A stretch of 64,000 bases of DNA. It comes from Halorubrum sp. DM2. GTDB lineage: Archaea > Halobacteriota > Halobacteria > Halobacteriales > Haloferacaceae. Position numbers and translations under genes: made by a program. The DNA lies in assembly GCF_901686465.1 (NCBI RefSeq), contig NZ_LR594487.1:840894-904893 (forward strand). The letters are read 5' to 3'. The notes beneath the pieces were generated by a model, which saw nothing but the letters and a program-made list of their open reading frames with translations, was not told where the DNA came from and ran no database searches. Position 1 is the first letter of the stretch; every line of letters begins with the position of its first letter. Positions 1 through 64,000 of this stretch are shown one piece after another.

Positions 1-1161
1 GACGACCGCGACCTGGAGACCGGCGACCCCGTGGAGATCGACCTCACGACCGACCTCCGCGACTACCAGCAGACGTGGGTGGAGACGTTCCTCGACCGCA
101 AGTCCGGCGTGTACGTCGGGCCGCCCGGATCCGGGAAGACCGTCGCCGCGATCGCAACGATCGCCGCGGTCGGCGGCGAGACGCTGATACTGGTCCCCTC
201 CCGCGAGCTCGCCGGCCAGTGGCGCGATGAGCTCTTGGAGCACTCCACGGTCGACCCCGCCGACATCGGACTGTACCACGGCGGAACGAAGGAGATCCGA
301 CCCGTCACGATCGCCACCTACCAGATCGCCGGGATGGACCGCCACCGGAGCCTCTTCGACTCCCGCGAGTGGGGGCTGATCTGCTTCGACGAGGCGCACC
401 ACATCACCGCCCCTGTCTACTCCCGCACCGCCGAGCTACAGAGCAAACACCGGCTCGGCCTCTCGGCGACGCCGGTCAGCGAGACCGGCAGCGAAGAGGA
501 GATCTACACCCTGATCGGCGGACCGATCGGGGCCGACTGGGACTCGCTGTTCGAGGCCGGCTTTGTCCAGGAGCCGGAGGTGGAGATCCGGTACGTCCCG
601 TGGCGAGACGAGCTGGCGCAAAGCGAGTATGCGGCCGCTGACGGCCGGGAGCGCAGACGCGTCGCGGCCGAGAACCCCGCGAAGATCGAGGAGATCCGCT
701 ACCTGCTCGCCGCCCACCGGGACAAGAAGGCGCTCGTCTTCGTCGAGTATCTCGACCACGGCGACGCCATCGCGGACGCGCTCGGCGCGCCGTTCATCAG
801 CGGTGAGACGCCTCATCACGAGCGCGCCGAACTGTTCCGGCGGTTCCGGGCCGACGGCGAGGCGGGCGGTTCTCGCGGGGACGAGACCGACGACGAGTCG
901 CTCGACGTCCTCGTCGTCTCCCGGGTCGGCGACGAGGGGATCGACCTCCCGAACGCCGAACTCGCGGTCGTCGCGAGCGGGCTCGGCGGCTCCCGCCGGC
1001 AGGGGTCACAGCGCGCGGGCCGGACGATGCGGCCGACCGGCTCCGCGCTCGTCTACGTCCTCGCGACGCGCGGGTCGAGCGAGGAGGAGTTCGCGCAGCG
1101 GCAGATGCGCCACCTCGGCCGGAAGGGCGTCCGCGTCCGCGAGACGAACGTCGCGGAGTAG
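1..1161 (+). CDS. XPB/Rad25-type DEAH helicase, 5' truncated by window edge
   Basis: Superfamily 2 DNA helicase of the XPB/Rad25 type, an ATP-driven DNA translocase used in repair or transcription-linked remodelling. The frame is open from base 1, so the GTG at position 31 is probably an internal valine and the true start lies outside the window. Visible motifs in order are Walker A GPPGSGKT, the DEAH-like box FDEAHH, motif III GLSATP and the C-terminal motif VI QRAGR near 1005-1030, so both RecA lobes are present. The N-terminal damage-recognition part expected in XPB proteins is not visible. It is followed by a short gap and the convergent adenylate kinase gene. Family assignment is firm; the cellular role is inferred from the family. 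Confidence 0.88.
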   Translation, partial: DDRDLETGDPVEIDLTTDLRDYQQTWVETFLDRKSGVYVGPPGSGKTVAAIATIAAVGGETLILVPSRELAGQWRDELLEHSTVDPADIGLYHGGTKEIRPVTIATYQIAGMDRHRSLFDSREWGLICFDEAHHITAPVYSRTAELQSKHRLGLSATPVSETGSEEEIYTLIGGPIGADWDSLFEAGFVQEPEVEIRYVPWRDELAQSEYAAADGRERRRVAAENPAKIEEIRYLLAAHRDKKALVFVEYLDHGDAIADALGAPFISGETPHHERAELFRRFRADGEAGGSRGDETDDESLDVLVVSRVGDEGIDLPNAELAVVASGLGGSRRQGSQRAGRTMRPTGSALVYVLATRGSSEEEFAQRQMRHLGRKGVRVRETNVAE

Positions 1162-1219
1162 GCCGCGGGGCGGGGCCCTCCCATCGCTCCGTGTTCTAGC
1201 CGAACCGGGGCGGAGGGCG

Positions 1220-1774
1220 TCAGAGCGCGTCCGCCAACCGCTCGGCCGCATCTTCGAGCTCGCCCTCGTTCTCGATGAACTGAACGGGCGCGTTCTGGTC
1301 TCTCGCATACTGGAGCGCCGCCGACCGGTTGAGATCCTGTTCGAAGTCGATCTTCCGTTCCGTGACTCCGTCGAGGTCGCGGTCGCTCTCGCGCCGGCGT
1401 TCGAGAATCGTCTCCGGCTCCGCCTCGACGAGGACGAACGCGTCCGGCGAGACGTCGTGGAGCACTTCGACGGGGAGCCCTTGGACGTAGCCGTCTAGGG
1501 TTTCGACCGCGAGGTGCGTCGAGAGGATAACGTTCGTCGTCGCCGCCTCTCTGGCGACGAACTCGCCCGCGCGACGCTGGAGGCGGCGGGTTTCGGTCTG
1601 CGAGAGCGTGCCGAGTTGGGCCCGCTCGGTCGTGATCCCCATCGCCGCCGCCTGTTCGAGCATCGCGTCGCCGAAGTTGATCAGCTTGTACCCGTCCCCG
1701 AGTCCGCGCCTGACCGCCTGACAGACGCTGGAGAGACCGACGCCGTTGACCCCCGAAACGAGCGTGACGGACAT
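1220..1774 (-). CDS. adkA: Archaeal-type adenylate kinase AdkA
   Basis: 184-residue nucleotide kinase of the archaeal AdkA family, expected to interconvert ATP + AMP and 2 ADP in the cytoplasm. The N-terminal glycine-rich loop reads GVNGVGLSS at residues 8-16. The lysine normally found before S/T in a Walker A motif is leucine here, which is unusual for a P-loop kinase. The following segment (INFGDAMLEQAA) and a C-terminal acidic tail match the AdkA family in length and order. The start overlaps the stop of the upstream small gene by one base (TGATG), so the two are probably cotranscribed and translationally coupled. The substituted lysine leaves some doubt about catalytic mechanism but not about family. 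Confidence 0.85.
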   Translation of the reverse strand: MSVTLVSGVNGVGLSSVCQAVRRGLGDGYKLINFGDAMLEQAAAMGITTERAQLGTLSQTETRRLQRRAGEFVAREAATTNVILSTHLAVETLDGYVQGLPVEVLHDVSPDAFVLVEAEPETILERRRESDRDLDGVTERKIDFEQDLNRSAALQYARDQNAPVQFIENEGELEDAAERLADAL

Positions 1775-2067
1775 CAGAAACTCACCTCGTTTTCCTCGTC
1801 CCCCGGCATGCCACCGCGGTCGTCGTAGTACCTGCGGCCGACGAACTGCGGCCCGACCAGCGACATCAGCGTGTCGTAGAGGTCGTCGGCCGAGTCGAAC
1901 TCCGTCACCTCGGACCGCTCGACGATCTCCCGTATCGTCGTGCTCTCACCGTCCGGCGGCGACAGTTCCGTGTTCCCCACCCGCTCTAACACGGTGACCC
2001 GTGACGCCGGAAAATCGAGTTCCCTCGCGAACAGATCGCGCGTCTCTGGTAAACGCATACATATCAC
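1774..2067 (-). CDS. Small DUF5789/DUF2795-like protein
   Basis: 97-residue acidic protein without membrane segments. It carries a segment of the pattern TIREIVERSEVTEFDSADDL followed by LMSLVGPQFVGRRYYDDRGG, which resembles the compact haloarchaeal DUF5789 (DUF2795-related) domain. It lies directly upstream of adkA and shares a base with it, so both are likely one transcript from the divergent region near 2070-2130. A second methionine at residue 4 is an alternative start. Function is unknown; the family resemblance is from memory of the motif and is moderately sure. Confidence 0.65.
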   Translation of the reverse strand: MICMRLPETRDLFARELDFPASRVTVLERVGNTELSPPDGESTTIREIVERSEVTEFDSADDLYDTLMSLVGPQFVGRRYYDDRGGMPGDEENEVSF

Positions 2068-2133
2068 ATGGAACCGTCAGATGAAATAACTACAGGCCGA
2101 AGTATTCAACACCTGTTCGGTCGAGTTCGCGGT

Positions 2134-3888
2134 ATGGACGCGGACGACCCCGCCAACCGCGACGACGAGGTCGACAGCGATCGCGACGAACCCGCCGACG
2201 ACGATCCGACCGTCGCCGAGGCGGTCGTCGACGCCATGCTCGACCGCGGCGTGGACACCGTCTTCGGTATCCCCGGGAAACAGACCCTCCCGCTGAACCG
2301 GGCGCTTGCCGACCGCGACGCGCGGTTCGTCGTCGCCCGCCACGAGACCGCCGTCCCCCATCAGGCGTGGGGGTACGCCGAGACGAGCGAGCAGGGCGGG
2401 ATGGCGGCCACCTGCGTCGTCCCCGGACCGGGCGACACGAACGCGATGAACGGGCTGAAGAACGCCCTGAACGACTGCGTCCCGCTGCTCCACCTCGCCG
2501 TCGAAACGGAGCGCTCGGTGCGCGGCGGCGACGGGATCCACGAGACGCCGCCGGAGACGTACGACACCGTCGTCAAGGAGAACGTCACCGTCGACTCGCC
2601 GTCGGGCGCGGTGCCGGCCGTCGCCGAGGCGATCCGCGCCGCCCGGGAACACCCGCAGGGACCGGTCCGCGTCGGGATCCCGAAGGACGTCCTCGCGAGC
2701 CGGACGCCCCAGCCGGCGGTCGGCGACCGCGACCCGTCGCCCCCGCCGACGCCGCCCGCCGACGCGGTGCGCGAGACCGCGGACCTGCTCGCCGATGCGT
2801 CGTCGCCCGTCGTCCTCGCCGGCGGCGGCGTCAGGCGCTCGGGCGCGAGCGACGCCCTCCGCGCGGTCGCCGAGCGACTGGACGCGCCGGTCGTGACGAC
2901 GTATAAGGGGAAGGGGACGCTCCCGGAGACGCACCCACTGTCCGCCGGGGTCCTCTGTGGCGGCGCGAGCGCGGACCTCCGCGACCTCCTCGCGGACGCC
3001 GACCTCGGTCTCGTCGTCGGCTCCGACCTCGACGCGGTCGCGACCGCCTCGTGGTCCGTCTCGATGCCGGAGACGCTGGTCCACGTCACCCTCGACGGCG
3101 ACGACGTGGGGTTCGGCTACGAGACCGACCGCGGCGTCGTCGCAGACGCCGACCGCTTCCTTCGCGCGCTCGACGAACGACTGGGAGACCGAGACCCGTC
3201 ACCGGATCGCTCCGGCGCGGAGCGCGCGGAGTCCGTCCGCGCCGCCGACCGCGAGCGGTTCGCGGCGCTGTCGGAGCCGGGCGGCGGCGACGCCCCCGAG
3301 GACCGTCCCCTCCGCTCCGTCGAGGTGCTCTCCGCCGTGCGCGACACGGTCCCCGAGGAGGCGGTCGTCACCGCCGACGCGGGCGGGTTCCGGCTGTGGA
3401 CGCTCGTCTCGTTCCCGGCCTTCGGGCCGCGGTCGTACGTCAACCCCGGCTCGTGGGCGACGATGGGCACCGGGCTCCCGTCGGCGATCGGTGCGAAGCT
3501 GGCGAACCCCGACCGCGACGTCGTCGCGCTCACCGGAGACGGCGGACTCATGATGTGCGTTCACGAGCTTCACACGCTGGCGAGCGAGGGGATAGACGTC
3601 ACCGTCGTCGCGCTCAACAACGACGACTACGCGATCATCAGCGAGGAGGCGTCGCGCTCGTACGACTTCCCCGAGGGGAGCTACGGCTGGGGGGAGACCG
3701 GCCTCGATCTCGTCGCGGTCGCGTCGGGGATGGGCCTGCCGGCGGAGCGCGTCCGCGAGCGCGACGCGGTCGGGGACGCCGTCGAGCGCGCTCGCACCCG
3801 GGACGGCCCGGCGCTCGTCGAGGTCGTCACCGATCCGGCCGAGCCGCAGGCGAGCGAGTGGATGACCGGGCCGCGTCCCGGCCAGTGA
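2134..3888 (+). CDS. Thiamine-diphosphate-dependent enzyme, acetolactate synthase large-subunit-like
   Basis: 584-residue ThDP enzyme with the usual three-domain layout of the acetolactate synthase/benzoylformate decarboxylase family. The N-terminal pyrimidine-binding domain contains FGIPGKQTLPL and the catalytic glutamate (RHET, Glu71). The central domain begins near residue 195. The C-terminal pyrophosphate-binding domain holds the GDGG motif at 468-471 with the downstream asparagines LNNDDYAI that complete the ThDP-Mg site. I chose the ATG at 2134 rather than 2068 because the extra 22 residues are not family-like and the 2068 ATG abuts the divergent gene. No small regulatory subunit is adjacent, so substrate is uncertain and a role in branched-chain synthesis is not proved. 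Confidence 0.85.
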   Translation: MDADDPANRDDEVDSDRDEPADDDPTVAEAVVDAMLDRGVDTVFGIPGKQTLPLNRALADRDARFVVARHETAVPHQAWGYAETSEQGGMAATCVVPGPGDTNAMNGLKNALNDCVPLLHLAVETERSVRGGDGIHETPPETYDTVVKENVTVDSPSGAVPAVAEAIRAAREHPQGPVRVGIPKDVLASRTPQPAVGDRDPSPPPTPPADAVRETADLLADASSPVVLAGGGVRRSGASDALRAVAERLDAPVVTTYKGKGTLPETHPLSAGVLCGGASADLRDLLADADLGLVVGSDLDAVATASWSVSMPETLVHVTLDGDDVGFGYETDRGVVADADRFLRALDERLGDRDPSPDRSGAERAESVRAADRERFAALSEPGGGDAPEDRPLRSVEVLSAVRDTVPEEAVVTADAGGFRLWTLVSFPAFGPRSYVNPGSWATMGTGLPSAIGAKLANPDRDVVALTGDGGLMMCVHELHTLASEGIDVTVVALNNDDYAIISEEASRSYDFPEGSYGWGETGLDLVAVASGMGLPAERVRERDAVGDAVERARTRDGPALVEVVTDPAEPQASEWMTGPRPGQ

Positions 3889-3941
3889 CGGCCGGCCCGC
3901 GTTCGCTCGGTTTCACGCCTTGCGTTTCCGAGATCTGAAGC

Positions 3942-3950
3942 GATCTATAT
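3942..3950 (+). promoter_or_regulatory. TATA element for the 3975 gene
   Basis: The sequence TCTATATGG lies about 25-30 nt upstream of the ATG at 3975. This is the normal distance for a haloarchaeal leaderless promoter and supports that start codon. Confidence 0.5.
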
Positions 3951-3974
3951 GGGTCCCCACCCCCGAGTGCGCGT

Positions 3975-4469
3975 ATGCGAAACCCGTGGGTTCACGACGA
4001 CGTTCCCGACAACGCCGGAGCGGGCTACGACGGTCCGGTGCGTCTGTTGGCGGCGTTCATTTGGGGATCGCTGGTCCTCGGGGTCGGCGGGTTCGTCCTC
4101 CTGTCCGGCGCTGGCGTCGTCGATCTCGCCGACGGTGGCTCGTTCGGCGAGGTCGTCACCGGGGTCGTCGCCGCGCTCGCGCTCGCGCTGTCGATCCCGA
4201 TCCTGTTGAAGCTGCTCGCGATCTCGCGGATGCTCGCGCTCCTCGCTCTCCTCGTCACGGGCGCGTCGGTCGGGCGGTTCGTCGTCGTCCGCGAGCCGGA
4301 GCAGTTCCAAGCGCTGCTCGACGCCCGCGACAGTCTCGCCGGGAACGCGGGCGCACTTGGCGACCTCCTCGACGCCGTCGACTCGATGACGCCCGCGACG
4401 ATCGACGGGGCGACGGCCGTAATCATCGACGGCGTGGCGGCCGCGCTCGTCGCCCTTCCGGTCGCGTGA
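3975..4469 (+). CDS. Hypothetical membrane protein
   Basis: 164-residue protein with a hydrophilic N-terminus and three hydrophobic stretches (about residues 23-47, 61-82 and 85-97), so it is an integral membrane protein. The C-terminal half contains an amphipathic segment with repeated aspartates and leucines and ends in a further hydrophobic stretch. I recognise no family. It stands between a ThDP enzyme and an oxidoreductase and has its own TATA element, so the neighbours say little about function. Confidence 0.7.
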   Translation: MRNPWVHDDVPDNAGAGYDGPVRLLAAFIWGSLVLGVGGFVLLSGAGVVDLADGGSFGEVVTGVVAALALALSIPILLKLLAISRMLALLALLVTGASVGRFVVVREPEQFQALLDARDSLAGNAGALGDLLDAVDSMTPATIDGATAVIIDGVAAALVALPVA

Positions 4470-4563
4470 GGCCGCGGACGTCGGCCGGCCGAGGAACCGC
4501 AGTTCCGCGTTCCCGGAGTCGACCGGACGGGAGCCTTAACAGCCGTCGTCGAGAACCGCGCCC

Positions 4564-5628
4564 ATGACGCATCCGAACGACGTCGCCGTCGGGGTCGTCG
4601 GGCTCGGCGGCATCGGGTCCCACCACGCGACGAAGCTGACCGAGCGCGGCGCGACCCTCGTCGGCGGAATGGACGTCGACGCGGAGGCCCGAGCGCGCTT
4701 CCACGAGGAGTTCGGCGTTCCCGCCTACGAGGACGAGACCGACCTCTTCGATGACTGCGACGCCGTGTTCGTCACCACGCCGAACCGCTTCCACGAGGAG
4801 TACGCGACCGCGGCGCTCGCGGCCGGACTCGACGTGCTCGTCGAGAAGCCGCTGGCGCACTCGCTCGAAAGCGCCGAGCGGGTCGCCGACGCCGCCCGCG
4901 ACGCCGACGGGTTCTGTACCGTCGGGTTCAACAACCGGTTCGCGGAGCCGGTCCAGGTCGTCAAACACTACCAAGACGAGGGGCGGTTCGGCGAGACCAC
5001 CCACGTCGAGGCGAACTACGTGCGCCGGCGCGGCGTCCCCGGGCGGGGCTCGTGGTTCACGTCAGCGGAGGTCGCCGGCGGCGGCGCGCTCATCGACATC
5101 GGCGTCCACGCGATCGACTTAGCCCTCTACTTCCTCGATCACCCCGAGGTCGTCGAGGTCACCGGACAGACCCGCTCCGAGTTCGGCGGCCGCGACGACT
5201 ACGCGTACGTCAACATGTGGGGCGACGACTCGGGTCCCGAGGGGTTCGACGTGGACGACTCGGCGTCGGCGTTCCTCCGTACCGCCGACGGCAGCACCGT
5301 CTCGCTGGAGGTCGCGTGGGCGACGAACCGACCCCCCACCGAGGAGTTCGTGGTCCGCGGCACCGAGGCGGGCGCGACGTTCGACCGCGGGAGCGACGAC
5401 CTGACGATCCACGAGGCGGCGGTCGGCGGCGGCCCCCACCTCTCGGACACCGAGGTGGAGACGCGCGAGGGAGACGCCCACGCCGCCGAACAGGCGACGT
5501 TCCTCGAAGCCGTCGCCGCGGGCGAGGCCCCCGCGATCAACACCGTCGAGGAGGCGGTGCGAGTCCAGCGCGTCATCGACGCCGTCTACCGCTCCGCGGA
5601 GCGGGGCGAGGCCGTCCGGCTGGACTGA
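4564..5628 (+). CDS. Gfo/Idh/MocA family NAD(P)-dependent oxidoreductase
   Basis: 354-residue dehydrogenase of the glucose-fructose oxidoreductase/inositol dehydrogenase family. The N-terminal Rossmann fold has GLGGIGSHH (residues 13-21), and the conserved EKP motif that positions the nicotinamide is present with its lysine at residue 95. The C-terminal alpha/beta substrate domain follows, with GGALIDIGVHAIDLALYFL providing the conserved DxxxH-type catalytic region. Length is typical. These enzymes oxidise or reduce sugars and polyols, but the substrate cannot be read from the sequence. It starts at an ATG 25-30 nt after a CCTTAAC TATA-like element. Confidence 0.92.
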   Translation: MTHPNDVAVGVVGLGGIGSHHATKLTERGATLVGGMDVDAEARARFHEEFGVPAYEDETDLFDDCDAVFVTTPNRFHEEYATAALAAGLDVLVEKPLAHSLESAERVADAARDADGFCTVGFNNRFAEPVQVVKHYQDEGRFGETTHVEANYVRRRGVPGRGSWFTSAEVAGGGALIDIGVHAIDLALYFLDHPEVVEVTGQTRSEFGGRDDYAYVNMWGDDSGPEGFDVDDSASAFLRTADGSTVSLEVAWATNRPPTEEFVVRGTEAGATFDRGSDDLTIHEAAVGGGPHLSDTEVETREGDAHAAEQATFLEAVAAGEAPAINTVEEAVRVQRVIDAVYRSAERGEAVRLD

Positions 5629-5681
5629 CCGGCACGGTGAGAGCGATACACTTAGGGGAGCTATCGGAGAAACAGACGGCC

Positions 5682-6980
5682 ATGAAGCCCTCCAGCAGCG
5701 GCGCGGCGGCGTCCGGTGACTCGCAGGGGACGGAGACGGCACGGAACGTGGCGGAGACGGCAGGACACGCGGCGGGCGTGAGGCGGCGATCGGTCCTGGC
5801 GGCCGGTGCCGCCGGCGTGTTCACCGGACTCAGCGGTTGTCTCGGCGACGGTGACCGGTCGCTCCCGTCGACGCCCTCCGGGTCGTGGCCGCAGCACATG
5901 CGCGACGGGGCGAACACGGCGGCGACGGCGGCGACCGCCCCGTCGCGCGGGAACCTCGCGTGGACCTCGGACGCGTTCACGCGGTGGCCGCCCGTCGCGG
6001 TCGACGACGAGGTGTACATCGGGAACGTCGACCCGAACCCCGGTCCGAAAATCGTCGCGCTCGATGCGACGGACGGCTCCGAGCGCTGGCGCGTCGACAT
6101 CGAGGAGGCGAGCCACTACACTTCCGCCGTCGTCGGGGAGTACCTCGTCGCCGCGTTCGGGGACCGAGTCGTCGCCCTCGACCGCGAGTCCGGCGATCGA
6201 GAGTGGAGCGCGACGGTGACCGGGACCGTCTCCCGCACCGAGTTAACCGCCGTCCCCGCGGCGTCGCTCGTCTTGGTCCCTCGCAGGTCCGGGACGGAGG
6301 GCGGTCTCACCGCGCTCGACGCAGCGACCGGGGAAAAGCGGTGGGCCGAACCGCTCGCGGACCCCGTCATCGACCCGCCCGCGGTCCGGGGGGAAGGGGT
6401 GTTCGTCGCCACTGACTCGGCGCTGTACCGGCTCGATATCGCGGACGGAAGCGAAGTGTGGCGTCGGAGCGTCGGGAGCGTCGCGCTCGGGCCCAGCGCG
6501 ACCGCCGCGGGACTCCTCGTCGCCGCCGACGGCGACCTCGCGGTCCGGGACCCCGACACCGGAGACCGAATCCGAGTACTCGACGAGTACGGCGGCGAGG
6601 CCCACGGCGTCGCGGTCGCCGACGGGACCGCGTACTGGCTGACCGACGAGCACCTCTCCGCGGTCGCAGTTGCGGACGGGACCGAAGAGTGGCGTCTCGA
6701 CGCCGAGGGCTGTCAGGAGGGGCTCTGCGTCGGTCAGGAGACCGTCGTCGCTCCGGTCAAGTACGAGAAGTTCGACCTGGAGGTCGCTTGGCCCACGGTC
6801 GCCGCGTTCGACCGCGACACCGGGGACGTGCGCTGGTATTATCACATCGACGGGTTCGACGTGACGTTCACGACGCCGCCTGTGCTCGTCGACGGCGCGG
6901 TGTACGTCACCGCCAACACCATCGACGCCGTCGGTGCGCTCGGAGACGTCCCGCAGTCCGAGGAGTCTGGACTCTTCTGA
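5682..6980 (+). CDS. Exported PQQ-like beta-propeller lipoprotein
   Basis: 432-residue secreted protein. The N-terminus carries a twin-arginine motif (RRRSVLAA, arginines 34-36) followed by a hydrophobic stretch and a lipobox LSGC with Cys53, so it is probably Tat-exported and lipid-anchored. The mature part is built of repeated blades with motifs such as VALDATDGSERWR, VALDRESGDREW and TALDAATGEKRW, typical of PQQ-enzyme-like (BamB-type) propellers. The conserved catalytic residues of true quinoprotein dehydrogenases are not evident, so a structural or binding role is more likely. The start at 5682 was chosen because it gives a complete Tat signal. Upstream, CACTTAGG is a plausible TATA element. 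Confidence 0.85.
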   Translation: MKPSSSGAAASGDSQGTETARNVAETAGHAAGVRRRSVLAAGAAGVFTGLSGCLGDGDRSLPSTPSGSWPQHMRDGANTAATAATAPSRGNLAWTSDAFTRWPPVAVDDEVYIGNVDPNPGPKIVALDATDGSERWRVDIEEASHYTSAVVGEYLVAAFGDRVVALDRESGDREWSATVTGTVSRTELTAVPAASLVLVPRRSGTEGGLTALDAATGEKRWAEPLADPVIDPPAVRGEGVFVATDSALYRLDIADGSEVWRRSVGSVALGPSATAAGLLVAADGDLAVRDPDTGDRIRVLDEYGGEAHGVAVADGTAYWLTDEHLSAVAVADGTEEWRLDAEGCQEGLCVGQETVVAPVKYEKFDLEVAWPTVAAFDRDTGDVRWYYHIDGFDVTFTTPPVLVDGAVYVTANTIDAVGALGDVPQSEESGLF

Positions 6981-7088
6981 GGCGCGGAGCCGCCCCGGCC
7001 GCGGCGTCGCCTTCCGGGGGGCGTCTCGGCCCGTCCCGTCCGCGATGGGAACCTATTCGGTGCTGGGAACGAATCTGACAGCCAACTC

Positions 7089-8309
7089 GTGACTCGCGAT
7101 CCAGGCCCGACGCCGCCCTCCGAACGGATCACCAGCCTCGACGCGCTCCGGGGGTTCGCGCTGCTCGGCATCCTCCTCATCAACGTCTGGGTGTTCTCGA
7201 TGCCCGAGCAGACGCTGCTGAACCCCAACGTGTACGCCGACGCCGCCGTCTACGGTGACCTCTCCGGGGCGAACTACTGGGCGTGGTTCGCCGGACACGT
7301 GTTTGCGCAGTCGAAGTTCATCACGATATTCTCGGCGCTGTTCGGCGCGGGGGTTCTGCTGTTCATCGAGAGCAAAGAGGAGAAGGGGCAAGACGCCGTC
7401 CGCCTCCACCTCCGCCGGACCGCGGTGCTGATCGCGGTCGGCCTGCTCCACGCGTACCTGCTGTGGTACGGCGACATCCTCGTCGCGTACGGGCTCACCG
7501 GGATCTTCCTGCTTTTCGTCCGCGACCTCGACGCCCGACAGCTCGCCGGACTGAGTGGGGTGTTCCTGCTTTTCCTCCCGGCGGTCGAACTGTTCGCCGC
7601 GGTGTCGATCGGGGGCGACGCGATCGCCGGCCAGTGGCTGCCCTCCGAGGCCGCGCTGCGCCAGCAGGTGGCGACCTACCGCGGCGGCTGGCTCGACCAG
7701 ATGAGCCACCGCGTCGGCTCGTCGTTCCAGCGACAGACCACCGGGTTCATCGGCCAGAACTTCTGGCGGGTCGGCGGCATCATGCTGCTCGGGATGGCGC
7801 TGTACCGGTGGGGCGTGCTGACCGGCGAGCGCTCGACTGCGTTCTACCGCCGGCTCGTCGCGGGCGGCGTCGTCGGCGTCGGCATCGTCGTCGCGGGCGT
7901 CGCGTACATCGAGGCCAACGACTGGAGCGCCGGCGCGGCGCTGTTCTGGCGGCAGTTCAACTACGTCGGGAGTCTGCTCGTCGCCGGGGGCTACGTCGGG
8001 GCCGTCACCCTGTTCGTCAGGTGGCGCGGCGAGGGGATCGTCACCCGCGCGCTCGCCGCCGTCGGTCGGACCGCGTTCACCAACTACCTGCTCCAGACCC
8101 TGATCGCCACCACGATCTTCTACGGCCACGGCCTCGGCCTGTTCGGCTCCGTCACCCGCGTCGAGCAGTACGGGATCGTCGCCGCGATCTGGGCGGTCCA
8201 GATACCGCTGTCGGTGCTGTGGCTGCGGTACTTCCGGTTCGGTCCCGTCGAGTGGGTCTGGCGGACCCTCACCTACGGGGAGGCGCAGCCGATGCGGCTC
8301 GACGGGTGA
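7089..8309 (+). CDS. DUF418 (YeiB-like) membrane protein
   Basis: 406-residue polytopic membrane protein. It opens with RITSLDALRGFALLGILLIN, the hallmark N-terminus of the DUF418/YeiB family, and ends with the conserved region GPVEWVWRTLTYG. About ten hydrophobic segments are visible. The family is related to acyltransferase-3-like membrane proteins, and a transport or envelope role has been suggested but not established. The start is a GTG at 7089; no nearer ATG precedes the conserved N-terminus. It is separated by about 100 bp from the upstream propeller gene and has no obvious partner. Confidence 0.88.
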   Translation: MTRDPGPTPPSERITSLDALRGFALLGILLINVWVFSMPEQTLLNPNVYADAAVYGDLSGANYWAWFAGHVFAQSKFITIFSALFGAGVLLFIESKEEKGQDAVRLHLRRTAVLIAVGLLHAYLLWYGDILVAYGLTGIFLLFVRDLDARQLAGLSGVFLLFLPAVELFAAVSIGGDAIAGQWLPSEAALRQQVATYRGGWLDQMSHRVGSSFQRQTTGFIGQNFWRVGGIMLLGMALYRWGVLTGERSTAFYRRLVAGGVVGVGIVVAGVAYIEANDWSAGAALFWRQFNYVGSLLVAGGYVGAVTLFVRWRGEGIVTRALAAVGRTAFTNYLLQTLIATTIFYGHGLGLFGSVTRVEQYGIVAAIWAVQIPLSVLWLRYFRFGPVEWVWRTLTYGEAQPMRLDG

Positions 8310-8404
8310 CCGCGCTCGCTCTCTCGGCGGTCTCGGCCGAGGCCCGTTCTCCGAACTGAGACTCGCGAGGACACGTTCAACACCCTCCCGCCGAACGCTC
8401 GTCC

Positions 8405-8632
8405 ATGACCGAGTTCGACGTTCACGACCACCGCCACGAGCTGAAACAGCTCCGCGACGCGGGCGCGACGAGCCTCTGGGAGAATCGCGAGGAGATGGAC
8501 TGTCCGGTGTGCGATGACGCCTTCTCGCGGCTGTTCGTCACCGAGCAGCCGGGAACGACGTTCCCTGAGAACGACGGCGCGCGGTTCTGTCTGCTGCGCG
8601 GCGGCGACGCGGTGTACCTGTTCAGGCACTGA
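8405..8632 (+). CDS. Small CPxC zinc-motif protein
   Basis: 75-residue protein with the core LWENREEMDCPVCDDAF: a CPVC knuckle that looks like half of a zinc ribbon, followed by FSRLFVTE and a short C-terminus FCLLRGGDAVYLFRH whose cysteine may complete the site. Similar small haloarchaeal proteins have been labelled flagella-cluster proteins, but no archaellum gene is present here, so that name is not used. The gene is GC-rich like the chromosome and marks the left side of the AT-rich island that follows. Confidence 0.7.
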   Translation: MTEFDVHDHRHELKQLRDAGATSLWENREEMDCPVCDDAFSRLFVTEQPGTTFPENDGARFCLLRGGDAVYLFRH

Positions 8633-8910
8633 GCACACAGGTGATCGGGCTACGGTACGTCGAGTCCGTGAATTCCCTCCTTCAGACTCCCTCTCGTCGA
8701 AACGGTTGGCCGGCTAGGGTACGTCGTGACTGGCACCAAGCCAGAACACATAATATACGAAGGATTTCAGCAGGCCAAACAAGAATTGATCAGAAGGAGA
8801 GGGTTTCAGCAGAATATGAAAATGAATGTCTCAGCGGGGATTACACACGAGGTAGTAGCACGTTGGAAATTAGGCCACTGATGTAAACCTGAAAGAGACC
8901 AGACCTACGA
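8633..8910. other. Left part of AT-rich island, no certain gene
   Basis: Base composition drops sharply after about 8740. The only reading frame worth noting is the 51-codon GTG-started frame at 8726-8881. No tRNA, inverted terminal repeat or integrase fragment was seen. Confidence 0.5.
8726..8881 (+). CDS. Possible small ORF or gene remnant in the AT-rich island
   Basis: A 51-residue frame opens with GTG. It ends AGITHEVVARWKLGH and looks like the tail of a larger helical protein rather than random translation. Charged residues are balanced rather than strongly acidic, unlike chromosomal neighbours. I recognise no family. It may be the surviving 3' end of a lost accessory gene, or a small standalone gene. 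Confidence 0.25.
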   Translation: MTGTKPEHIIYEGFQQAKQELIRRRGFQQNMKMNVSAGITHEVVARWKLGH

Positions 8911-9444
8911 TCAGATAGGTCCGAACAGCAAAACTGATCCCGAGGTTCTGCGGCCACTCCGATCTAGCTCGTCGAAACACCACTCTTCAACTATGCTGGT
9001 GAGATACTGGCAGAGGTTTACCATGGTCCGGTAGCGTCCCCACCGATACCTGAGGTGTGGGTCTGTCTCAATTTTCAGAAGCCAGGAGTAGACTGGTTCA
9101 CATTCGTCGAGTGCCTTCATTATCATTGCCTGTTCTCGTGTATGTGTGTCGTCATTGACCTCGCTGAACGGGATATACTGGTCGAATACATCTCGTTCCT
9201 CCAGTATCTCTGCACTCTCTTTTTCAATTGTGAGCCTAAAATTCGCCTCTATCGCGTTCTCGCACAGTTCTATTAACGTGTTCGTGTACTCTCCGACTCG
9301 TACTGATTCGCGTTCTTCTATTCGTTCGATAATACGGTTGTCGAAGGCCTCAAATGTAGTATCTAGATACCGCTGTCGCCACGAGTATTCGACACCGACG
9401 GCACAACCGAAGAGACGTTCCCGAAGTGAGGCTTCCGTAGTCAT
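8911..9444 (-). CDS. Orphan hypothetical protein in AT-rich island
   Basis: 177-residue, mostly helical, soluble protein with no membrane segment or recognisable motif. Codon use is AT-rich, clearly different from the genes on either side, which suggests recent acquisition. A TTTTAATC element about 25 nt upstream of the ATG (positions 9467-9474) is a good TATA box, so the gene is probably expressed as a leaderless transcript. The C-terminal half has several tryptophan and tyrosine residues (YSWLLKIETDPHLRYRWGRY). I recognise no family; a role in an accessory or defence function would be a guess. Confidence 0.65.
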   Translation of the reverse strand: MTTEASLRERLFGCAVGVEYSWRQRYLDTTFEAFDNRIIERIEERESVRVGEYTNTLIELCENAIEANFRLTIEKESAEILEERDVFDQYIPFSEVNDDTHTREQAMIMKALDECEPVYSWLLKIETDPHLRYRWGRYRTMVNLCQYLTSIVEEWCFDELDRSGRRTSGSVLLFGPI

Positions 9445-9594
9445 TTCTCGATTCTCAATTTCTGATTAAAATTAGTGTGGACGTGAATTTATTTGTTGTG
9501 TCGGCCACCCACCAGTTCCTTCTTTCCGTACACTGTCCTGAGTGCGATCGAGCCGAAATACACCACTTACCGCTGATCTCGACGAATCCGGGCG

Positions 9595-11241
9595 TCAGTC
9601 GTCGCCCACGGGGTCGACGCCGGGGTCGGGGTCGTCGATGTACCGCTCGGTCCACGTGCCCCGCGCGAACCATGCGACGCCGACGACCGCGCCGAGGACG
9701 TTCCCGAGCGCCATGCCGACCCAAACGCCGGTCTCGCCCCATCCGGCCACGAAGACGAGGTACGCCACGCTGGCGACCCGGCCCACCCAGAGGGTGAGGA
9801 TCGAAATGATCATCGCGGTCTTCGTGTTGCCCGCGCCGCGGAACGCGCCGAGGATCACCTGTGAGACGCCGATGAAGGCGAACTCGACCGAGCGGATCCG
9901 GACGTACTCGACCGCGTACTCGATCGTCGCGGGCGCGTCCGGTACGTCGCCGAGGAACGCCCCGACGATCGGTTCGGTGAACGCGACGGCGACGACCGCG
10001 ACGAGGAACATCACGCCCGCGCCGGTCGTCGCGGCGAACTTCACCGCCTTGGCCGCGCGGTCGGCGCGGTTCGCGCCGAGGTTCTGTCCGACCATCGTGT
10101 CGATTGCGCGCCCCAGTCCCATCGCGGGCAGGAACACGAGCGAGATGAGGCGGTTGCCCAGCCCGTAGGCGGCGACGACGGGCGGCGAGAACGTGACGAT
10201 CATCGCCGTGAGCGTGATCATCGCGAGCGCGCTCGTCGTCTGCTCGACGCTGGAGGGGAGCCCGAGCCGGAAGATGTCGCGGATGAAATCGAGGTCGGGC
10301 GCGAGGTGGCCGAGCGTCACGTCGGGCCCGTAGTCGGTCCCGAACAGGACCCAGAGCCCGATGGCGGTCGCGACGCCGCGAGAGAGGATCGTCGCGAGCG
10401 CAGCGCCCCTGATCCCGAGTCCGGTGATCCCCGTCGCCGAGAGCAGGGTCGCCTCCAGCCCGATCGGGTCGAGCGCGGCGAGACCGGGGACGCCCGCGAG
10501 CAACCCGAACAGCGGATTCCCGTCGAAGCCGAAGATGAAGAACGGGTCGAGGAGGACGTTCAGGAGGACGGAAATGAACATGACCGCCATCGGCGTCCGG
10601 GTGTCGCCGTAGCCGCGCATCAGCGCCGAGAAGACGAAGAAGCCGAACATCAGCGGAATGCCGGCGAAGATCACCTCCATGTAGTCGGCCGCGAGCGGGA
10701 TCACCGTCGCCGCGGTGTCCGCGTCGCTCGGGAGGAGTTCGAGGGCCGGGCGAGTGTAGAAGTAGCCGCCGATACCGATGAACACGGACAGTACCATGAC
10801 GGTGAAGATGGTCTGTCCCGCGACGAGTCCCGCCGAGCCGTCGCCGTCGGCACCGGTGTACTGCGCGACGAGGATCGCGCCCGCGGTCGTGAACCCGCCG
10901 GCGACCGCGATCAGAAGGAAGATGAGGGGGAACGCGAGGCTAATCGCGCCGACGGCCTCCGCCGAGAGCCGGCCGAGGTAGAGGGTGTCGACGATGTTGT
11001 ACGTCACCTGTAACAGTTGGATGACGACGATCGGCCACGCTAGCCGGAACAGCGGGCGGAGGAGACTCCCCTCGGTGATCGAGTCGTCGTCGAGGGGAGC
11101 GTCCGACCCGTCCGGCGAGTCGTCGCCGCGCTCATCGGGCTGGTCGGACTCGTCGGCGTCGGCGTGTTCATCCGGGGCGGTAGCGGGGTCGTCCGGCGCG
11201 TCGGAGGGGTCGCCCGGATCGACCGGAGGCTCGTCGCTCAC
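9595..11241 (-). CDS. MATE family efflux transporter
   Basis: 548-residue multidrug/toxin extrusion protein. After an acidic, proline-rich, disordered N-terminus of about 60 residues comes the MATE fold: two repeats of six helices, the first starting FRLAWPIVVIQLLQVTYNIVDTLYLG and the second near SSVEQTTSALAMITLTAMI. MATE proteins exchange Na+ or H+ for drugs or metabolites in the cytoplasmic membrane. The start is GTG; the acidic leader is not conserved in the family, so a start nearer the first helix is possible. It is a single gene, divergent from nothing obvious, and lies beside an MscS channel gene in the same direction. Confidence 0.92.
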   Translation of the reverse strand: MSDEPPVDPGDPSDAPDDPATAPDEHADADESDQPDERGDDSPDGSDAPLDDDSITEGSLLRPLFRLAWPIVVIQLLQVTYNIVDTLYLGRLSAEAVGAISLAFPLIFLLIAVAGGFTTAGAILVAQYTGADGDGSAGLVAGQTIFTVMVLSVFIGIGGYFYTRPALELLPSDADTAATVIPLAADYMEVIFAGIPLMFGFFVFSALMRGYGDTRTPMAVMFISVLLNVLLDPFFIFGFDGNPLFGLLAGVPGLAALDPIGLEATLLSATGITGLGIRGAALATILSRGVATAIGLWVLFGTDYGPDVTLGHLAPDLDFIRDIFRLGLPSSVEQTTSALAMITLTAMIVTFSPPVVAAYGLGNRLISLVFLPAMGLGRAIDTMVGQNLGANRADRAAKAVKFAATTGAGVMFLVAVVAVAFTEPIVGAFLGDVPDAPATIEYAVEYVRIRSVEFAFIGVSQVILGAFRGAGNTKTAMIISILTLWVGRVASVAYLVFVAGWGETGVWVGMALGNVLGAVVGVAWFARGTWTERYIDDPDPGVDPVGDD

Positions 11242-11285
11242 TGCCTGATAAACGCCGGGCGCGCTCTATCAGACTTCCGATTCGG

Positions 11286-12365
11286 TTACCGTCCCGAGTC
11301 GTCTGCGGGCCGTTCGTCGCGTTCAAACGCGGAGCCGGCGGAATCCGGAACGTCGCCAGCGGCGTCCGGGACGGAGGACGCGTCGCCGGGAGAGTCTGAC
11401 TCGCGGACCGTGGACGGATCCGACGCACGGACCGCGGCCGAGTCGGCGGCGGCGTCGACGCGCGCGACGCCCGAGGTGTCGTCGAAGACGAGGTGGCGGT
11501 GCGGGTACGCCATCGTGACATCCGCCTCCGGATCCCCGAGCCGCTCGCGGATCTCGGTGTTCACGTCCGACTGGACCTTCGCCAGCTTGTACGGCTTTTT
11601 CACCCAGTACCGGAGCCGGAGTAAGATCCCGTTGTCGCCGAACTCGTGGAGCCGGCAGTCGGGACCCGCCATGTACCGGGCCACGCCGATGCGGATGTCG
11701 GGGCCGCCGTCGATGACGGCCTCGCAGTCGCGCGCCGCGCGCTCGATGCGACGGCGGGCCTCCGGGACGTCGCTCTCGTAGGTGACGAGCACGTCGATCG
11801 CCCGCCGGGTGCGCTCGTCCTCCGCGGAGAAGTTGGTCACGTCGCGCTCGCGCATCGTCCCGTTCGGCACGACGAGGAAGGTGTTATCGAGGGTGAATAT
11901 CTTCGTGTATCGGATCGTGATGTCCTCGACGAACCCGGTCGTCCCGTCCTCTAACTCGATCATGTCGCCGATCTCGAACGGCTGGTCCGCGAGGATGAAC
12001 ACGCCGTTGATGAAGTTCCCCACCAGCGGCGCGAGAATGATACCGATGGCGGCGGTGAACACCGCGGTCCCTAAGAGGAGGTTCCCGAACGGGAAGTCGA
12101 TGGCGTCGAGTCCGACGAACAGCGCGGCCCCGATCGTCGCCACCCGAACGCCGCGGACGATCGTCTGCGCGACGCTCTGTCGCGACACGCGGCGCGCCAC
12201 GGGGCGGCCGATCAGCCGCACGACGAAGTTGGCGACGACGACGCCGACCGCGACGGCCGCGACGACCGTCAGGAGGTCGGCCCCCGGGAGGTCCGCGAGC
12301 CGAGTGCCGAGCCGGTCGAGCCGCGAGACGAGTCCCGGGACCGGCGTCGGCTCGGGAAGGGCCAT
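11286..12365 (-). CDS. MscS-family mechanosensitive channel
   Basis: 359-residue small-conductance mechanosensitive channel. Three hydrophobic segments precede the pore-lining helix and beta domain: the conserved GNFINGVFILADQPFEIGDMIELEDGTTGFVEDITIRYT lies around residues 110-150, given here only as the position of the signature. The C-terminal cytoplasmic domain ends with a roughly 70-residue serine/aspartate-rich tail that is not part of the fold. The channel would release solutes on osmotic downshock. It is 44 bp upstream, in transcript terms, of the MATE gene and may be cotranscribed with it. Confidence 0.9.
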   Translation of the reverse strand: MALPEPTPVPGLVSRLDRLGTRLADLPGADLLTVVAAVAVGVVVANFVVRLIGRPVARRVSRQSVAQTIVRGVRVATIGAALFVGLDAIDFPFGNLLLGTAVFTAAIGIILAPLVGNFINGVFILADQPFEIGDMIELEDGTTGFVEDITIRYTKIFTLDNTFLVVPNGTMRERDVTNFSAEDERTRRAIDVLVTYESDVPEARRRIERAARDCEAVIDGGPDIRIGVARYMAGPDCRLHEFGDNGILLRLRYWVKKPYKLAKVQSDVNTEIRERLGDPEADVTMAYPHRHLVFDDTSGVARVDAAADSAAVRASDPSTVRESDSPGDASSVPDAAGDVPDSAGSAFERDERPADDSGR

Positions 12366-12523
12366 AGCGGATTCGCGTCGGCCATCCGAAAAAGCGTTTC
12401 TCCCCGCGGGCGTCGGCGCGGTGAGCGCGAGTAAGACGACTGCGAGTGCGAGACCGCGAGCGGGAACCGGCGGGCGCGACCGCCGGGGGCAACCACTAAC
12501 ACGTCGCTGAGCGAAGGGCCGGT

Positions 12524-13273
12524 ATGTCGCGACCGCCCGCGGATCCGACGATACCGAGGTTCAGCGTCGAACACGACTCGCAGCCGGGAAGCACGCTGAT
12601 CGCCGGATTCTCGTCGTTCGGGCTCGCCGGCCTGACCGCCGTCGACTATCTCGTCGATAATCTCGACCTCGAAGAGACGGGTCACGTCCGGATCGACGGC
12701 CTCCCGTCGATCACGCCGTTCACCAAGGGGACGCCCCGGCATCCGATCCGGCTGTACTCCGCCCCGGACCTCGACATCACCCTGCTGGTCGCCGAGCAGT
12801 TCGTTCCCCCCATGCCCGGCGGGCTGCTCGCCGACGCGCTCCTCGACTGGACGGCGGCGAACGGCGTCTCCGAGATCGCGGTGCTGGCGGGCGTCCCGGT
12901 GGCGCACGGTCCCGACGCCCACCGGACCTTCCACGTCGCCACCGAGGACTACCGCGCCGCGCGCCTCGGGGAGGGGACCGACGTGCCCGCGATGGAGTCC
13001 GGCTTCCTCGACGGGGCGAACGCCGGACTGCTCGAACGCGGGATCGACTCCCCGCTCGGCGTCGGCGTGTTCGTCACGCCGGTCCACGCGCAGGCCCCCG
13101 ACGTCGACGCCGCGGTGCGGCTCGTCGACACGGCGAACGCGGTGTACGACCTCGGCGTCGACGCGGCCCCGCTGGAGGCGTTCGCCGAGGAGATCCGCCG
13201 CCACTACGAGGACCTCGCCGAGCGGATCGAGGAGCGGGAGCCGGAGGGGAGCTACGACCGGATGTATATGTAA
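12524..13273 (+). CDS. PAC2-family proteasome assembly chaperone-like protein
   Basis: 249-residue soluble protein of the PAC2 family (archaeal PbaB-like). Recognisable blocks are STLIAGFSSFGLAGLTAVDYLV near the N-terminus, the central AVLAGVPV, and the C-terminal helical tail ending in an acidic and tyrosine-rich segment. In archaea, PbaA/PbaB proteins act as ATP-independent chaperones with the 20S proteasome. Whether this member does so is inferred from family alone. It has its own promoter region and is followed by a TrmB-type regulator on the same strand. Confidence 0.85.
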   Translation: MSRPPADPTIPRFSVEHDSQPGSTLIAGFSSFGLAGLTAVDYLVDNLDLEETGHVRIDGLPSITPFTKGTPRHPIRLYSAPDLDITLLVAEQFVPPMPGGLLADALLDWTAANGVSEIAVLAGVPVAHGPDAHRTFHVATEDYRAARLGEGTDVPAMESGFLDGANAGLLERGIDSPLGVGVFVTPVHAQAPDVDAAVRLVDTANAVYDLGVDAAPLEAFAEEIRRHYEDLAERIEEREPEGSYDRMYM

Positions 13274-13336
13274 CGACCCCTACCGGGGCACGTAGGGAGG
13301 CCGCTCCGAAAACGCGTACAACTCGGCTCATAGTAA

Positions 13337-13347
13337 AAAGCTATAAT
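13337..13347 (+). promoter_or_regulatory. TATA element for the TrmB-type regulator
   Basis: An AAAAAGCTATAAT segment lies about 25-30 nt before the ATG at 13370, the expected spacing for a leaderless haloarchaeal transcript. Confidence 0.55.
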
Positions 13348-13369
13348 CCCCGCCCCCGTCTCTCGTCAC

Positions 13370-14422
13370 ATGACGGACGACCTTCGGGACACCCTCGACC
13401 GCGTCGGGGACCGGTTCAACCTCGGCGAGTACGAGATCGACGCGTACCTCGCGGTGTTGGAACACGGCGAACTCACCGCCAGCGACATCGCCGACCGCAC
13501 CGACATCCCGCAGCCGCGGGTGTACGACACCGTTCGGAGCCTCTCGGACCGCGGGCTCGTCGAACTCCGCGAGTCGCGGCCGATGAAGATCGTCGCCGTC
13601 GACCCCGAGGACGCCTTCGGCGACCTGCGTTCGTCGTTCGCGGAGATGGTGGACGAACTGGAGGCGCGTTACACTGCGCCGACCCGCGAGACGGAGGCGG
13701 TGTCGCTCGTGAAGTCGCGGTCGACGATCCTCCGGTACCTCGAAGAGGTGATCGCGAACGCGGAGTACGAGCTGGCGGTGTCGCTCACGCCCGGCCTCCT
13801 CAGGCGGTTCCGCGACGAGCTCGCCGCAAAGGTCGCCGCGGGGGTCAGCGTCGAGCTGCTCGTCACGCCCGCGTCGAACGCCCCCGACCCGACCGAGTTC
13901 GACTACCTGGAGGTCGCGACCATCGCCCGCGCGCGCCGGGGGATCACCACGCCCGTCCTCGCGGTCGGCGACGGCGAGTACTCCGTGTACGCCACCCAAG
14001 ACGCCCTGCGCGACGACCGCGAGCGCTACGGGGTCATCTTCAACCGCTCCGCGCTCGGCTTCCTCGTCTCCGGCTTCTTCGGGACCGTCCTGTGGACGAC
14101 CGCGGAGACGCTCGCCGCCGACGGGGAGGAACGACCCTTCCCGCGCCGCTACGCCTCCATCCGGCGCGCCGTCAAGGACGTCCGCGAGTTCGACGGCGAG
14201 GAGTTCTACGCGACCGTCGAGGGCCGCGACATCGAGACCGGCGAGGAGGTGACGGTCCGCGGGAAGGTCGTCGACGTCGCGTTCGTCGACACCGAGGAGG
14301 TCGCGTCGCTGGTCGTCGACACCGAGAACGGCCGCGTCGAGATCGGCGGCCGCGTCGCCGCCCTCGAAGATGTCGAGGGACAAGAGATCGTGATCGGCCG
14401 CGGCGAGCCGCCGGCGCTTTGA
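13370..14422 (+). CDS. TrmB-family transcriptional regulator
   Basis: 350-residue regulator with an N-terminal winged helix (about residues 15-80: [28 protein letters not shown], then [13 protein letters not shown] as recognition helix) followed by a linker helix and a sugar-binding-like C-terminal domain from about residue 105. This is the TrmB/TrmBL architecture, in which a sugar or sugar phosphate controls DNA binding. The last about 70 residues form a beta-rich domain. Neighbours are PAC2 and UspA genes, so the target regulon cannot be read from context. Confidence 0.88.
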
Positions 14423-14517
14423 GGCGGCCCGAGACGCGCTGCCAGTGAGGCCGGAAGGCGACACCCGCGACGCCCGCATCGACAGCGTATTTACGTCCCG
14501 GAGCCCACCTGTCTGAC

Positions 14518-14991
14518 ATGACGCTCGTCGTGGTTCCGGTCCGGTTCCCCCCGTCGTCGCACTCGGCGGCGACGCTCCGAGAGGCTGCTCGCGTCGCCCA
14601 AGAGCGCGACGCCGACCTCACGATCCTCCACGTGGACCTGTACCAGCGCTCGGGCGGCGTCTCGCGCAGCGACCTCAAGCGCGCCGTCGAAGAGCGGATC
14701 GGCCGGCTCGACCGCGCGCGCTACGTCGTCCGCCGCGGCTTCCTCGTCGAGGAGACGATCTTAGAGGAGGTCGTCGCCGAGGGGGCCGACGTCGTCGTCA
14801 TCGGCTCGAAACAGGCCGGTCGCTGGCGGCGGATGGTCCAGAAGCTCCTCTCGGACCCCGACATCGACTCGTTCCTCCGCGGCGAGCTGGACTGTACCGT
14901 GATCACCGTCGACGCCGACGGCGAGACCACGACGAGCGAGACGAGTACAGACGACGCCGCGCCGCTCCCGGACGACGCGGGCGACGACTGA
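14518..14991 (+). CDS. Universal stress protein (UspA family)
   Basis: 157-residue Usp domain. It starts MTLVVVPVRFPPSSHSAATL and has VVVIGSKQAGRWRRMVQKLL near residues 96-115, corresponding to the GxxGxxxxxxxGS nucleotide loop, but the glycines are replaced, so this is probably a non-ATP-binding type. A hydrophilic, threonine- and aspartate-rich tail of about 20 residues follows. GTATTTACG about 30 nt upstream is a likely TATA element. Confidence 0.8.
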   Translation: MTLVVVPVRFPPSSHSAATLREAARVAQERDADLTILHVDLYQRSGGVSRSDLKRAVEERIGRLDRARYVVRRGFLVEETILEEVVAEGADVVVIGSKQAGRWRRMVQKLLSDPDIDSFLRGELDCTVITVDADGETTTSETSTDDAAPLPDDAGDD

Positions 14992-15023
14992 CCGCCCCGG
15001 CGACCCACTCCGGCTCCGGCGAC

Positions 15024-15650
15024 CTACTCCGCGACCGCGTACCGCCGCTCGTACTCGATGACGGTCGCGACGCGGTCGGCGACCGCCTCCCCGAACTCCC
15101 GCTCGACGACGTAGAGCGCTAGGTCGAGCCCGGAGGTGACGCCGCCCGCGGTGAGCAGGTCGCCGTCGTCGACGACGCGCGCGTCGACGACCTCCGCGCC
15201 GGAGTCGCGCAGTTCCTCGACCGCGGAGGCGTGCGTGACGGCGCGGCGGCCGTCGGTGACGCCCGCCTCGGCGAGCAGCATCGACCCGGTACACACCGAG
15301 GCGATCCGGGTGCCCGCCGCGTGGTGCGCGGCGAGCGCGCGCGGCACGTCGCCCTTCTGCGCCTCCGCCCACGCGCTCGCCGCCTCGTCGCGCGCGCTCC
15401 ACCCGCCGCCCGGAACGACCAGCAGGTCCGGGGCGTCGTCGGTCTCCGGACCGGGGAGCGTCCCGTCCACCCCGACCCGGGTCCCGTGGCTCGCGGTCAC
15501 CTCCTCGCGGTCGGCGAGCGTGACGTACCGGACGCGGCCGGCGCGCTCGTCGTCCTCGGCGGCGTAGTCGAGCGCGTAGTCGAACACCTCGTACGGGCCG
15601 ATCCCGTCCAGTTCGTCGAAGCCGTCGTACAGCAGAATATCGACGTTCAT
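15024..15650 (-). CDS. DJ-1/PfpI-family class I glutamine amidotransferase-like protein
   Basis: 208-residue protein with the DJ-1/PfpI fold. The start at 15650 gives NVDILLYDGFDELDGIGPYEVF, with the conserved glutamate of the active site, and the nucleophile elbow ASVCTGSMLLAEAG follows near the middle with the catalytic cysteine. This looks like the isonitrile hydratase/ThiJ branch of the family, without an attached DNA-binding domain. Substrate is unknown. A longer reading starting at 15710 adds 20 basic residues not expected in the family. It lies 66 bp downstream of carB on the same strand. Confidence 0.85.
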   Translation of the reverse strand: MNVDILLYDGFDELDGIGPYEVFDYALDYAAEDDERAGRVRYVTLADREEVTASHGTRVGVDGTLPGPETDDAPDLLVVPGGGWSARDEAASAWAEAQKGDVPRALAAHHAAGTRIASVCTGSMLLAEAGVTDGRRAVTHASAVEELRDSGAEVVDARVVDDGDLLTAGGVTSGLDLALYVVEREFGEAVADRVATVIEYERRYAVAE

Positions 15651-15716
15651 GCGCCAACCGAGGGGGGCGGACCGCTTGTGCGTTCCCCTCCGCGGGCCGC
15701 CCTCTCGCACCGCCCT

Positions 15717-18700
15717 CTATTCGCCCGCGCCCCAGTCCGCGACGCGCTTCGGGCGGTCGGAGACCGCCATCACGTCGAGGTCGTCGCCCGCGTGGTCGAG
15801 CGCCTCCAGCGCCGCCGTCGCGGAGGCGTGCGTCGAGAAGTAGGTGATCTCCTCTTCGACCGCCACCTCGAGGAGGTCGCGCTGGCGCGAGACGATGAGA
15901 TCGAGTTCGCCGCGCTTGGCGGCCTCGATCAGGTCCGTCGCCTCGCTGAGTTCGAAGTGCTCCGCGTACCCGGCGACGAGCGCCTCGCCCGCCTCGGTGT
16001 CCGGGTCCGGGAACTCCTCGGCGGAGAGGTCGACGACGGCGGTGCCGGACTCCGGAATCGGCTTGCCTGTCGCGTCCTGCGCCTTGTCGTACGCCTTGCC
16101 GAAGGAGGTCGCGGTACCCATCACCTCGCCCGTCGACTTCATCTCCGGGCCGAGCCGCGGGTCGGAGCCCGGCAGCCGGTCGAACGGCAGGACGACCTCC
16201 TTCACGGAGCGGTGTTCCGGGATCTGCTCGTCGACGTCGAGGTCGGCGAGCGTGAGGTCGTCGGTCATCACCTTCGCCGCGAGCTTCGCGATGGGGACGC
16301 CCGTCGCCTTCGAGACGAAGGGGACGGTCCGCGAGGAGCGCGGGTTCGCCTCCAACACGTGCACCTCGCTTTCCGCGTCGGGGTCGTCGACCCCGGTCAC
16401 CGCGAGCTGGACGTTGAGCAGGCCGACCGTGTCGAGCGCACGGGCGATGTCCTCGGTGACCTCGCGCACCCGGCCGAGCGTCTCGTCACCGAGCGAGCGC
16501 GGCGGGATCATACACGCCGAGTCGCCCGAGTGGACGCCCGCGCTCTCGACGTGTTCCATCACGCCGCCTAACAGCACGTCCTCGCCGTCCGCGACGGCGT
16601 CGACGTCCAGTTCGACCGCGTCGTCGAGGAACTGGTCGACGAGGATGGGCTTGTCCGGCGAGACCCGGACCGCCTCCTCGATGTACTCCTCTAACTCCGC
16701 GTCGTCCTTGACGACGCGCATCGCGCGGCCGCCCAGCACGTACGAGGGGCGCACTAAGACGGGGTAGCCGATCTCGTGGGCGAGTTCCAGCGCCTCGGCC
16801 TCGCTCGTCGCGGTGCCGCCGTCGGGCTGGGTGACGCCCAGCTCGTCCATCAGGACGTTGAACCGGTCGCGGTCCTCCGCCAGATCCATCGCCTGGACGC
16901 TCGTGCCCAGAATCTCGCAGTCGAGTCCGCGGCGCTCGATCTCGGCTTGGAGCGGTTCGCCCACGTTGACCGAGGTCTGCCCGCCGAACTGGACCATCAC
17001 CCCGTCCGCGCCGGTCGTCTCGATCACGTCGGCGACCTCCTCGGCCGAGATGGGCTCGAAGAACAGCCCGTCGGAGGTGTCGTAGTCGGTCGAGACCGTC
17101 TCCGGGTTGTTGTTGATCACGTGCGCGTCGATGCCGAGTTCGCGGAGCGCGCGCACCGCGTGGACCGCGCAGTAGTCGAACTCGACGCCCTGACCGATCC
17201 GGATCGGGCCGCCGCCGACGACCACGACGCTCTCGACGTCGGGGTCGACGCGGACCTCGTTCGCCGCGCCCGCGGTGTCGGCCCCCTGAAGGAACTCCGG
17301 CAGGCGCGCGGAGTAGTAGTACGGCGTCGAGGCCTCGAACTCGCCCGCGCAGGTGTCGACCTGCTTGTAGGTGCGGTCCGGCACCGCGCTCTCGACCTGT
17401 CCCACGTCGGCGTCGACCCCGCCGGCGGTCGCGGTCGCCGCGATCTCCGCGTCGGTGCGGCCGACCATCGCCGCCCCGGTGAAGTCGCCCTCGGCGGCCG
17501 CGGCGGTCCCGTCGGCGATCTTCTCGAAGCGCTCGACGTACCAGCGGTGGATGCCGGTGAGATCGATCACGTCGTCGACCGCGTAGCCGCGGTCGAACGC
17601 CTCGAACATCGCGTACGGGCGGTCCGGGCTCGCGCGTTCGAGGTACTCCGACTCCAGCTCCGCGTCCGAAACTTCCTCGAAGTCGACGGCGGGGTCGTAC
17701 TCGGAGGAGCGGAGCGCCTTCACCATGCTCTCCTCGAACGTCCGGCCGATCGACATCGCCTCGCCGGTCGATTTCATCGCCGTGCCCAGCTCGAAGTCGA
17801 CGTCGTCGAACTTGTCGATGGGCCACCGCGGCACCTTCGTCACCACGTAGTCGATGGCCGGCTCGAAGGCGGCGGTCGTCTCGCCGGTGATCTCGTTGTC
17901 GATCTCGTGGAGCCGCTTGCCCAAGGCGACCTTCGCGGTGACGCGGGCGATCGGGTAGCCGGTCGCCTTCGAGGCGAGCGCCGAGGAGCGGGAGACACGG
18001 GGGTTCACCTCGACGACGCGGTACTCGCCGCCCGGGGTGCCGTCGTCGTGCCACGCGAACTGGATGTTACAGCCGCCCTGAATGCCCAGGTCGCGGATCA
18101 CTTCGAGCGCCGCGTCACGCATCTCCTGGTGGCCGTCGTCGGGGATTACCTGCGAGGGGGTGACGACGGTGGACTCGCCGGTGTGGATCCCCATCGGGTC
18201 GATGTTCTCCATGTTACAGATGATGATACAGGAGTCGTCGGCGTCCCGCATCACCTCGTACTCCAGCTCGACCCAGCCGGCGATGGACTCGGTGATCAGC
18301 ACCTCGCTGTTCCGCGAGAGCCGGAGCCCCTTGCGGACCCGCTCGACCAGCTCCTCGAACTCGTCGACGACGCCGGAGCCGGAGCCGCCGAGCGTGTACG
18401 TCGTCCGCGCGATGACGGGGAGTCCGCCCACGTCGTCGACGGCCGACTGGACGCGCTCGCGGAACGCCGCCTCGTCGAAGTCGGTGACGGACTCGTCCTC
18501 GTCTAAGGAGATGGTGGTCGACTTCGGGACGGGCTGGCCGAGCCCCTCCATGCGCTGGCGGAACAGGTCGCGGTCCTCCGTCGCGTAGATGGTGTCCAGC
18601 GGCGTGCCCATCACCTCGACGTCGTGCTCCTCTAAGATCCCCTCCTCCGCGAGCTCCGCGGTGACGTTGAGACCGGTCTGACCGCCCAGCCCCGCGATGA

Positions 18701-18947
18701 CGCCGTCCGGCTCCTCGATCCGGATGACTTCCGCGATCGCCTCGGGCGTGATCGGCTCGATGTACACCCGGTCGGCCGTCTCCGGGTCGGTCATGATCGT
18801 CGCCGGATTCGAGTTCACCAGGACGACGCGAGCGCCCTCCTCCTGGAGGGCGCGACACGCCTGCGCGCCGGAGTAGTCGAACTCGGCCGCCTGTCCGATC
18901 TGTATCGGTCCGCTGCCGATGAGTAGAATCGTCCGGTCCTCGCTCAT
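15717..18947 (-). CDS. carB: Carbamoyl-phosphate synthase large subunit CarB
   Basis: 1076-residue synthase making carbamoyl phosphate from bicarbonate, ammonia and two ATP for pyrimidine and arginine synthesis. The first half has the carboxy-phosphate domain (start ILLIGSGPIQIGQAAEFDYSG, then ATP-grasp), and the second half repeats it (VVVGGGPIRIGQGVEFDYC). The C-terminal about 130 residues are the MGS-like allosteric domain. Length and order are normal for archaeal CarB. The glutaminase partner carA is not adjacent; the divergent neighbour is an unrelated lipoprotein gene. Upstream lie two abutting inverted repeats that may be an operator. Confidence 0.97.
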   Translation of the reverse strand: MSEDRTILLIGSGPIQIGQAAEFDYSGAQACRALQEEGARVVLVNSNPATIMTDPETADRVYIEPITPEAIAEVIRIEEPDGVIAGLGGQTGLNVTAELAEEGILEEHDVEVMGTPLDTIYATEDRDLFRQRMEGLGQPVPKSTTISLDEDESVTDFDEAAFRERVQSAVDDVGGLPVIARTTYTLGGSGSGVVDEFEELVERVRKGLRLSRNSEVLITESIAGWVELEYEVMRDADDSCIIICNMENIDPMGIHTGESTVVTPSQVIPDDGHQEMRDAALEVIRDLGIQGGCNIQFAWHDDGTPGGEYRVVEVNPRVSRSSALASKATGYPIARVTAKVALGKRLHEIDNEITGETTAAFEPAIDYVVTKVPRWPIDKFDDVDFELGTAMKSTGEAMSIGRTFEESMVKALRSSEYDPAVDFEEVSDAELESEYLERASPDRPYAMFEAFDRGYAVDDVIDLTGIHRWYVERFEKIADGTAAAAEGDFTGAAMVGRTDAEIAATATAGGVDADVGQVESAVPDRTYKQVDTCAGEFEASTPYYYSARLPEFLQGADTAGAANEVRVDPDVESVVVVGGGPIRIGQGVEFDYCAVHAVRALRELGIDAHVINNNPETVSTDYDTSDGLFFEPISAEEVADVIETTGADGVMVQFGGQTSVNVGEPLQAEIERRGLDCEILGTSVQAMDLAEDRDRFNVLMDELGVTQPDGGTATSEAEALELAHEIGYPVLVRPSYVLGGRAMRVVKDDAELEEYIEEAVRVSPDKPILVDQFLDDAVELDVDAVADGEDVLLGGVMEHVESAGVHSGDSACMIPPRSLGDETLGRVREVTEDIARALDTVGLLNVQLAVTGVDDPDAESEVHVLEANPRSSRTVPFVSKATGVPIAKLAAKVMTDDLTLADLDVDEQIPEHRSVKEVVLPFDRLPGSDPRLGPEMKSTGEVMGTATSFGKAYDKAQDATGKPIPESGTAVVDLSAEEFPDPDTEAGEALVAGYAEHFELSEATDLIEAAKRGELDLIVSRQRDLLEVAVEEEITYFSTHASATAALEALDHAGDDLDVMAVSDRPKRVADWGAGE

Positions 18948-19010
18948 TACGCGGACGGAATACGCTCATCGTAATAAGGTCGACGGTAGAGTACGAATCT
19001 CGCAACGAGT

Positions 19011-19040
19011 TTGCGATTTTCGCAAGTGGTAGTGTACCAC
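19011..19040. promoter_or_regulatory. Two abutting 6-3-6 inverted repeats between carB and a divergent lipoprotein gene
   Basis: TTGCGA-TTT-TCGCAA (19011-19025) is followed immediately by GTGGTA-GTG-TACCAC (19026-19040). Both have perfect 6-bp arms and a 3-bp spacer. They lie 64-93 nt upstream of the carB start and well upstream of the divergent gene, where a dimeric regulator could bind. The role is inferred. Confidence 0.45.
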
Positions 19041-19189
19041 GGTGATAGGTGCCATACACCACGATACGCGACACCCTCATCGAGAATCCGATCGTTCCCG
19101 GCCCGCGAACGACCCGTCCGCGACGAATCGACGGGGTGAGCCGTCTACCACAAGGAATTTATCGGGAACTCGGCGATTCCGAGGCGGAT

Positions 19190-20200
19190 ATGACATGTTC
19201 CCGCCGCCGTGCCCTCCAACTGCTCGGCGCGACCGCCGCGACCGCTGTGACCGCTGGGTGTCTGAACCCCGGCGGTCTCAGTTCGTACGCGCTCCTCGGC
19301 GACGAGGAGGACCTCTCGTCGATCGGTCGGCCGTACCTGTGGCCGGACCCGACCGAAATTGACGCCGTGACCCGCGTCGACTTCGCGACCGAGACGAAGG
19401 CGGCGTGGCTCTCGGAACTGTCCGAGACCGGCAGCGTGACCGTCAGACAGTGGCCGCTCGTCGGACGCGACGCGTGGGGGACCGAGACGCGGCCGCGACC
19501 GACGTTCCTCCGGCGAGACGGGACCTTCTACGAGGTCCGCATTTCCGAGGAGCGGATCCTCGAACTGGAGCGGTGGCACTTCGCGGTCGAACGGGTCGAC
19601 GAGACGCCGCCCGACGACGCGACGGTCGCGCGGCCGCCGTTCGACCTCTCGGCGCAGGACGAGCGCGTCCTCGACGCGGCGCTCGAGGCCGTGTACGCGA
19701 GCAACGACGGCTTCCTCGGCACCCCCGAGTTCGACGAGCTACAGACCGTCGAGTACCATCACGAACTCGACGCGGCGGCCAGCGCGCTCGTCCCCTCGCC
19801 GCCGTTCGCGTTCGTCGAGTACGAGGGCGAGTACTTCCGGCCGGTCGCGGAGCGGCGGACGGTCGTCGTTCCCGAGTGGACGTACGCCGTCAGCGAGATC
19901 GCGGACGAGCGGAGCCGGTTCGAGGAGCACGCGCGCGAGGCGATCGTCGGACGTGACCTCGACGACGCCGGACTCTCGGACGCCGCTCAGGATGTGTTAG
20001 ACGACGCAATCGCGGAGGAGCCGCGTCGGTACGAGGAGGGAGATCCGCCCTCGGACGCGCTCGTCGACGCCCTCGACGCGCTCGGCATCGCCGCCGACCT
20101 CCGACCGATAGGGGAGTACGACGACCGGGTCGACTTCCGGAACGTCGTCGTCGACTACCGGGACGGTGTCTATCGGTTCGATCTGATCGTGACGCCGTAG
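19190..20200 (+). CDS. Tat-exported lipoprotein of unknown function
   Basis: 336-residue exported protein. The N-terminus has a twin-arginine stretch (Arg5-7 in CSRRRALQLLGAT), a short hydrophobic core and a lipobox TAGC with Cys24. The mature part has two similar segments: each has a strand ending in FYEVRISEERILELERWHF or YFRPVAERRTVVVPEWTYAV, followed by an aspartate-rich helix with LSxxxxxVLDxA, suggesting a duplicated fold. I recognise no named family. The start was chosen at 19190 because it begins the Tat signal; the TTTATC element near 19158 is a suitable TATA box. Confidence 0.75.
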   Translation: MTCSRRRALQLLGATAATAVTAGCLNPGGLSSYALLGDEEDLSSIGRPYLWPDPTEIDAVTRVDFATETKAAWLSELSETGSVTVRQWPLVGRDAWGTETRPRPTFLRRDGTFYEVRISEERILELERWHFAVERVDETPPDDATVARPPFDLSAQDERVLDAALEAVYASNDGFLGTPEFDELQTVEYHHELDAAASALVPSPPFAFVEYEGEYFRPVAERRTVVVPEWTYAVSEIADERSRFEEHAREAIVGRDLDDAGLSDAAQDVLDDAIAEEPRRYEEGDPPSDALVDALDALGIAADLRPIGEYDDRVDFRNVVVDYRDGVYRFDLIVTP

Positions 20201-20216
20201 CCGACCGGAGCGGCGC

Positions 20217-20441
20217 TCAGGTTTCGAGCCGGTACTGGTACGGCTGACCCGCGATAACCTCTATCTCGCCGCGCTCGGCCCGCCGCCCGAGCACCGTGGC
20301 GACGCGGTGCGGGCTGTCGATCTCCTCGCAATCGTCGCACTCCTCGACGAGGGCGAGGATCTCCCGCGCCGTCAGCGGCTCGTCGGCCTCGGCGAGCACG
20401 CCGCGGATCCGCTCGTACCGGTCGTATTCGCCGGCACTCAT
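20217..20441 (-). CDS. Small winged-helix-like protein
   Basis: 74-residue acidic protein. The segment RIRGVLAEADEPLTAREILALVEE followed by RVATVLGRRAERGEIEVIAGQPYQYRL has the helix-helix-helix-wing pattern of a minimal winged helix. A CDDC pair in the middle (EECDDCEEIDS) could bind metal. It is likely DNA-binding but too short to assign a family. The stop lies 16 bp from the stop of the convergent lipoprotein gene. Confidence 0.65.
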   Translation of the reverse strand: MSAGEYDRYERIRGVLAEADEPLTAREILALVEECDDCEEIDSPHRVATVLGRRAERGEIEVIAGQPYQYRLET

Positions 20442-20745
20442 ACGTCTTACGTACGGTCTCCGAACATATAGGGTTCAGTGAGACAGGAGTCGGACAACCG
20501 TCTGACAGAAGGGGTGTAGCGGCCGTTCTCGTGGACCCGACCCGTCGATCGGGGTGCGGTACTCATCATCGCGGACCTCGATCCGGTTTCAGCGAACAGG
20601 TAGATACCACTCGGGGTTCGGTCTGAGTCCGCGACCTCGTTCCGTCGGTTCGAACGGCCCGTATGGAGTCTCGACGGAAGGGAATTCGGTGACTGTGCCC
20701 CGATATGTCGTGTTTACTTAATTCGTACGAGTGCGTACCCCGGCT
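20442..20745. other. Intergenic region with promoter for the 20746 reading frame
   Basis: No gene is seen in this stretch. A TTTACTTAATTC element at 20712-20723 lies about 27-33 nt before the ATG at 20746 and looks like a TATA box. Near 20450 a CTTACGTACGG segment could serve the leftward small gene. Confidence 0.5.
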
Positions 20746-20889
20746 ATGGAGTTCGAGGCCCAGCGGGAGAGTCCGACGGGTGATCGGGTAGCTCGGGCCG
20801 ATAACGGGAACCTCCCGGGGAGCGTTCGGTGGTCTCCCGCGTACGGGGTCGTTCCGAAGAACTCACGCGACCGATCGGGGAATCGATGA
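20746..20889 (+). CDS. Possible 47-residue leader ORF coupled to mscS
   Basis: A 47-residue frame starts with ATG 27-33 nt after a TATA-like element and ends with a TGA that overlaps the ATG of the channel gene as ATGA. The product is hydrophilic and rich in arginine, glycine and asparagine. If transcription starts near 20746, this frame would be read first and the channel by reinitiation. I recognise no family, and coding cannot be proved from composition. Confidence 0.35.
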   Translation: MEFEAQRESPTGDRVARADNGNLPGSVRWSPAYGVVPKNSRDRSGNR

Positions 20890-21788
20890 CGACGGGAATC
20901 ATCACGGCGGCGACGGTGCTCCGACAGGCCTCTGAGCCGGATCCCGGGCCCGAAGAGCTGACCGTGTTCTGGCCGCTTCTGGTTCAACTCGGCTGGTTTC
21001 TCGCCGGCTTCTCGGCGGTCGTCCTGATCGGGTGGCTGGTCGTACAACCGGTTCTCAGACGAGCCGTCCGGCGACGGAACCGCAACAACCCGACCCTCCA
21101 AGCCGCCGTCGTCCTGTACTTCCGCCTCCTCGTGGTGCTGGTGGGGACGCTGGTCGGGGTCGCGCTCGCCGGCTACGGGGAACTCCTCGGTGACTCCGCG
21201 CTCGTCATCAGCGCGGTCGCGCTGGCGGTGGGGATCGCCGCACGCGAGGTGATCGGATCGCTCGTCAGCGGGGTCGCACTGGTTCTCGACCCGGAGTTCA
21301 ACGTCGGCGACCATATCAAGTGGAACGGCGGGGAGGGGACCGTACAGTCGATCGCCCTCCGAATCACTCGCGTCGAGACCGCCGCCGGCGAGCTCGTGAC
21401 CATCCCGAACACCATACTGACCGCACACGAGATCACTCGGCCGTACGGCCGAGGGAATCATCGGATCGTACAGGAACTCCGCGTCGGTTACGAGAGCGAC
21501 CTCGACGACGTACTGTGCCAGCTCATCGAGGTGGCCGGTGAGACGGAGGGGATTCTCACCGACCCGCCTCCGGCCGCGTACGTCGACGAGCTCGGTGACG
21601 ACGCGGTTTCGGTCCGGGTCCACTACTGGATCACCGACCCGACTCGACGCGATGTCTTCGCGGTCAGGTCCGCGTACGCGCGGGCCGCCAAAGACCGGCT
21701 CGAAGCCGAGGGGATCAACGTCAGCCCGCCGGCCGAACGCGAACTCTCCGGCCGGATTCGCCTTAGCGATCCCTCCGAACGAGAATGA
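20886..21788 (+). CDS. MscS-family mechanosensitive channel
   Basis: 300-residue channel distinct from the one at 11286. The N-terminal half has three hydrophobic helices, and the pore and beta domain signature begins ALAVGIAAREVIGSLVSGVALVL, followed by DPEFNVGDHIKWNGGEGTVQ. The C-terminal alpha/beta domain carries the usual VEIxRxRxY-like pattern and a short tail. The start at 20886 gives a normal N-terminus; an in-frame GTG at 20829 would add 19 basic residues. The overlap with the upstream 47-codon frame suggests coupled translation. Confidence 0.88.
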   Translation: MTTGIITAATVLRQASEPDPGPEELTVFWPLLVQLGWFLAGFSAVVLIGWLVVQPVLRRAVRRRNRNNPTLQAAVVLYFRLLVVLVGTLVGVALAGYGELLGDSALVISAVALAVGIAAREVIGSLVSGVALVLDPEFNVGDHIKWNGGEGTVQSIALRITRVETAAGELVTIPNTILTAHEITRPYGRGNHRIVQELRVGYESDLDDVLCQLIEVAGETEGILTDPPPAAYVDELGDDAVSVRVHYWITDPTRRDVFAVRSAYARAAKDRLEAEGINVSPPAERELSGRIRLSDPSERE

Positions 21789-21864
21789 GCGACCGGAGAC
21801 ACCGCACGGCACCAGCGCATCGGGTGGTCCGTCTCGTCCGGCTCGGAACGTCCGATCGTCGCGC

Positions 21865-22398
21865 TCAGGCGTACGGGTCCTCTGCTTCGAGGTCGCGCTC
21901 CGCCCGGTACTGTTCGACGAACTCGCTCACGTCGAACTCGACCATCTCCTGTTCGAACGCCGACAGCGCCTCGTCGTCTTCGGCGTGGCTCACGGCGTGT
22001 TCCATCAGTTCGACGACGAGTTCGACGACGACCTCGTGGAGCCGCCGGGAGTCGAACTCCGTCACCCATGCCATCGCGTACCCGACGTCCGCGTTCTCGC
22101 TGGCGTCGTGCGCGACGACGGCCTCCGGGAACTCCTCTAAGACGACGCCGAGCAGGTGCGGCGTGTCGAACTCCGGCATCTCCTCGCTGGTCGTCTCGAT
22201 CGCTTCGCGCAGGACATCGACCAAAAAGTCCGGGAGGAACCGCTCGGGGGGGTGGACGTCCATCACGACCGCGTGGGTCTCACCGCAGGCGCACTCGTAC
22301 TCGCGCATCCCGAGGTCCAGTTCGTCGACGCCGATCGCCTCCCCGCAGGGCAGCTCCAGCGCGTTCTCGTCGCCGCCGGGGACGCGGGGCTGAGACAT
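21865..22398 (-). CDS. DUF5815-family protein
   Basis: 177-residue, highly acidic, soluble protein. An N-terminal CGEAIGVDELDLGMREYECACGE segment has three cysteines that could form a small metal site. The remainder is helical with conserved HLLGVVLEEFPEAVVAHDASENADVGYA. This matches what I recall of the haloarchaeal DUF5815 family; function is unknown. It is the last gene before CDC48 on the same strand but is separated from it by the acidic small protein. Confidence 0.7.
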   Translation of the reverse strand: MSQPRVPGGDENALELPCGEAIGVDELDLGMREYECACGETHAVVMDVHPPERFLPDFLVDVLREAIETTSEEMPEFDTPHLLGVVLEEFPEAVVAHDASENADVGYAMAWVTEFDSRRLHEVVVELVVELMEHAVSHAEDDEALSAFEQEMVEFDVSEFVEQYRAERDLEAEDPYA

Positions 22399-22484
22399 AC
22401 CTGCCTTTGGCCGTTCGCGGGGTTAAAAGGCGCGGAACGCGTCGCTGCGTCACCGCGGGGCATGACTGTCCCCGGCCCGTCGCG

Positions 22485-22730
22485 CTACTCGAAGTCCTCG
22501 TAGCCCCCCTCGTCGTCGCCGTCGGTGTCGCTATCGCTGCCGCCGTCGGTGTCGCTATCGCTGCCGCCGTCCGGTGACCCGTACGTCTCGACCTCGGCTT
22601 CGACCTCGATCTCGATCCCGTTCGCCTCGTAGGTCGCCTCGATCAGTTCGGCGTCGTCGCGCTCGATCTCCAGTTCGTCGCGGTCGACCTCCACTTCGAC
22701 TTCCACGTCGACGGTAACATCATCTGACAT
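22485..22730 (-). CDS. Small, extremely acidic protein with DNA-encoded tandem repeat
   Basis: 81-residue protein, about half aspartate, glutamate and valine. An N-terminal run of alternating Val/Glu (VTVDVEVEVEVDRDELEIE) suggests a long beta strand. The C-terminus holds two copies of GGSDSDTD encoded by a 24-bp tandem repeat. No membrane segment is present. No family is recognised. It lies 87 bp downstream of cdc48 on the same strand and may share its transcript. Confidence 0.6.
   Translation of the reverse strand: MSDDVTVDVEVEVEVDRDELEIERDDAELIEATYEANGIEIEVEAEVETYGSPDGGSDSDTDGGSDSDTDGDDEGGYEDFE
22521..22568. repeat. 24-bp tandem repeat, two identical copies
   Basis: Two perfect 24-bp units lie inside the small acidic protein gene and encode the duplicated GGSDSDTD. 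Copy number may vary between strains by slippage. Confidence 0.8.
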
Positions 22731-22816
22731 GCTCGGCTCTCGATACGGGACGTGTACGCAAAAACGGTCGGCAGCGCGAGGTCGGGACGTCCCGGCCGTC
22801 CGGGCGGCTCCGCCGC

Positions 22817-25039
22817 TTACTGGAACCCGACGCGACCGCCGGTGTCGCGGAGCGCCTCTCCCTTGCCGCCCTTGAACTGCTCTTCGACCTCGTCGTAGTA
22901 CGCGAGGATGTCTTCGTTTATCGTCGGCCGCACCGACTCCATCGCCCGCCGGAAGTGTTTCATCTCTACCTCCTGGGCGTCGTCGTCGTCGCGCAGCGCC
23001 TCGATGGCGGCCTCGCGGGCGATCCCTTCGAGGTCGGAGCCGACGTAACCGTCGGTGATCTCGGCGATCTCGCGGAGGCTCACGTCGGGCGCGAGCGGGG
23101 TGTTCTGCGTGTGGATGTCGAGGATCTGCTCGCGGCCCTCCTGGTCGGGCTGGCCGATCATCACGAGCCGGTCGAACCGCCCCGAGCGCAGCAGCGCGGG
23201 GTCGATCATGTCCGGCCGGTTGGTCGCGCCGATGACCATCACGTCGCCCATGTCCTCTAACCCGTCCAGCTCGGTGAGCAGCTGGTTGACGACGCGCTCT
23301 GAGACGTTGTTTCCGGCCTCCTGCCCGCGTGCGGGCGCGAGGCTGTCGAGCTCGTCGAAGAAGATGATCGTCGGGCTCACCTGCCGGGCCTTCCGGAAGG
23401 TCTGTCTGATCGCCTTCTCCGACTCGCCGACCCACTTCGAGAGCAGCTGCGGGCCTCGCACCGAGATGAAGTTCGCGTTCGTCTCGTTGGCGACCGCCTT
23501 CGCCATCAGCGTCTTCCCGGTGCCCGGCGGGCCGTACAGCAACACCCCCTTCGGGGCGTTGACGCCCATCCGGTCGAACTTCTCCGGCGAGGTGAGCGGC
23601 CACTCGACCGACTCCTGGACCTGCTGTTGGGCCTCGCTGAGGCCGCCCACGTCGTCCCACGAGATCTTCGGTAGCTCGACGAGCACCTCGCGCATCGCCG
23701 ACGGCTCCACCTCGTTCAGCGCGCCCGAGAAGTCGTTGCGCTTGACGATCATCCGGTCGATGAGGCTGGGGGGAACCTCCTCCTCGTCGAGATCGATCTC
23801 CGGGAGGTACCGGCGCAGCGCCTTCATCGCGGCCTCCTTGGTGAGGCTCTCGATGTCCGCGCCGACGAACCCGTGCGTCTCGTCGGCGAGGTGGTCTAAG
23901 CTCACGTCGTCCGAGAGCGGCATCCCGCGGGTGTGGATCTGGAGGATCTCCTTGCGGCCCACCTCGTCGGGGACGCCGATCTCGATCTCGCGGTCGAACC
24001 GCCCGGGGCGGCGGAGCGCGGGGTCGACGCTGTCGACGCGGTTCGTCGCGCCGATGACGATCACCTGCCCGCGCGTCTCTAACCCGTCCATCATCGTCAG
24101 CAGCTGGGCGACGACGCGGCGCTCGACCTCGCCGGTGACGTCCTCGCGTTTCGGCGCGATCGAGTCCAGCTCGTCGATGAAGATGATGCTCGGGCTCTCC
24201 TCTTTGGCGTCCTCGAAGATCTCTCTGAGCTGCTGTTCGGACTCGCCGTAGTACTTCGAGATGATCTCCGGGCCGGCGATCGAGAAGAACGACGCCGAGG
24301 TCTCGTTGGCGACCGCCTTCGCCAGGAGGGTCTTCCCGGTTCCCGGCGGGCCGTGAAGCAGGACGCCCTGCGGCGGCTCGATGCCGAGCTTCGAGAAGAT
24401 CTGCGGGTGTTTCATCGGCAGCTCCACCATCTCGCGGACGCGCTGGATCTCCGACTGGAGCCCGCCGATGTCCTCGTAGGTGATCCCGCCGCCGGTCTTC
24501 TCGAACCCGGAGATCGGCTCCTCGCGCAGCTCGACCTCCGTGTCCTCGGTGATGAGACAGACGCCGTCCGGCTCCGTCTCGACCGCGATCAGCGGGATCG
24601 CCTGCCCGGGCGACCGCATGAACGGGTGGTTCGTCGACGACATCACGGGGACGATGTCGCGCTCGACGACCGGCCGCTTGAGGATCTGGCGTTTCACCAT
24701 CCCGGCGGCGTCGGAGCCGAACTGGACGGACGCCTCCTCCGGCGGGGCGAGGACGAGCTTGTCGGCCTTCTCGGCCTCCGCCTTCCGGATGGTGACGCGC
24801 TCGCCGATGCCGACGTCCGCGTTCTGCCGGGTGAACCCGTCCACCCGCACGGTGTCGGTGTTCCAGTCCTGACGGTCCGCGCGCCAGACCTTCGCGGCGG
24901 TGGTCTCCGCGCCCTCGATCTCGATGATGTCGCCGGGCGAGAGCTTCAGGTGCAACAGCGTGTCGGGGTCGAGTCGGGCGATGCCGCGGCCCGAGTCGTT
25001 CGGGTACGCCTTCGCCACTTCGAGTTGGACTTCGTTCAT
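22817..25039 (-). CDS. cdc48: CDC48/VCP-type AAA+ ATPase
   Basis: 740-residue double-ring AAA+ unfoldase. The N-terminal double-psi barrel domain begins [20 protein letters not shown]; the two ATPase modules have Walker A GPPGTGKT at 230-237 and 503-510, each with a DELD Walker B box and an SRH with arginine finger. The C-terminus lacks the eukaryotic HbYX tail but ends [10 protein letters not shown]. In archaea it unfolds proteins for the 20S proteasome. I chose the ATG at 25039 because the conserved N domain begins there; the frame is open further upstream but gives basic unrelated residues. Both active sites look intact. Confidence 0.96.
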
Positions 25040-25227
25040 GGTTCCTCGCGGGGGATGGTCGTATCTGGATCCGGTCCGGGAATAAGCCTGTTGCCCGTGT
25101 GGGGGCCATCGATCCGACCCGCGGGATCGGCGGCCGCGAAAGGCTGTGTGATCATATAGCACGGTACGGATTCCGCTCTTAAAACCCCGTCGTAACTGTG
25201 TGTTTTCGCCGTTTCGCTTGGGGACGC

Positions 25228-25911
25228 TCACGACGACCGGGCCTGAACGACGCCGACGACGAGGAGGCCGGACGCGACGACGGGCGTCGCCGCCCCCGAC
25301 CCGGGCACCGCGACGTTGCTCCCGACGACGCCGAGGGCCACGGCGGCGGCGCAGCCGGCGTACGCCCGCGCGAACCGACGGTCACGGCGGGAGCCGCGCG
25401 ACCGTGCGAACAGCCACACGCCCGCCGCGAACAGCCCCGCGACGAGCAGCGTGTGCGCCCAGTAGGCGGTCGTGGGGACGACGGCGTTGGTACCGAAGGC
25501 GGTCGCGGTCTCGGCGATCCCGTCCCAGTACACCCCGTGGATCGGCGTCGTGACGACCAGTCCGACGTTCGCACCGACGACGAGCGCGACGCCCGCGTAC
25601 ACCGCGGGGTGGCTGAGCGTCGCCGGCGTGCTGTGGGCCGTGCTGGCGAACAGGAACCACCCCAGACCGGCCACGGACGCCCCGACCAGCGACAGGAGGT
25701 AGAAGTACGCCTGCGTCATCGGTTCCGGGGAGAACGGACGGAACGCCGCCGTTCCGCCCCAGATGGCGACCCCGATGGCGAGGACGCCGAACGAGAGGCC
25801 GTTGTCGCTCTCGCGGTGTGCGATCGCGGTTCGGAGGCCGGGACCGACGGCGACGAGCGAGGCGACCGCCCCGAGGGCGGCCCAGACCGTCCCGACCGTG
25901 GAGGGAGACAT
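25228..25911 (-). CDS. Stand-alone seven-helix domain resembling histidine kinase N-terminal 7TM
   Basis: 227-residue polytopic membrane protein with seven hydrophobic helices. The N-terminal helix [19 protein letters not shown] and the central [10 protein letters not shown]...GVALVVGAN pattern resemble the N-terminal 7TM sensor region of archaeal histidine kinases. No HisKA, PAS or ATPase domain follows, because the frame stops after the last helix. It may be a truncated receptor, or a stand-alone sensor that uses another partner. Resemblance to the 7TM family is moderate. Confidence 0.65.
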
Positions 25912-26068
25912 ACCGACCGGTGTCAATCTGCCGTATTAGGGTTTTTCATACGGCCGACAAGTTCGACCGACAGCTTCGACTGACCGCCGCTCGACGGACC
26001 CGCCGTCGGGACGGGCTCGGAACCCGCCGATCAGGGAGTATTTGTCCCCAGCTGGCCTCCGATAGGCC

Positions 26069-27439
26069 ATGCGAACGCTCGTCTTCGACGGTCGGACCGG
26101 TGCCGCCGGCGACATGATCTGCGCCGCGCTGATCGCGGCCGGAGCCGACCCCGACGCCCTCGCCCCTGTGACCGATCGGCTCCCGGTCCGGTACGAGGTC
26201 GGAGAGACGACAAAAAACGGGATCCGGGCGACCACCGTCGACGTGTTCGTCGACGACGACCACTCCCACGGCGACACTGGCGAGTACTCTCACGACCACG
26301 CTGACGACCACTCCCACGGCGACACTGACGGTCACCCCCACGACCACTCCCACGACCACGCCGACGCCGATCACACACACGCCGAAGGGGCCGGCGTCCG
26401 CCGGAGCTACTTGGAGGTGGTCGACCTCGTCGAGTCGATGGACCTCCCCGCCGCGGTCGAGTCGACCGCGCTCGACGCCTTCGAACTGCTCGGCCGCGCG
26501 GAGGCGTCGGTCCACGGCACCGACCTCGACGAGACGCACTTCCACGAGGTGGGCGCGGACGACGCGATCGCAGACGTGGTCGGCGCGGCGCTGCTGCTCG
26601 CCGACCTCGACCCGGAGCGCGTGGTCACGACCCCGGTCGCCGCCGGCGGCGGCACGGTCGAGATGAGCCACGGGACGTACCCCGTCCCGGCACCCGCGAC
26701 GACGGAGATCGCGACCCGTGCCGGCTTCCGGATCGTCGGCGGTCCGATCGACCGCGAACTGCTGACGCCGACCGGTGCGGCGATCCTCGGCGCGGTCGCC
26801 GATGGCGTCGACGCGGTGCCGGATATTTCGGTCGAACACGCGGGCTACGGGGCCGGCGACGCCGACTTCGAGCGCCATCCGAACGTCCTCCGCGCGCTCG
26901 TCGGCGACGGCGGCAGAGCGGGAGACGGAAGCGAGGCGGACCGTGCGGACTCCGCGGAGGGGAAACTCGTCCACGACGACATCGCCGTTCTGGAGACGAA
27001 CCTCGACGACGCCGCACCCGAGGTCCTCGGCGGGCTTCAGGAGACCCTCTCGCGCGCCGGCGCGCGAGACGTGACGATCGTTCCGACGACGATGAAGAAG
27101 TCGCGGCCCGGGCACCTCGTGAAGGTGATCTGTAAGCCCGACGACGCGGCGGCGGTCGCCGAGCGCCTCGCCCGCGAGACCGGGACGCTCGGGGTGCGCC
27201 AGTCCGGCGCGAGCCACCGCTGGATCGCCGAGCGCGAGTTCGAGACGGCGACGCTCCGCGTCGACGGCGCGGCCCACGAGGTGGCCGTCAAGGTCGCCTC
27301 GACGACTGAGGGCGACGTGTACGACGTCAGCGGGGAGTACGACGACGCGGTCGCGGTCGCGGAGGCGACCGGCCTCCCCATCCGAGAAGTGCTTCGGCGG
27401 GCCGAGAGCGTCGTTCGGGAGCGGCTGGGCGACGAGTAG
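26069..27439 (+). CDS. larC: Nickel insertase LarC
   Basis: 456-residue protein of the LarC family, which uses CTP to insert nickel into the pyridinium dithiocarboxylate pincer cofactor of lactate racemase-type enzymes. The N-terminus RTLVFDGRTGAAGDMICAALIAAGAD and the HFHEVGADDAIADVVGAALLL segment are characteristic. Between them, residues about 68-110 form a histidine/aspartate-rich insertion (HSHGDTGEYSHDHADDHSHG) likely to bind nickel. No larA, larB or larE is adjacent. TATTTG about 30 nt upstream is a weak TATA element. Confidence 0.9.
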   Translation: MRTLVFDGRTGAAGDMICAALIAAGADPDALAPVTDRLPVRYEVGETTKNGIRATTVDVFVDDDHSHGDTGEYSHDHADDHSHGDTDGHPHDHSHDHADADHTHAEGAGVRRSYLEVVDLVESMDLPAAVESTALDAFELLGRAEASVHGTDLDETHFHEVGADDAIADVVGAALLLADLDPERVVTTPVAAGGGTVEMSHGTYPVPAPATTEIATRAGFRIVGGPIDRELLTPTGAAILGAVADGVDAVPDISVEHAGYGAGDADFERHPNVLRALVGDGGRAGDGSEADRADSAEGKLVHDDIAVLETNLDDAAPEVLGGLQETLSRAGARDVTIVPTTMKKSRPGHLVKVICKPDDAAAVAERLARETGTLGVRQSGASHRWIAEREFETATLRVDGAAHEVAVKVASTTEGDVYDVSGEYDDAVAVAEATGLPIREVLRRAESVVRERLGDE

Positions 27440-27521
27440 CGGAGCGGAATCGAGAGGGAGAAGTGGCGGACAGGAGCGAGAAGTAGCGGAGCGGGAGCGA
27501 GGAGGGGAGACGACCGCCCCG

Positions 27522-27875
27522 TCAGTCGGGCGGATCGACCCGCTCGACGCGCTCGGGGTCGACGCCGAACCCGTCGGCGAGTCGGTCGGCGACCGCGGCC
27601 GGCGCTGGTGGGTCCGTGCCCGCCGAATCGCTCGCGTCGCGGCCGGGAGGCTCGGTTGCGCGGGCCTCCTCGTCGACCGCGAGGGTCGCGACGGCCTCGA
27701 CCGTGGTGTCGTTCAGGCCGGGCTGTAATCCGGCAATTTCCAGCTTTTCGACGCTGATACCGTCGATTCGCTCGATCTGTGCTCTCGCGCCGGCGACGAG
27801 GTCGCCGGTCGCCGCCTCCGAGACGCGGACGGAGACCGTCGCCTCGACGGACGGCGTGTGGTCGGCTGCTGCCAT
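27522..27875 (-). CDS. Hypothetical acidic protein, ferredoxin-like pattern
   Basis: 117-residue soluble protein. The first 70 residues show a strand-helix-strand pattern (VEATVSVRVSEAATGDLVAGARAQIERIDGISVEKLEIAGLQPG), compatible with a small alpha/beta sandwich, followed by an alanine/proline-rich linker and a helix. I recognise no family. It lies convergent to larC with about 80 bp between the stops. Confidence 0.55.
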   Translation of the reverse strand: MAAADHTPSVEATVSVRVSEAATGDLVAGARAQIERIDGISVEKLEIAGLQPGLNDTTVEAVATLAVDEEARATEPPGRDASDSAGTDPPAPAAVADRLADGFGVDPERVERVDPPD

Positions 27876-28455
27876 ACTCCCTCGCCGCGAGTCGAACGCG
27901 GCGCGGACGGCGTCGCGGGGCGACCGGTCGGCGAGACCGATCGGACCCGCGGGTCCGCGTCCCCGGGCCCCGGGCGACGTGGATCGCCGCTGACGCCCGC
28001 GAGGGACACGGTCGCGGCTCGACGCGCGAGACGACAGCGCAGGCTGGAGAGAACGGGGATCTGGTCCGTCCCGCGGGGAAACCTCCCCAGCCGACGCGCG
28101 TCACGCGGTCGGGCGGACGGACCGTGGGTTCGGAGTCCCGTAGCCGATACCCGTCCACCCGAGGAACGCGACGCTCGCGGATCGAACGAGCGTCGAGCGG
28201 GTGGAACGGGTCATTTGGGTCTCCGGCGGCGCGTACCGCGCCGTTGACGACACCGTGGACGGGTTTCGTATTAAAATTATGCTGGCTATGCTACCACATG
28301 TCACGACGAGTTCTCGCGAGCAGATCCGGAATCCGTCGCGGTCGCGGTCTCGGCGGAGAACGCGTTCGAGACGGCCACAGCGGTCGGGTTCCGCCGACGC
28401 CGAGACGACAAACCTATGCCGGCCGCCCGACCAGTTTGCCGTAACACCCGTCTCC
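27876..28455. other. 580-bp region without certain gene, contains aspS promoter area
   Basis: No convincing protein gene is seen. An AT patch at about 28268-28280 (GTATTAAAATTATG) stands out in GC-rich surroundings and could be a promoter. A 37-codon leftward frame at 28101-28214 is too short and arginine/serine-rich to call. The aspS start at 28456 is preceded by ACAAACCTATG about 30 nt upstream. Confidence 0.45.
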
Positions 28456-29760
28456 ATGATCGAGCGAATTCACACGTCGGACGTCGAACCGGACGCGGAC
28501 GAGGTCGCCATCGCCGGCCACGTCCACGAGATCCGCGACCTCGGTGGGCTGGTCTTCCTCATCGTGCGCGACCGCGAGGGGCTCATCCAGATCGTCTTCA
28601 AAGAGGAGCGCGAGCCGGAGCTGTTCGAGGCCGTTCAGGACGTCGGGGCCGAGGACGTCGTCCGCGTCGTGGGCGAGCCGCTGGAGAGCGACCAGGCCCC
28701 CGGGGGCGTCGAGATCGCGCCCACGGAGTACGAGGTCATCGACGAGGCGGACTCCCCGCTTCCCTTAGAGATCTCGAAGGACATCGAGGTCGATCTGTCG
28801 ACCCGCCTCGACAACCGTGCGCTCGACCTCCGGAAGCCGGAGACGCTCGCGGTGTTCACGCTGCGCTCCGAGCTGATCACCGCGATGGAGGAGTGGTTCG
28901 ACGACGAGGGGTTCGTCGACATCAAGACGCCCCTGATCTCGAAGGGCGGCGCGGAGGGCGGCGCAGAGCTGTTCCCGATCCTCTACTACAACCAGGACGC
29001 CTTCCTCTCGCAGAGCCCGCAGCTCTACAAGCAGATGCTGATGGCCTCCGGCTACGAGGCGGTCTACGAGACCGGGACCGCGTTCCGCGCCGAGGACTTC
29101 GCGACCTCCCGCCACGTCTCCGAGATTTCGATGTTCGACGTGGAGCTGGCGTACATCGACGACCACGACGACGTGATGGACGTGCAAGAGGAGTCGCTGC
29201 GATACGCGCTCCGTCGGGTCGCCGAGAACGCCGAGCGCGAACTCGACCTGCTCGACGTCGACCTCGACGTGCCCGAAGACGACTTCCCGCGGATCACCTT
29301 CGACGAGGCGCTCGACATCTTGGAGACCGAGTACGGGCACTTCCCGGACGACCCGACCGACCTCGATACGAAAGGCGAGAAGCTGCTCGGCGAGCACTTT
29401 GAGGAGCAGGGTCACCCCGCGTTCTTCGTCGTCGGCTACCCCGACGAGAAGTTCTACTACATGCAAGAGGTCGAGGGCGACGACATCGCCTCCCGGAAGT
29501 TCGACCTGATCTACAAGGGTCAGGAGCTCTCCTCGGGCGGCCAGCGCGAACACGACGTCGAGCGCATGGTCGAGGTCATGGAGGAAGAGGGCGTCGAGAC
29601 GAGCAACTTCGAGTTCTACATCGAGGCGCTCAGCTTCGGCACCCCCCCGCACGGCGGCTACGGGCTGGGGATCGACCGCCTCGTCCAGAAGGTCGCCGAC
29701 CTCGACAACATCAAGGAGGCGATCATGTTCCCGCGCGACCCGAACCGGCTGGAGCCCTGA
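28456..29760 (+). CDS. aspS: Aspartyl-tRNA synthetase (archaeal type, probably non-discriminating)
   Basis: 434-residue class IIb synthetase. The N-terminal OB-fold anticodon-binding domain ([23 protein letters not shown], residues 4-26 onward) is followed by the catalytic core: motif 2 around EIGTAFRAE-like [17 protein letters not shown] and motif 3 [17 protein letters not shown] near the C-terminus. Archaeal-type length without the bacterial GAD insertion is seen. Many haloarchaea use a non-discriminating AspRS with GatCAB for Asn-tRNA; the assignment here is by family only. The ATG at 28456 is the family-like start even though the frame is open further upstream. Confidence 0.95.
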
Positions 29761-30035
29761 TCGCGGCGACCCGTCCGTCGGGTCGAGTCTTCGATCGGAC
29801 CAAGCCGCCGACCGCAGCACGCGCGACGAAACTCCATTTCTGACGCGGTCCGCGGCTCGCCGTCGACCGCGGTCGTTTCGCCGGTTCATTTATAAGCGAA
29901 CGCGTCGCTCAGCGTTCCGACCCTCGATCGCGGTCGTTGAACCGTCTCCGTTCGGTTAAACCGGGTAAAATCGGGCAAAAATGGGCTGAACGGCTTGCGG
30001 CATTCAAGTGTGTCTGGACCCGAGCGGAAATCGCA

Positions 30036-30338
30036 ATGAACGCCATTCGAACCACGCTGATCGCGGCCATCGCCGCGGTGGTACTGATCGGGACCGGCAC
30101 GGCCGCCGGTGCCGTCGCGGCGACCCCCGGCCCGGGCGACGCACCCGGCGACGCGGGACCGCCGAGCGACCTCCCGGATCAGGTTCCGGAGTTCGTCGGC
30201 GACCTGCTGAGTAGCGTGAACGAGTTCCTCTCCGGCGGCGTCGACGACCTCGGTGAGACCGTGAGCGACCTCGCCGGTAACGGTGCCGCCGACGGCGACG
30301 CGTCCGGCGGGGACGACGCGGACGAGGAGGGGGCGTAA
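30036..30338 (+). CDS. Small secreted or membrane-anchored acidic protein
   Basis: 100-residue protein. A basic and hydrophobic N-terminus (NAIRTTLIAAIAAVVLIGTGTAAGAVA) is a Sec-type signal or anchor, followed by a glycine/proline/aspartate-rich linker, a short amphipathic helix with LLSSVNEFLSGG and an acidic tail. No family is recognised. Its stop is one base before the GTG of the next gene, so the two exported proteins form an operon. Confidence 0.6.
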   Translation: MNAIRTTLIAAIAAVVLIGTGTAAGAVAATPGPGDAPGDAGPPSDLPDQVPEFVGDLLSSVNEFLSGGVDDLGETVSDLAGNGAADGDASGGDDADEEGA

Positions 30339-30339
30339 C

Positions 30340-31092
30340 GTGACGGACCGAACGCCCGACCTCGGCATCGACCGGCGGACGTACCTGCGGGCGACCGGCG
30401 TCGCCGCGCTCGGCTCCGTCGGACTCGCCGGCTGCGTCAGTCGCGCGACCGGCACGCTCGCGACGCAGGTAACGGACCAGCCCGCCGACATCGGTGACTT
30501 CGAGTCGCTCGTCGTCACCGTCGAGGGGTTCTGGCTCGGACCGGAGGGTGCCCGGACGGAGTCGGACGACGACGGCAACGAGACGGACGACGGAAGTGAC
30601 GACGCCGACGGCAACGAGACCGATAGCGGCAACGAGACTGACGGCGACAACGATACCGACGACGAGGGGGATGTTCCCGGCCGCGAGTATCACGAGTTCG
30701 ACGAGCCGCAGGAGGCCGACCTCGTCGAACTCCAGAACGGGGAGACCCAGCTAATCGACGAGCGCGATCTGGAGACCGGCGAGTACCCGTACCTCCAACT
30801 CGACGTGTCCGCGGCCGACGGGACGCTCACCGACGGGAGCGAGGCCACCGTCGACCTCCCGGGTAACGCGCCGCTGAAGTTCAACGCGCCGTTCGAGATC
30901 CGCGAGAACACGCAGACGACTTTCACCGCGGACTTCGCGCCGGTGGAGCGGGGGAACGGTCGATACCTCCTCCGCCCGGTACCGAGCGGGATCGAAGTCG
31001 CGTACGGCGACGCCGAGGACGCCGACGAATCTGACAACTCCGACAGCTCGGACGACGCCGAATCGAGCGGCGGCAACACCTCCGACGCCTGA
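30340..31092 (+). CDS. DUF4382-domain lipoprotein
   Basis: 250-residue exported lipoprotein. A Tat-like signal with arginines 12-13 leads to LAGC with Cys32. The mature part contains the DUF4382 pattern, a beta-rich domain beginning DFESLVVTVEGFWL and continuing after a long low-complexity acidic Asn/Asp/Glu/Thr insertion (about residues 72-120), then LPGNAPLKFNAPFEI. The C-terminus is serine/aspartate-rich. GTG is the start; the preceding gene ends one base before it. DUF4382 proteins are of unknown function, often cell-surface. Confidence 0.75.
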   Translation: MTDRTPDLGIDRRTYLRATGVAALGSVGLAGCVSRATGTLATQVTDQPADIGDFESLVVTVEGFWLGPEGARTESDDDGNETDDGSDDADGNETDSGNETDGDNDTDDEGDVPGREYHEFDEPQEADLVELQNGETQLIDERDLETGEYPYLQLDVSAADGTLTDGSEATVDLPGNAPLKFNAPFEIRENTQTTFTADFAPVERGNGRYLLRPVPSGIEVAYGDAEDADESDNSDSSDDAESSGGNTSDA

Positions 31093-31389
31093 CGGCCGCG
31101 CGTTCCCCCGGTCCCCCGTTGGAGCCGCGGTGCGATCGCGGCTCCGGGGTTAGGGCTGGGTTTCGGTTCCCGGGGTTCGGGGACCGGGGGAATGTGCGTT
31201 GCGTCACGGTTGGTCCCCGCGTCGAGGGTCAGAGGCACACGACCCGCACGATCGCCCGCGCGACGACGCGCACGGGCGGTCTCCGTTCTTCCGGCCTGTG
31301 TCGATGCGTTTTCTCCCGATTCGTTTCTCGTCGTGGCTTCTCGTCGCGGCCGCTCGTCGTCTACCCATCGAACCGCTCGTCGAAGCTGG
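31093..31389. other. Intergenic, hairpin terminator-like element, no gene seen
   Basis: Contains a perfect 9-bp hairpin at 31121-31145 and several C/G-rich runs. No supported gene. Confidence 0.5.
31121..31145. terminator. Hairpin after the DUF4382 gene
   Basis: GGAGCCGCG (31121-31129) pairs with CGCGGCTCC (31137-31145) across a 7-nt loop. It lies 28 bp after the stop of the lipoprotein gene. Archaeal terminators usually depend on U tracts, which are absent, so this may be an RNA stability element instead. Confidence 0.35.
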
Positions 31390-32085
31390 TCAGGCCGAGG
31401 CCGCCGCGTCGGGTGCGACGAAAGTCCGGTAGAGCGGTCCGGCGAGCACCAGCGCCCCGACCGCGGCCATGCCGAGGATCGCAGTCGGGTCGACGAGCGA
31501 CCCGCCGGTCGCGGCGAGGCGGTCGAGCGAAATGCCGACCGCGACCCCGCAGAGGATCCACGGCAGTTCGCCGAGCGCGGTGCCGATCAGGAACGGCCGG
31601 GCCTCGACGCCGGCGGCCGCGGCCCCGACAGTCACCGCGTCGGAGGGGAGCGGCAGCAGCCGGGTCCCGGTCACGGCGCGCACGCTTCCCGACTCCGCCG
31701 CGAACCGCTCGCCCGCGCGACAGAACCGATCTGCGAGTCCGGACTCCTCGCGGCCGTCCGACGGATCACGGAACCGGAGTCGTCCCGCCCGGGCGAGCGC
31801 GTACGGCGGGAGCGAGGTGGCGACGACGGCCGCGAGCGCGAAGGGAATCCCGACCCATCCGTACCCGAAGCCGACGGCGACGGCGAGGAGGGTCGTCGGC
31901 CACGCGAGAAGGGGTCTGACGGCCGCGAGCGCGACGACGGCCACGCCGAACCGGACCGGGTCGTCCGCGAGCCAGCGGAGCCGCGAGAGCGCGGTCTCGG
32001 GGGAGACCGCGAGCGCGACCGCCGCCAGCCCGGCGACGACGACGCCCGCGACCGCGTACCGCCCGACCGTCGACCGGCGATTCAC
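31390..32085 (-). CDS. TVP38/TMEM64 (VTT-domain, DedA-like) membrane protein
   Basis: 231-residue membrane protein with about six hydrophobic segments. The middle has a VTT-domain pattern: VVALAAVRPLLAWPTTLLAVAVGFGYGWVGIP, then a cytoplasmic loop with RLRFRDP, and RAVTGTRLLPLPSDAVTVGAAAAGV, corresponding to the conserved proline/glycine region. Members of the family are lipid scramblases or flippases in other organisms. It is the downstream gene of the putative membrane protein at 32135. Confidence 0.8.
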   Translation of the reverse strand: MNRRSTVGRYAVAGVVVAGLAAVALAVSPETALSRLRWLADDPVRFGVAVVALAAVRPLLAWPTTLLAVAVGFGYGWVGIPFALAAVVATSLPPYALARAGRLRFRDPSDGREESGLADRFCRAGERFAAESGSVRAVTGTRLLPLPSDAVTVGAAAAGVEARPFLIGTALGELPWILCGVAVGISLDRLAATGGSLVDPTAILGMAAVGALVLAGPLYRTFVAPDAAASA

Positions 32086-32134
32086 GCTCCGGCGTCGGCG
32101 GGCGTCCGGTAAACGCTTTGTGGGTGCGGTCGCG

Positions 32135-32662
32135 TCACTCCTCGACGAACGCCGCCCGGAACGGCTCCGAGAGGTGTTCGCGCTGCCACGCCGCGACGGC
32201 CTCCTCGCCCAGCAGGCTCGCCCACGCGGTCAGGACTCCGGCACACAGGACGACGCCGGGGACGACGTGGACGGCGGCGTCGACGAACAGCGCCGGACGG
32301 AGGAGAAAGAAGCCGACCCGGTCGGCGAGCGCGTCCCACGCCGGGCCGAAGGCGGTCCAGCGGAACGCGAAGGGGACCACCGTCACCGTCGCGAGCGGAT
32401 ACGCGAGGACGTCCGTCACCGGACCGCCCTTCCCGCGGACGAACACGAGCGCGTAAAAGCCCCAGCAGGCCAGCGAGGCGAACGCCCCGGCGACCCGCTG
32501 GGGACCGACCGGCTCCCCGTGGCCCAGCGCCGCCAGTCCGAAGAACGCCGCGGCCGCGCCGACGTAGCCGACCAGGCACGCGAGCGCGCCCCCGACGAGG
32601 ACGAGCGCGTGTTCGGTCCGCGACTGTCCGGCGAACGGTGCCAGCCCCAGCGGAACGTTCAT
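32135..32662 (-). CDS. Hypothetical membrane protein
   Basis: 175-residue protein with about four to five hydrophobic helices (VLVGGALACLVGYVGAAAAFF and others) and a short charged C-terminus (AWQREHLSEPFRAAFVEE). No family is recognised. It is on the same strand as the TVP38-type gene, separated by 49 bp, so they may share a transcript. Confidence 0.65.
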   Translation of the reverse strand: MNVPLGLAPFAGQSRTEHALVLVGGALACLVGYVGAAAAFFGLAALGHGEPVGPQRVAGAFASLACWGFYALVFVRGKGGPVTDVLAYPLATVTVVPFAFRWTAFGPAWDALADRVGFFLLRPALFVDAAVHVVPGVVLCAGVLTAWASLLGEEAVAAWQREHLSEPFRAAFVEE

Positions 32663-32708
32663 CGACGGGGTCTCCGGCCGGCCGGGGATTGAAGCTTGCG
32701 CGTCCGGG

Positions 32709-33536
32709 TCACGACAGTTTCCCGAGCGCCTCGAAGAAGTCCGAGGGGGGGCCCGCGATCCGTATCGGCGGCGCGGTCCGCTCGACGGTCACCTCGACCG
32801 GGCCGTCGAGCGAGGCGGTGTCGCGGCCGTCGCTGACGACGGTCGCGCCCGCCTCGTCGGGGACCGAGACGGTGACGGTCGCCTCCGTGTCCACCACGAG
32901 CGGGGGCATCCCCTCCTCGGCGGCCATCTCGTTGACGACGATCCCGTCCACCTCGGGGTGAATCAGCGGTCCGCGCTCGGAGAGGTTGTACGCGGTCGAT
33001 CCCGTCGGCGTGGCGACGAGGACGCCGTCGGCGTGCCCGCCGGCGTACCGCGACCCGTCGACCCGCACCTCGTACTCGATCCCGCCGCCGGGCCCGCGGC
33101 GGTCTCCTTGGACGACCACCTCGTTCGCGGCCGGCGTCGAGGTCCAGTCGCCCGCGCTGGCGGCGAGCCGCGGGGCCTCGCGGACGTCCAACCCGTCGTC
33201 GCGGAACGACCGGATCTCGGCGCGGAGCGCTCCGGCGGCGTCGGTCGGCGAGACGGCGTTGAGGAAGCCGACCTCCCCGAGGTTCACCCCGACTATCGGC
33301 GTATCGCCGGCGTTCCGGGCGACGAACAGGAACGTCCCGTCGCCGCCGACGGCGACGACCAGGTCGCAGTCGTCGAACGCGTCGACCGGACGGGCGTCGT
33401 CGCCGGCGTCGAGCGCCGCGGCGGTCTCCTCGTCGAGCCAGACTGCCTCGCCCGCGTCGACGACGACGTCTCTGAGCGTCGCCGCGAGCGACGCCGCCCG
33501 CTCGCTGCCCTTTCGCGCCACGATGCCCACTTCCAT
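32709..33536 (-). CDS. nadK: NAD kinase
   Basis: 275-residue ATP-NAD kinase making NADP+. The GGDGT motif is at residues 64-68 (VVAVGGDGTFLFVARN) and the NE/D motif region ADGVLVATPTGSTAYNLSERGP follows near residue 185. The length is standard for archaea. The start at 33536 begins MEVGIVARKG, typical of the family; a longer frame to 33623 adds basic, unlike residues. It stands in the leftward set with two membrane-protein genes. Confidence 0.92.
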   Translation of the reverse strand: MEVGIVARKGSERAASLAATLRDVVVDAGEAVWLDEETAAALDAGDDARPVDAFDDCDLVVAVGGDGTFLFVARNAGDTPIVGVNLGEVGFLNAVSPTDAAGALRAEIRSFRDDGLDVREAPRLAASAGDWTSTPAANEVVVQGDRRGPGGGIEYEVRVDGSRYAGGHADGVLVATPTGSTAYNLSERGPLIHPEVDGIVVNEMAAEEGMPPLVVDTEATVTVSVPDEAGATVVSDGRDTASLDGPVEVTVERTAPPIRIAGPPSDFFEALGKLS

Positions 33537-33676
33537 GGGGAGTCCATCCCCTCGCCCGGATAAAAGCGTGCGGACATCGGCGAGCCGAACCGAGCGCGGC
33601 AGCCGGCCGCGCGGAGTTCTCAAAACGTGAAACCTCGCCGGAAAGTTTCAAGCCGCTCGGTCGCGTTGCTCGGCGC

Positions 33677-33709
33677 ATGTCGACTCCCCACGGGCGGCGG
33701 AAACGATGA
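33677..33709 (+). CDS. Possible 10-residue leader peptide overlapping the KaiC-like gene start
   Basis: ATG, nine codons and TGA encode MSTPHGRRKR. The stop overlaps the next start as ATGA at 33706-33709. A TTTCAAG element about 25-30 nt before 33677 could direct a leaderless transcript that begins with this frame. Coding is plausible but unproved. Confidence 0.3.
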   Translation: MSTPHGRRKR

Positions 33710-35244
33710 GCGAGGAGGACGACTGGTTCGAGCGCGCGCTGCGCGAGACCGACGAGGAGTCCGACGAGCGGCCGGTGGGTGGCCCGGAGACCGACGACGG
33801 CGACGAGGAGGAGCCGGAGTCGGACGCTCCAGTAGATGGTGCCGATAGCGCGGAGACCGACGACGGCGTCGCGGAACACGGACCCGACGCCGAGAGCGTC
33901 CCCGACGATCCGGCGAGAGAGATCGGGATCGGAAGCGACGACGAGGGCGACGGCGACCCGTTCGGTGAGGGCGATGCGAGCGACGATGATCCGTTCGGTG
34001 GCTCCGACGCGGAGGGGACCGATATCTTCGGCGGCAACGAGTCACTCGAAAGCGATCCCCCCGACGGCGACGACGCGGGATCCGAGCCCCCGCTCGATCC
34101 CGCGGCTGACGACCCTGCGGACGGCGGCGTTCCCGCGGGGGCGTTCGGCGACGTGGACGCCGACGCCGACGAAGGTCAGTTCGACTCCTTCGGCGGCGAC
34201 GACTCATTCGGTGGCGACGATCCCTTCGGCGGCGGTGACGCCGGTGTCGACGCGGAGAGCGGTGCGGGCGGCGAAAGCGGTGGGGGCGTCGACACGGACC
34301 CGTTCGGCGAGGACGACCCCTTCGGCGGGAGCCGAGCCGGCAGGTCCGACAGCGGATCGGGCGGCGCAGGCGGCGGAGAGTCGCCGGGCGGTGGCGGCGC
34401 TGACGCCGGTAGCGACCCCTTCGGCGGCTATCGCGGGTCCGCGGCCCGGGGCAACGACGAGTTCGGGTTCGACGACTTCGGCGGGGGCGACGCCGGACCG
34501 GGGGAGGCGACCGGCTTCGACGTCGATCCCGACGAGTTCGAGTCGGGGATCGACCGGACCGACATCGGGATCGAGGGGCTCGACGACATGATCCTCGGCG
34601 GGGTCCCCAGCCGGTCGCTGTTGTCGGTCATCGGCGGTGCCGGGACCGGGAAGACGACGTTCGCGCTCCAGTTCCTGAACCACGCCCTCGAAACGGGGGA
34701 CAAGGGGATCTACATCACCCTCGAACAGACCCGCGAGTCGATATACGACACGGCCGACGAGAAGGGGTGGTCGTTCCGCGAACACGCGGACGAGGACCGC
34801 CTCGCGGTCGTCGCCATCGACCCCATCGAGATGGCCAACTCGCTGTCGTCGATCCGCAACGACCTCGTCCGGCTCATCGCCGAGTTCGACGCGGACCGGC
34901 TGGTACTCGACTCCGTCTCCCTACTCGAAATGATGTACGATCACCCCGCGAAGCGCCGCTCCGAGGTGTTCGGGTTCACGCGCTCGCTGAAGGAGGCGGG
35001 CGTGACGACGCTTCTCACCTCCGAGGCGAGCGAACAGAACCCGTACGCCTCCCGTCACGGAATCGTCGAGTACCTCACGGACGCCGTCTTCGTCCTCCAG
35101 TACATCCGCGGATCGGACTTCCGCGAGACGCGGCTGGCCGTCGAGATCCAGAAGATCCGCGACGCGAACCACTCCCGCGAGACGAAGCCGTACGACATCA
35201 CCGACACCGGCATCTCGGTGTACGACCAGGCGAACATCTTCTGA
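33706..35244 (+). CDS. KaiC/RadA-like RecA-superfamily ATPase with acidic repeat N-terminus
   Basis: 512-residue protein. Residues 1-275 are low-complexity, very acidic and contain at least eight DPFGG/DxFGG motifs. The C-terminal 240 residues are a KaiC-type RecA fold with Walker A GGAGTGKT at 310-317, catalytic region FALQFLNHALETGDKGIYITLEQ and Walker B RLVLDSVS near 398-404. Haloarchaea have several such single-domain KaiC-like ATPases, often in signalling or archaellum contexts. The last 25 codons are repeated at 37513-37587, on the far side of a KAP-NTPase insert, so the present 3' end may have been supplied by the insert. A 10-codon frame overlaps its start. Confidence 0.85.
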   Translation: MSEEDDWFERALRETDEESDERPVGGPETDDGDEEEPESDAPVDGADSAETDDGVAEHGPDAESVPDDPAREIGIGSDDEGDGDPFGEGDASDDDPFGGSDAEGTDIFGGNESLESDPPDGDDAGSEPPLDPAADDPADGGVPAGAFGDVDADADEGQFDSFGGDDSFGGDDPFGGGDAGVDAESGAGGESGGGVDTDPFGEDDPFGGSRAGRSDSGSGGAGGGESPGGGGADAGSDPFGGYRGSAARGNDEFGFDDFGGGDAGPGEATGFDVDPDEFESGIDRTDIGIEGLDDMILGGVPSRSLLSVIGGAGTGKTTFALQFLNHALETGDKGIYITLEQTRESIYDTADEKGWSFREHADEDRLAVVAIDPIEMANSLSSIRNDLVRLIAEFDADRLVLDSVSLLEMMYDHPAKRRSEVFGFTRSLKEAGVTTLLTSEASEQNPYASRHGIVEYLTDAVFVLQYIRGSDFRETRLAVEIQKIRDANHSRETKPYDITDTGISVYDQANIF

Positions 35245-35245
35245 C
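35171..35245. repeat. 75-bp repeat copy 1, 3' end of KaiC-like gene (att-like)
   Basis: It comprises the final 24 codons plus stop and the following base. It matches 37513-37587 at 72 of 75 positions; all three differences are silent third positions (Gly, Ser, Asp). Confidence 0.85.
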
Positions 35246-35330
35246 GCGGCACGATCAATATACCCGTCCGAGAATCGCACCGTTCGCAGGGAATAGAATT
35301 TTTTGTTATCTGTTTGTACTCTCCACAAGC

Positions 35331-37331
35331 ATGAGCGAATCTGGGGGAACAAGTAGACGCGACGAGTACTATGGAAGTCCGGATCTACCTACTACCGAAG
35401 ATGACCTCGGATTCAGATCATATGTGAATGCTGTGATGAAATTTCTCACTCATGACGACACCGAACCACCCCTCACTATCTCTGTTGAAGGCGATTGGGG
35501 ATCAGGGAAGTCATCGTTCCTGCTCCAACTAGAAGATGCGCTCCGGGAGAAAGACCACCATACGGTACAATTTAATCCATGGCAACACGACAAAGAAGAG
35601 CAGCTGTGGGCGGTGTTTGCCATTCAGTTTTTTGATCAGCTAACCCAACAACTATCTGCCACACAGCGTTGGAAAGGTCATATTAAACTGTACCTTAGAC
35701 GTACAGACTGGAACAGCAGCTGGATCTCCATAATCCAAAATGTTCTACTCGGTCTCCTTGCTTTCATTGTAACAATTGCTGTCCCGCTACTGGTTGTTGT
35801 GTTGGGGTTAGAACTATCAGAATCTCTGAACATTATTAGAGATTCTAACTTAGCAGATGTATTTAAAGGGGTTGTATACTCCGGAAGTGTTCTGTTATTT
35901 TTAACCGGTATAACTTCTATCTGGATCCGCATCAGGAACGAACTGGGCGCAGGGATACGGAGAGGAATCTCACAACACGTTAATTCACCCGATTACTCAA
36001 ACCGAATCCCATTTGTTGAGAGCTTTCATGACGATTTCGAGAACATCGTTAATGCCTATTCTGGAGATAAACCTGTTTTCGTATTTATAGATGACTTAGA
36101 CCGTTGTGAGAATCAGAAAGCAGCTGAATTGATGGAAGGTATAAATGCGCTGGTCTCTGTGGAAACGTCTATCTTCTTTATTGTAGCAATGGATAGAGAT
36201 AAAGTTGCGGCTAGTGTAGCTAAAAAGCATCAGGACCCAGTAGAAAGTGAAAGAAATATAGTTGACAATAAAACAGATCAGCAAAATCCAGATATCACGT
36301 ATGGGAACAAATATTTACAAAAGTTTATACAAATTTCGTTTCAGGTCCCCAGTCCTTCAAAACAGAACGTGGAAGATTTCGTTGAGTCCCTTGTTCATAC
36401 AGAATCTTCCCAAACCAAAAGTGAAACTGTAGACTGGCATAAAAATACGGAGGCGCTCAATAATTTTCATGATAAACTAACTGAAATGTCAAGTTTATTA
36501 TCAAAAAGACTAGATTATAACCCGAGAGATATCAAAAAATTTGTGAACACCTATCGTTTTCAAACGCTTCTCGCCAAAGAACGCGGTATCATCGATCGGA
36601 ATAGAGGAGTCGGTGTTGGAATAACTGTCGAGCAACTTGGGAAGTTTGTCGCATTGAGTCTACAGAAGCCACAGTTTGTGTCCGATCTATCTCACAGACC
36701 CAAAGATCTGAATTACCTACAGGAATACGCACTCGATGATTCTGATAACCAAGATCTTGGTGAAAAATTATCAGATTCGACAAGAGACTGGAAACACGAT
36801 CAGGAACTAATCTCTCTACTGAACATCGGATGTGATGGTTTGACACCAGATCCGTATAGTTTTGAGAACGCAAATGTTGAGTTCCTGCTCCAGATCTCAC
36901 CCGAGTCAGATCTCACCCTTCCAGACGAACGAAGGGTTACGGTCAGAATATTAGAACCAGTCGGTGAAATATTTGGAACAGATGAACGGGTGTACAAGTT
37001 GCGAAAATCTCAGATGGTCTCCCTACCCGCTACGAACGCAATACCGCTTGTTGAGCGTGGTGCAGCAGAAATACCCAAATTCGATCAAGAGCAACCGTCA
37101 GACATCTCGGTAAATGTGGAGGATTTGGAGGAGTCAAAACCAAATATATCCTCAGGTCCTGCGGATGAACAAGTACGAGTTACTATCGAAATGATTGAGA
37201 ACTATCCAGAGAAAATATTCGGAATTGATGGGCAAGAGTATCGTGTTGAACGGAATGATGTTCTGACACTTCCGGTTCCGGACGCAATTCCGCTAATACA
37301 GAGGGGATTTGCGAAGCGTTTAAACTCGTGA
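35331..37331 (+). CDS. KAP-family P-loop NTPase with membrane helices and duplicated C-terminal modules
   Basis: 666-residue protein. Walker A GDWGSGKSS is at residues 54-62 and Walker B VFIDDLDRC at 251-259. The sensor-like FIVAMDRD and the NPRDIKKFVN motif (397-406) define the KAP family. Between the Walker motifs lie two hydrophobic segments (about 131-160 and 180-198), as in membrane KAP NTPases such as PifA. The C-terminus has two related modules at about 535-580 and 615-662, each with the pattern I-F-G-x-D ... V-x-L-P-x-x-x-A-I-P-L-x-x-R-G-x-A; they resemble the archaeal Gins51 B domain. AT-rich codon use marks it as acquired. TATA-like TTTTTTGTTATC lies 25-30 nt upstream. A phage-exclusion role is inferred only. 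Confidence 0.85.
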   Translation: MSESGGTSRRDEYYGSPDLPTTEDDLGFRSYVNAVMKFLTHDDTEPPLTISVEGDWGSGKSSFLLQLEDALREKDHHTVQFNPWQHDKEEQLWAVFAIQFFDQLTQQLSATQRWKGHIKLYLRRTDWNSSWISIIQNVLLGLLAFIVTIAVPLLVVVLGLELSESLNIIRDSNLADVFKGVVYSGSVLLFLTGITSIWIRIRNELGAGIRRGISQHVNSPDYSNRIPFVESFHDDFENIVNAYSGDKPVFVFIDDLDRCENQKAAELMEGINALVSVETSIFFIVAMDRDKVAASVAKKHQDPVESERNIVDNKTDQQNPDITYGNKYLQKFIQISFQVPSPSKQNVEDFVESLVHTESSQTKSETVDWHKNTEALNNFHDKLTEMSSLLSKRLDYNPRDIKKFVNTYRFQTLLAKERGIIDRNRGVGVGITVEQLGKFVALSLQKPQFVSDLSHRPKDLNYLQEYALDDSDNQDLGEKLSDSTRDWKHDQELISLLNIGCDGLTPDPYSFENANVEFLLQISPESDLTLPDERRVTVRILEPVGEIFGTDERVYKLRKSQMVSLPATNAIPLVERGAAEIPKFDQEQPSDISVNVEDLEESKPNISSGPADEQVRVTIEMIENYPEKIFGIDGQEYRVERNDVLTLPVPDAIPLIQRGFAKRLNS

Positions 37332-37493
37332 TCTGCTGCTGACTAACTCTCAACTCTGTCTTACAACATTCATATAATGGGTTAATTGGATTTGTCGGGG
37401 ATGTATAACCTAGATTAAGCAGAGTGAGACAAGTTTCATTTGCTGAATATGACGTGGACCGTCCGATTCGATTTTGTCATTTTGTCAAAAATC
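37332..37493. other. AT-rich tail of the insert, no gene seen
   Basis: Non-coding AT-rich sequence between the KAP gene stop and the second repeat copy. No integrase or recognisable attachment core outside the repeat. Confidence 0.5.
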
Positions 37494-37586
37494 ATGGCCG
37501 TCTACACAGATAACTCCCGCGAGACGAAGCCGTACGACATCACCGACACCGGTATCTCCGTGTACGATCAGGCGAACATCTTCTGA
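37494..37586 (+). pseudogene. Displaced 3' end of the KaiC-like gene (30-codon fragment)
   Basis: ATG GCC GTC TAC ACA GAT leads in frame into the repeated tail NSRETKPYDITDTGISVYDQ and ends at TGA 37584-37586. It has no ATPase domain. The most economical reading is that it is the original end of the gene, separated when the insert arrived. The reading frame is intact, and the differences from the working copy are only silent, so separation was recent or the piece came from a related strain. Confidence 0.75.
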
Positions 37587-37587
37587 C
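37513..37587. repeat. 75-bp repeat copy 2 (att-like)
   Basis: Matches 35171-35245 with three silent substitutions; directly followed by GC-rich chromosomal sequence. Confidence 0.85.
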
Positions 37588-37666
37588 CGGCGGGGCCGAC
37601 GCCGAAGGCGACGGAACCCCCGCGACACACGACAAGCTTCATTTCTCGCCCACCGGTGTGTCGGGT

Positions 37667-37990
37667 ATGACTGCGCCGTAGGTCACCACCGGACTGGCTT
37701 CGAAGTACGTCGGCCTCCCCGCACAGATCGCCGAGTTCCTCGTCGTCGCCGCCGCGCTGTACCTCCCCGGGCGGTACGTCGTCAGGCCGCTCGTCAGTTG
37801 GGTGTTCGACCGCCGAGCCCTCGCTCCGACCCTCGAACGGACGGTCGAGAAGCTGATCGGCGTCGGCACCTTCGTGATCGCGCTAGTCGTCGCGGCGTGG
37901 GTCGCGGGCTTTACCGCGCTGTCTGTGACCGCGCTTCGCACCACCGGCTTCGGAGCTGAATCTGGCGCTCGCCCGACGGGACATCGCTGT
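37667..37990 (+). pseudogene. Degraded membrane-protein gene, MscS-like N-terminus
   Basis: ATG at 37667 is followed by TAG at codon 5 (37679-37681), but the same frame stays open and encodes YVGLPAQIAEFLVVAAALYL, GRYVVRPLVSWV, and TFVIALVVAAWVAGFTALS, two hydrophobic helices in an arrangement like the start of haloarchaeal MscS channels. It then shifts into unrelated frame before the histidine kinase. Nothing of the channel pore domain remains. The assignment to MscS is tentative, but breakage is clear from the early stop. Confidence 0.45.
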
Positions 37991-38079
37991 GTCACGAATC
38001 CCTCCCGTCAGAGAACGACCGAAACGCGCTGGAACGGAAGGCGATATGTACCTCCATGCCGACACGTCGACCGAAGGTG

Positions 38080-39114
38080 ATGTCGTCTCTCTCTCGCCCG
38101 AACGCCGTCGGTCTCGTCGGTGTCTCGATCGTCGTCGCGACCGCGGTCACGGGCGTAGTCGCCGACGTGTCGACGCGAACCGTCCTCCTCCAGTCGTCCG
38201 TCCCGCTCGCCGTCGGGATCGGTCTCGTCGGCTACGGCGCGTTCCTCCGCACCCGAGAGGTCGACCTGAAACCCCGGACAGTCCTGACGGGGACCGCCCT
38301 CGGTCTCGGTGCGTTCCTCGTCGTCGGCGCGTGGTTCGGCCTGATAAGCGCGCGCCCGGACACGTCGATCCGGCTGTCGATCGTCGCCTCGTTGAGTATC
38401 GGGTCCGCGTTCGGAACCCTCGTCGGGAGCTACGCGACACAGCTACACGACGCGAACGAGCGCCTCCGGGAGACGAACCGACGGCTCAAGGCGAGGAACG
38501 ACCAGATGGACGAGTTCGTGGACGTGGCGAGCCACGACCTTCGGAACCCCGTGAACGTCGCTCAGGGACGCCTCGAACTGGCACGGGACGAGCGCGACAG
38601 CGAACACCTCAGATCGGCCGGGAGGGCGCTCGACCGCATGGACGAACTCATCACCGACCTCGTCTCGCTGGCGAAGGCGGGCGATCAGATCCGGTCGTTC
38701 GAGCCGGTCGATCTCGGGGCCGTCAGCGAGGGCTGCTGGGATCTCGTCGCGACCCGGGACGCGTCGGTCTCCGTCGACACGAACCGTACGGTGCGCGCCG
38801 ACGGCAACCGAATCAAACAGATATTCGAAAACCTGTTCCGAAACGCTGTTCAGCACGGCGGCGACGGAGTCACCGTCACCGTCGGCGATCTCCCCGACGG
38901 GTTCTTCGTCGAAGACGACGGGGCCGGAATTCCCGAAGAACTCCGCGGAGCAGTCCTCGAAGACGGGTTCTCCACGTCCGCGGACGGCGTCGGTCTCGGT
39001 CTCTCCATCGTCGCACAGGTGTCACAGGCGCACGGCTGGGACGTGACCGTGACCGAAAGCAAGACCGGAGGTGCGCGGTTCGAGTTCACTGGCGTCGGGA
39101 CGGTCGACGACTGA
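38080..39114 (+). CDS. Membrane sensor histidine kinase
   Basis: About 344 residues. Four hydrophobic helices (residues about 5-105) form a membrane sensor without an extracellular domain. The HisKA region has FVDVASHDLRNPVNVAQ with phospho-accepting His152; the HATPase domain has N box ENLFRNAVQHG, G1 EDDGAGIP and G2 GLGLSIV. An upstream in-frame ATG at 38056 would add eight residues. No response regulator is adjacent. Its target is unknown, as is common for haloarchaeal orphan kinases. Confidence 0.9.
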   Translation: MSSLSRPNAVGLVGVSIVVATAVTGVVADVSTRTVLLQSSVPLAVGIGLVGYGAFLRTREVDLKPRTVLTGTALGLGAFLVVGAWFGLISARPDTSIRLSIVASLSIGSAFGTLVGSYATQLHDANERLRETNRRLKARNDQMDEFVDVASHDLRNPVNVAQGRLELARDERDSEHLRSAGRALDRMDELITDLVSLAKAGDQIRSFEPVDLGAVSEGCWDLVATRDASVSVDTNRTVRADGNRIKQIFENLFRNAVQHGGDGVTVTVGDLPDGFFVEDDGAGIPEELRGAVLEDGFSTSADGVGLGLSIVAQVSQAHGWDVTVTESKTGGARFEFTGVGTVDD

Positions 39115-39165
39115 TTCGGGCCACGAGTCGACTCGCTCGGAGTCGTTCGCTGCGCGCGATTAATA

Positions 39166-39230
39166 GGGCTCAATTCCGTGGGATACCTGCGGCTCGCGAG
39201 TTGCTCGCCGCAGGTATGCACCGTCCGGGA
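39166..39230. repeat. 65-bp direct repeat, copy A
   Basis: Matches 39367-39431 at 64 of 65 positions, 201 bp apart. It contains an 11-bp-stem hairpin (ATACCTGCGGC/GCCGCAGGTAT) and ends in 14 bp of the tRNA-Gly 3' end. Confidence 0.85.
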
Positions 39231-39282
39231 GTCCCGTGAGTGAAGCGAACGGGACAACGGACGGGGCACGAACGAAGTGAAG

Positions 39283-39304
39283 TGCACCGTCCGGGAATTG
39301 AACC
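39283..39304 (-). repeat. 22-bp fragment of the tRNA-Gly 3' end
   Basis: Identical to 39418-39439 of the intact tRNA (discriminator, acceptor strand and T arm part). This looks like an attachment-site scar. Confidence 0.75.
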
Positions 39305-39366
39305 GGAGGAAGACGGTCCGGGCATGCGGCCTCGCTTCGCTCGGCCGTTCCGGGCTGCGGCTTCCA

Positions 39367-39431
39367 GGGTTCAATTCCGTGGGATACCTGCGGCTCGCGA
39401 GTTGCTCGCCGCAGGTATGCACCGTCCGGGA
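39367..39431. repeat. 65-bp direct repeat, copy B
   Basis: Overlaps the intact tRNA-Gly 3' end. The hairpin arms are 39384-39394 and 39408-39418, directly at the tRNA 3' terminus, and could end transcription. Confidence 0.85.
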
Positions 39432-39488
39432 ATTGAACCCGGGCTATTAGCTTGGGAAGCTAATGTCCTACCACTGGACCAACGGTGC
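39418..39488 (-). tRNA. tRNA-Gly (anticodon CCC)
   Basis: 71-nt cloverleaf on the minus strand. The acceptor strands GCACCGT and ACGGTGC pair fully, and the anticodon loop TTCCCAA sits between TTAGC and GCTAA, giving anticodon CCC for GGG codons. The T arm CCGGG-TTCAATT-CCCGG is perfect, and no CCA is encoded. No intron. Three partial copies of its 3' end lie downstream. Confidence 0.92.
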
Positions 39489-39607
39489 GCGGACTGACGT
39501 ACCCGACCGTCCCACTTGAACGTAGCGTTTCGGTGGGCGCGGGCCACACGCCGGCCCCCGAATGCCGCGAGCCACACGCTTAAGCCGCGGCCGACGGTCT
39601 CGTGTCC

Positions 39608-41071
39608 ATGACCGACGACACAGCGGACGCGACCCGGTCGGACGGGGCTGCCGCGGTCGAGCGCGTGCGCGAGCGAGCGACGGACCTCGCGCCCGCGCTC
39701 GGCGCGACGTGGACCGACGACGAACCGTGGGCCTTCCTCACCGATCTCACCGCGATTGGGAGCCGCATGGCCGGCAGCGAGGGGGAGCGGCGGGCCGCCG
39801 GACTCGTCGCGGACGCCTTCGAGTGCGCGGGACTCGCGGACGTACGGACGGAGCCGTTCGACCTCCCGGCGTGGGAGCGCGGGTCAGCGTCGCTCGACGT
39901 GACCGTCCCGGGCCGGGACGGCGAGCCGGCGACGCGCTCGTTCGAGACGCTGGCGCTCCCGTACTCGCCCGCCGGAGACATCGCCGGCGAACTCGTCGAC
40001 GTCGGCTACGGCACCCCGGCGGAGATCGACGAGCGCGACGTGGAGGGCCGGATCGCGGTCGCCTCGACGACGACGCCCTCGGGCGGCCGGTTCGTCCACC
40101 GGATGGAAAAGTTCGGCTACGCGATCGATTCGGGCGCGGTCGGGTTCGTGTTCGTCAACCACGTCGACGGCCAGCTCCCTCCCACCGGGTCGCTCACGTT
40201 CGGGAAGGAGGCCGAGGCGGTCGCCGTCGGCGTCTCGAAGGAGACCGGCGCGTGGCTCCGCGAGTACGCGGTCGGGAGCGGGAGAACGGGCGGAGCCGGC
40301 GCTGACGACGGGGCGGCCGCCGGGTCGGGGCCGGTCGGGCGGGCCGAACTCTCCGTCGAGGCGTCGACGACGCCGGGCGAGAGCCGCAACGTGATCGGGC
40401 GCGCCGGACCGGACACCGACGAGCGCGTCCTCCTGCTCGCCCACTACGACGCACACGACATCGCGGAGGGCGCGCTCGACAACGGCTGCGGGATCGCGAC
40501 GGTCGCGACCGCGGCGGGGATCCTGTCGGACGCGGACCTCCCGCTCGGCGTCGACGTCGTCGCGGTCGGTGCCGAGGAGGTCGGGCTGCTCGGCGCGGAA
40601 CACCTCGCCGAGCGCGTCGACCGCGACCGGGTGAAGGGGGTGGTCAACGTCGACGGCGCGGGGCGGTTCCGGGACCTCGTCGCGCTCGCGCACGCATCCA
40701 CGGCGACCGCGTCGGTCGCGGAGGCGGTCTCGACGGCGACGCGCCAGCCGATCGAGGTTGACGCGGAGCCGCACCCGTTCTCCGACCAGTGGCCGTTTGT
40801 ACGCCGCGGCGTGCCGGCGCTCCAGCTCCACAGCGACTCCGGCGACCGCGGCCGGGGATGGGGTCACACCCACGCGGACACCCGGGACAAGGTCGACGAC
40901 CGGAACGTCCGCGAACACGCGATGCTGATCGCCCTGATCGTCGCCGAGTTCGCGGCCGACGAGCGCGGCCTCCCGCGGCTCGACCGTGACGAACTCGCCG
41001 CCGCGTTCCGCGAGGCCGACTTCGAGACCGGGATGCGCGCCGCCGACCTCTGGCCGGCCGACTGGGACTGA
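39608..41071 (+). CDS. M28-family metallopeptidase
   Basis: 487-residue zinc aminopeptidase-type protein. The M28 metal sites are visible in order: HYDAHDIAEGALDNGCG (His and Asp), GAEEVGLLG (catalytic Glu and metal Glu), NVDGAG (Asp) and the C-terminal GHTHADTRDKVD (His). A PA-like insert (about residues 105-225) separates the start from the catalytic domain, as in many M28 peptidases. No signal peptide is seen, so it is probably cytoplasmic. The ATG at 39608 is preferred to a GTG two codons earlier. Confidence 0.92.
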   Translation: MTDDTADATRSDGAAAVERVRERATDLAPALGATWTDDEPWAFLTDLTAIGSRMAGSEGERRAAGLVADAFECAGLADVRTEPFDLPAWERGSASLDVTVPGRDGEPATRSFETLALPYSPAGDIAGELVDVGYGTPAEIDERDVEGRIAVASTTTPSGGRFVHRMEKFGYAIDSGAVGFVFVNHVDGQLPPTGSLTFGKEAEAVAVGVSKETGAWLREYAVGSGRTGGAGADDGAAAGSGPVGRAELSVEASTTPGESRNVIGRAGPDTDERVLLLAHYDAHDIAEGALDNGCGIATVATAAGILSDADLPLGVDVVAVGAEEVGLLGAEHLAERVDRDRVKGVVNVDGAGRFRDLVALAHASTATASVAEAVSTATRQPIEVDAEPHPFSDQWPFVRRGVPALQLHSDSGDRGRGWGHTHADTRDKVDDRNVREHAMLIALIVAEFAADERGLPRLDRDELAAAFREADFETGMRAADLWPADWD

Positions 41072-41116
41072 GTCGCGCACGGGACGGGCGAGCCGGCCCG
41101 GCGGGACGAGCCGCCG

Positions 41117-42085
41117 TCACTCGACGTCGGCGTCCGGCGTCGGCGGCGGCAGGCGCTTGTGTGCCGTCGCGCAGTGCCGACCGAGGAGGTCCGTGACGAG
41201 CTCGCGGTCGACGGGCGCGAACTCGCCGGCGCGCTCGCCGCCAGTCACGTTGGCGTCAGCGACCGCCGCCGCGATCCGTTTGACGACCGCGTCTGGGTCC
41301 AGCCCGCGGTCGACGCCGAGGTGGAGGACGGGATCGATCACCTCGTAGGGAGCGCCCAGATCGTCCGCGTCGCGCTGCCCCGGCAGGAACCCGGCGGACG
41401 GTGGCTTCTCGACGACGAACTCCGGGACGTTGAGTTCGGCCGCAAGCGACCGGACGTGTGTCTTGTAGAGGTGGCCGAGCGGGAACAGGTCGGCCGCGCC
41501 GTCGCCGTGTTTCGTCAGGTAGCCCGAGAGCAGTTCGCTCCGGTTGGCGGTGCCACAGACCAGGCGGTTCGTCGCGTTGGCGGCGAGGTACGCGACGGCC
41601 ATGCGGAGGCGCGCGACCGCGTTTCCGGACCGGACCGGCTCGTCGTGGAGGTCGAACCGGTCGGGGACGACCGCGCCGAACTGCGCGAACAGCGGCTGGA
41701 GGTGAACGGTGTCGTGTTCGATCCCCAGCGCCTCCGCGAGCGCCTCTGCGTCGCGGGCGTGCGGCGCGCCGATCTTGTTACACGGCAGTACCAGCCCGTA
41801 CACCCGGTCGGCACCGAGGGCCTCGACGGCGAGTGCGGCTGTCACCGTCGAGTCGAGGCCGCCGCTCATGTTCACGACCGCCCCGTCGGCACCCGCGGCG
41901 TCGACCCGCTCCACGACGAACGACCGGATCCGGTCGCGCTCGACCGTCGGATCGCGGTCCGGGAGCAGCGACCGGTAGGGCGACCGATCGCGGTCAGTGA
42001 CGGGCCCGTCGTCGGCCGCAACGCTGCTGCTCGACTCCGACGAGGCGGACCCGTCGGGACCGAACGCGGACTCGCGGTCAGCCAT
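41117..42085 (-). CDS. nadE: NAD synthetase NadE
   Basis: 322-residue ammonia-dependent NAD+ synthase. The PP-loop SGGLDS is at residues 74-79. The substrate pocket segment NRSELLSGYLTKHGDGAADL and KPPSAGFLPGQRDADDLG follow. The first about 45 residues are an acidic, serine-rich leader specific to this protein. It converts nicotinic acid adenine dinucleotide to NAD+ with ATP and ammonia. The stop is 46 bp from the stop of the convergent M28 gene. Confidence 0.93.
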   Translation of the reverse strand: MADRESAFGPDGSASSESSSSVAADDGPVTDRDRSPYRSLLPDRDPTVERDRIRSFVVERVDAAGADGAVVNMSGGLDSTVTAALAVEALGADRVYGLVLPCNKIGAPHARDAEALAEALGIEHDTVHLQPLFAQFGAVVPDRFDLHDEPVRSGNAVARLRMAVAYLAANATNRLVCGTANRSELLSGYLTKHGDGAADLFPLGHLYKTHVRSLAAELNVPEFVVEKPPSAGFLPGQRDADDLGAPYEVIDPVLHLGVDRGLDPDAVVKRIAAAVADANVTGGERAGEFAPVDRELVTDLLGRHCATAHKRLPPPTPDADVE

Positions 42086-42472
42086 CGATCTCTCCCTCCT
42101 GGCCCGTCGGTACTCCGGCTCGAACGAGCCGCCCGCCGACTCCGCTCCGTTCGTCGATCCGAATCGTCATCGGTTGTCCGCGGCTTCCGTTCGCCCCGGT
42201 AAATACCTGCGGTGTAGATAATATAAGGAATTGAGACTCTTCACCCGCTACCCGTAGATATTAGCATAAATTTGTACACGTACATGGATTATTCTCCATA
42301 TAACTTCTATACTCACGGAATTCATCCCCGTTTGGGTGGCTGCCCTCACGATTACTCACTTCGGAACCATAGGAATCTATATATTCAACTTCGAGCCGGA
42401 TATACGCCAGTATCAAGCATATAATGTCGTTATATACAAACATTTATTGTCTAAACTGCGGTCGATATATCC
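42086..42472. other. 387-bp AT-rich spacer without a certain gene
   Basis: From about 42200 the sequence is AT-rich with several stop codons in all frames; a short 60-codon minus frame at 42261-42443 has no recognisable features and was not called. An ATTTATTG element near 42443 serves the HTH gene that follows. Confidence 0.5.
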
Positions 42473-43960
42473 ATGTCGAACATTGAGTTGAGTTCCAGCC
42501 AGAATCGCGTGCTCACCGCGCTCGTGAACCTCTCCGAGGGGCGGGACGCGCCGGTACAGGGACGCGAGATAGCCGACGCCATCGACCGCAACGCGGGGAC
42601 GGTTCGCAACCGGATGGGAAGCCTCCGAACGCTCGGTCTCGTCGAGGGGGTCGCCGGTCCCGACGGCGGCTACGTCCCGACCGACAGCGCGTACGACGTA
42701 CTCGGCATCGAGCGGCTGGAGGACGCCGCGACGACCCCCGTCGAGCGCGAGGGAGCCCCCGTCGAGGACGTCACGGTCGCGGAGATCGACCTGTCGAGCG
42801 TCGCGAACCCCGAACTGTGCCGCGCCGAACTCGTGATCCGCGGTCCGGTCGGTCCCTTCGACGCGGGCGATCACGTCACCGTCGGGCCGACGCCCGCGAC
42901 CGGGCTGCGGCTCTCGGGCGTGGTGGACGCGACGAACGTCGACGGCAACTCCCTCCTGGTCCGCGTCGACGGGATGGAGACGCCGACGGGCGGCTCCGCG
43001 GCCTGAGCTACTCTCTCTCTCGCCGACCGTAGCCAGTCGCTCGCGGACCGCGCCGGTGGCGGCCGCGGCGTGGCGCGCGTCTCGGTGTCGCTCGCCAAAG
43101 GCGACGCACGCGCTTTCGAGCGCCTCGCGGTCGACCGTGAACTCCGCCTCCGGGTACGTCACGTCCCACAACACGAGCGGCTCGGCGGGTGCCGGCCCGA
43201 CACCCCGTCCGCCGGCGACCGGCTCGTCGGCGAGCAGCCGGTCGATCCACGCGAGGTCCGCCGTCCCCCGGCTCACCGCCCTGACCGCGGCGACGACCCG
43301 GCGCACAAGCGACCGCGGGAACCCGCCCGCTGCGAGTTCGACGACGATCACGTCCCCGTCTCGGGTCGCTTGCGCGTCGAGGTCGCGCACGGTCCCCGTC
43401 TCGTCGGTCGTCAGGTTGTGGAAGTCGTGTTCCCCGTCGAACCGCGCGAGCGCGTCGCGGAACCGGTCGTCGTCGACCGCGTGTTCGGGGTCCCGCGGGC
43501 GCTCGTGCGTCGCGTCGGAGCCGTCTCCGTCAGCGTCGCTGTCGTCGTCACCGTTGCCGGCGGCGGGTGCGTAGAGGTGATACCGGTACGTCCGCCGGAC
43601 CGCGTCGTGGGTCGCGTGAAAGCCCTCCCCGACGTCGGCGGCGGCCCACACGCGGACCGACCCCGGCAGGTGTCCGTTGAACGCGCGCGGCGTGAGCCAC
43701 GTCGGTGCTTCGAACGCGACGGTCTGTGCCACCGCTGAGACCCCCGCGTCGGTCCGACCGGCGGCGGCGTAGCCGGGCGGCGTGGCGTGGGTCGGTCCGT
43801 CGCCGCGCTCGACGACTCCGTGTTCGGCGAGCGCGTCGAGGAGCGCGTCCGAGACCGTGTGCGCGTGCGGCTGGCGCTGGAAGCCGGCGTACTCCCGGCC
43901 GTCGTACGCGACGCGGAACGCGCGGGTGACGGTCTCCCGCGCGGACGAGTCGCTCGTCAC
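42413..43960 (-). CDS. truA: tRNA pseudouridine synthase TruA with read-through C-terminus
   Basis: The TruA fold occupies the first about 316 codons (43960 to about 43012). The catalytic aspartate is Asp71 in AAAGRTDAGVSA, and the RNA-binding region around GFPRSLVRRVV is intact. It forms pseudouridine 38-40 in tRNA anticodon arms. An internal acidic insert (about residues 133-160) is halophile-specific. Instead of stopping at the TAG at 43008-43010, the frame passes it by two bases within a (CT)5C run and continues about 200 codons antisense to the neighbouring regulator to 42413. Four CT units would restore the stop at GER-E. The extension is unlikely to be functional. Confidence 0.8.
   Translation of the reverse strand: MTSDSSARETVTRAFRVAYDGREYAGFQRQPHAHTVSDALLDALAEHGVVERGDGPTHATPPGYAAAGRTDAGVSAVAQTVAFEAPTWLTPRAFNGHLPGSVRVWAAADVGEGFHATHDAVRRTYRYHLYAPAAGNGDDDSDADGDGSDATHERPRDPEHAVDDDRFRDALARFDGEHDFHNLTTDETGTVRDLDAQATRDGDVIVVELAAGGFPRSLVRRVVAAVRAVSRGTADLAWIDRLLADEPVAGGRGVGPAPAEPLVLWDVTYPEAEFTVDREALESACVAFGERHRDARHAAAATGAVRERLATVGERESSSGRGAARRRLHPVDADQEGVAVDVRRVHHAREPQPGRGRRPDGDVIARVEGTDRTADHEFGAAQFGVRDARQVDLRDRDVLDGGSLALDGGRRGVLQPLDAEYVVRAVGRDVAAVGTGDPLDETERSEASHPVANRPRVAVDGVGYLASLYRRVPPLGEVHERGEHAILAGTQLNVRHGYIDRSLDNKCLYITTLYA
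42473..43006 (+). CDS. Winged-helix regulator, Rrf2-like annotation group
   Basis: 177-residue protein with an N-terminal winged helix (SSQNRVLTALVNLSEGRDAPVQGREIADAIDR, recognition helix GTVRNRMGSLRTLGLVEG) and a C-terminal beta-rich domain starting EDVTVAEIDLSSVANPELC. Related haloarchaeal proteins are labelled Rrf2 or simple HTH regulators. The C-terminal domain begins with a conserved cysteine but lacks an iron-sulfur signature. Leaderless start: ATTTATTG lies about 27 nt upstream. Downstream the antisense reading of truA runs over the whole gene because of a frameshift in that gene. Confidence 0.8.
   Translation: MSNIELSSSQNRVLTALVNLSEGRDAPVQGREIADAIDRNAGTVRNRMGSLRTLGLVEGVAGPDGGYVPTDSAYDVLGIERLEDAATTPVEREGAPVEDVTVAEIDLSSVANPELCRAELVIRGPVGPFDAGDHVTVGPTPATGLRLSGVVDATNVDGNSLLVRVDGMETPTGGSAA
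43011..43021. repeat. (CT)5C dinucleotide run at the end of truA
   Basis: The run lies directly before the TAG that would end TruA. The number of units sets the frame at that stop. Confidence 0.85.
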
Positions 43961-44448
43961 CGACTCCCCGACGCGCCGCCCACGTCGTCAACAGCCGCGT
44001 CGCTTCTCTCCCCCTCCGCCTCCGATTCGGCCATCGGAACCGTCACCACGGGCACGGACGCGACGCGGATGACCTTCTCGGTCACGCTCCCGAGGAGCAG
44101 TCGGCGGATCCCCCGGCGGGTGTGGCTCGGCATGACCACGATGTCAGCGCCGTCCTCGATCGCGTTCTCGATCACTTCGAGCGGGTCGCCGCGGGCGACG
44201 CTCCCGACGGTTTCCACCCCGGCGGCCTCCAGTTCGTCGGTCACCGCCTCCACGCGCTCCTCGGCCGCGTCGACCAGCCGCTCGGAGAACGCCCCCGTTC
44301 GGGGCCCCGCGAGCGTGTCGACCGCGGTGTCGGCGGCGGAGACGACGTGGACCGTCGCGTCGTAGCGCTCGGCGAGGCCGACCGCGTGCGTGATCGCGTC
44401 GTTCGCCTCGCCGACGGGCGCGACGGGCAGGAGAATCTCGTCGTACAT
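43957..44448 (-). CDS. Universal stress protein (UspA family)
   Basis: 163-residue Usp domain with start MYDEILLPVAPVGEANDAI and the ATP-loop GADIVVMPSHTRRGIRRLLLGSVTEKVIR near residues 98-126, which keeps GxxRxxxGS-like features and may bind ATP. A short serine/glutamate-rich tail follows. Its stop overlaps the truA start by four bases (ATGA), so truA is translationally coupled downstream. Confidence 0.85.
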   Translation of the reverse strand: MYDEILLPVAPVGEANDAITHAVGLAERYDATVHVVSAADTAVDTLAGPRTGAFSERLVDAAEERVEAVTDELEAAGVETVGSVARGDPLEVIENAIEDGADIVVMPSHTRRGIRRLLLGSVTEKVIRVASVPVVTVPMAESEAEGERSDAAVDDVGGASGSR

Positions 44449-44550
44449 ACGCGATACTGCTCACGGCCGGCGGAAAACGATATCGGCCGGCAGAGCGGTC
44501 AGCCGAGCGGGGCGGTCAGCGCCGAGATCGGGACACCGGATCGGCGAGCG

Positions 44551-44751
44551 TCACAGTCCGATCGCGTCGAGCAGGTCGAAGCCGACACCGGCGTAGCCGA
44601 CCAGCTTGAATCCGAGGTAGATCCCGACGATCGCCATCACGCCAGGCAGCTCCGGCGGCGCGGGGATCGGGACGCGGAGGAACGCGAACAGCGCGCCGAC
44701 CGTCACGCCGACGAGGAGCGCGGCGACGGTCAAGACTGGGGTCGAACTCAT
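44551..44751 (-). CDS. XapX/DUF1427-type small membrane protein
   Basis: 66-residue protein with two hydrophobic helices: [23 protein letters not shown] and [23 protein letters not shown]. The [18 protein letters not shown] centre is characteristic of the XapX domain. Function is unknown. I chose the ATG at 44751, which precedes the domain; a longer frame would add unrelated basic residues that are antisense to the cyclophilin gene. Confidence 0.8.
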
Positions 44752-44869
44752 GCCGTCGCGTCGGCGGCGTTCGTTCATAAACGCGGTGTTCGCGGTCGGC
44801 GACTCGCCCGCGCGGATTGGCACTGCGCGGATGGGCAGGGTTTTCCGGCGCGCGTCCCTCCTCAAGAAC

Positions 44870-45436
44870 ATGGCACGAGAGGTTTCCAACCCCGACAACC
44901 CGCAGGTGACGCTCCAGACCAACCACGGCGACATCGTCGTCGAGCTGTTCGCCGACCGCGCGCCGAAGACGGTCGAGAACTTCCTCGGTCTGGCCCGCCA
45001 CGACCCCGCCGCCGACGCGGAGCCGGCGCGCGACACGAACACGTGGGAAGACCCCAAGACGGGCGAGGTCCGCGGCGACTCGCTGTACGAGGGCATCGTC
45101 TTCCACCGCGTCATCGACGACTTCATGATCCAGGGCGGCGACCCGATGGAGAACGGCCGCGGCGGCCCCGGCTACCAGTTCGACGACGAGTTCCACGACG
45201 ACCTCACCCACGACGGTCCCGGCATTCTCTCGATGGCGAACTCCGGCCCGAACACGAACGGCTCGCAGTTCTTCATCACGCTCGACGCCACCCCGCACCT
45301 CGACGGCAAACACGCCGTCTTCGGGCAGGTCATCGACGGGATGGACGTCGTCGAGGAGATCGGCGGCGTGCCGACCGGCCGCAACGACGACCCCCGCGAG
45401 GCCGTCGAGATCGAGAAAGTCGACGTCGACGAGTAA
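44870..45436 (+). CDS. Cyclophilin-type peptidyl-prolyl isomerase
   Basis: 188-residue cyclophilin. Core motifs are [51 protein letters not shown] and [12 protein letters not shown]. The catalytic arginine (FHR) and the FFIT and HAVFG pockets are intact. It accelerates proline isomerisation and folding in the cytoplasm; no signal peptide is present. A 20-residue acidic insert ([18 protein letters not shown]) is present after residue 45. The start at 44870 begins the family-like [10 protein letters not shown]; the frame is open upstream but unconserved. Confidence 0.94.
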
Positions 45437-45552
45437 CGCCCCGAATCGCGGTTCGCGCGCGACGACGACCGCGTCGCGGTCGCGTGCGTTCCCCTCTCAC
45501 GCTGCGGGGAGTTGAGAAGAGTTAAATCGTCCCCGACGTAAGCGTGGTTTAC

Positions 45553-45661
45553 GCTCGGTTGGTGTAGTCCGGCCAATCATGTTGGCCTTTCGGCGGACGC
45601 GGCGCGTCAGCGCCGGTTCGGAAGTCAGCCGACGACCAGGGTTCAAATCCCTGACCGAGCA
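45553..45661 (+). tRNA. tRNA-Glu (anticodon TTC) with 34-nt intron
   Basis: Acceptor strands GCTCGGT and ACCGAGC pair; the T arm is CAGGG-TTCAAAT-CCCTG. The anticodon TTC is at 45589-45591. After G37 (45592) the sequence 45593-45626 interrupts the loop, and A38 plus GCCGA resume at 45627. Removing 34 nt leaves a normal 75-nt tRNA. TTTC of the exon can pair with GGAA (45620-45623) to form the central helix of a bulge-helix-bulge, and GGCGC/GCGCC form an intron hairpin, as expected for the archaeal splicing endonuclease. Confidence 0.9.
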
Positions 45662-45810
45662 TCCACTCTCACACCGCGAGCGACGCGTCTCGGTTTACGG
45701 GTGACCGCTCTCGCTCTCCGAGCGGCATCTCCCGTGCCGCGAGCGACGCGTGCCCCTCCGTGGACGATCCAAAGGGGAAGAATCACCTCCCTCGGCGACG
45801 TGGCTCACCC

Positions 45811-47004
45811 ATGAGCGACCGATCCGACGACGGCGACGGCGACAGCGCCGACGACCGCCGCTTCGAGACTCGCGCGATCCACGCCGGACAGGAACCGGAC
45901 CCGGAGACGGGGGCACTGATGACCCCGATCCACGCGAACTCGACGTACGAGCAGGACGCGCCGGGCGACCACCGCGGTTACGAGTACAGTCGGACGGGGA
46001 ACCCGACGCGCACCGACCTCGAAGCGAACCTCGCCTCGCTGGAGTCGGGCAGCCACGCCCGCTGTTTCTCCTCGGGGATGGGCGCGATCAACACGGTCCT
46101 GAACCTGCTGTCCGCGGGCGACCACGTCGTCGCGGGCGACGACGTGTACGGCGGGACCCACCGAATCTTGACGCAGGTGTACGACGAGTACGACATCGAG
46201 ACCACGTTCGTCGACACCCGAGACCACGACGCGGTCCGGGAGGCCATGCGCGAGGAGACGGAGCTCGTGTGGGTCGAGACGCCGACGAACCCCCTAATGA
46301 ATGTCAACGACATCGCCGCGTTGGCCGACATCGCCCACGAGGCCGACGCGCTCTGTGCGGTCGACAACACCTTCGCGACGCCGTACCTCCAGCGCCCGCT
46401 CGAACACGGCGCAGACATCGTCTCCCAGTCGCTGACGAAGTACCTCGGCGGCCACTCGGACACCATCGGCGGTGCCCTCATCGTCGATGACGCGGAGCTT
46501 GACGAGCGGCTCGGCTTCTATCAGAACTCCGTCGGCGCGACGCCGGGACCGTTCGACGCCTTCCTCGTCCTCCGGGGGACGAAGACGCTCCCCGTTCGGA
46601 TGGACCGCCACTGCGAGAACGCGATGGCGCTCGCCGAGTGGCTGGAGGGACACGACGCGGTCGAGCGCGTCTACTACCCCGGACTGGAGTCGCACCCGGA
46701 CCACGAGCTGGCGGCCGAACAGATGGACGACTTCGGCGGCATGCTCTCCTTCGAACTCGACGGCACCTTGGAGGAGGCCTCCACCGTCGTGAGCGAGACC
46801 GAGGTGTTCACCCTCGCGGAGTCGCTCGGCGGCGTCGAGAGCCTCATCGAGCAGCCGGCCGCGATGACCCACGCGGCCATCCCGCGCAAGGAACGGCTCG
46901 CCGCCGGACTCACCGACGGTCTCATCCGGGTCTCTGTGGGAATCGAACACGTCGACGACATGAAATCCGACCTCCAGGCGGCGTTCGACGCGGCGCTATC
47001 GTAG
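45811..47004 (+). CDS. metB: Cystathionine gamma-synthase-type PLP enzyme
   Basis: 397-residue Cys/Met metabolism PLP enzyme. The N-terminus [21 protein letters not shown], the [11 protein letters not shown] motif and [11 protein letters not shown] are typical; Lys210 in [13 protein letters not shown] binds PLP, and the C-terminal [18 protein letters not shown] is the gamma-family signature. It is probably a cystathionine gamma-synthase or gamma-lyase; the sequence does not tell which. The first 20 residues are an acidic halophilic leader. Confidence 0.9.
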
Positions 47005-47110
47005 GGGACACGGATCCGCTCCTCGCGCTCGCTGGTCGCTTCCGATCACGTGGAGTGATCGCATTTCCCTACGGCCATATTTTATCACGGCCGCGCCGAG
47101 TCTCTCCGCC

Positions 47111-48058
47111 ATGAGCGATCCAGACGTTCTGGTGCTTCGACAGACGATCCACGGACTCGGACCCGAAGAGCTGACGGCGTCGCTGCGGGAGCGGCTCCCG
47201 GACGCGACGGTGGCGCGGGCGCGGACCCCGGCCGAGGAGCGCGAGCTCATTCGGACCGCGCGGATCGCCGTCGGTCTCAACATCGACGAGGAACTGCTCG
47301 CCGCCGCCGAGGAGCTGGAGCTGTTCGCCTGCGTGTTCGCGGGCACGGGCCACCTCCCGCGGGAGGCGCTGGCCGACCACGGGGTCGCCGTGACGAACGC
47401 GTCCGGCGTCCACGGGCCGAACATCGCCGAACACGTCGTCGGGTCGATGATCGCGCACGCGCGTCAGTTCCACCGCGCGTACCGCCAGCAGTCCCGGCGC
47501 GAGTGGCGCACCTACGAGACGACAGAGGTGTACGGCTCGACGGTCGCGGTGGTCGGACTCGGGGCCATCGGACAGGCGGTCGTCGACCGGCTGGAGTCGT
47601 TCGACGTCGAGACGGTCGGCGTCCGCTACTCCCCCGAGAAGGGCGGTCCGACCGACGAGGTATACGGCTTCGACGAGTTCCACGAGGCCGTCGCCGACGC
47701 GGAGTACGTCGTGCTGGCGTGTCCGCTCACCGAGGCGACGCGGGGGTTGGTCGACGCCGACGCGCTCCGAACGATGCGGCCCGACGCCGTCTTGGTCAAC
47801 ATCGCCCGCGGTCCGGTCGTCGACACCGACGCCTTGGTGACGGAACTGCGGAACAACCGCATCCGCGGCGCGGCGCTCGACGTCACCGACCCGGAGCCGC
47901 TCCCGGAGGACCACCCGCTCTGGGGGCTGTCGAACGCGACGATCACGCCGCACAACGCCGGCCACACCCCCGAGTACTACGAGCGCGTCGCTGACATCCT
48001 CGCCGACAACGTCGCGCGACTCGACGCCGGCGAGGACCTGCGTAACCGCGTGGTTTGA
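47111..48058 (+). CDS. D-isomer-specific 2-hydroxyacid dehydrogenase
   Basis: 315-residue NAD-dependent dehydrogenase. The NAD-binding GLGAIGQ is at about residues 150-156. The catalytic arginine (VNIARGPVVDTDAL) and glutamate (DVTDPEPLPEDHPLW) are present, and TPHNAGHTPEY carries the catalytic histidine in the variant form HNAGH. The N-terminal catalytic domain lacks a serA-type regulatory domain. Substrate is unknown. CATATTTTATC about 30 nt upstream is a strong TATA element. Confidence 0.92.
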   Translation: MSDPDVLVLRQTIHGLGPEELTASLRERLPDATVARARTPAEERELIRTARIAVGLNIDEELLAAAEELELFACVFAGTGHLPREALADHGVAVTNASGVHGPNIAEHVVGSMIAHARQFHRAYRQQSRREWRTYETTEVYGSTVAVVGLGAIGQAVVDRLESFDVETVGVRYSPEKGGPTDEVYGFDEFHEAVADAEYVVLACPLTEATRGLVDADALRTMRPDAVLVNIARGPVVDTDALVTELRNNRIRGAALDVTDPEPLPEDHPLWGLSNATITPHNAGHTPEYYERVADILADNVARLDAGEDLRNRVV

Positions 48059-48074
48059 CTGTGTAGCATTCTGT

Positions 48075-48115
48075 CGGCTTCCTCCCACGACTGAAGTCAT
48101 GGGATTCCGCCTCGT
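48075..48115 (-). mobile_element. Solo right-end hairpin of an IS200/IS605 (tnpB-type) element
   Basis: On the minus strand GGCGGAATCCCATGACTTCA continues into GTCGTGGGAGGAAGCC. Its GAATCCCA..TGGGAGGA hairpin is the typical terminus of haloarchaeal IS1341/IS605 elements, here with a mismatched stem position. The expected tnpB coding sequence beyond it is absent, so it is a relic or a minimal palindrome-associated element. Confidence 0.5.
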
Positions 48116-48261
48116 GCCTCTGTGAGACCGCGGAATCGCGTGGCTATATATTTCTATATAATATTGACCTAATCGGCCTATTTCTCATTCTCCAACTTCG
48201 AATCCACCAGTCACTGAGTCTTTTACTCCCAAATTCGACCGTGAGTATCGGGGGAGCACCG

Positions 48262-48283
48262 AGGTATATATTTTGATCAAAAT
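48262..48283 (+). promoter_or_regulatory. TATA element and 14-bp palindrome before the PhoU-type gene
   Basis: GTATATATTTTG holds the TATA element. ATTTTGATCAAAAT (48270-48283) is a perfect palindrome about 30-40 nt before the start, where a repressor would compete with transcription factors. Confidence 0.5.
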
Positions 48284-48311
48284 TAAGGTGATTCGCTCCC
48301 GAGGGTAGAGT

Positions 48312-49310
48312 ATGGAAACGCGGAAGGTCCAGGTCACCGGCGGATCGACGTACACCGTTTCGATTCCGAAGACGTGGGCGACGGCCAACGACGTCGAGGC
48401 CGGGACGGAGATCGAGTTCCACCCGGACGGCGACTCGCTGTTTCTCACGCCGCGCTCGGAGGTGGAGCGGACGCGGGGGACGCTCGACATCACGGACCTG
48501 TCCGGGCAGGCGCTCCGCCGCGCGGTGACGACGATGTACGTCAGCGGCTTCGACGTCATCGAACTGGAGGCGGCCGAGATCAGCACCGAGCAGCGTTCGA
48601 CGATCCGCGACGCGGTCCAGAGCCTCGTCGGGCTGGAGGTGTTAGAGGAGACGCGCGACCGCGTCGTCGTTCAGGACTTACTCGACTCCTCGGAGCTCTC
48701 CATCCACAACGCGGTCACGCGGATGCGGCTGATCTCCCTGTCGATGCTCGAAGACGCGATCGCCGCGCTCGCGGAGCGCGACCACGACCTCGCGCGCGAC
48801 GTCATCGGTCGCGACGACGACCTCGACCGGCTGTGGCTCGTCGTCTCGCGGATCTTCCGCGCCACGCTGCGAACGCCGAAGGCCGCCGAGGAGCTCGGTC
48901 TCCCGCGCGAGGAGTGTTTCGACTACCACTCCAGCGCCCGCCAGTTGGAGCGGATCGGCGACCACGCGACGAAGATCGCGCACCTGACGCTGAACATCGA
49001 CGACCCGCTCCCGGACGAGGTCGTCGAGGCGGTGAGCGACCTCCACGGCGACGCCGTCGACGTGATCGACGCGGCGATGGACGCGCTGTTCGACGACGAC
49101 ACCGAGGCGGCGACGCGCCGGGCGAACGAGGCCCGAACCGGCGTCAGGGCGATCGACGAGCGCGTCCGGGCCATCGACGAACTCCTCCGCGAACTCGATC
49201 CGACGCGCGCGCAACTGCTCGGGCTGGTCGTCGACTCCGTCCTCCGGTCGGCCGACTACGGCGGAAACATCGCCGAGACCGCGCTCCAGAAGGCCGCGCC
49301 GACACCGTGA
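48312..49310 (+). CDS. PhoU-domain regulator with N-terminal SpoVT/AbrB-like domain
   Basis: 332-residue cytoplasmic protein. The N-terminus METRKVQVTGGSTYTVSIPKTWA is an AbrB/SpoVT-type swapped-hairpin DNA-binding domain, and the remainder is helical with two PhoU-like bundles (ECFDYHSSARQLERIGDHATKIAH contains the ExxxDxxx-type metal-binding motif). In haloarchaea this domain pair is found in phosphate-uptake regulators. No pst genes are adjacent. The upstream palindrome suggests autoregulation. Confidence 0.85.
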   Translation: METRKVQVTGGSTYTVSIPKTWATANDVEAGTEIEFHPDGDSLFLTPRSEVERTRGTLDITDLSGQALRRAVTTMYVSGFDVIELEAAEISTEQRSTIRDAVQSLVGLEVLEETRDRVVVQDLLDSSELSIHNAVTRMRLISLSMLEDAIAALAERDHDLARDVIGRDDDLDRLWLVVSRIFRATLRTPKAAEELGLPREECFDYHSSARQLERIGDHATKIAHLTLNIDDPLPDEVVEAVSDLHGDAVDVIDAAMDALFDDDTEAATRRANEARTGVRAIDERVRAIDELLRELDPTRAQLLGLVVDSVLRSADYGGNIAETALQKAAPTP

Positions 49311-49377
49311 GTCGATCGCAGAAGTGATCGGAGCCGGGTGGACGGGTTTTTTGAGCACGCTCCCCCGAACTGATCGC

Positions 49378-49761
49378 ATGCCAGAGATCGAACTCGGCGT
49401 GCCGAAGGGCGTCGTCGAGTCGCTCCCGGAGGAGGAAGGGACCGCCGAACGCGACATGCGACGCGCCATCGCGGGGATCCAGTCGCGACTGAACGACGCC
49501 CTCGCGGAGGCGGACCCCGACGAGGCGGCCGAAGTCGTCGCCGACGCGGTCGAACGCATGGAGTCGCAGGCAAGTACCTACCACGAGTTCGTCCCGGAAC
49601 TGCGCGCGTGGGGGCAGTCGCCCATCTACGCGATCGCGTGGCGGAACCTCTACCTCGAACTCATCGGCCAGCTGTACGACCACGAGTGGCTCGCCGACGA
49701 TCTCGACCGCGAGCGCAACTTCCGGCTGGTCGAAGACGGGATCCGGCTCTCCGACCTGTAG
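49378..49761 (+). CDS. Hypothetical soluble protein
   Basis: 127-residue acidic, mostly helical protein. It starts MPEIELGVPKGVVESLPEEEG and has a tryptophan-rich helix WGQSPIYAIAWRNLYLELIGQLYDHEWLADDL in the C-terminal half. No family is recognised. It lies between the PhoU-type gene and the samp3 cluster, on the same strand, with about 110 bp to the latter. The start was placed at 49378 because the longer frame adds unlike residues. Confidence 0.65.
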   Translation: MPEIELGVPKGVVESLPEEEGTAERDMRRAIAGIQSRLNDALAEADPDEAAEVVADAVERMESQASTYHEFVPELRAWGQSPIYAIAWRNLYLELIGQLYDHEWLADDLDRERNFRLVEDGIRLSDL

Positions 49762-49875
49762 CCGCTTCCGCACCTGACTGTTTCGAGCTGTAGCCGCTTC
49801 CGCGGTCGGCTCTTTCGACCCGCGATCGCTTCCGCGGCCGGCCGCTTTTAAGCCGCCGCGACACGACATACGCCT

Positions 49876-50157
49876 ATGGAACTGGAACTGCGGTTCTTCG
49901 CAACGTTTCGCGAGGCCGCCGGCGGGAAGACCGTCGACGCGGAGTTCGCCGACGGATCGACCGTCGGCGACGTTCTTCGAGAGCTGGAGTCGGAGTACGA
50001 GGGGATGGCGGGCCGCCTGATCGTCGACGGCGAGCTCGCGCCGCAGATAAACGTCCTGAAGAACGGTCGCGAGGTACTCCACCTCGACGGCCTCGACACG
50101 CCGATGGCGGACGGCGACCGCCTCTCCGTCTTCCCGCCGGTCGCGGGGGGCGCATGA
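49876..50157 (+). CDS. samp3: Ubiquitin-like small archaeal modifier protein, SAMP3 type
   Basis: 93-residue beta-grasp protein. The N-terminus MELELRFFATFREAAGGKTV and the core GDVLRELESEYEGM followed by NVLKNGREVLHLDG match SAMP3/MoaD-like proteins of haloarchaea. The usual C-terminal Gly-Gly needed for adenylation by UbaA is present but is followed by one alanine (GGG GGC GCA TGA). The stop overlaps the ATG of the next gene as ATGA. In Haloferax, SAMP3 is conjugated to proteins and participates in sulfur transfer. Confidence 0.85.
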   Translation: MELELRFFATFREAAGGKTVDAEFADGSTVGDVLRELESEYEGMAGRLIVDGELAPQINVLKNGREVLHLDGLDTPMADGDRLSVFPPVAGGA

Positions 50158-50510
50158 GCGACGACGGATCCGCGTCGGTCGAGGAGGCCGACGGCGACGC
50201 GAGCGCGCCCGGTCTCCCCCCGGCCGAGGAGGGATGGGAACGCGAGACGGTGGCGTACCGCGGCATCTCTCGCCGGCTCGCGGCCCACTACCTCAGGAAC
50301 CTCGGCGGCGAACTGGTGGGGACCGACGACCCCGCGGAGGCGACCCGCGTGGACGGCGACGGGTGGCGGGTGGCCCTCAGCGCCGAGAAGGTGACCGCCG
50401 CGGCCGCCATCAAAATCACGGAGGTGACCGCCGAGTTCGCCGGCGATCCCGACGCGCTCGCCGATCTCCTCCCGAAGTACCGGCAGAAAGCGATGCGCGC
50501 CGGCGGGTGA
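50154..50510 (+). CDS. Conserved hypothetical protein of the samp3 cluster
   Basis: 118-residue protein with an acidic leader of about 25 residues and an alpha/beta core: WERETVAYRGISRRLAAHYLRNLGGELVGTDD, then a strand WRVALSAEKVTAA and helix ITEVTAEFAGDPDALADLLPKY. The pattern could be a small ferredoxin-like fold. It overlaps samp3 by four bases and the next gene starts at its stop, so it is in a tight operon. Function unknown. Confidence 0.7.
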   Translation: MSDDGSASVEEADGDASAPGLPPAEEGWERETVAYRGISRRLAAHYLRNLGGELVGTDDPAEATRVDGDGWRVALSAEKVTAAAAIKITEVTAEFAGDPDALADLLPKYRQKAMRAGG

Positions 50511-50935
50511 TGTCCGACGACGACGAGTCGGCTCGGGACCGCGGCCCGTACCCGATCGAGGGGACCGCGCTGGTGAAGACGGCCGCGCTCGCGAGCGTGC
50601 CGGCCGCCAGCGTCCCGGAGCTGCTCGCGCGCGTTCAGGCCGACCTCGGCCCTAGAATCGACTCGTATCGACGACGCTACGAGCGGATCGCGGCCGAGCC
50701 GGACCGCGAGACGTTCCTCGTCGAACCCGACCACTGGGAGGCGGTCGGCGAGCGGCTCGGACTCTCCGAGCGCGAGCGCGACGCCGTGGTCCGGGCCCAC
50801 GAGGCGGCCGTCGAACGGATCGGCTCCGGAAGCGGTCGACGAGATGAGTTCGACACCGCACTGGAGATCCGGTCCGGCGTCGTGATCGGGGTCGATTCCG
50901 ACGGCGACGACGCCGACGACACCGGCGGCGGCTGA
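50510..50935 (+). CDS. Hypothetical protein of the samp3 cluster
   Basis: 141-residue acidic, helical protein. The core is LVKTAALASVPAASVPELLARVQADLG and YRRRYERIAAEPDRETFLVEPDHWEAVG, followed by GLSERERDAVVRAHEAAVERIG. The start ATG overlaps the TGA of the upstream gene (TGATG). No family is recognised. It is the last gene in the three-gene operon. Confidence 0.65.
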   Translation: MSDDDESARDRGPYPIEGTALVKTAALASVPAASVPELLARVQADLGPRIDSYRRRYERIAAEPDRETFLVEPDHWEAVGERLGLSERERDAVVRAHEAAVERIGSGSGRRDEFDTALEIRSGVVIGVDSDGDDADDTGGG

Positions 50936-51044
50936 TTCCGGTCCCCGTCGTCGCCGCGGGATCGCCGAGAGCCCTGCGGTTGACGTGGTCACCGCGCGCC
51001 GCCGGTCACCGGTCCTTTTCAAGCCGCGGCACGCACGTGTCCGC

Positions 51045-51770
51045 ATGCGACTCGCTCGACTGCTCACGCCCGACGGTCCCGTGGCCGGCCGCTACGTCGA
51101 CGGCACGATCGTCGCCGACGACGGCCGCTACGAGGTCGGTCGCGACGGGCGGCTGCTCCCCCCGTGCGACCCGAGTGCGCTGTACTGCGTCGGCCGTAAC
51201 TACGCGGAGACGCTCGACCAGATGGACTACGAGCGGCCCGAGGAGCCGGACTTCTTCATCAAGCCGCCGACGAGCCTGCTCGCGCACGGGGAGGCGATCC
51301 GGTATCCCGAGTGGACCGACGAACTGACCTACGCCGGCGAACTGGTGGCGGTGATCGGCGAGCGCTGCCGCGACCTCGAACCCGACGAGGTTCCAGAGGT
51401 CGTGCGCGGCTACACGGTCATGAACGACGTCGACGCGCTCGACCAACAGGGCCGGACCGCGCGCAAGGCGTTCGACGGGTCGGCACCGCTCGGACCGTGG
51501 ATCGAGACCGACGTGGATCCGACGGACCTCGACATCGAGACCACCGTCGGCGGCGAGACGCGTCAGGACGCCAACACGGAGCTGATGCTGTTCGGACCAC
51601 ACGAGATCGTCTCGTACCTTTCGAAGCGATTCACCTTCGAACCGGGCGACTGTATCCCCTTCGGCAGCCCCGCAAACCCCGGTCTCGTCGAACCCGGCGA
51701 GCGCGTCGAGATCACTTACGAGGGGGTCGGAACCCTCTCGAACACGGTGGTCGATCCCGGCGCGGAGTGA
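51045..51770 (+). CDS. Fumarylacetoacetate hydrolase-family protein
   Basis: 241-residue FAH-domain protein. Key regions are YCVGRNYAETLDQMDYE, FFIKPPTSLLAHGEAI, ELVAVIGERCRDL (metal ligand Glu), the DVDALDQQGRTARKAFDGSAPLGPW turn and SKRFTFEPGDCIPFGSPANPG. The metal-binding E-x-E and D ligands are kept. Members cleave or decarboxylate beta-diketo acids; the substrate here is unknown. The start at 51045 begins the domain. TTTTCAAG lies 25-30 nt upstream. Confidence 0.9.
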   Translation: MRLARLLTPDGPVAGRYVDGTIVADDGRYEVGRDGRLLPPCDPSALYCVGRNYAETLDQMDYERPEEPDFFIKPPTSLLAHGEAIRYPEWTDELTYAGELVAVIGERCRDLEPDEVPEVVRGYTVMNDVDALDQQGRTARKAFDGSAPLGPWIETDVDPTDLDIETTVGGETRQDANTELMLFGPHEIVSYLSKRFTFEPGDCIPFGSPANPGLVEPGERVEITYEGVGTLSNTVVDPGAE

Positions 51771-51812
51771 GCCGTTCGCGGGCGGACGGACGGCGCGGGA
51801 CCGCCCCTCTCC

Positions 51813-52742
51813 TCACGTCCCCGTCGGATCGAGGTCGTCGCCGGTCGCGTCGTCGATGCGATCGTTGGCGCGCGTCAGCGCTTTCTCATCACCGGTCCGC
51901 ACGTACTCCCCGATCGCGTCGGCGGCCCCGACGAGGGCGTCCGCGGCCGCGGGCGGCACGTCGCCTCCGAGCGCGTCGACGCGCGCGACGCGGTCGCGGA
52001 GGCGCTCGAAGGCGTCTCGGGCCGGGCCGATCCTGACTTCGGGTCGATCCCCCTCGACGGTGACCGTCGGACCGTCGTCGTCGCTGCCGTCGGCGTCGTT
52101 CGCCCCGGTTCCGTCGGCGTCGTCCGCCCCGGTTCCGTCGGTGTCGTCCGCCCCGGTTCCGTCGGTATCGTCGGTGGCGTCGCCGTCGTCGGCACCATCC
52201 AGCTCGGTGCCGGCTTCGAGCTCGTCGAGGAAGTCGAGGGCGTCGCTCCGGTACGCCTCGACCGCGCGCACGGCCGCCATCCCCTTCGCCTCCCGGAGCG
52301 CGGCCGGGATCTCGTCAGCCGGCGGTCGCTCGCCGTCGTCGGCACCGGCGAGCAGCCGGAGGAGGTACTCGCGGTCGGCGTCGGTCGGGTCCCGGAGCCG
52401 TTGGAAACAGTCGACGGCCTCCAGCAGTTCGCGGGCCGCGAGGTAGGTGTCGTCGAGGGGTGCGAGCCGTCCGCCGTCGATGAACCCGCGCCGTCGACAG
52501 TACTCTCGGAGGTCCGTCTGGAGGTCGTCGACCCCGGAGCGGGGGAGGGTTTCGGACGCCTCGCCGAACCGCTCCCGGTGCGCGGAGAGGTCGAGCGTGA
52601 CGGTCGCGTCGGTGTGCGCGGTGCGGGCATCGACGCCGACGCTGCGCAAGTCGCCGCAGTTCGGACACGCGACGGAGCCGGTCTCGTAGTACGACCACCG
52701 CGTGCCGCAGGACTGGCACTCGCGTTCGCCGCGGACCTTCAT
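51813..52742 (-). CDS. Zinc-ribbon protein with tandem DDTDGTGA repeats
   Basis: 309-residue acidic protein. An N-terminal zinc ribbon has CQSCG and CPNCG (residues about 9-30). A helical middle contains DLQTDLREYCRRRGF. Residues about 185-220 are an 8-residue acidic repeat DDTDGTGA in roughly four copies encoded by 24-bp DNA repeats. The C-terminus is helical with RDRVARVDALGGDV. It resembles haloarchaeal proteins called TFIIB-type zinc-ribbon proteins; function is unknown. Confidence 0.7.
   Translation of the reverse strand: MKVRGERECQSCGTRWSYYETGSVACPNCGDLRSVGVDARTAHTDATVTLDLSAHRERFGEASETLPRSGVDDLQTDLREYCRRRGFIDGGRLAPLDDTYLAARELLEAVDCFQRLRDPTDADREYLLRLLAGADDGERPPADEIPAALREAKGMAAVRAVEAYRSDALDFLDELEAGTELDGADDGDATDDTDGTGADDTDGTGADDADGTGANDADGSDDDGPTVTVEGDRPEVRIGPARDAFERLRDRVARVDALGGDVPPAAADALVGAADAIGEYVRTGDEKALTRANDRIDDATGDDLDPTGT
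52093..52175. repeat. 24-bp tandem repeat, about 3.5 units
   Basis: Units at 52093-52116, 52117-52140, 52141-52164 and a partial at 52165-52175 differ at one or two positions. They encode the DDTDGTGA repeats in the gene above. Confidence 0.85.
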
Positions 52743-52845
52743 GGAGGTCGATTCGTCGTGTCCCCCCTAAACGGCTGCGGGTCGGAAGGCGATCTTCAAC
52801 GGCGCAGGTGCCAGCCTATTTGACGCTCTTCGTCGAACGGTCGGT

Positions 52846-53967
52846 ATGACTTGGCACGCCGTCGACGCGCTCGACCGCGCCGTCGACGCGACGCGGCGGT
52901 TCCTCTTTCCCTTCGCGGCGGTACGGTGGGCGAAACTCGCGTTCCTCGCTCTCGTGATGGCCGGCGGGACGGCCGGCGCGTCGCGAGTCGGCTCGTCGGG
53001 CGTCGGCGTTTCGGCCGCCGGAATCGGTCTGTGGACCGAGATCTCTCCCGCAGGGACCGATTCGGTTCCGATCCTGCCGGGGGCGGAACCGGCGGGATCG
53101 GGGTCGATACCGATCGGTGTCGAGGGCACCCTCGGTCGGGCCGCCGAGCGCGTCGCGGGCCTCGACGACGCGCTGGTGGTCGCGATCGTCGTCGGAGCGC
53201 TGATCGTCGCGGTCGCTCTCGCCGCGTGTTCGGTCGCGCTTCGGCTCGTCTTCTACGACGCGCTCGCGACGAATGAGGTCGCGCTCCGTCGACCGTTCCG
53301 CGCTCGGTTCCGGCAGGCGCTGGGGGTCCTCGGCGTCACGGCGACGCTCGCGACCGCGGCCGCGGTCCCCGCCGTCGCGTTCGCTGTCGCCGCCGACTCC
53401 GAGCCGACCCGGCTGTTCGGCGTTTCGACGGGCGGTCTCTCCGGCCTGTCGACGGTCGGGACCGCGGCGCTCGGCGCGTTCTGCGTCGTGTTCGCGGCGG
53501 TCTGCGTCCTCGGGAGCCGTCTCACGTTCGAACTCGTCTCGCCGACGATGGTCGCCCGCGAGACGGGCGTCCTCGCCGGGTGGCGTCGGGTGTGGTCGTC
53601 GGTCCGCGGATCGCCGCTCGACGTTGTCGCCTACCTCGCGGTCCACGCGGTCGTCGCGGCCGGCGTCGGATTCGTTCAGGCCGTCGCGATCGCCTTTGCG
53701 GGCGGTGTCGTCGGCGTGGTCGCCCTCGTCGCGCTGGTGTTCGCAGCGGTTCCGCTCGGTGGACTCGGGGCACTGGTCGGGACGACCGCGGGTGGGGTCG
53801 TCCTCGTCGCGGTGCTGGTCTGTGCGGTCGCCGCCACGGTGGCCCTCGCGCTTCCGGTCCGACTGGTGGCGCGGACGTACCTGATCGCCTTCGAGGTCTC
53901 GACGCTCGCCGGCATTGACCCGGGGTCGGCACCGCTGCCCCCGGAATCGGCGGCGAGTGAGGAGTGA
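52846..53967 (+). CDS. DUF7544-like polytopic membrane protein
   Basis: 373-residue membrane protein. It begins TWHAVDALDRAVDATRRFLFPFAAVRWAKLAFLALVM, a pattern that I associate with haloarchaeal DUF7544. About six to seven hydrophobic helices are visible, including a glycine/serine-rich extracellular loop at about 45-90. A charged turn VSPTMVARETGVLAGWRRVWS lies before the last helices. No function is known. It is divergent from the zinc-ribbon gene, with about 100 bp between. Confidence 0.75.
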   Translation: MTWHAVDALDRAVDATRRFLFPFAAVRWAKLAFLALVMAGGTAGASRVGSSGVGVSAAGIGLWTEISPAGTDSVPILPGAEPAGSGSIPIGVEGTLGRAAERVAGLDDALVVAIVVGALIVAVALAACSVALRLVFYDALATNEVALRRPFRARFRQALGVLGVTATLATAAAVPAVAFAVAADSEPTRLFGVSTGGLSGLSTVGTAALGAFCVVFAAVCVLGSRLTFELVSPTMVARETGVLAGWRRVWSSVRGSPLDVVAYLAVHAVVAAGVGFVQAVAIAFAGGVVGVVALVALVFAAVPLGGLGALVGTTAGGVVLVAVLVCAVAATVALALPVRLVARTYLIAFEVSTLAGIDPGSAPLPPESAASEE

Positions 53968-54055
53968 GAGCCGGGCGTTGGGGGTTGATCGTATCGTCGA
54001 ACGTCGAATCGTATATTCGACACCATCGGATACCTTTTTACTCCGTTCATGAATG

Positions 54056-54063
54056 GAGGGAGA
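54056..54063 (+). promoter_or_regulatory. Shine-Dalgarno site of malic enzyme gene
   Basis: GGAGGGAG lies shortly before the ATG at 54065. Few genes in the window have such a site, so this transcript probably has a short 5' leader. CTTTTTACT about 33 nt before the start is the TATA element. Confidence 0.6.
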
Positions 54064-54064
54064 T

Positions 54065-56317
<2,253 letters not shown>

Positions 56318-56551
56318 CGGCGTCGCGTCCGTGTGAGAGTAGGGGTATCGCGTCCGTGCGAGAGTAGCCACGTCGCGTCCGCACCGGAATCGCATGTGTC
56401 TGCGGGACACGTGAGTGGCTGCGGCCGATTCCGTTTCGAGTTTCTTCGTTTTCACTCACAACCGGAACGGAGGTTCGAGACTCGCGGTCTCGTTTCGTCA
56501 CGGGGTGGCCGTACACCAAATTTACTTGTTTCCAACTACGACAATATTGGT

Positions 56552-57364
56552 ATGGAACCGAGCGAGGATCCGGGCGAGGCGACCGCACCGCGAGTGCTCG
56601 ACAACCGGCGCGATGCGACTCGATACCGAGTTCTCGTCGAGATCGCGGCGCGACAACCCGCCGTGAGCCAAGAGGAGATCGCGGACGTCATCGGCGTGAC
56701 CTCACAGGCCGTGAGCGACTACGTCAGGGACTTAGTCGACGGCGGGTACGTGGAGAAGCGCGGTCGGGGTCGGTACGAGGTGACGAAGGAGGGTGTCGAC
56801 TGGATCATCACGCGGACCGATGCCCTCTCGGAGTTCGTCTCTCGGGTGTCTGACGACGTCTTGGGAAGCGTCGACGTCGACGCTGCCGTCGCGGCCGACG
56901 CGGTCGAGGAGGGCGACGAGGTCGGCCTCGTGATGCGCGACGGCGTGTTACACGCCGTTCCCGAGGGCGGGTCGGCGACCGCCGTCGTCGTCACCGGTGG
57001 CGAGGCGGGGGAGGCGGTTGGCGTCACCGAGTTCGAGGGCGTCGTGGAGTACGACCCGGGCGTGGTGACGGTCGTTCCGGTCCCGGCGGTGACAGAAGGG
57101 GATCCCCCGTCCTCCGACGTCATTACGGACCGCGCCGCGGCGGCGGACTTGATTGCGGTCGGCGGGACGGAGGCGTACGCGCTCGCGACCCGGACCGGCC
57201 TCCGGCCGGATGTCCGGTTCGGGTCGGCAACGGGCGTCTCGCAGGCCGCCCTCCGCGGGCTGAACGTGCTGTTGCTCGTATCGACCGACGAACTCTCCCG
57301 ACATACGACGCGACTCCGCGAAGACGGCGTGCGGTACGAGGTCCGAGACTCCCTCGAACGGTAG
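56552..57364 (+). CDS. HTH transcriptional regulator (MarR-like, DUF7839 group)
   Basis: 270-residue protein. The N-terminal winged helix is RYRVLVEIAARQPAVSQEEIADVIGVTSQAVSDYVRDLVDGGYVEKRGRGRY. A second domain of about 190 residues has three to four similar beta-alpha segments (VGLVMRDGVLHAVPEG, AVGVTEFEGVVEYDPGVVTVVPVPAV), suggesting a ligand-binding domain. It sits beside the origin and orc1 but on its own transcript, with a promoter AATTTACTTG about 30 nt upstream. Whether it has any link to replication is not shown. Confidence 0.75.
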   Translation: MEPSEDPGEATAPRVLDNRRDATRYRVLVEIAARQPAVSQEEIADVIGVTSQAVSDYVRDLVDGGYVEKRGRGRYEVTKEGVDWIITRTDALSEFVSRVSDDVLGSVDVDAAVAADAVEEGDEVGLVMRDGVLHAVPEGGSATAVVVTGGEAGEAVGVTEFEGVVEYDPGVVTVVPVPAVTEGDPPSSDVITDRAAAADLIAVGGTEAYALATRTGLRPDVRFGSATGVSQAALRGLNVLLLVSTDELSRHTTRLREDGVRYEVRDSLER

Positions 57365-57402
57365 TTTGCGCAACGGTCGAGCTCGTTTTTGCTCGGAGAG
57401 AC

Positions 57403-57423
57403 ACACCGTGTTTCCGGTGAAAT
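57403..57423 (-). promoter_or_regulatory. ORB-like box 1
   Basis: ACACCGTGTTTCCGGTGAAA, the inverted form of the origin box; preceded by GAGAC and followed by TTGGGGG. Confidence 0.8.
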
Positions 57424-57567
57424 TGGGGGTCAGATGGGTGTGAGTAGGATGTCGGTATGACGCTGAGATCCCTTTGTGTCTAATACAGAACAACAGGATT
57501 TATTACCTAATCCGGAGTAGCGCTCGTCAAGTGGAGTCGTCAACGGCTCACTAGAAGTCGGTCCGGT

Positions 57568-57593
57568 ATTTCACTGGAAACGCGGTCTCCCCC
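57568..57593 (+). promoter_or_regulatory. ORB-like box 2, degenerate
   Basis: ATTTCACTGGAAACGCGGTC followed by TCCCCCC. One core base differs from the other copies. Confidence 0.7.
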
Positions 57594-57618
57594 CGATGGA
57601 ACGGGACGCCCTCGTCGT

Positions 57619-57639
57619 ACACCTCATTTCCGGTGAAAT
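57619..57639 (-). promoter_or_regulatory. ORB-like box 3
   Basis: ACACCTCATTTCCGGTGAAA, inverted; the spacer between core parts is altered. Confidence 0.65.
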
Positions 57640-57813
57640 ACGACGGGTTGACGCTCTCACGCTACTGCCGTTTCGATCCTCCGATTGATGCTCATCTCGC
57701 TCTCTGATTGCTGTTTTTCCCTCCTCTGACCGCTGTTTTCTCTACTCTCCGATTGCGACTGTAGATTTTTATCTATGTTGAAACTGATCCTCACGATTCC
57801 TCGTCCACGCTTC

Positions 57814-57858
57814 TATCCCGACCCACACCCCTATCCCCGACCCACACCCCTATCCTCC
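57814..57858. repeat. 18-19-bp C-rich tandem repeat in the origin
   Basis: TATCCCGACCCACACCCC repeats at 57814-57831 and 57832-57850 (one extra C), with a partial third unit. The complementary strand is G-rich. Confidence 0.8.
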
Positions 57859-57886
57859 ATTTCACCGGAAACACGGTGTGTGTCTC
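57859..57886 (+). promoter_or_regulatory. ORB-like box 4
   Basis: ATTTCACCGGAAACACGGTG followed by TGTGTCTC; closest to consensus. Confidence 0.85.
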
Positions 57887-57941
57887 AAACACCAATCAAC
57901 GCTTGGACTACTCTCTCCGCGCGGTGACGAAAACGGAACGC

Positions 57942-57969
57942 ATTTCACCGGAAACGCGGTGTCTCCCTC
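57942..57969 (+). promoter_or_regulatory. ORB-like box 5, directly before orc1 start
   Basis: ATTTCACCGGAAACGCGGTG followed by TCTCCCTC and then the ATG at 57970. Bound initiator would cover the orc1 transcription and translation start. Confidence 0.85.
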
Positions 57970-59172
57970 ATGGACGCAGCGGACGACCTCTTCACGAGAG
58001 AGGACCCCATCTTCGCGAACAAGGAACTCCTCGAGATCAGCCACCTCCCGGGCGAGGGGCGTATCGTCGGTCGAGATGACGAGATAGCCGACCTGGCGAC
58101 GGCGGTCAACCCGGCCATCTTCGGGCAGAGTCCGAGCAACGTGCTCATCTACGGGAAGACGGGCACCGGCAAATCGCTGTGTGCGAAGTACGTCTCGAAG
58201 CGGCTCGTTTCGACAGCCAGCGAGGAGGGCGTCACGGCGACGTTCGCCTACGTCGATTGCGCCCAAGACACTACGGAGACGCAGGCGGTCCAGACCATCG
58301 CCGAGGGTGTCAACGACCCCGAGGAAACCGGTATCAACGTTCCCGACAAAGGGCTCTCGACGTCCACGTACTACAAGCGCCTCTGGCGAATCCTCGATCA
58401 GCGATACGACGTGGTCTTGATCCTCCTCGACGAGATCGATAAACTCGACGACGACGCCATCCTGATGCAGCTGTCCCGCGCCGGCGAGGCCGGAAAGATC
58501 ACCGACTGTAAGCTCGGTGTCGTCGGGATCAGCAACAAGATCCAGTACAAAGACCGGATGGACGAACGGGTCAAATCGAGCCTGTGTGAACGCGAGTTCG
58601 TCTTCCCGCCGTACGACGCGAATCAACTCCGGGAAATCATGCAAGCGCGCGCGGACGCCTTCCACGACGATGTCCTCGAACCGTCGACGATCCCCCGTGC
58701 CGCTGCGCTCGCCGCACGCGAACACGGCGACGCCCGGAAGGCGATCGACATCCTCCGGTACGCTGGCGAGATCGCTCAGGCGAACGGTGAACCCACGGTC
58801 CGCGAGGAGTTCGTCACGCAGGCGCGCGAGCGAGCGGAGACCGACCGGTTCCGAGAGCTCATCCGCGGATCCACGCCGCACTCACGGTACGTCCTCCAGG
58901 CGCTTGCGCTGTTGTCGCTCTCGAACGGCCGGCAGGACGGGTTCCGAACGAGCCGGGTGTACGAGATATACGAGAACATCTGTCGACAGGAGGGTTCTGA
59001 CAGCCTCTCGCTCCGGCGTGTCCGCGACCTCTTGAAGGAACACGCGTTCCTAGACATCATCGAACAGTCGAAACACAGCGGCGGCAGCGCCGAGGGCAGC
59101 TACACGAAACACCAGCTTCTGGAGGATCCGAGCGTCGTGAAAGAGGTACTCACCGAAGACGCGGACGCGTAA
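57970..59172 (+). CDS. orc1: Orc1/Cdc6 replication initiator
   Basis: 400-residue AAA+ initiator. Walker A GKTGTGKS is at 62-69 and Walker B DEID at 154-157; sensor 1 GISNKIQYKDRMDERVKSSL follows, and the C-terminal winged helix (from about residue 300) has the region LSNGRQDGFRTSRVYEIY, used to bind ORB DNA. It is the cognate initiator of the adjoining origin by position. The upstream box directly precedes the start, so autoregulation is likely. Length and motifs are intact. Confidence 0.96.
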   Translation: MDAADDLFTREDPIFANKELLEISHLPGEGRIVGRDDEIADLATAVNPAIFGQSPSNVLIYGKTGTGKSLCAKYVSKRLVSTASEEGVTATFAYVDCAQDTTETQAVQTIAEGVNDPEETGINVPDKGLSTSTYYKRLWRILDQRYDVVLILLDEIDKLDDDAILMQLSRAGEAGKITDCKLGVVGISNKIQYKDRMDERVKSSLCEREFVFPPYDANQLREIMQARADAFHDDVLEPSTIPRAAALAAREHGDARKAIDILRYAGEIAQANGEPTVREEFVTQARERAETDRFRELIRGSTPHSRYVLQALALLSLSNGRQDGFRTSRVYEIYENICRQEGSDSLSLRRVRDLLKEHAFLDIIEQSKHSGGSAEGSYTKHQLLEDPSVVKEVLTEDADA

Positions 59173-59264
59173 TCGGGCCGTACAACCCGGATTCAGCCCC
59201 CCAACGCTCCGTCGGCCTTATTGAAACAAGGGCTTCCGAACAGACCGATCGATGCGGGACCGCG

Positions 59265-59825
59265 TCAGCCGAGCAGCCCGAGTCCTTCGATACGTTCGAC
59301 GATCTCTTCGACCGCCTCCTCCGCGTCATCGGTGCGTTTGCCGCCCGTGATGACGATCTTTCCGCTCCCGAAGAGGAGAATGACTACCTCGGGCTCGTCC
59401 ATCCGGTAGACGAGTCCGGGGAACTGCTCCGGCTCGTACTCCACGTCCTCGAGACCGAGACCAATCGCGAGGGCGTTGAGGTTGAGGTTGTGCCCGAGAT
59501 CCGCGCTCGACACGATGTTCTGAACGGTGATCTCCGGATCGTCTTCGACGGGGATCTGGAGCCCCCGGAGCTTCTCGAAGATAATGCCGAGCGCCTCGTG
59601 GACGTCGTCGATGCTCTTCGCGCCCGTGCAGACGATCTTGCCCGAACGGAAGATGAGTGCGGCCGCCTTCGGCTCTTGGGTCCGGTACACGAGGCCGGGG
59701 AAGTTGTCGGGGTTGAAATCCGCGCCCGGGAGGTCCTCCGCGAGCGCCTCCAAATCGAGCTCCTGACCGATACCCGTCGATGCAACAACGTTTTGAATCT
59801 CGATCGAGTCTGCAGGGTTCGTCAT
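59265..59825 (-). CDS. tbp: TATA-box-binding protein
   Basis: 186-residue TBP with the two-fold saddle: repeats starting IEIQNVVASTGIGQELDLEALAEDLPGA and ITVQNIVSSADLGHNLNLNALAIGLGL, each with NPDNFPGLVYR or EPEQFPGLVYRM and IFRSGKIVCTGAKS or LFGSGKIVITGGKR. It binds TATA elements with TFB. Two TATA-like elements (about 59831 and 59857) lie upstream. It is convergent to orc1 with about 90 bp between. Haloarchaea often have several tbp genes, and this is probably the general one. Confidence 0.96.
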   Translation of the reverse strand: MTNPADSIEIQNVVASTGIGQELDLEALAEDLPGADFNPDNFPGLVYRTQEPKAAALIFRSGKIVCTGAKSIDDVHEALGIIFEKLRGLQIPVEDDPEITVQNIVSSADLGHNLNLNALAIGLGLEDVEYEPEQFPGLVYRMDEPEVVILLFGSGKIVITGGKRTDDAEEAVEEIVERIEGLGLLG

Positions 59826-60090
59826 CGTTCGCTTTTATATGTGGCCCCCTCCCTTATAAACGCCCGTGGTATAAACGACCGGCTATCACTGGGATACGAT
59901 GTTCGATCGCAGACTCGCGTGACGAGCCAGAAATCCTGTCTCGAATATATGACAAATTTTAGAGAAATATACCCCTGACTCTCGTTCACGTGACCTCCCG
60001 ACTGACATAGTTTCACCTCGATACTATCGCGTCTCGACCGATCGGTCTCCCGCGAACCGTTCCATGAAATCGCATGACGTGGCGCATATA
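59826..60090. other. Intergenic between tbp and rRNA promoters, no gene seen
   Basis: AT-rich segments around 59950 and the tbp promoter are visible. No gene or RNA was supported. Confidence 0.5.
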
Positions 60091-60128
60091 GTTCGACGGG
60101 GTTAAATACAACCCGGGCATTCGAAGAA
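60090..60128 (+). promoter_or_regulatory. rRNA operon promoter P1
   Basis: GTTCGACGGGGTTAAATACA holds TTAAATA (60102-60108) in a context typical of haloarchaeal rRNA promoters, followed by CGAAGAAATGCGAG near the expected start site. Confidence 0.6.
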
Positions 60129-60188
60129 ATGCGAGGAGCCCCCGACGTGGGGGCACCGGTCGGCCGCAGACGCGGCCGGCCGAAAGCG

Positions 60189-60235
60189 TTCCGACGTGCT
60201 TAAGTGTATAAGCCCGTTCGGTCAATACGCGAAGA
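60189..60235 (+). promoter_or_regulatory. rRNA operon promoter P2
   Basis: TTCCGACGTGCTTAAGTGTA with TATAAG after it, then CGCGAAGAACGC at the likely start site. It is about 97 bp after P1 and shares its layout, as tandem rRNA promoters do. Confidence 0.6.
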
Positions 60236-60248
60236 ACGCACCGCGGAC

Positions 60249-60297
60249 TCGGGCCGTTCAATTCGGCCCGGTTTCGCAGAGTCGGCTTGTCCGACTC
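60249..60297 (+). other. Two hairpins in rRNA leader
   Basis: GGGCCG/CGGCCC (60251-60256, 60264-60269) and GAGTCGG/CCGACTC (60279-60285, 60291-60297) in the rRNA leader. Confidence 0.5.
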
Positions 60298-60370
60298 ACC
60301 CGATGAGGATCGCGCCCCCTGCGCTCCGGCGTAAGCGGCGATCTGATGTGAGCCGTGGTCGTTCGGTGCC

Positions 60371-60408
60371 ATCCAAGCCGCTGGCTGGAACCGGACACCA
60401 CACAGACC
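60371..60408 (+). other. Pre-16S processing stem, 5' strand
   Basis: ATCCAAGCCG and GGAC...ACACAGAC pair with 62041-62075 after the 16S (GTCTGTGT...GTCC...CGGCTTGGA). This long stem would bring the 16S ends together for cutting by the splicing endonuclease. Confidence 0.65.
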
Positions 60409-60497
60409 AATGCAATGGTGTGTCGACTCTCGTCTCCAACGAGATTGACACCCGCCAACACCCCCTTCGAGCCGGGAATCAGGCTCGAAGGATACTC

Positions 60498-61966
<1,469 letters not shown>

Positions 61967-62040
61967 ACCGACCTGAGACCTCCCACACGGGAGGCTCACC
62001 TTACGACCGTTCACCAGAACGGTCACTACTCATTCGCACT

Positions 62041-62075
62041 AGTCTGTGTACGTCCGTCCACCCACCGGCTTGGAC
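62041..62075 (+). other. Pre-16S processing stem, 3' strand
   Basis: Partner of 60371-60408. Confidence 0.65.
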
Positions 62076-62134
62076 ACCCTAGAACGACCACGGCCCACAC
62101 AACACGCGAGACAGACCTTCCCCACAGGGAAGGT

Positions 62135-62206
62135 GGGCTCATAGCTCAGCGGTAGAGTGCCTCCCTTGCAAGGAGGATGCCCTGGGTTCGAATCCCAGTG
62201 AGTCCA
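62135..62206 (+). tRNA. tRNA-Ala (anticodon TGC) in the 16S-23S spacer
   Basis: 72-nt tRNA with acceptor GGGCTCA/TGAGTCC, anticodon loop CTTGCAA between CCTCC and GGAGG, and T arm CTGGG-TTCGAAT-CCCAG. The TGC anticodon is at 62167-62169. This is the standard spacer tRNA of archaeal rRNA operons. No intron. Confidence 0.97.
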
Positions 62207-62487
62207 TGTCCGTTCAGTCCAAATCCGTCCCCTTAAGTGGGAGACGCGATTCGGACTGAACACGACGACCGATGCACCATCCCGGGAAACCGCGGATGGG
62301 AAGGGTTCGACGAACGCCCCGCACACACCCGGGGCGATTCAATGACAACCGTGTATACGTGCGATCCAGACGTCCACTGAACTCATCCGAGTTCGTGGAA
62401 CGTCAGTGAACCATATACAGTCGGAATACTCTGACGAGTATTTCTGACACCGTCAGCACTCTCTTCTGAGAGTTGGCTGGCACACTA
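62207..62487 (+). other. Spacer between tRNA-Ala and 23S
   Basis: Holds a hairpin GTTCAGTCC (62212-62220) / GGACTGAAC (62253-62261) with a CTTAAG inside its loop, and the 5' side of the pre-23S processing stem. No other gene. Confidence 0.55.
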
Positions 62488-64000
62488 CTGGCTACTGTGC
62501 CAGCTGGTGAATGGCTCGGCTCGAGAGCCGACGACGGACGTGCCAAGCTGCGAAAAGCTCGTGGGACCCGCATGGAGGGAAAGAACACGAGATCTCCCAA
62601 TCGGAATCCGTTCAACAATTGCCACGCGCAATAGGGAACGCCCTGAATTGAAACATCTCAGTAAGGGCAGGAAAAGAACGCAAACGCGATGTCGTCAGTA
62701 ACCGCGAGTAAACGCGACACAGCCCAAACCGAAGGTCTTCGGACCAATGTGGTGTTCGGGTTGACAACCAAATCTCGACAACTCATCTGAAGTCTCCTGG
62801 AACGGAGCGTGAAACAGGGTGACAACCCCGTAAGATGAGTCAGTACAGATGGCGTCAAATCCAGAGTAGCAGGGGTCGGATATCCTCTGTGAACACCTCA
62901 GGCATCCCCTGAGAAGGCTAAACACTCCTCGAGACCGATAGCGAACAAGTAGCGTGAGCGAACGCTGAAAAGCACCCCGAAAAGGGCGGTGCAATAGGGC
63001 CTGAAATCAGCTGGCGATCGAGCGACAGGGCGTACAAGGCGTCTCTCAAAACGACCGAGAAGCGATTCTCTAGTAGGAAGAGAGACGAGCCGGCGTCGTG
63101 TCGTGCGTTTTGAAAAACGACCCAGGGAGTGCACTTGATTGGCGAGTCTAACCCGTGAACCGGGGAAGGCGCAGGGAAACCGATACGGCCGCAGCACATT
63201 CGTGCGAGGGCCACCGTGTTCAAGCGCGGGGAGTCAATCGGGTGCGACCCGAAACCAGGCGATCTACGCGCGAGCAAGGTGAAGCGTGGCGAAAGCCACG
63301 TGGAGGCCTGTTAGAGTTGGTGTTCTACAATACCCTCTCGTGACTCGTGTGTAGGGGTGAAAGGCCCATCGAGCCTGGCAACAGCTGGTTCCAACCGAAA
63401 CATGTCGAAGCATGACCTCATCCGAGGTAGCCCGCGGGGTAGAGCTACCGATTGGATGACCCGCCTCCGAGAGGAGTCGGCCATCCTGTCGAACTCCAAA
63501 CCCGCAGGCGCTGTAGACGAAGGGAGTCCGGTGCGCGGGGTAAGCCTGTGTACCGTGAGGGGAACAACCCAGAGCCGGGTTAAGGTCCCAAAGTGTAGAT
63601 TAAGTGCGATTCGAAGGTGGTCTCAAGCCCTAAACAGCCGGGAGGTGAGCTTAGAAGCAGCTACCCGCTAAGAAAAGCGTAACAGCTTACCGGCCGAGGT
63701 TTGAGGCGCCCAAAATGATCGGGGCTCAAATCTACCACCGAGACCTGGCCGTGCCTGTCACAAGGCAACCGTGTAGGTTGGCGTACTGGTCGGACGGAAG
63801 CCCGGGCGAGAGCTCGTGTGGACCGTCCAGTAACGACAATCCTGGTCACAGTAGCAGCGATAGTCGGGTGAGACCCTCGACGGCCTGAAGAGCAAGGGTT
63901 CCTCGGCACTGCCGTTCAGCCGAGGGTTAGCCGGTCCTAAGGTGTACCACAACTTGACTACACCGACGGGAAGCTGGTTAATATTCCAGCGCCGCTATGC
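62488..64000 (+). rRNA. rrl: 23S ribosomal RNA, 5' part, runs off the window
   Basis: The 5' end is placed at the TGGCTACTGTGCCAGCTGGT block, matching the known haloarchaeal 23S start to within a few nt. Conserved blocks such as CTGAAACATCT-like TTGAAACATCTCAGTAAGG, AACCGCGAGT and GGTGAAAGGC appear in order. The gene continues beyond base 64000. The exact mature 5' end was not determined. Confidence 0.96.

What the first reader, a model, noticed from the sequence alone, without database searches (positions are those of the whole stretch)
35171..37587. Insert that rebuilt the 3' end of a KaiC-like ATPase gene
The last 24 codons plus stop of the KaiC-like gene (35171-35245) recur at 37513-37587. 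They match 72/75 positions, and all three mismatches are silent. Between them lies 2.27 kb of AT-rich DNA with a KAP NTPase gene. The repeated piece is in frame on both sides, so the insert appears to have brought a functional replacement for the gene end, as some integrative islands do. No integrase is present, so mobilisation in trans, a remnant, or homologous recombination are all possible.
Basis: partly seen in the sequence, partly recalled or inferred. Interest (0 to 1): 0.82.

Follow-up and report, generated by a model that had tools for sequence, protein, structure and literature searches.

The report
Single-gene insert behind a KaiC gene
A salt-loving archaeon has acquired one foreign gene right behind a core gene, leaving two copies of that core gene's tail, and the acquired gene makes an NTPase of a defence-associated family that carries two copies of a piece of the cell's own DNA-copying machinery, which would be new if it works as a docking module.

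Summary
In detail: 35171-35245 and 37513-37587 match 72/75, with three silent differences. The 2.27-kb insert between them (GC 0.43 against 0.67 for the window) holds one gene. Among 392 sampled Halobacteria genomes, 301 carry this KaiC tail and only this one carries it twice. Five Halorubrum-group genomes show the empty site: with the insert removed, the flanks align without a break. So an insert did arrive and the KaiC end is duplicated.

How it arrived is less certain. The upstream tail resembles another species (G039) from about 35034, 137 bp before the repeat begins, while the gene body groups with the sister species. No other genome reuses the site and no virus contig carries the tail. 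That favours homologous recombination anchored in KaiC with a non-homologous right joint over an integrase crossover inside the 75 bp. Support is moderate (AU p 0.066); an integrase acting in trans is not excluded.

The unexpected part is the cargo: a KAP P-loop NTPase (QatA-like by sequence, RdrA-like by fold) with two C-terminal Gins51 B domains, the first 61% identical to the host's Gins51. None of about 80 KAP relatives has them. In Thermococcus this domain binds GAN/Cdc45, so the protein may dock on the replisome (inferred).

The parts
33706..35244 (+). KaiC-like ATPase gene (512 aa), core gene of Halobacteria, family TIGR03880 KaiC_arch_3
   Evidence: NCBIfam 2.1e-88 above cut-off; Pfam KaiC 2.9e-51; tail found in 301 of 392 Halobacteria genomes
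35034..35245 (+). 3' stretch of KaiC that resembles G039 rather than the sister species; candidate donor-derived tract
   Evidence: mismatches G039 8, G046 19, G015 25; tree joins it with G039 at 98/91
35171..35245 (+). repeat copy 1, the working end of KaiC
35246..37512 (.). AT-rich insert, GC 0.426, one gene, no integrase
35331..37331 (+). KAP-family P-loop NTPase gene, 666 aa
   Evidence: Pfam KAP_NTPase 134.9 bits, cut-off 20; PADLOC PDC-S20 1.8e-32 and QatA 2.5e-31
35490..35516 (+). Walker A, GDWGSGKSS
   Evidence: sequence
35715..35837 (+). long hydrophobic stretch inside the P-loop domain, likely membrane helix; a second weaker peak near aa 181
   Evidence: hydropathy up to 2.97; helices in the model
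36084..36107 (+). Walker B, FIDDLDRC
   Evidence: sequence
36939..37070 (+). first Gins51 B domain (aa 537-580)
   Evidence: 61% identical to own Gins51 over 44 aa; profile of haloarchaeal Gins51 i-Evalue 1.4e-17; keeps all 18 columns invariant
37212..37322 (+). second Gins51 B domain (aa 628-664)
   Evidence: i-Evalue 2.8e-9
37513..37587 (+). repeat copy 2, displaced KaiC tail joined to the native flank
37588..37916 (+). native flank, including the start of a decayed mscS-like gene (ATG 37667, stop at its 5th codon)
   Evidence: joined flanks align without a break in five relatives; intact neighbour in G031 is MscS

Best explanation
A linear piece of DNA from another haloarchaeon, holding the last 210 or more bases of its own KaiC gene followed by an AT-rich KAP gene, recombined with this genome. 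Its left end paired with KaiC and replaced the tail from about 35034 on. The resident tail (75 bp) was pushed downstream and still sits against its old neighbour, the mscS remnant. KaiC stayed whole throughout. The cargo is most likely a stand-alone defence NTPase of the KAP group whose two Gins51 B domains let it bind the replisome, through GAN/Cdc45, the partner of that domain in Gins51. Shown: the insertion, the duplication, the empty site, the domain identities. Supported but not proven: the one-sided homologous route. Inferred: defence role and replisome docking.
For: Empty site: flanks without the insert align over 674 bp with no break in G047, G031, G045 and G024, and over 509 bp in G004. 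Unique duplication: 1 of 52 Halorubrum genomes, 1 of 170 family genomes, 1 of 392 order genomes. Donor tract: 35034-35245 has 8 mismatches to G039 and 19-25 to the three sisters, the most G039-like of 651 windows over 19.5 kb; two alleles, 35035C and 35104A, are shared only with G039 among 14 close relatives; trees put the tail with G039 (98/91) and the body with the sisters (89/73). The downstream copy is 97% identical to G046 and 95% to G039, the upstream copy 95% and 99%. Cargo. Parallel case in Vibrio cholerae: PMC5361080.
Against: The AU test does not quite reject the tail grouping with the sisters (p 0.066-0.081). Similar G039-like patches exist elsewhere, for example 26271-26344, so a chance overlap has roughly a 5% probability by my estimate. 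The direction of exchange with G039 is not fixed. No genome with KaiC followed by this KAP gene was found, so there is no donor. One-sided illegitimate recombination is rare where it has been measured (PMC5361080). No defence or replisome test exists for this protein.
Confidence: 0.5

Rival explanations
1. Site-specific integration: the islet is a small non-autonomous integrative element (CIME-like) whose attP mimics the KaiC tail; a tyrosine recombinase supplied in trans inserted it and the repeats are attL and attR.
For: A sharp 75-bp repeat of a gene 3' end around foreign DNA is the usual look of such elements; archaeal integrases do use 3' ends of protein genes (14 of 68 thaumarchaeal elements, PMC6563490; PMC8371274). 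The genome has about seven tyrosine recombinase loci. A KAP relative in a Methanosarcina MAG (L111) sits in a 4.7-kb islet without integrase between 53-bp repeats of a tRNA-Val 3' end.
Against: No second KaiC tail in any other sampled genome although the target is a core gene; no short repeat of the tail within 13 kb in 38 relatives apart from chance-level matches; no viral contig carries it. The donor-like stretch extends 137 bp beyond the repeat. No arm-type repeats found near the ends.
Confidence: 0.33
2. Campbell-type insertion: a circular molecule carrying 75 bp of KaiC tail integrated by ordinary homologous recombination.
For: Gives the same two repeats with no recombinase needed (inference from the anatomy).
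Against: 75 bp is short for this, and it does not explain the donor-like stretch upstream of the repeat.
Confidence: 0.1
3. Local duplication of the KaiC tail followed by separate capture of the KAP gene between the copies.
For: None specific.
Against: Needs two events; the copies belong to different haplotypes, as expected of two sources rather than of a tandem duplication.
Confidence: 0.07

Closest known systems
Displaced gene ends after homology-anchored insertion in Vibrio cholerae T6SS clusters (PMC5361080)
   Same: Homology on the upstream side, non-homologous joint on the other, resident 3' piece pushed downstream and kept as an orphan
   Different: There it recurs and builds arrays at one kind of locus; here a single event behind a core KaiC gene, with a defence-type gene
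CIME and other att-flanked elements without integrase; archaeal elements in 3' ends of protein genes (PMC6563490, PMC5704250)
   Same: Direct repeats of a gene 3' end around foreign DNA, gene end restored
   Different: No related element or recombinase at this site; donor-like sequence outside the repeat
QatA of the Qat anti-phage system
   Same: KAP NTPase with extra C-terminal region; PADLOC 2.5e-31, NCBIfam 117 bits
   Different: Far below the QatA cut-off of 600 bits; no qatBCD genes beside it; C-terminus is two Gins51 B domains
RdrA of RADAR
   Same: Best fold match of the KAP core, Foldseek E 3.2e-4, probability 1.00
   Different: TM-score only 0.27, 12% identity, no RdrB
Gins51 and the PriS C-terminal domain (PMC2861644)
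   Same: The B domain, 61% identical to the host Gins51
   Different: No helical A domain; fused in tandem to an NTPase; codons AT-rich (GC3 0.39 against 1.00 in the host gene)

Membership tests
KAP NTPase (PF07693) | Match over the curated cut-off with Walker A and B and inserted hydrophobic helices | tested here: met
   134.9 bits against 20; motifs and hydropathy
Qat system | QatA over the NCBIfam equivalog cut-off | tested here: not met
   117.2 bits, cut-off 600
Qat system | qatB, qatC and qatD beside it | tested here: not met
   The insert holds one gene; neighbours are KaiC and the mscS remnant
RADAR | RdrA over cut-off with RdrB | tested here: not met
   15.1 bits, cut-off 600; no second gene
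Gins51 C-terminal (B) domain, PF22090 | Match to the domain profile | tested here: met
   Pfam 24.3 bits, just under its cut-off of 27; profile of haloarchaeal Gins51 domains gathered here 1.4e-17 and 2.8e-9
Gins51 C-terminal (B) domain, PF22090 | Fold of the isolated domain | tested here: inconclusive
   Model pLDDT 71; no PDB fold match
Gins51 C-terminal (B) domain, PF22090 | Binding to GAN/Cdc45 | not testable with these tools
   Known for Thermococcus Gins51 (PMC5484177)
att-flanked integrative element / CIME | Direct repeats of the target end on both sides, empty site in relatives | tested here: met
att-flanked integrative element / CIME | Same site used by related elements or by an element with the cognate recombinase | tested here: not met
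   No second tail in any other genome that was searched
att-flanked integrative element / CIME | Foreign sequence confined to the interval between crossovers in the repeats | tested here: inconclusive
   Donor-like tract starts 137 bp outside the repeat, AU p 0.066
att-flanked integrative element / CIME | Excision as a circle | not testable with these tools
   Needs PCR or reads
Homology-anchored illegitimate insertion | Donor tract in the homologous anchor on one side only | tested here: inconclusive
Homology-anchored illegitimate insertion | Non-homologous joint on the other side with the resident piece retained | tested here: met
   Homology starts abruptly at 37513 inside KaiC; upstream 181 bp has no match in the genus
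Homology-anchored illegitimate insertion | A donor genome with KaiC followed by KAP | tested here: not met
   KAP relatives in 6 other genomes of 392, only distantly related (best 40%); five were read with their surroundings and none follows KaiC

The most novel reading that the evidence does not exclude
A KAP-family immune NTPase that carries two copies of the B domain of the cell's own GINS complex and so sits on the replisome through GAN/Cdc45, where it could sense or stop forks taken over by viruses or plasmids. This would be an immune protein that uses a copied part of the replicative helicase as its anchor.
Probability: 0.3. Interest if true: 0.75.

Novelty: new variant of a known kind. 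Interest (0 to 1): 0.5.

Why it matters
The insertion shows how a single accessory gene can be added behind a core gene without breaking it and without a recombinase of its own, and the mosaic of alleles around it offers a way to tell homologous from site-specific gain in archaea. The cargo matters more: a KAP NTPase joined to Gins51 B domains suggests that a defence-type protein reads the replication machinery directly. That can be tested in haloarchaeal genetics with standard tools.

Tried and rejected
KaiC tail as a virus-borne att site: two pattern scans of viral contigs found nothing. KAP in viral contigs: no relative. Short hidden repeats of the tail downstream of KaiC in 38 relatives: nothing above 13-15 matching bases. 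Hairpin or arm-type repeats at the insert ends: none; the 75-bp DNA folds no better than shuffles. Repeats around about 70 other KAP genes as a sign of shared mobility: only the Methanosarcina tRNA-Val islet looks like an att pair; the others look like interspersed repeats. Insert tail 37332-37512 in other genomes: no match. Recent capture of the B domain from this host: rejected, DNA identity 54.5% with AT-rich codons. Fold of the isolated B domain: model too weak for a fold match. Qat or RADAR membership: rejected.
Full report
WHAT IS THERE. The two repeats exist at the stated coordinates, 35171-35245 and 37513-37587, with 72 of 75 positions equal. The three differences fall on third codon positions and are silent. 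The repeat is 23 whole sense codons plus two bases of a 24th, the stop and one base. The interval 35246-37512 has GC 0.426 in a window of 0.670 and holds a single long gene, 35331-37331, a KAP NTPase (Pfam 4.3e-39). The KaiC gene belongs to TIGR03880 and is above that family's cut-off.

IT IS AN INSERTION. A DNA search in 52 Halorubrum-group genomes found one copy of the tail in 50, none in one and two only here. The 28-residue tail was found in 157 of 170 family genomes and 301 of 392 order genomes; only this genome has two. Joining the flanks without the insert gives a 674-bp stretch that aligns without a break in G047, G031, G045 and G024 (82-85%) and over 509 bp in G004. In these genomes KaiC is followed by the same neighbour, which in G031 is an MscS channel gene. 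Here only its start remains, with a stop at the fifth codon. So the downstream copy sits at the native neighbour and the insert lies between the KaiC body and its old end.

WHICH TAIL IS FOREIGN. Over 34501-35000 the window groups with G046, G015 and G033 (support 89/73), which are also its nearest relatives over about 19 kb upstream. From 35034 to 35245 it groups with G039 (98/91). In this stretch it has 8 mismatches to G039 against 19, 25 and 19 to the three sisters, and it shares two alleles, 35035C and 35104A, with G039 alone among 14 close relatives. This is the most G039-like of 651 windows in 19.5 kb. Other patches of the same strength exist, for example 26271-26344, and the AU test gives 0.066, so the support is moderate. 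The downstream copy is nearer to the sister G046 (97%) than to G039 (95%), the upstream copy the reverse (95% and 99%). Together this says that the upstream tail came with the incoming DNA and that the incoming homology reached at least 137 bp further upstream than the repeat.

MECHANISM. A crossover inside a 75-bp att site leaves no donor sequence outside it. A linear donor piece that pairs with KaiC on its left and is joined without homology on its right explains the long donor tract, the sharp start of the second copy inside KaiC, and the retained resident tail. The same logic has been proposed for displaced immunity genes in Vibrio cholerae (PMC5361080), where it is described as rare. The integrase reading remains open: archaeal elements do use 3' ends of protein genes (14 of 68 in Thaumarchaeota, PMC6563490), this genome has about seven tyrosine recombinase loci, and a KAP relative in a Methanosarcina MAG lies in a 4.7-kb islet without integrase between 53-bp repeats of a tRNA-Val end. 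Against it stand the lack of any reuse of the site and the lack of the tail in viral contigs. By contrast the tRNA-Gly gene next door is used: integrase genes sit beside it in G033 and G009, and G045 has a near-identical one.

THE LOCUS. The interval between KaiC and tRNA-Gly is a variable slot in the genus. In G037 a type IIG restriction-modification gene starts 88 bp after KaiC with no second tail.

THE CARGO. The protein has intact Walker A and B motifs and a long hydrophobic stretch within the P-loop domain. By profile it is closest to PDC-S20 and QatA, but it is far under the QatA cut-off and has no qat partners. The fold model of the core is closest to RdrA of RADAR (Foldseek E 3.2e-4, TM 0.27). 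QatA itself binds DNA and forms rings of seven or eight (PMC13279940). Relatives of 30-40% identity are scattered over Halobacteria, Methanosarcina, cyanobacteria and other bacteria, as expected of a mobile defence gene.

THE GINS51 DOMAINS. A weak own-genome hit of the C-terminus led to Gins51, next to primase. Residues 537-580 are 61% identical to the host Gins51 B domain (E 7.8e-17), keep all 18 invariant columns of a small alignment, and score 1.4e-17 with a profile of haloarchaeal Gins51 domains gathered here; residues 628-664 score 2.8e-9. None of about 80 loci with KAP relatives has the domain at E 0.1. In 50 of 52 Halorubrum genomes the domain is found, and this KAP gene is the only second near-full-length hit. 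The coding DNA is AT-rich (GC3 0.39) and 54.5% identical to the host gene, so it was not copied recently from this host. In Thermococcus this domain binds the GAN nuclease, the Cdc45 counterpart (PMC5484177), and PriS has a related domain (PMC2861644). Docking on the replisome is therefore a reasonable inference, not a result. Other accessory haloarchaeal proteins also carry the domain, so it may be a general docking module.

LIMITS. Genomes searched are one per species, so other strains of this species were not seen. No donor was found. The structure model does not resolve the C-terminus and the isolated domain model gave no fold match. No experiment bears on function.

VERDICT. The insertion is a new instance of a known kind of event, most likely homology-anchored rather than integrase-made. 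The gene it brought is a new domain combination, as far as the searched collections show, and is the part worth following.

Noticed in passing
window 39165-39488 and L052, L054, L067, L073: tRNA-Gly(CCC) beside KaiC is an integration site in the genus: partial copies of its 3' end in the window, integrase genes next to it in G033, G009 and G045.
   Followed up: partly
L052:1210-5088: G037 carries a type IIG restriction-modification gene directly after KaiC, without a second KaiC tail.
   Followed up: partly
L111:796-5540: Methanosarcina MAG: a 4.7-kb islet with a KAP gene fused to pentapeptide repeats and a pentapeptide protein, no integrase, between 53-bp repeats of a tRNA-Val 3' end.
   Followed up: partly
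L266:1-1680, L268:130-1827, L262:1414-3150: Other haloarchaeal proteins of unknown family carry a Gins51 B domain at the N- or C-terminus; one has a weak MCM/helicase match. The domain may be a docking module of accessory replication proteins.
   Followed up: partly
L256:2462-5358 (Salinibaculum sp. KK48 plasmid): A Gins51-like gene on a plasmid next to a DpdA-like gene and a NucS-like gene, possibly tied to DNA modification.
   Followed up: no
window 37667-37966: mscS-like channel gene reduced to its first third with a stop at codon 5; intact in G031.
   Followed up: yes
window 8500-9500: A second AT-rich patch (GC about 0.51) with a small gene (8911-9444, minus strand).
   Followed up: no
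window 26271-26344: Another short stretch where the window is G039-like against its sister species, a sign of recombination.
   Followed up: no
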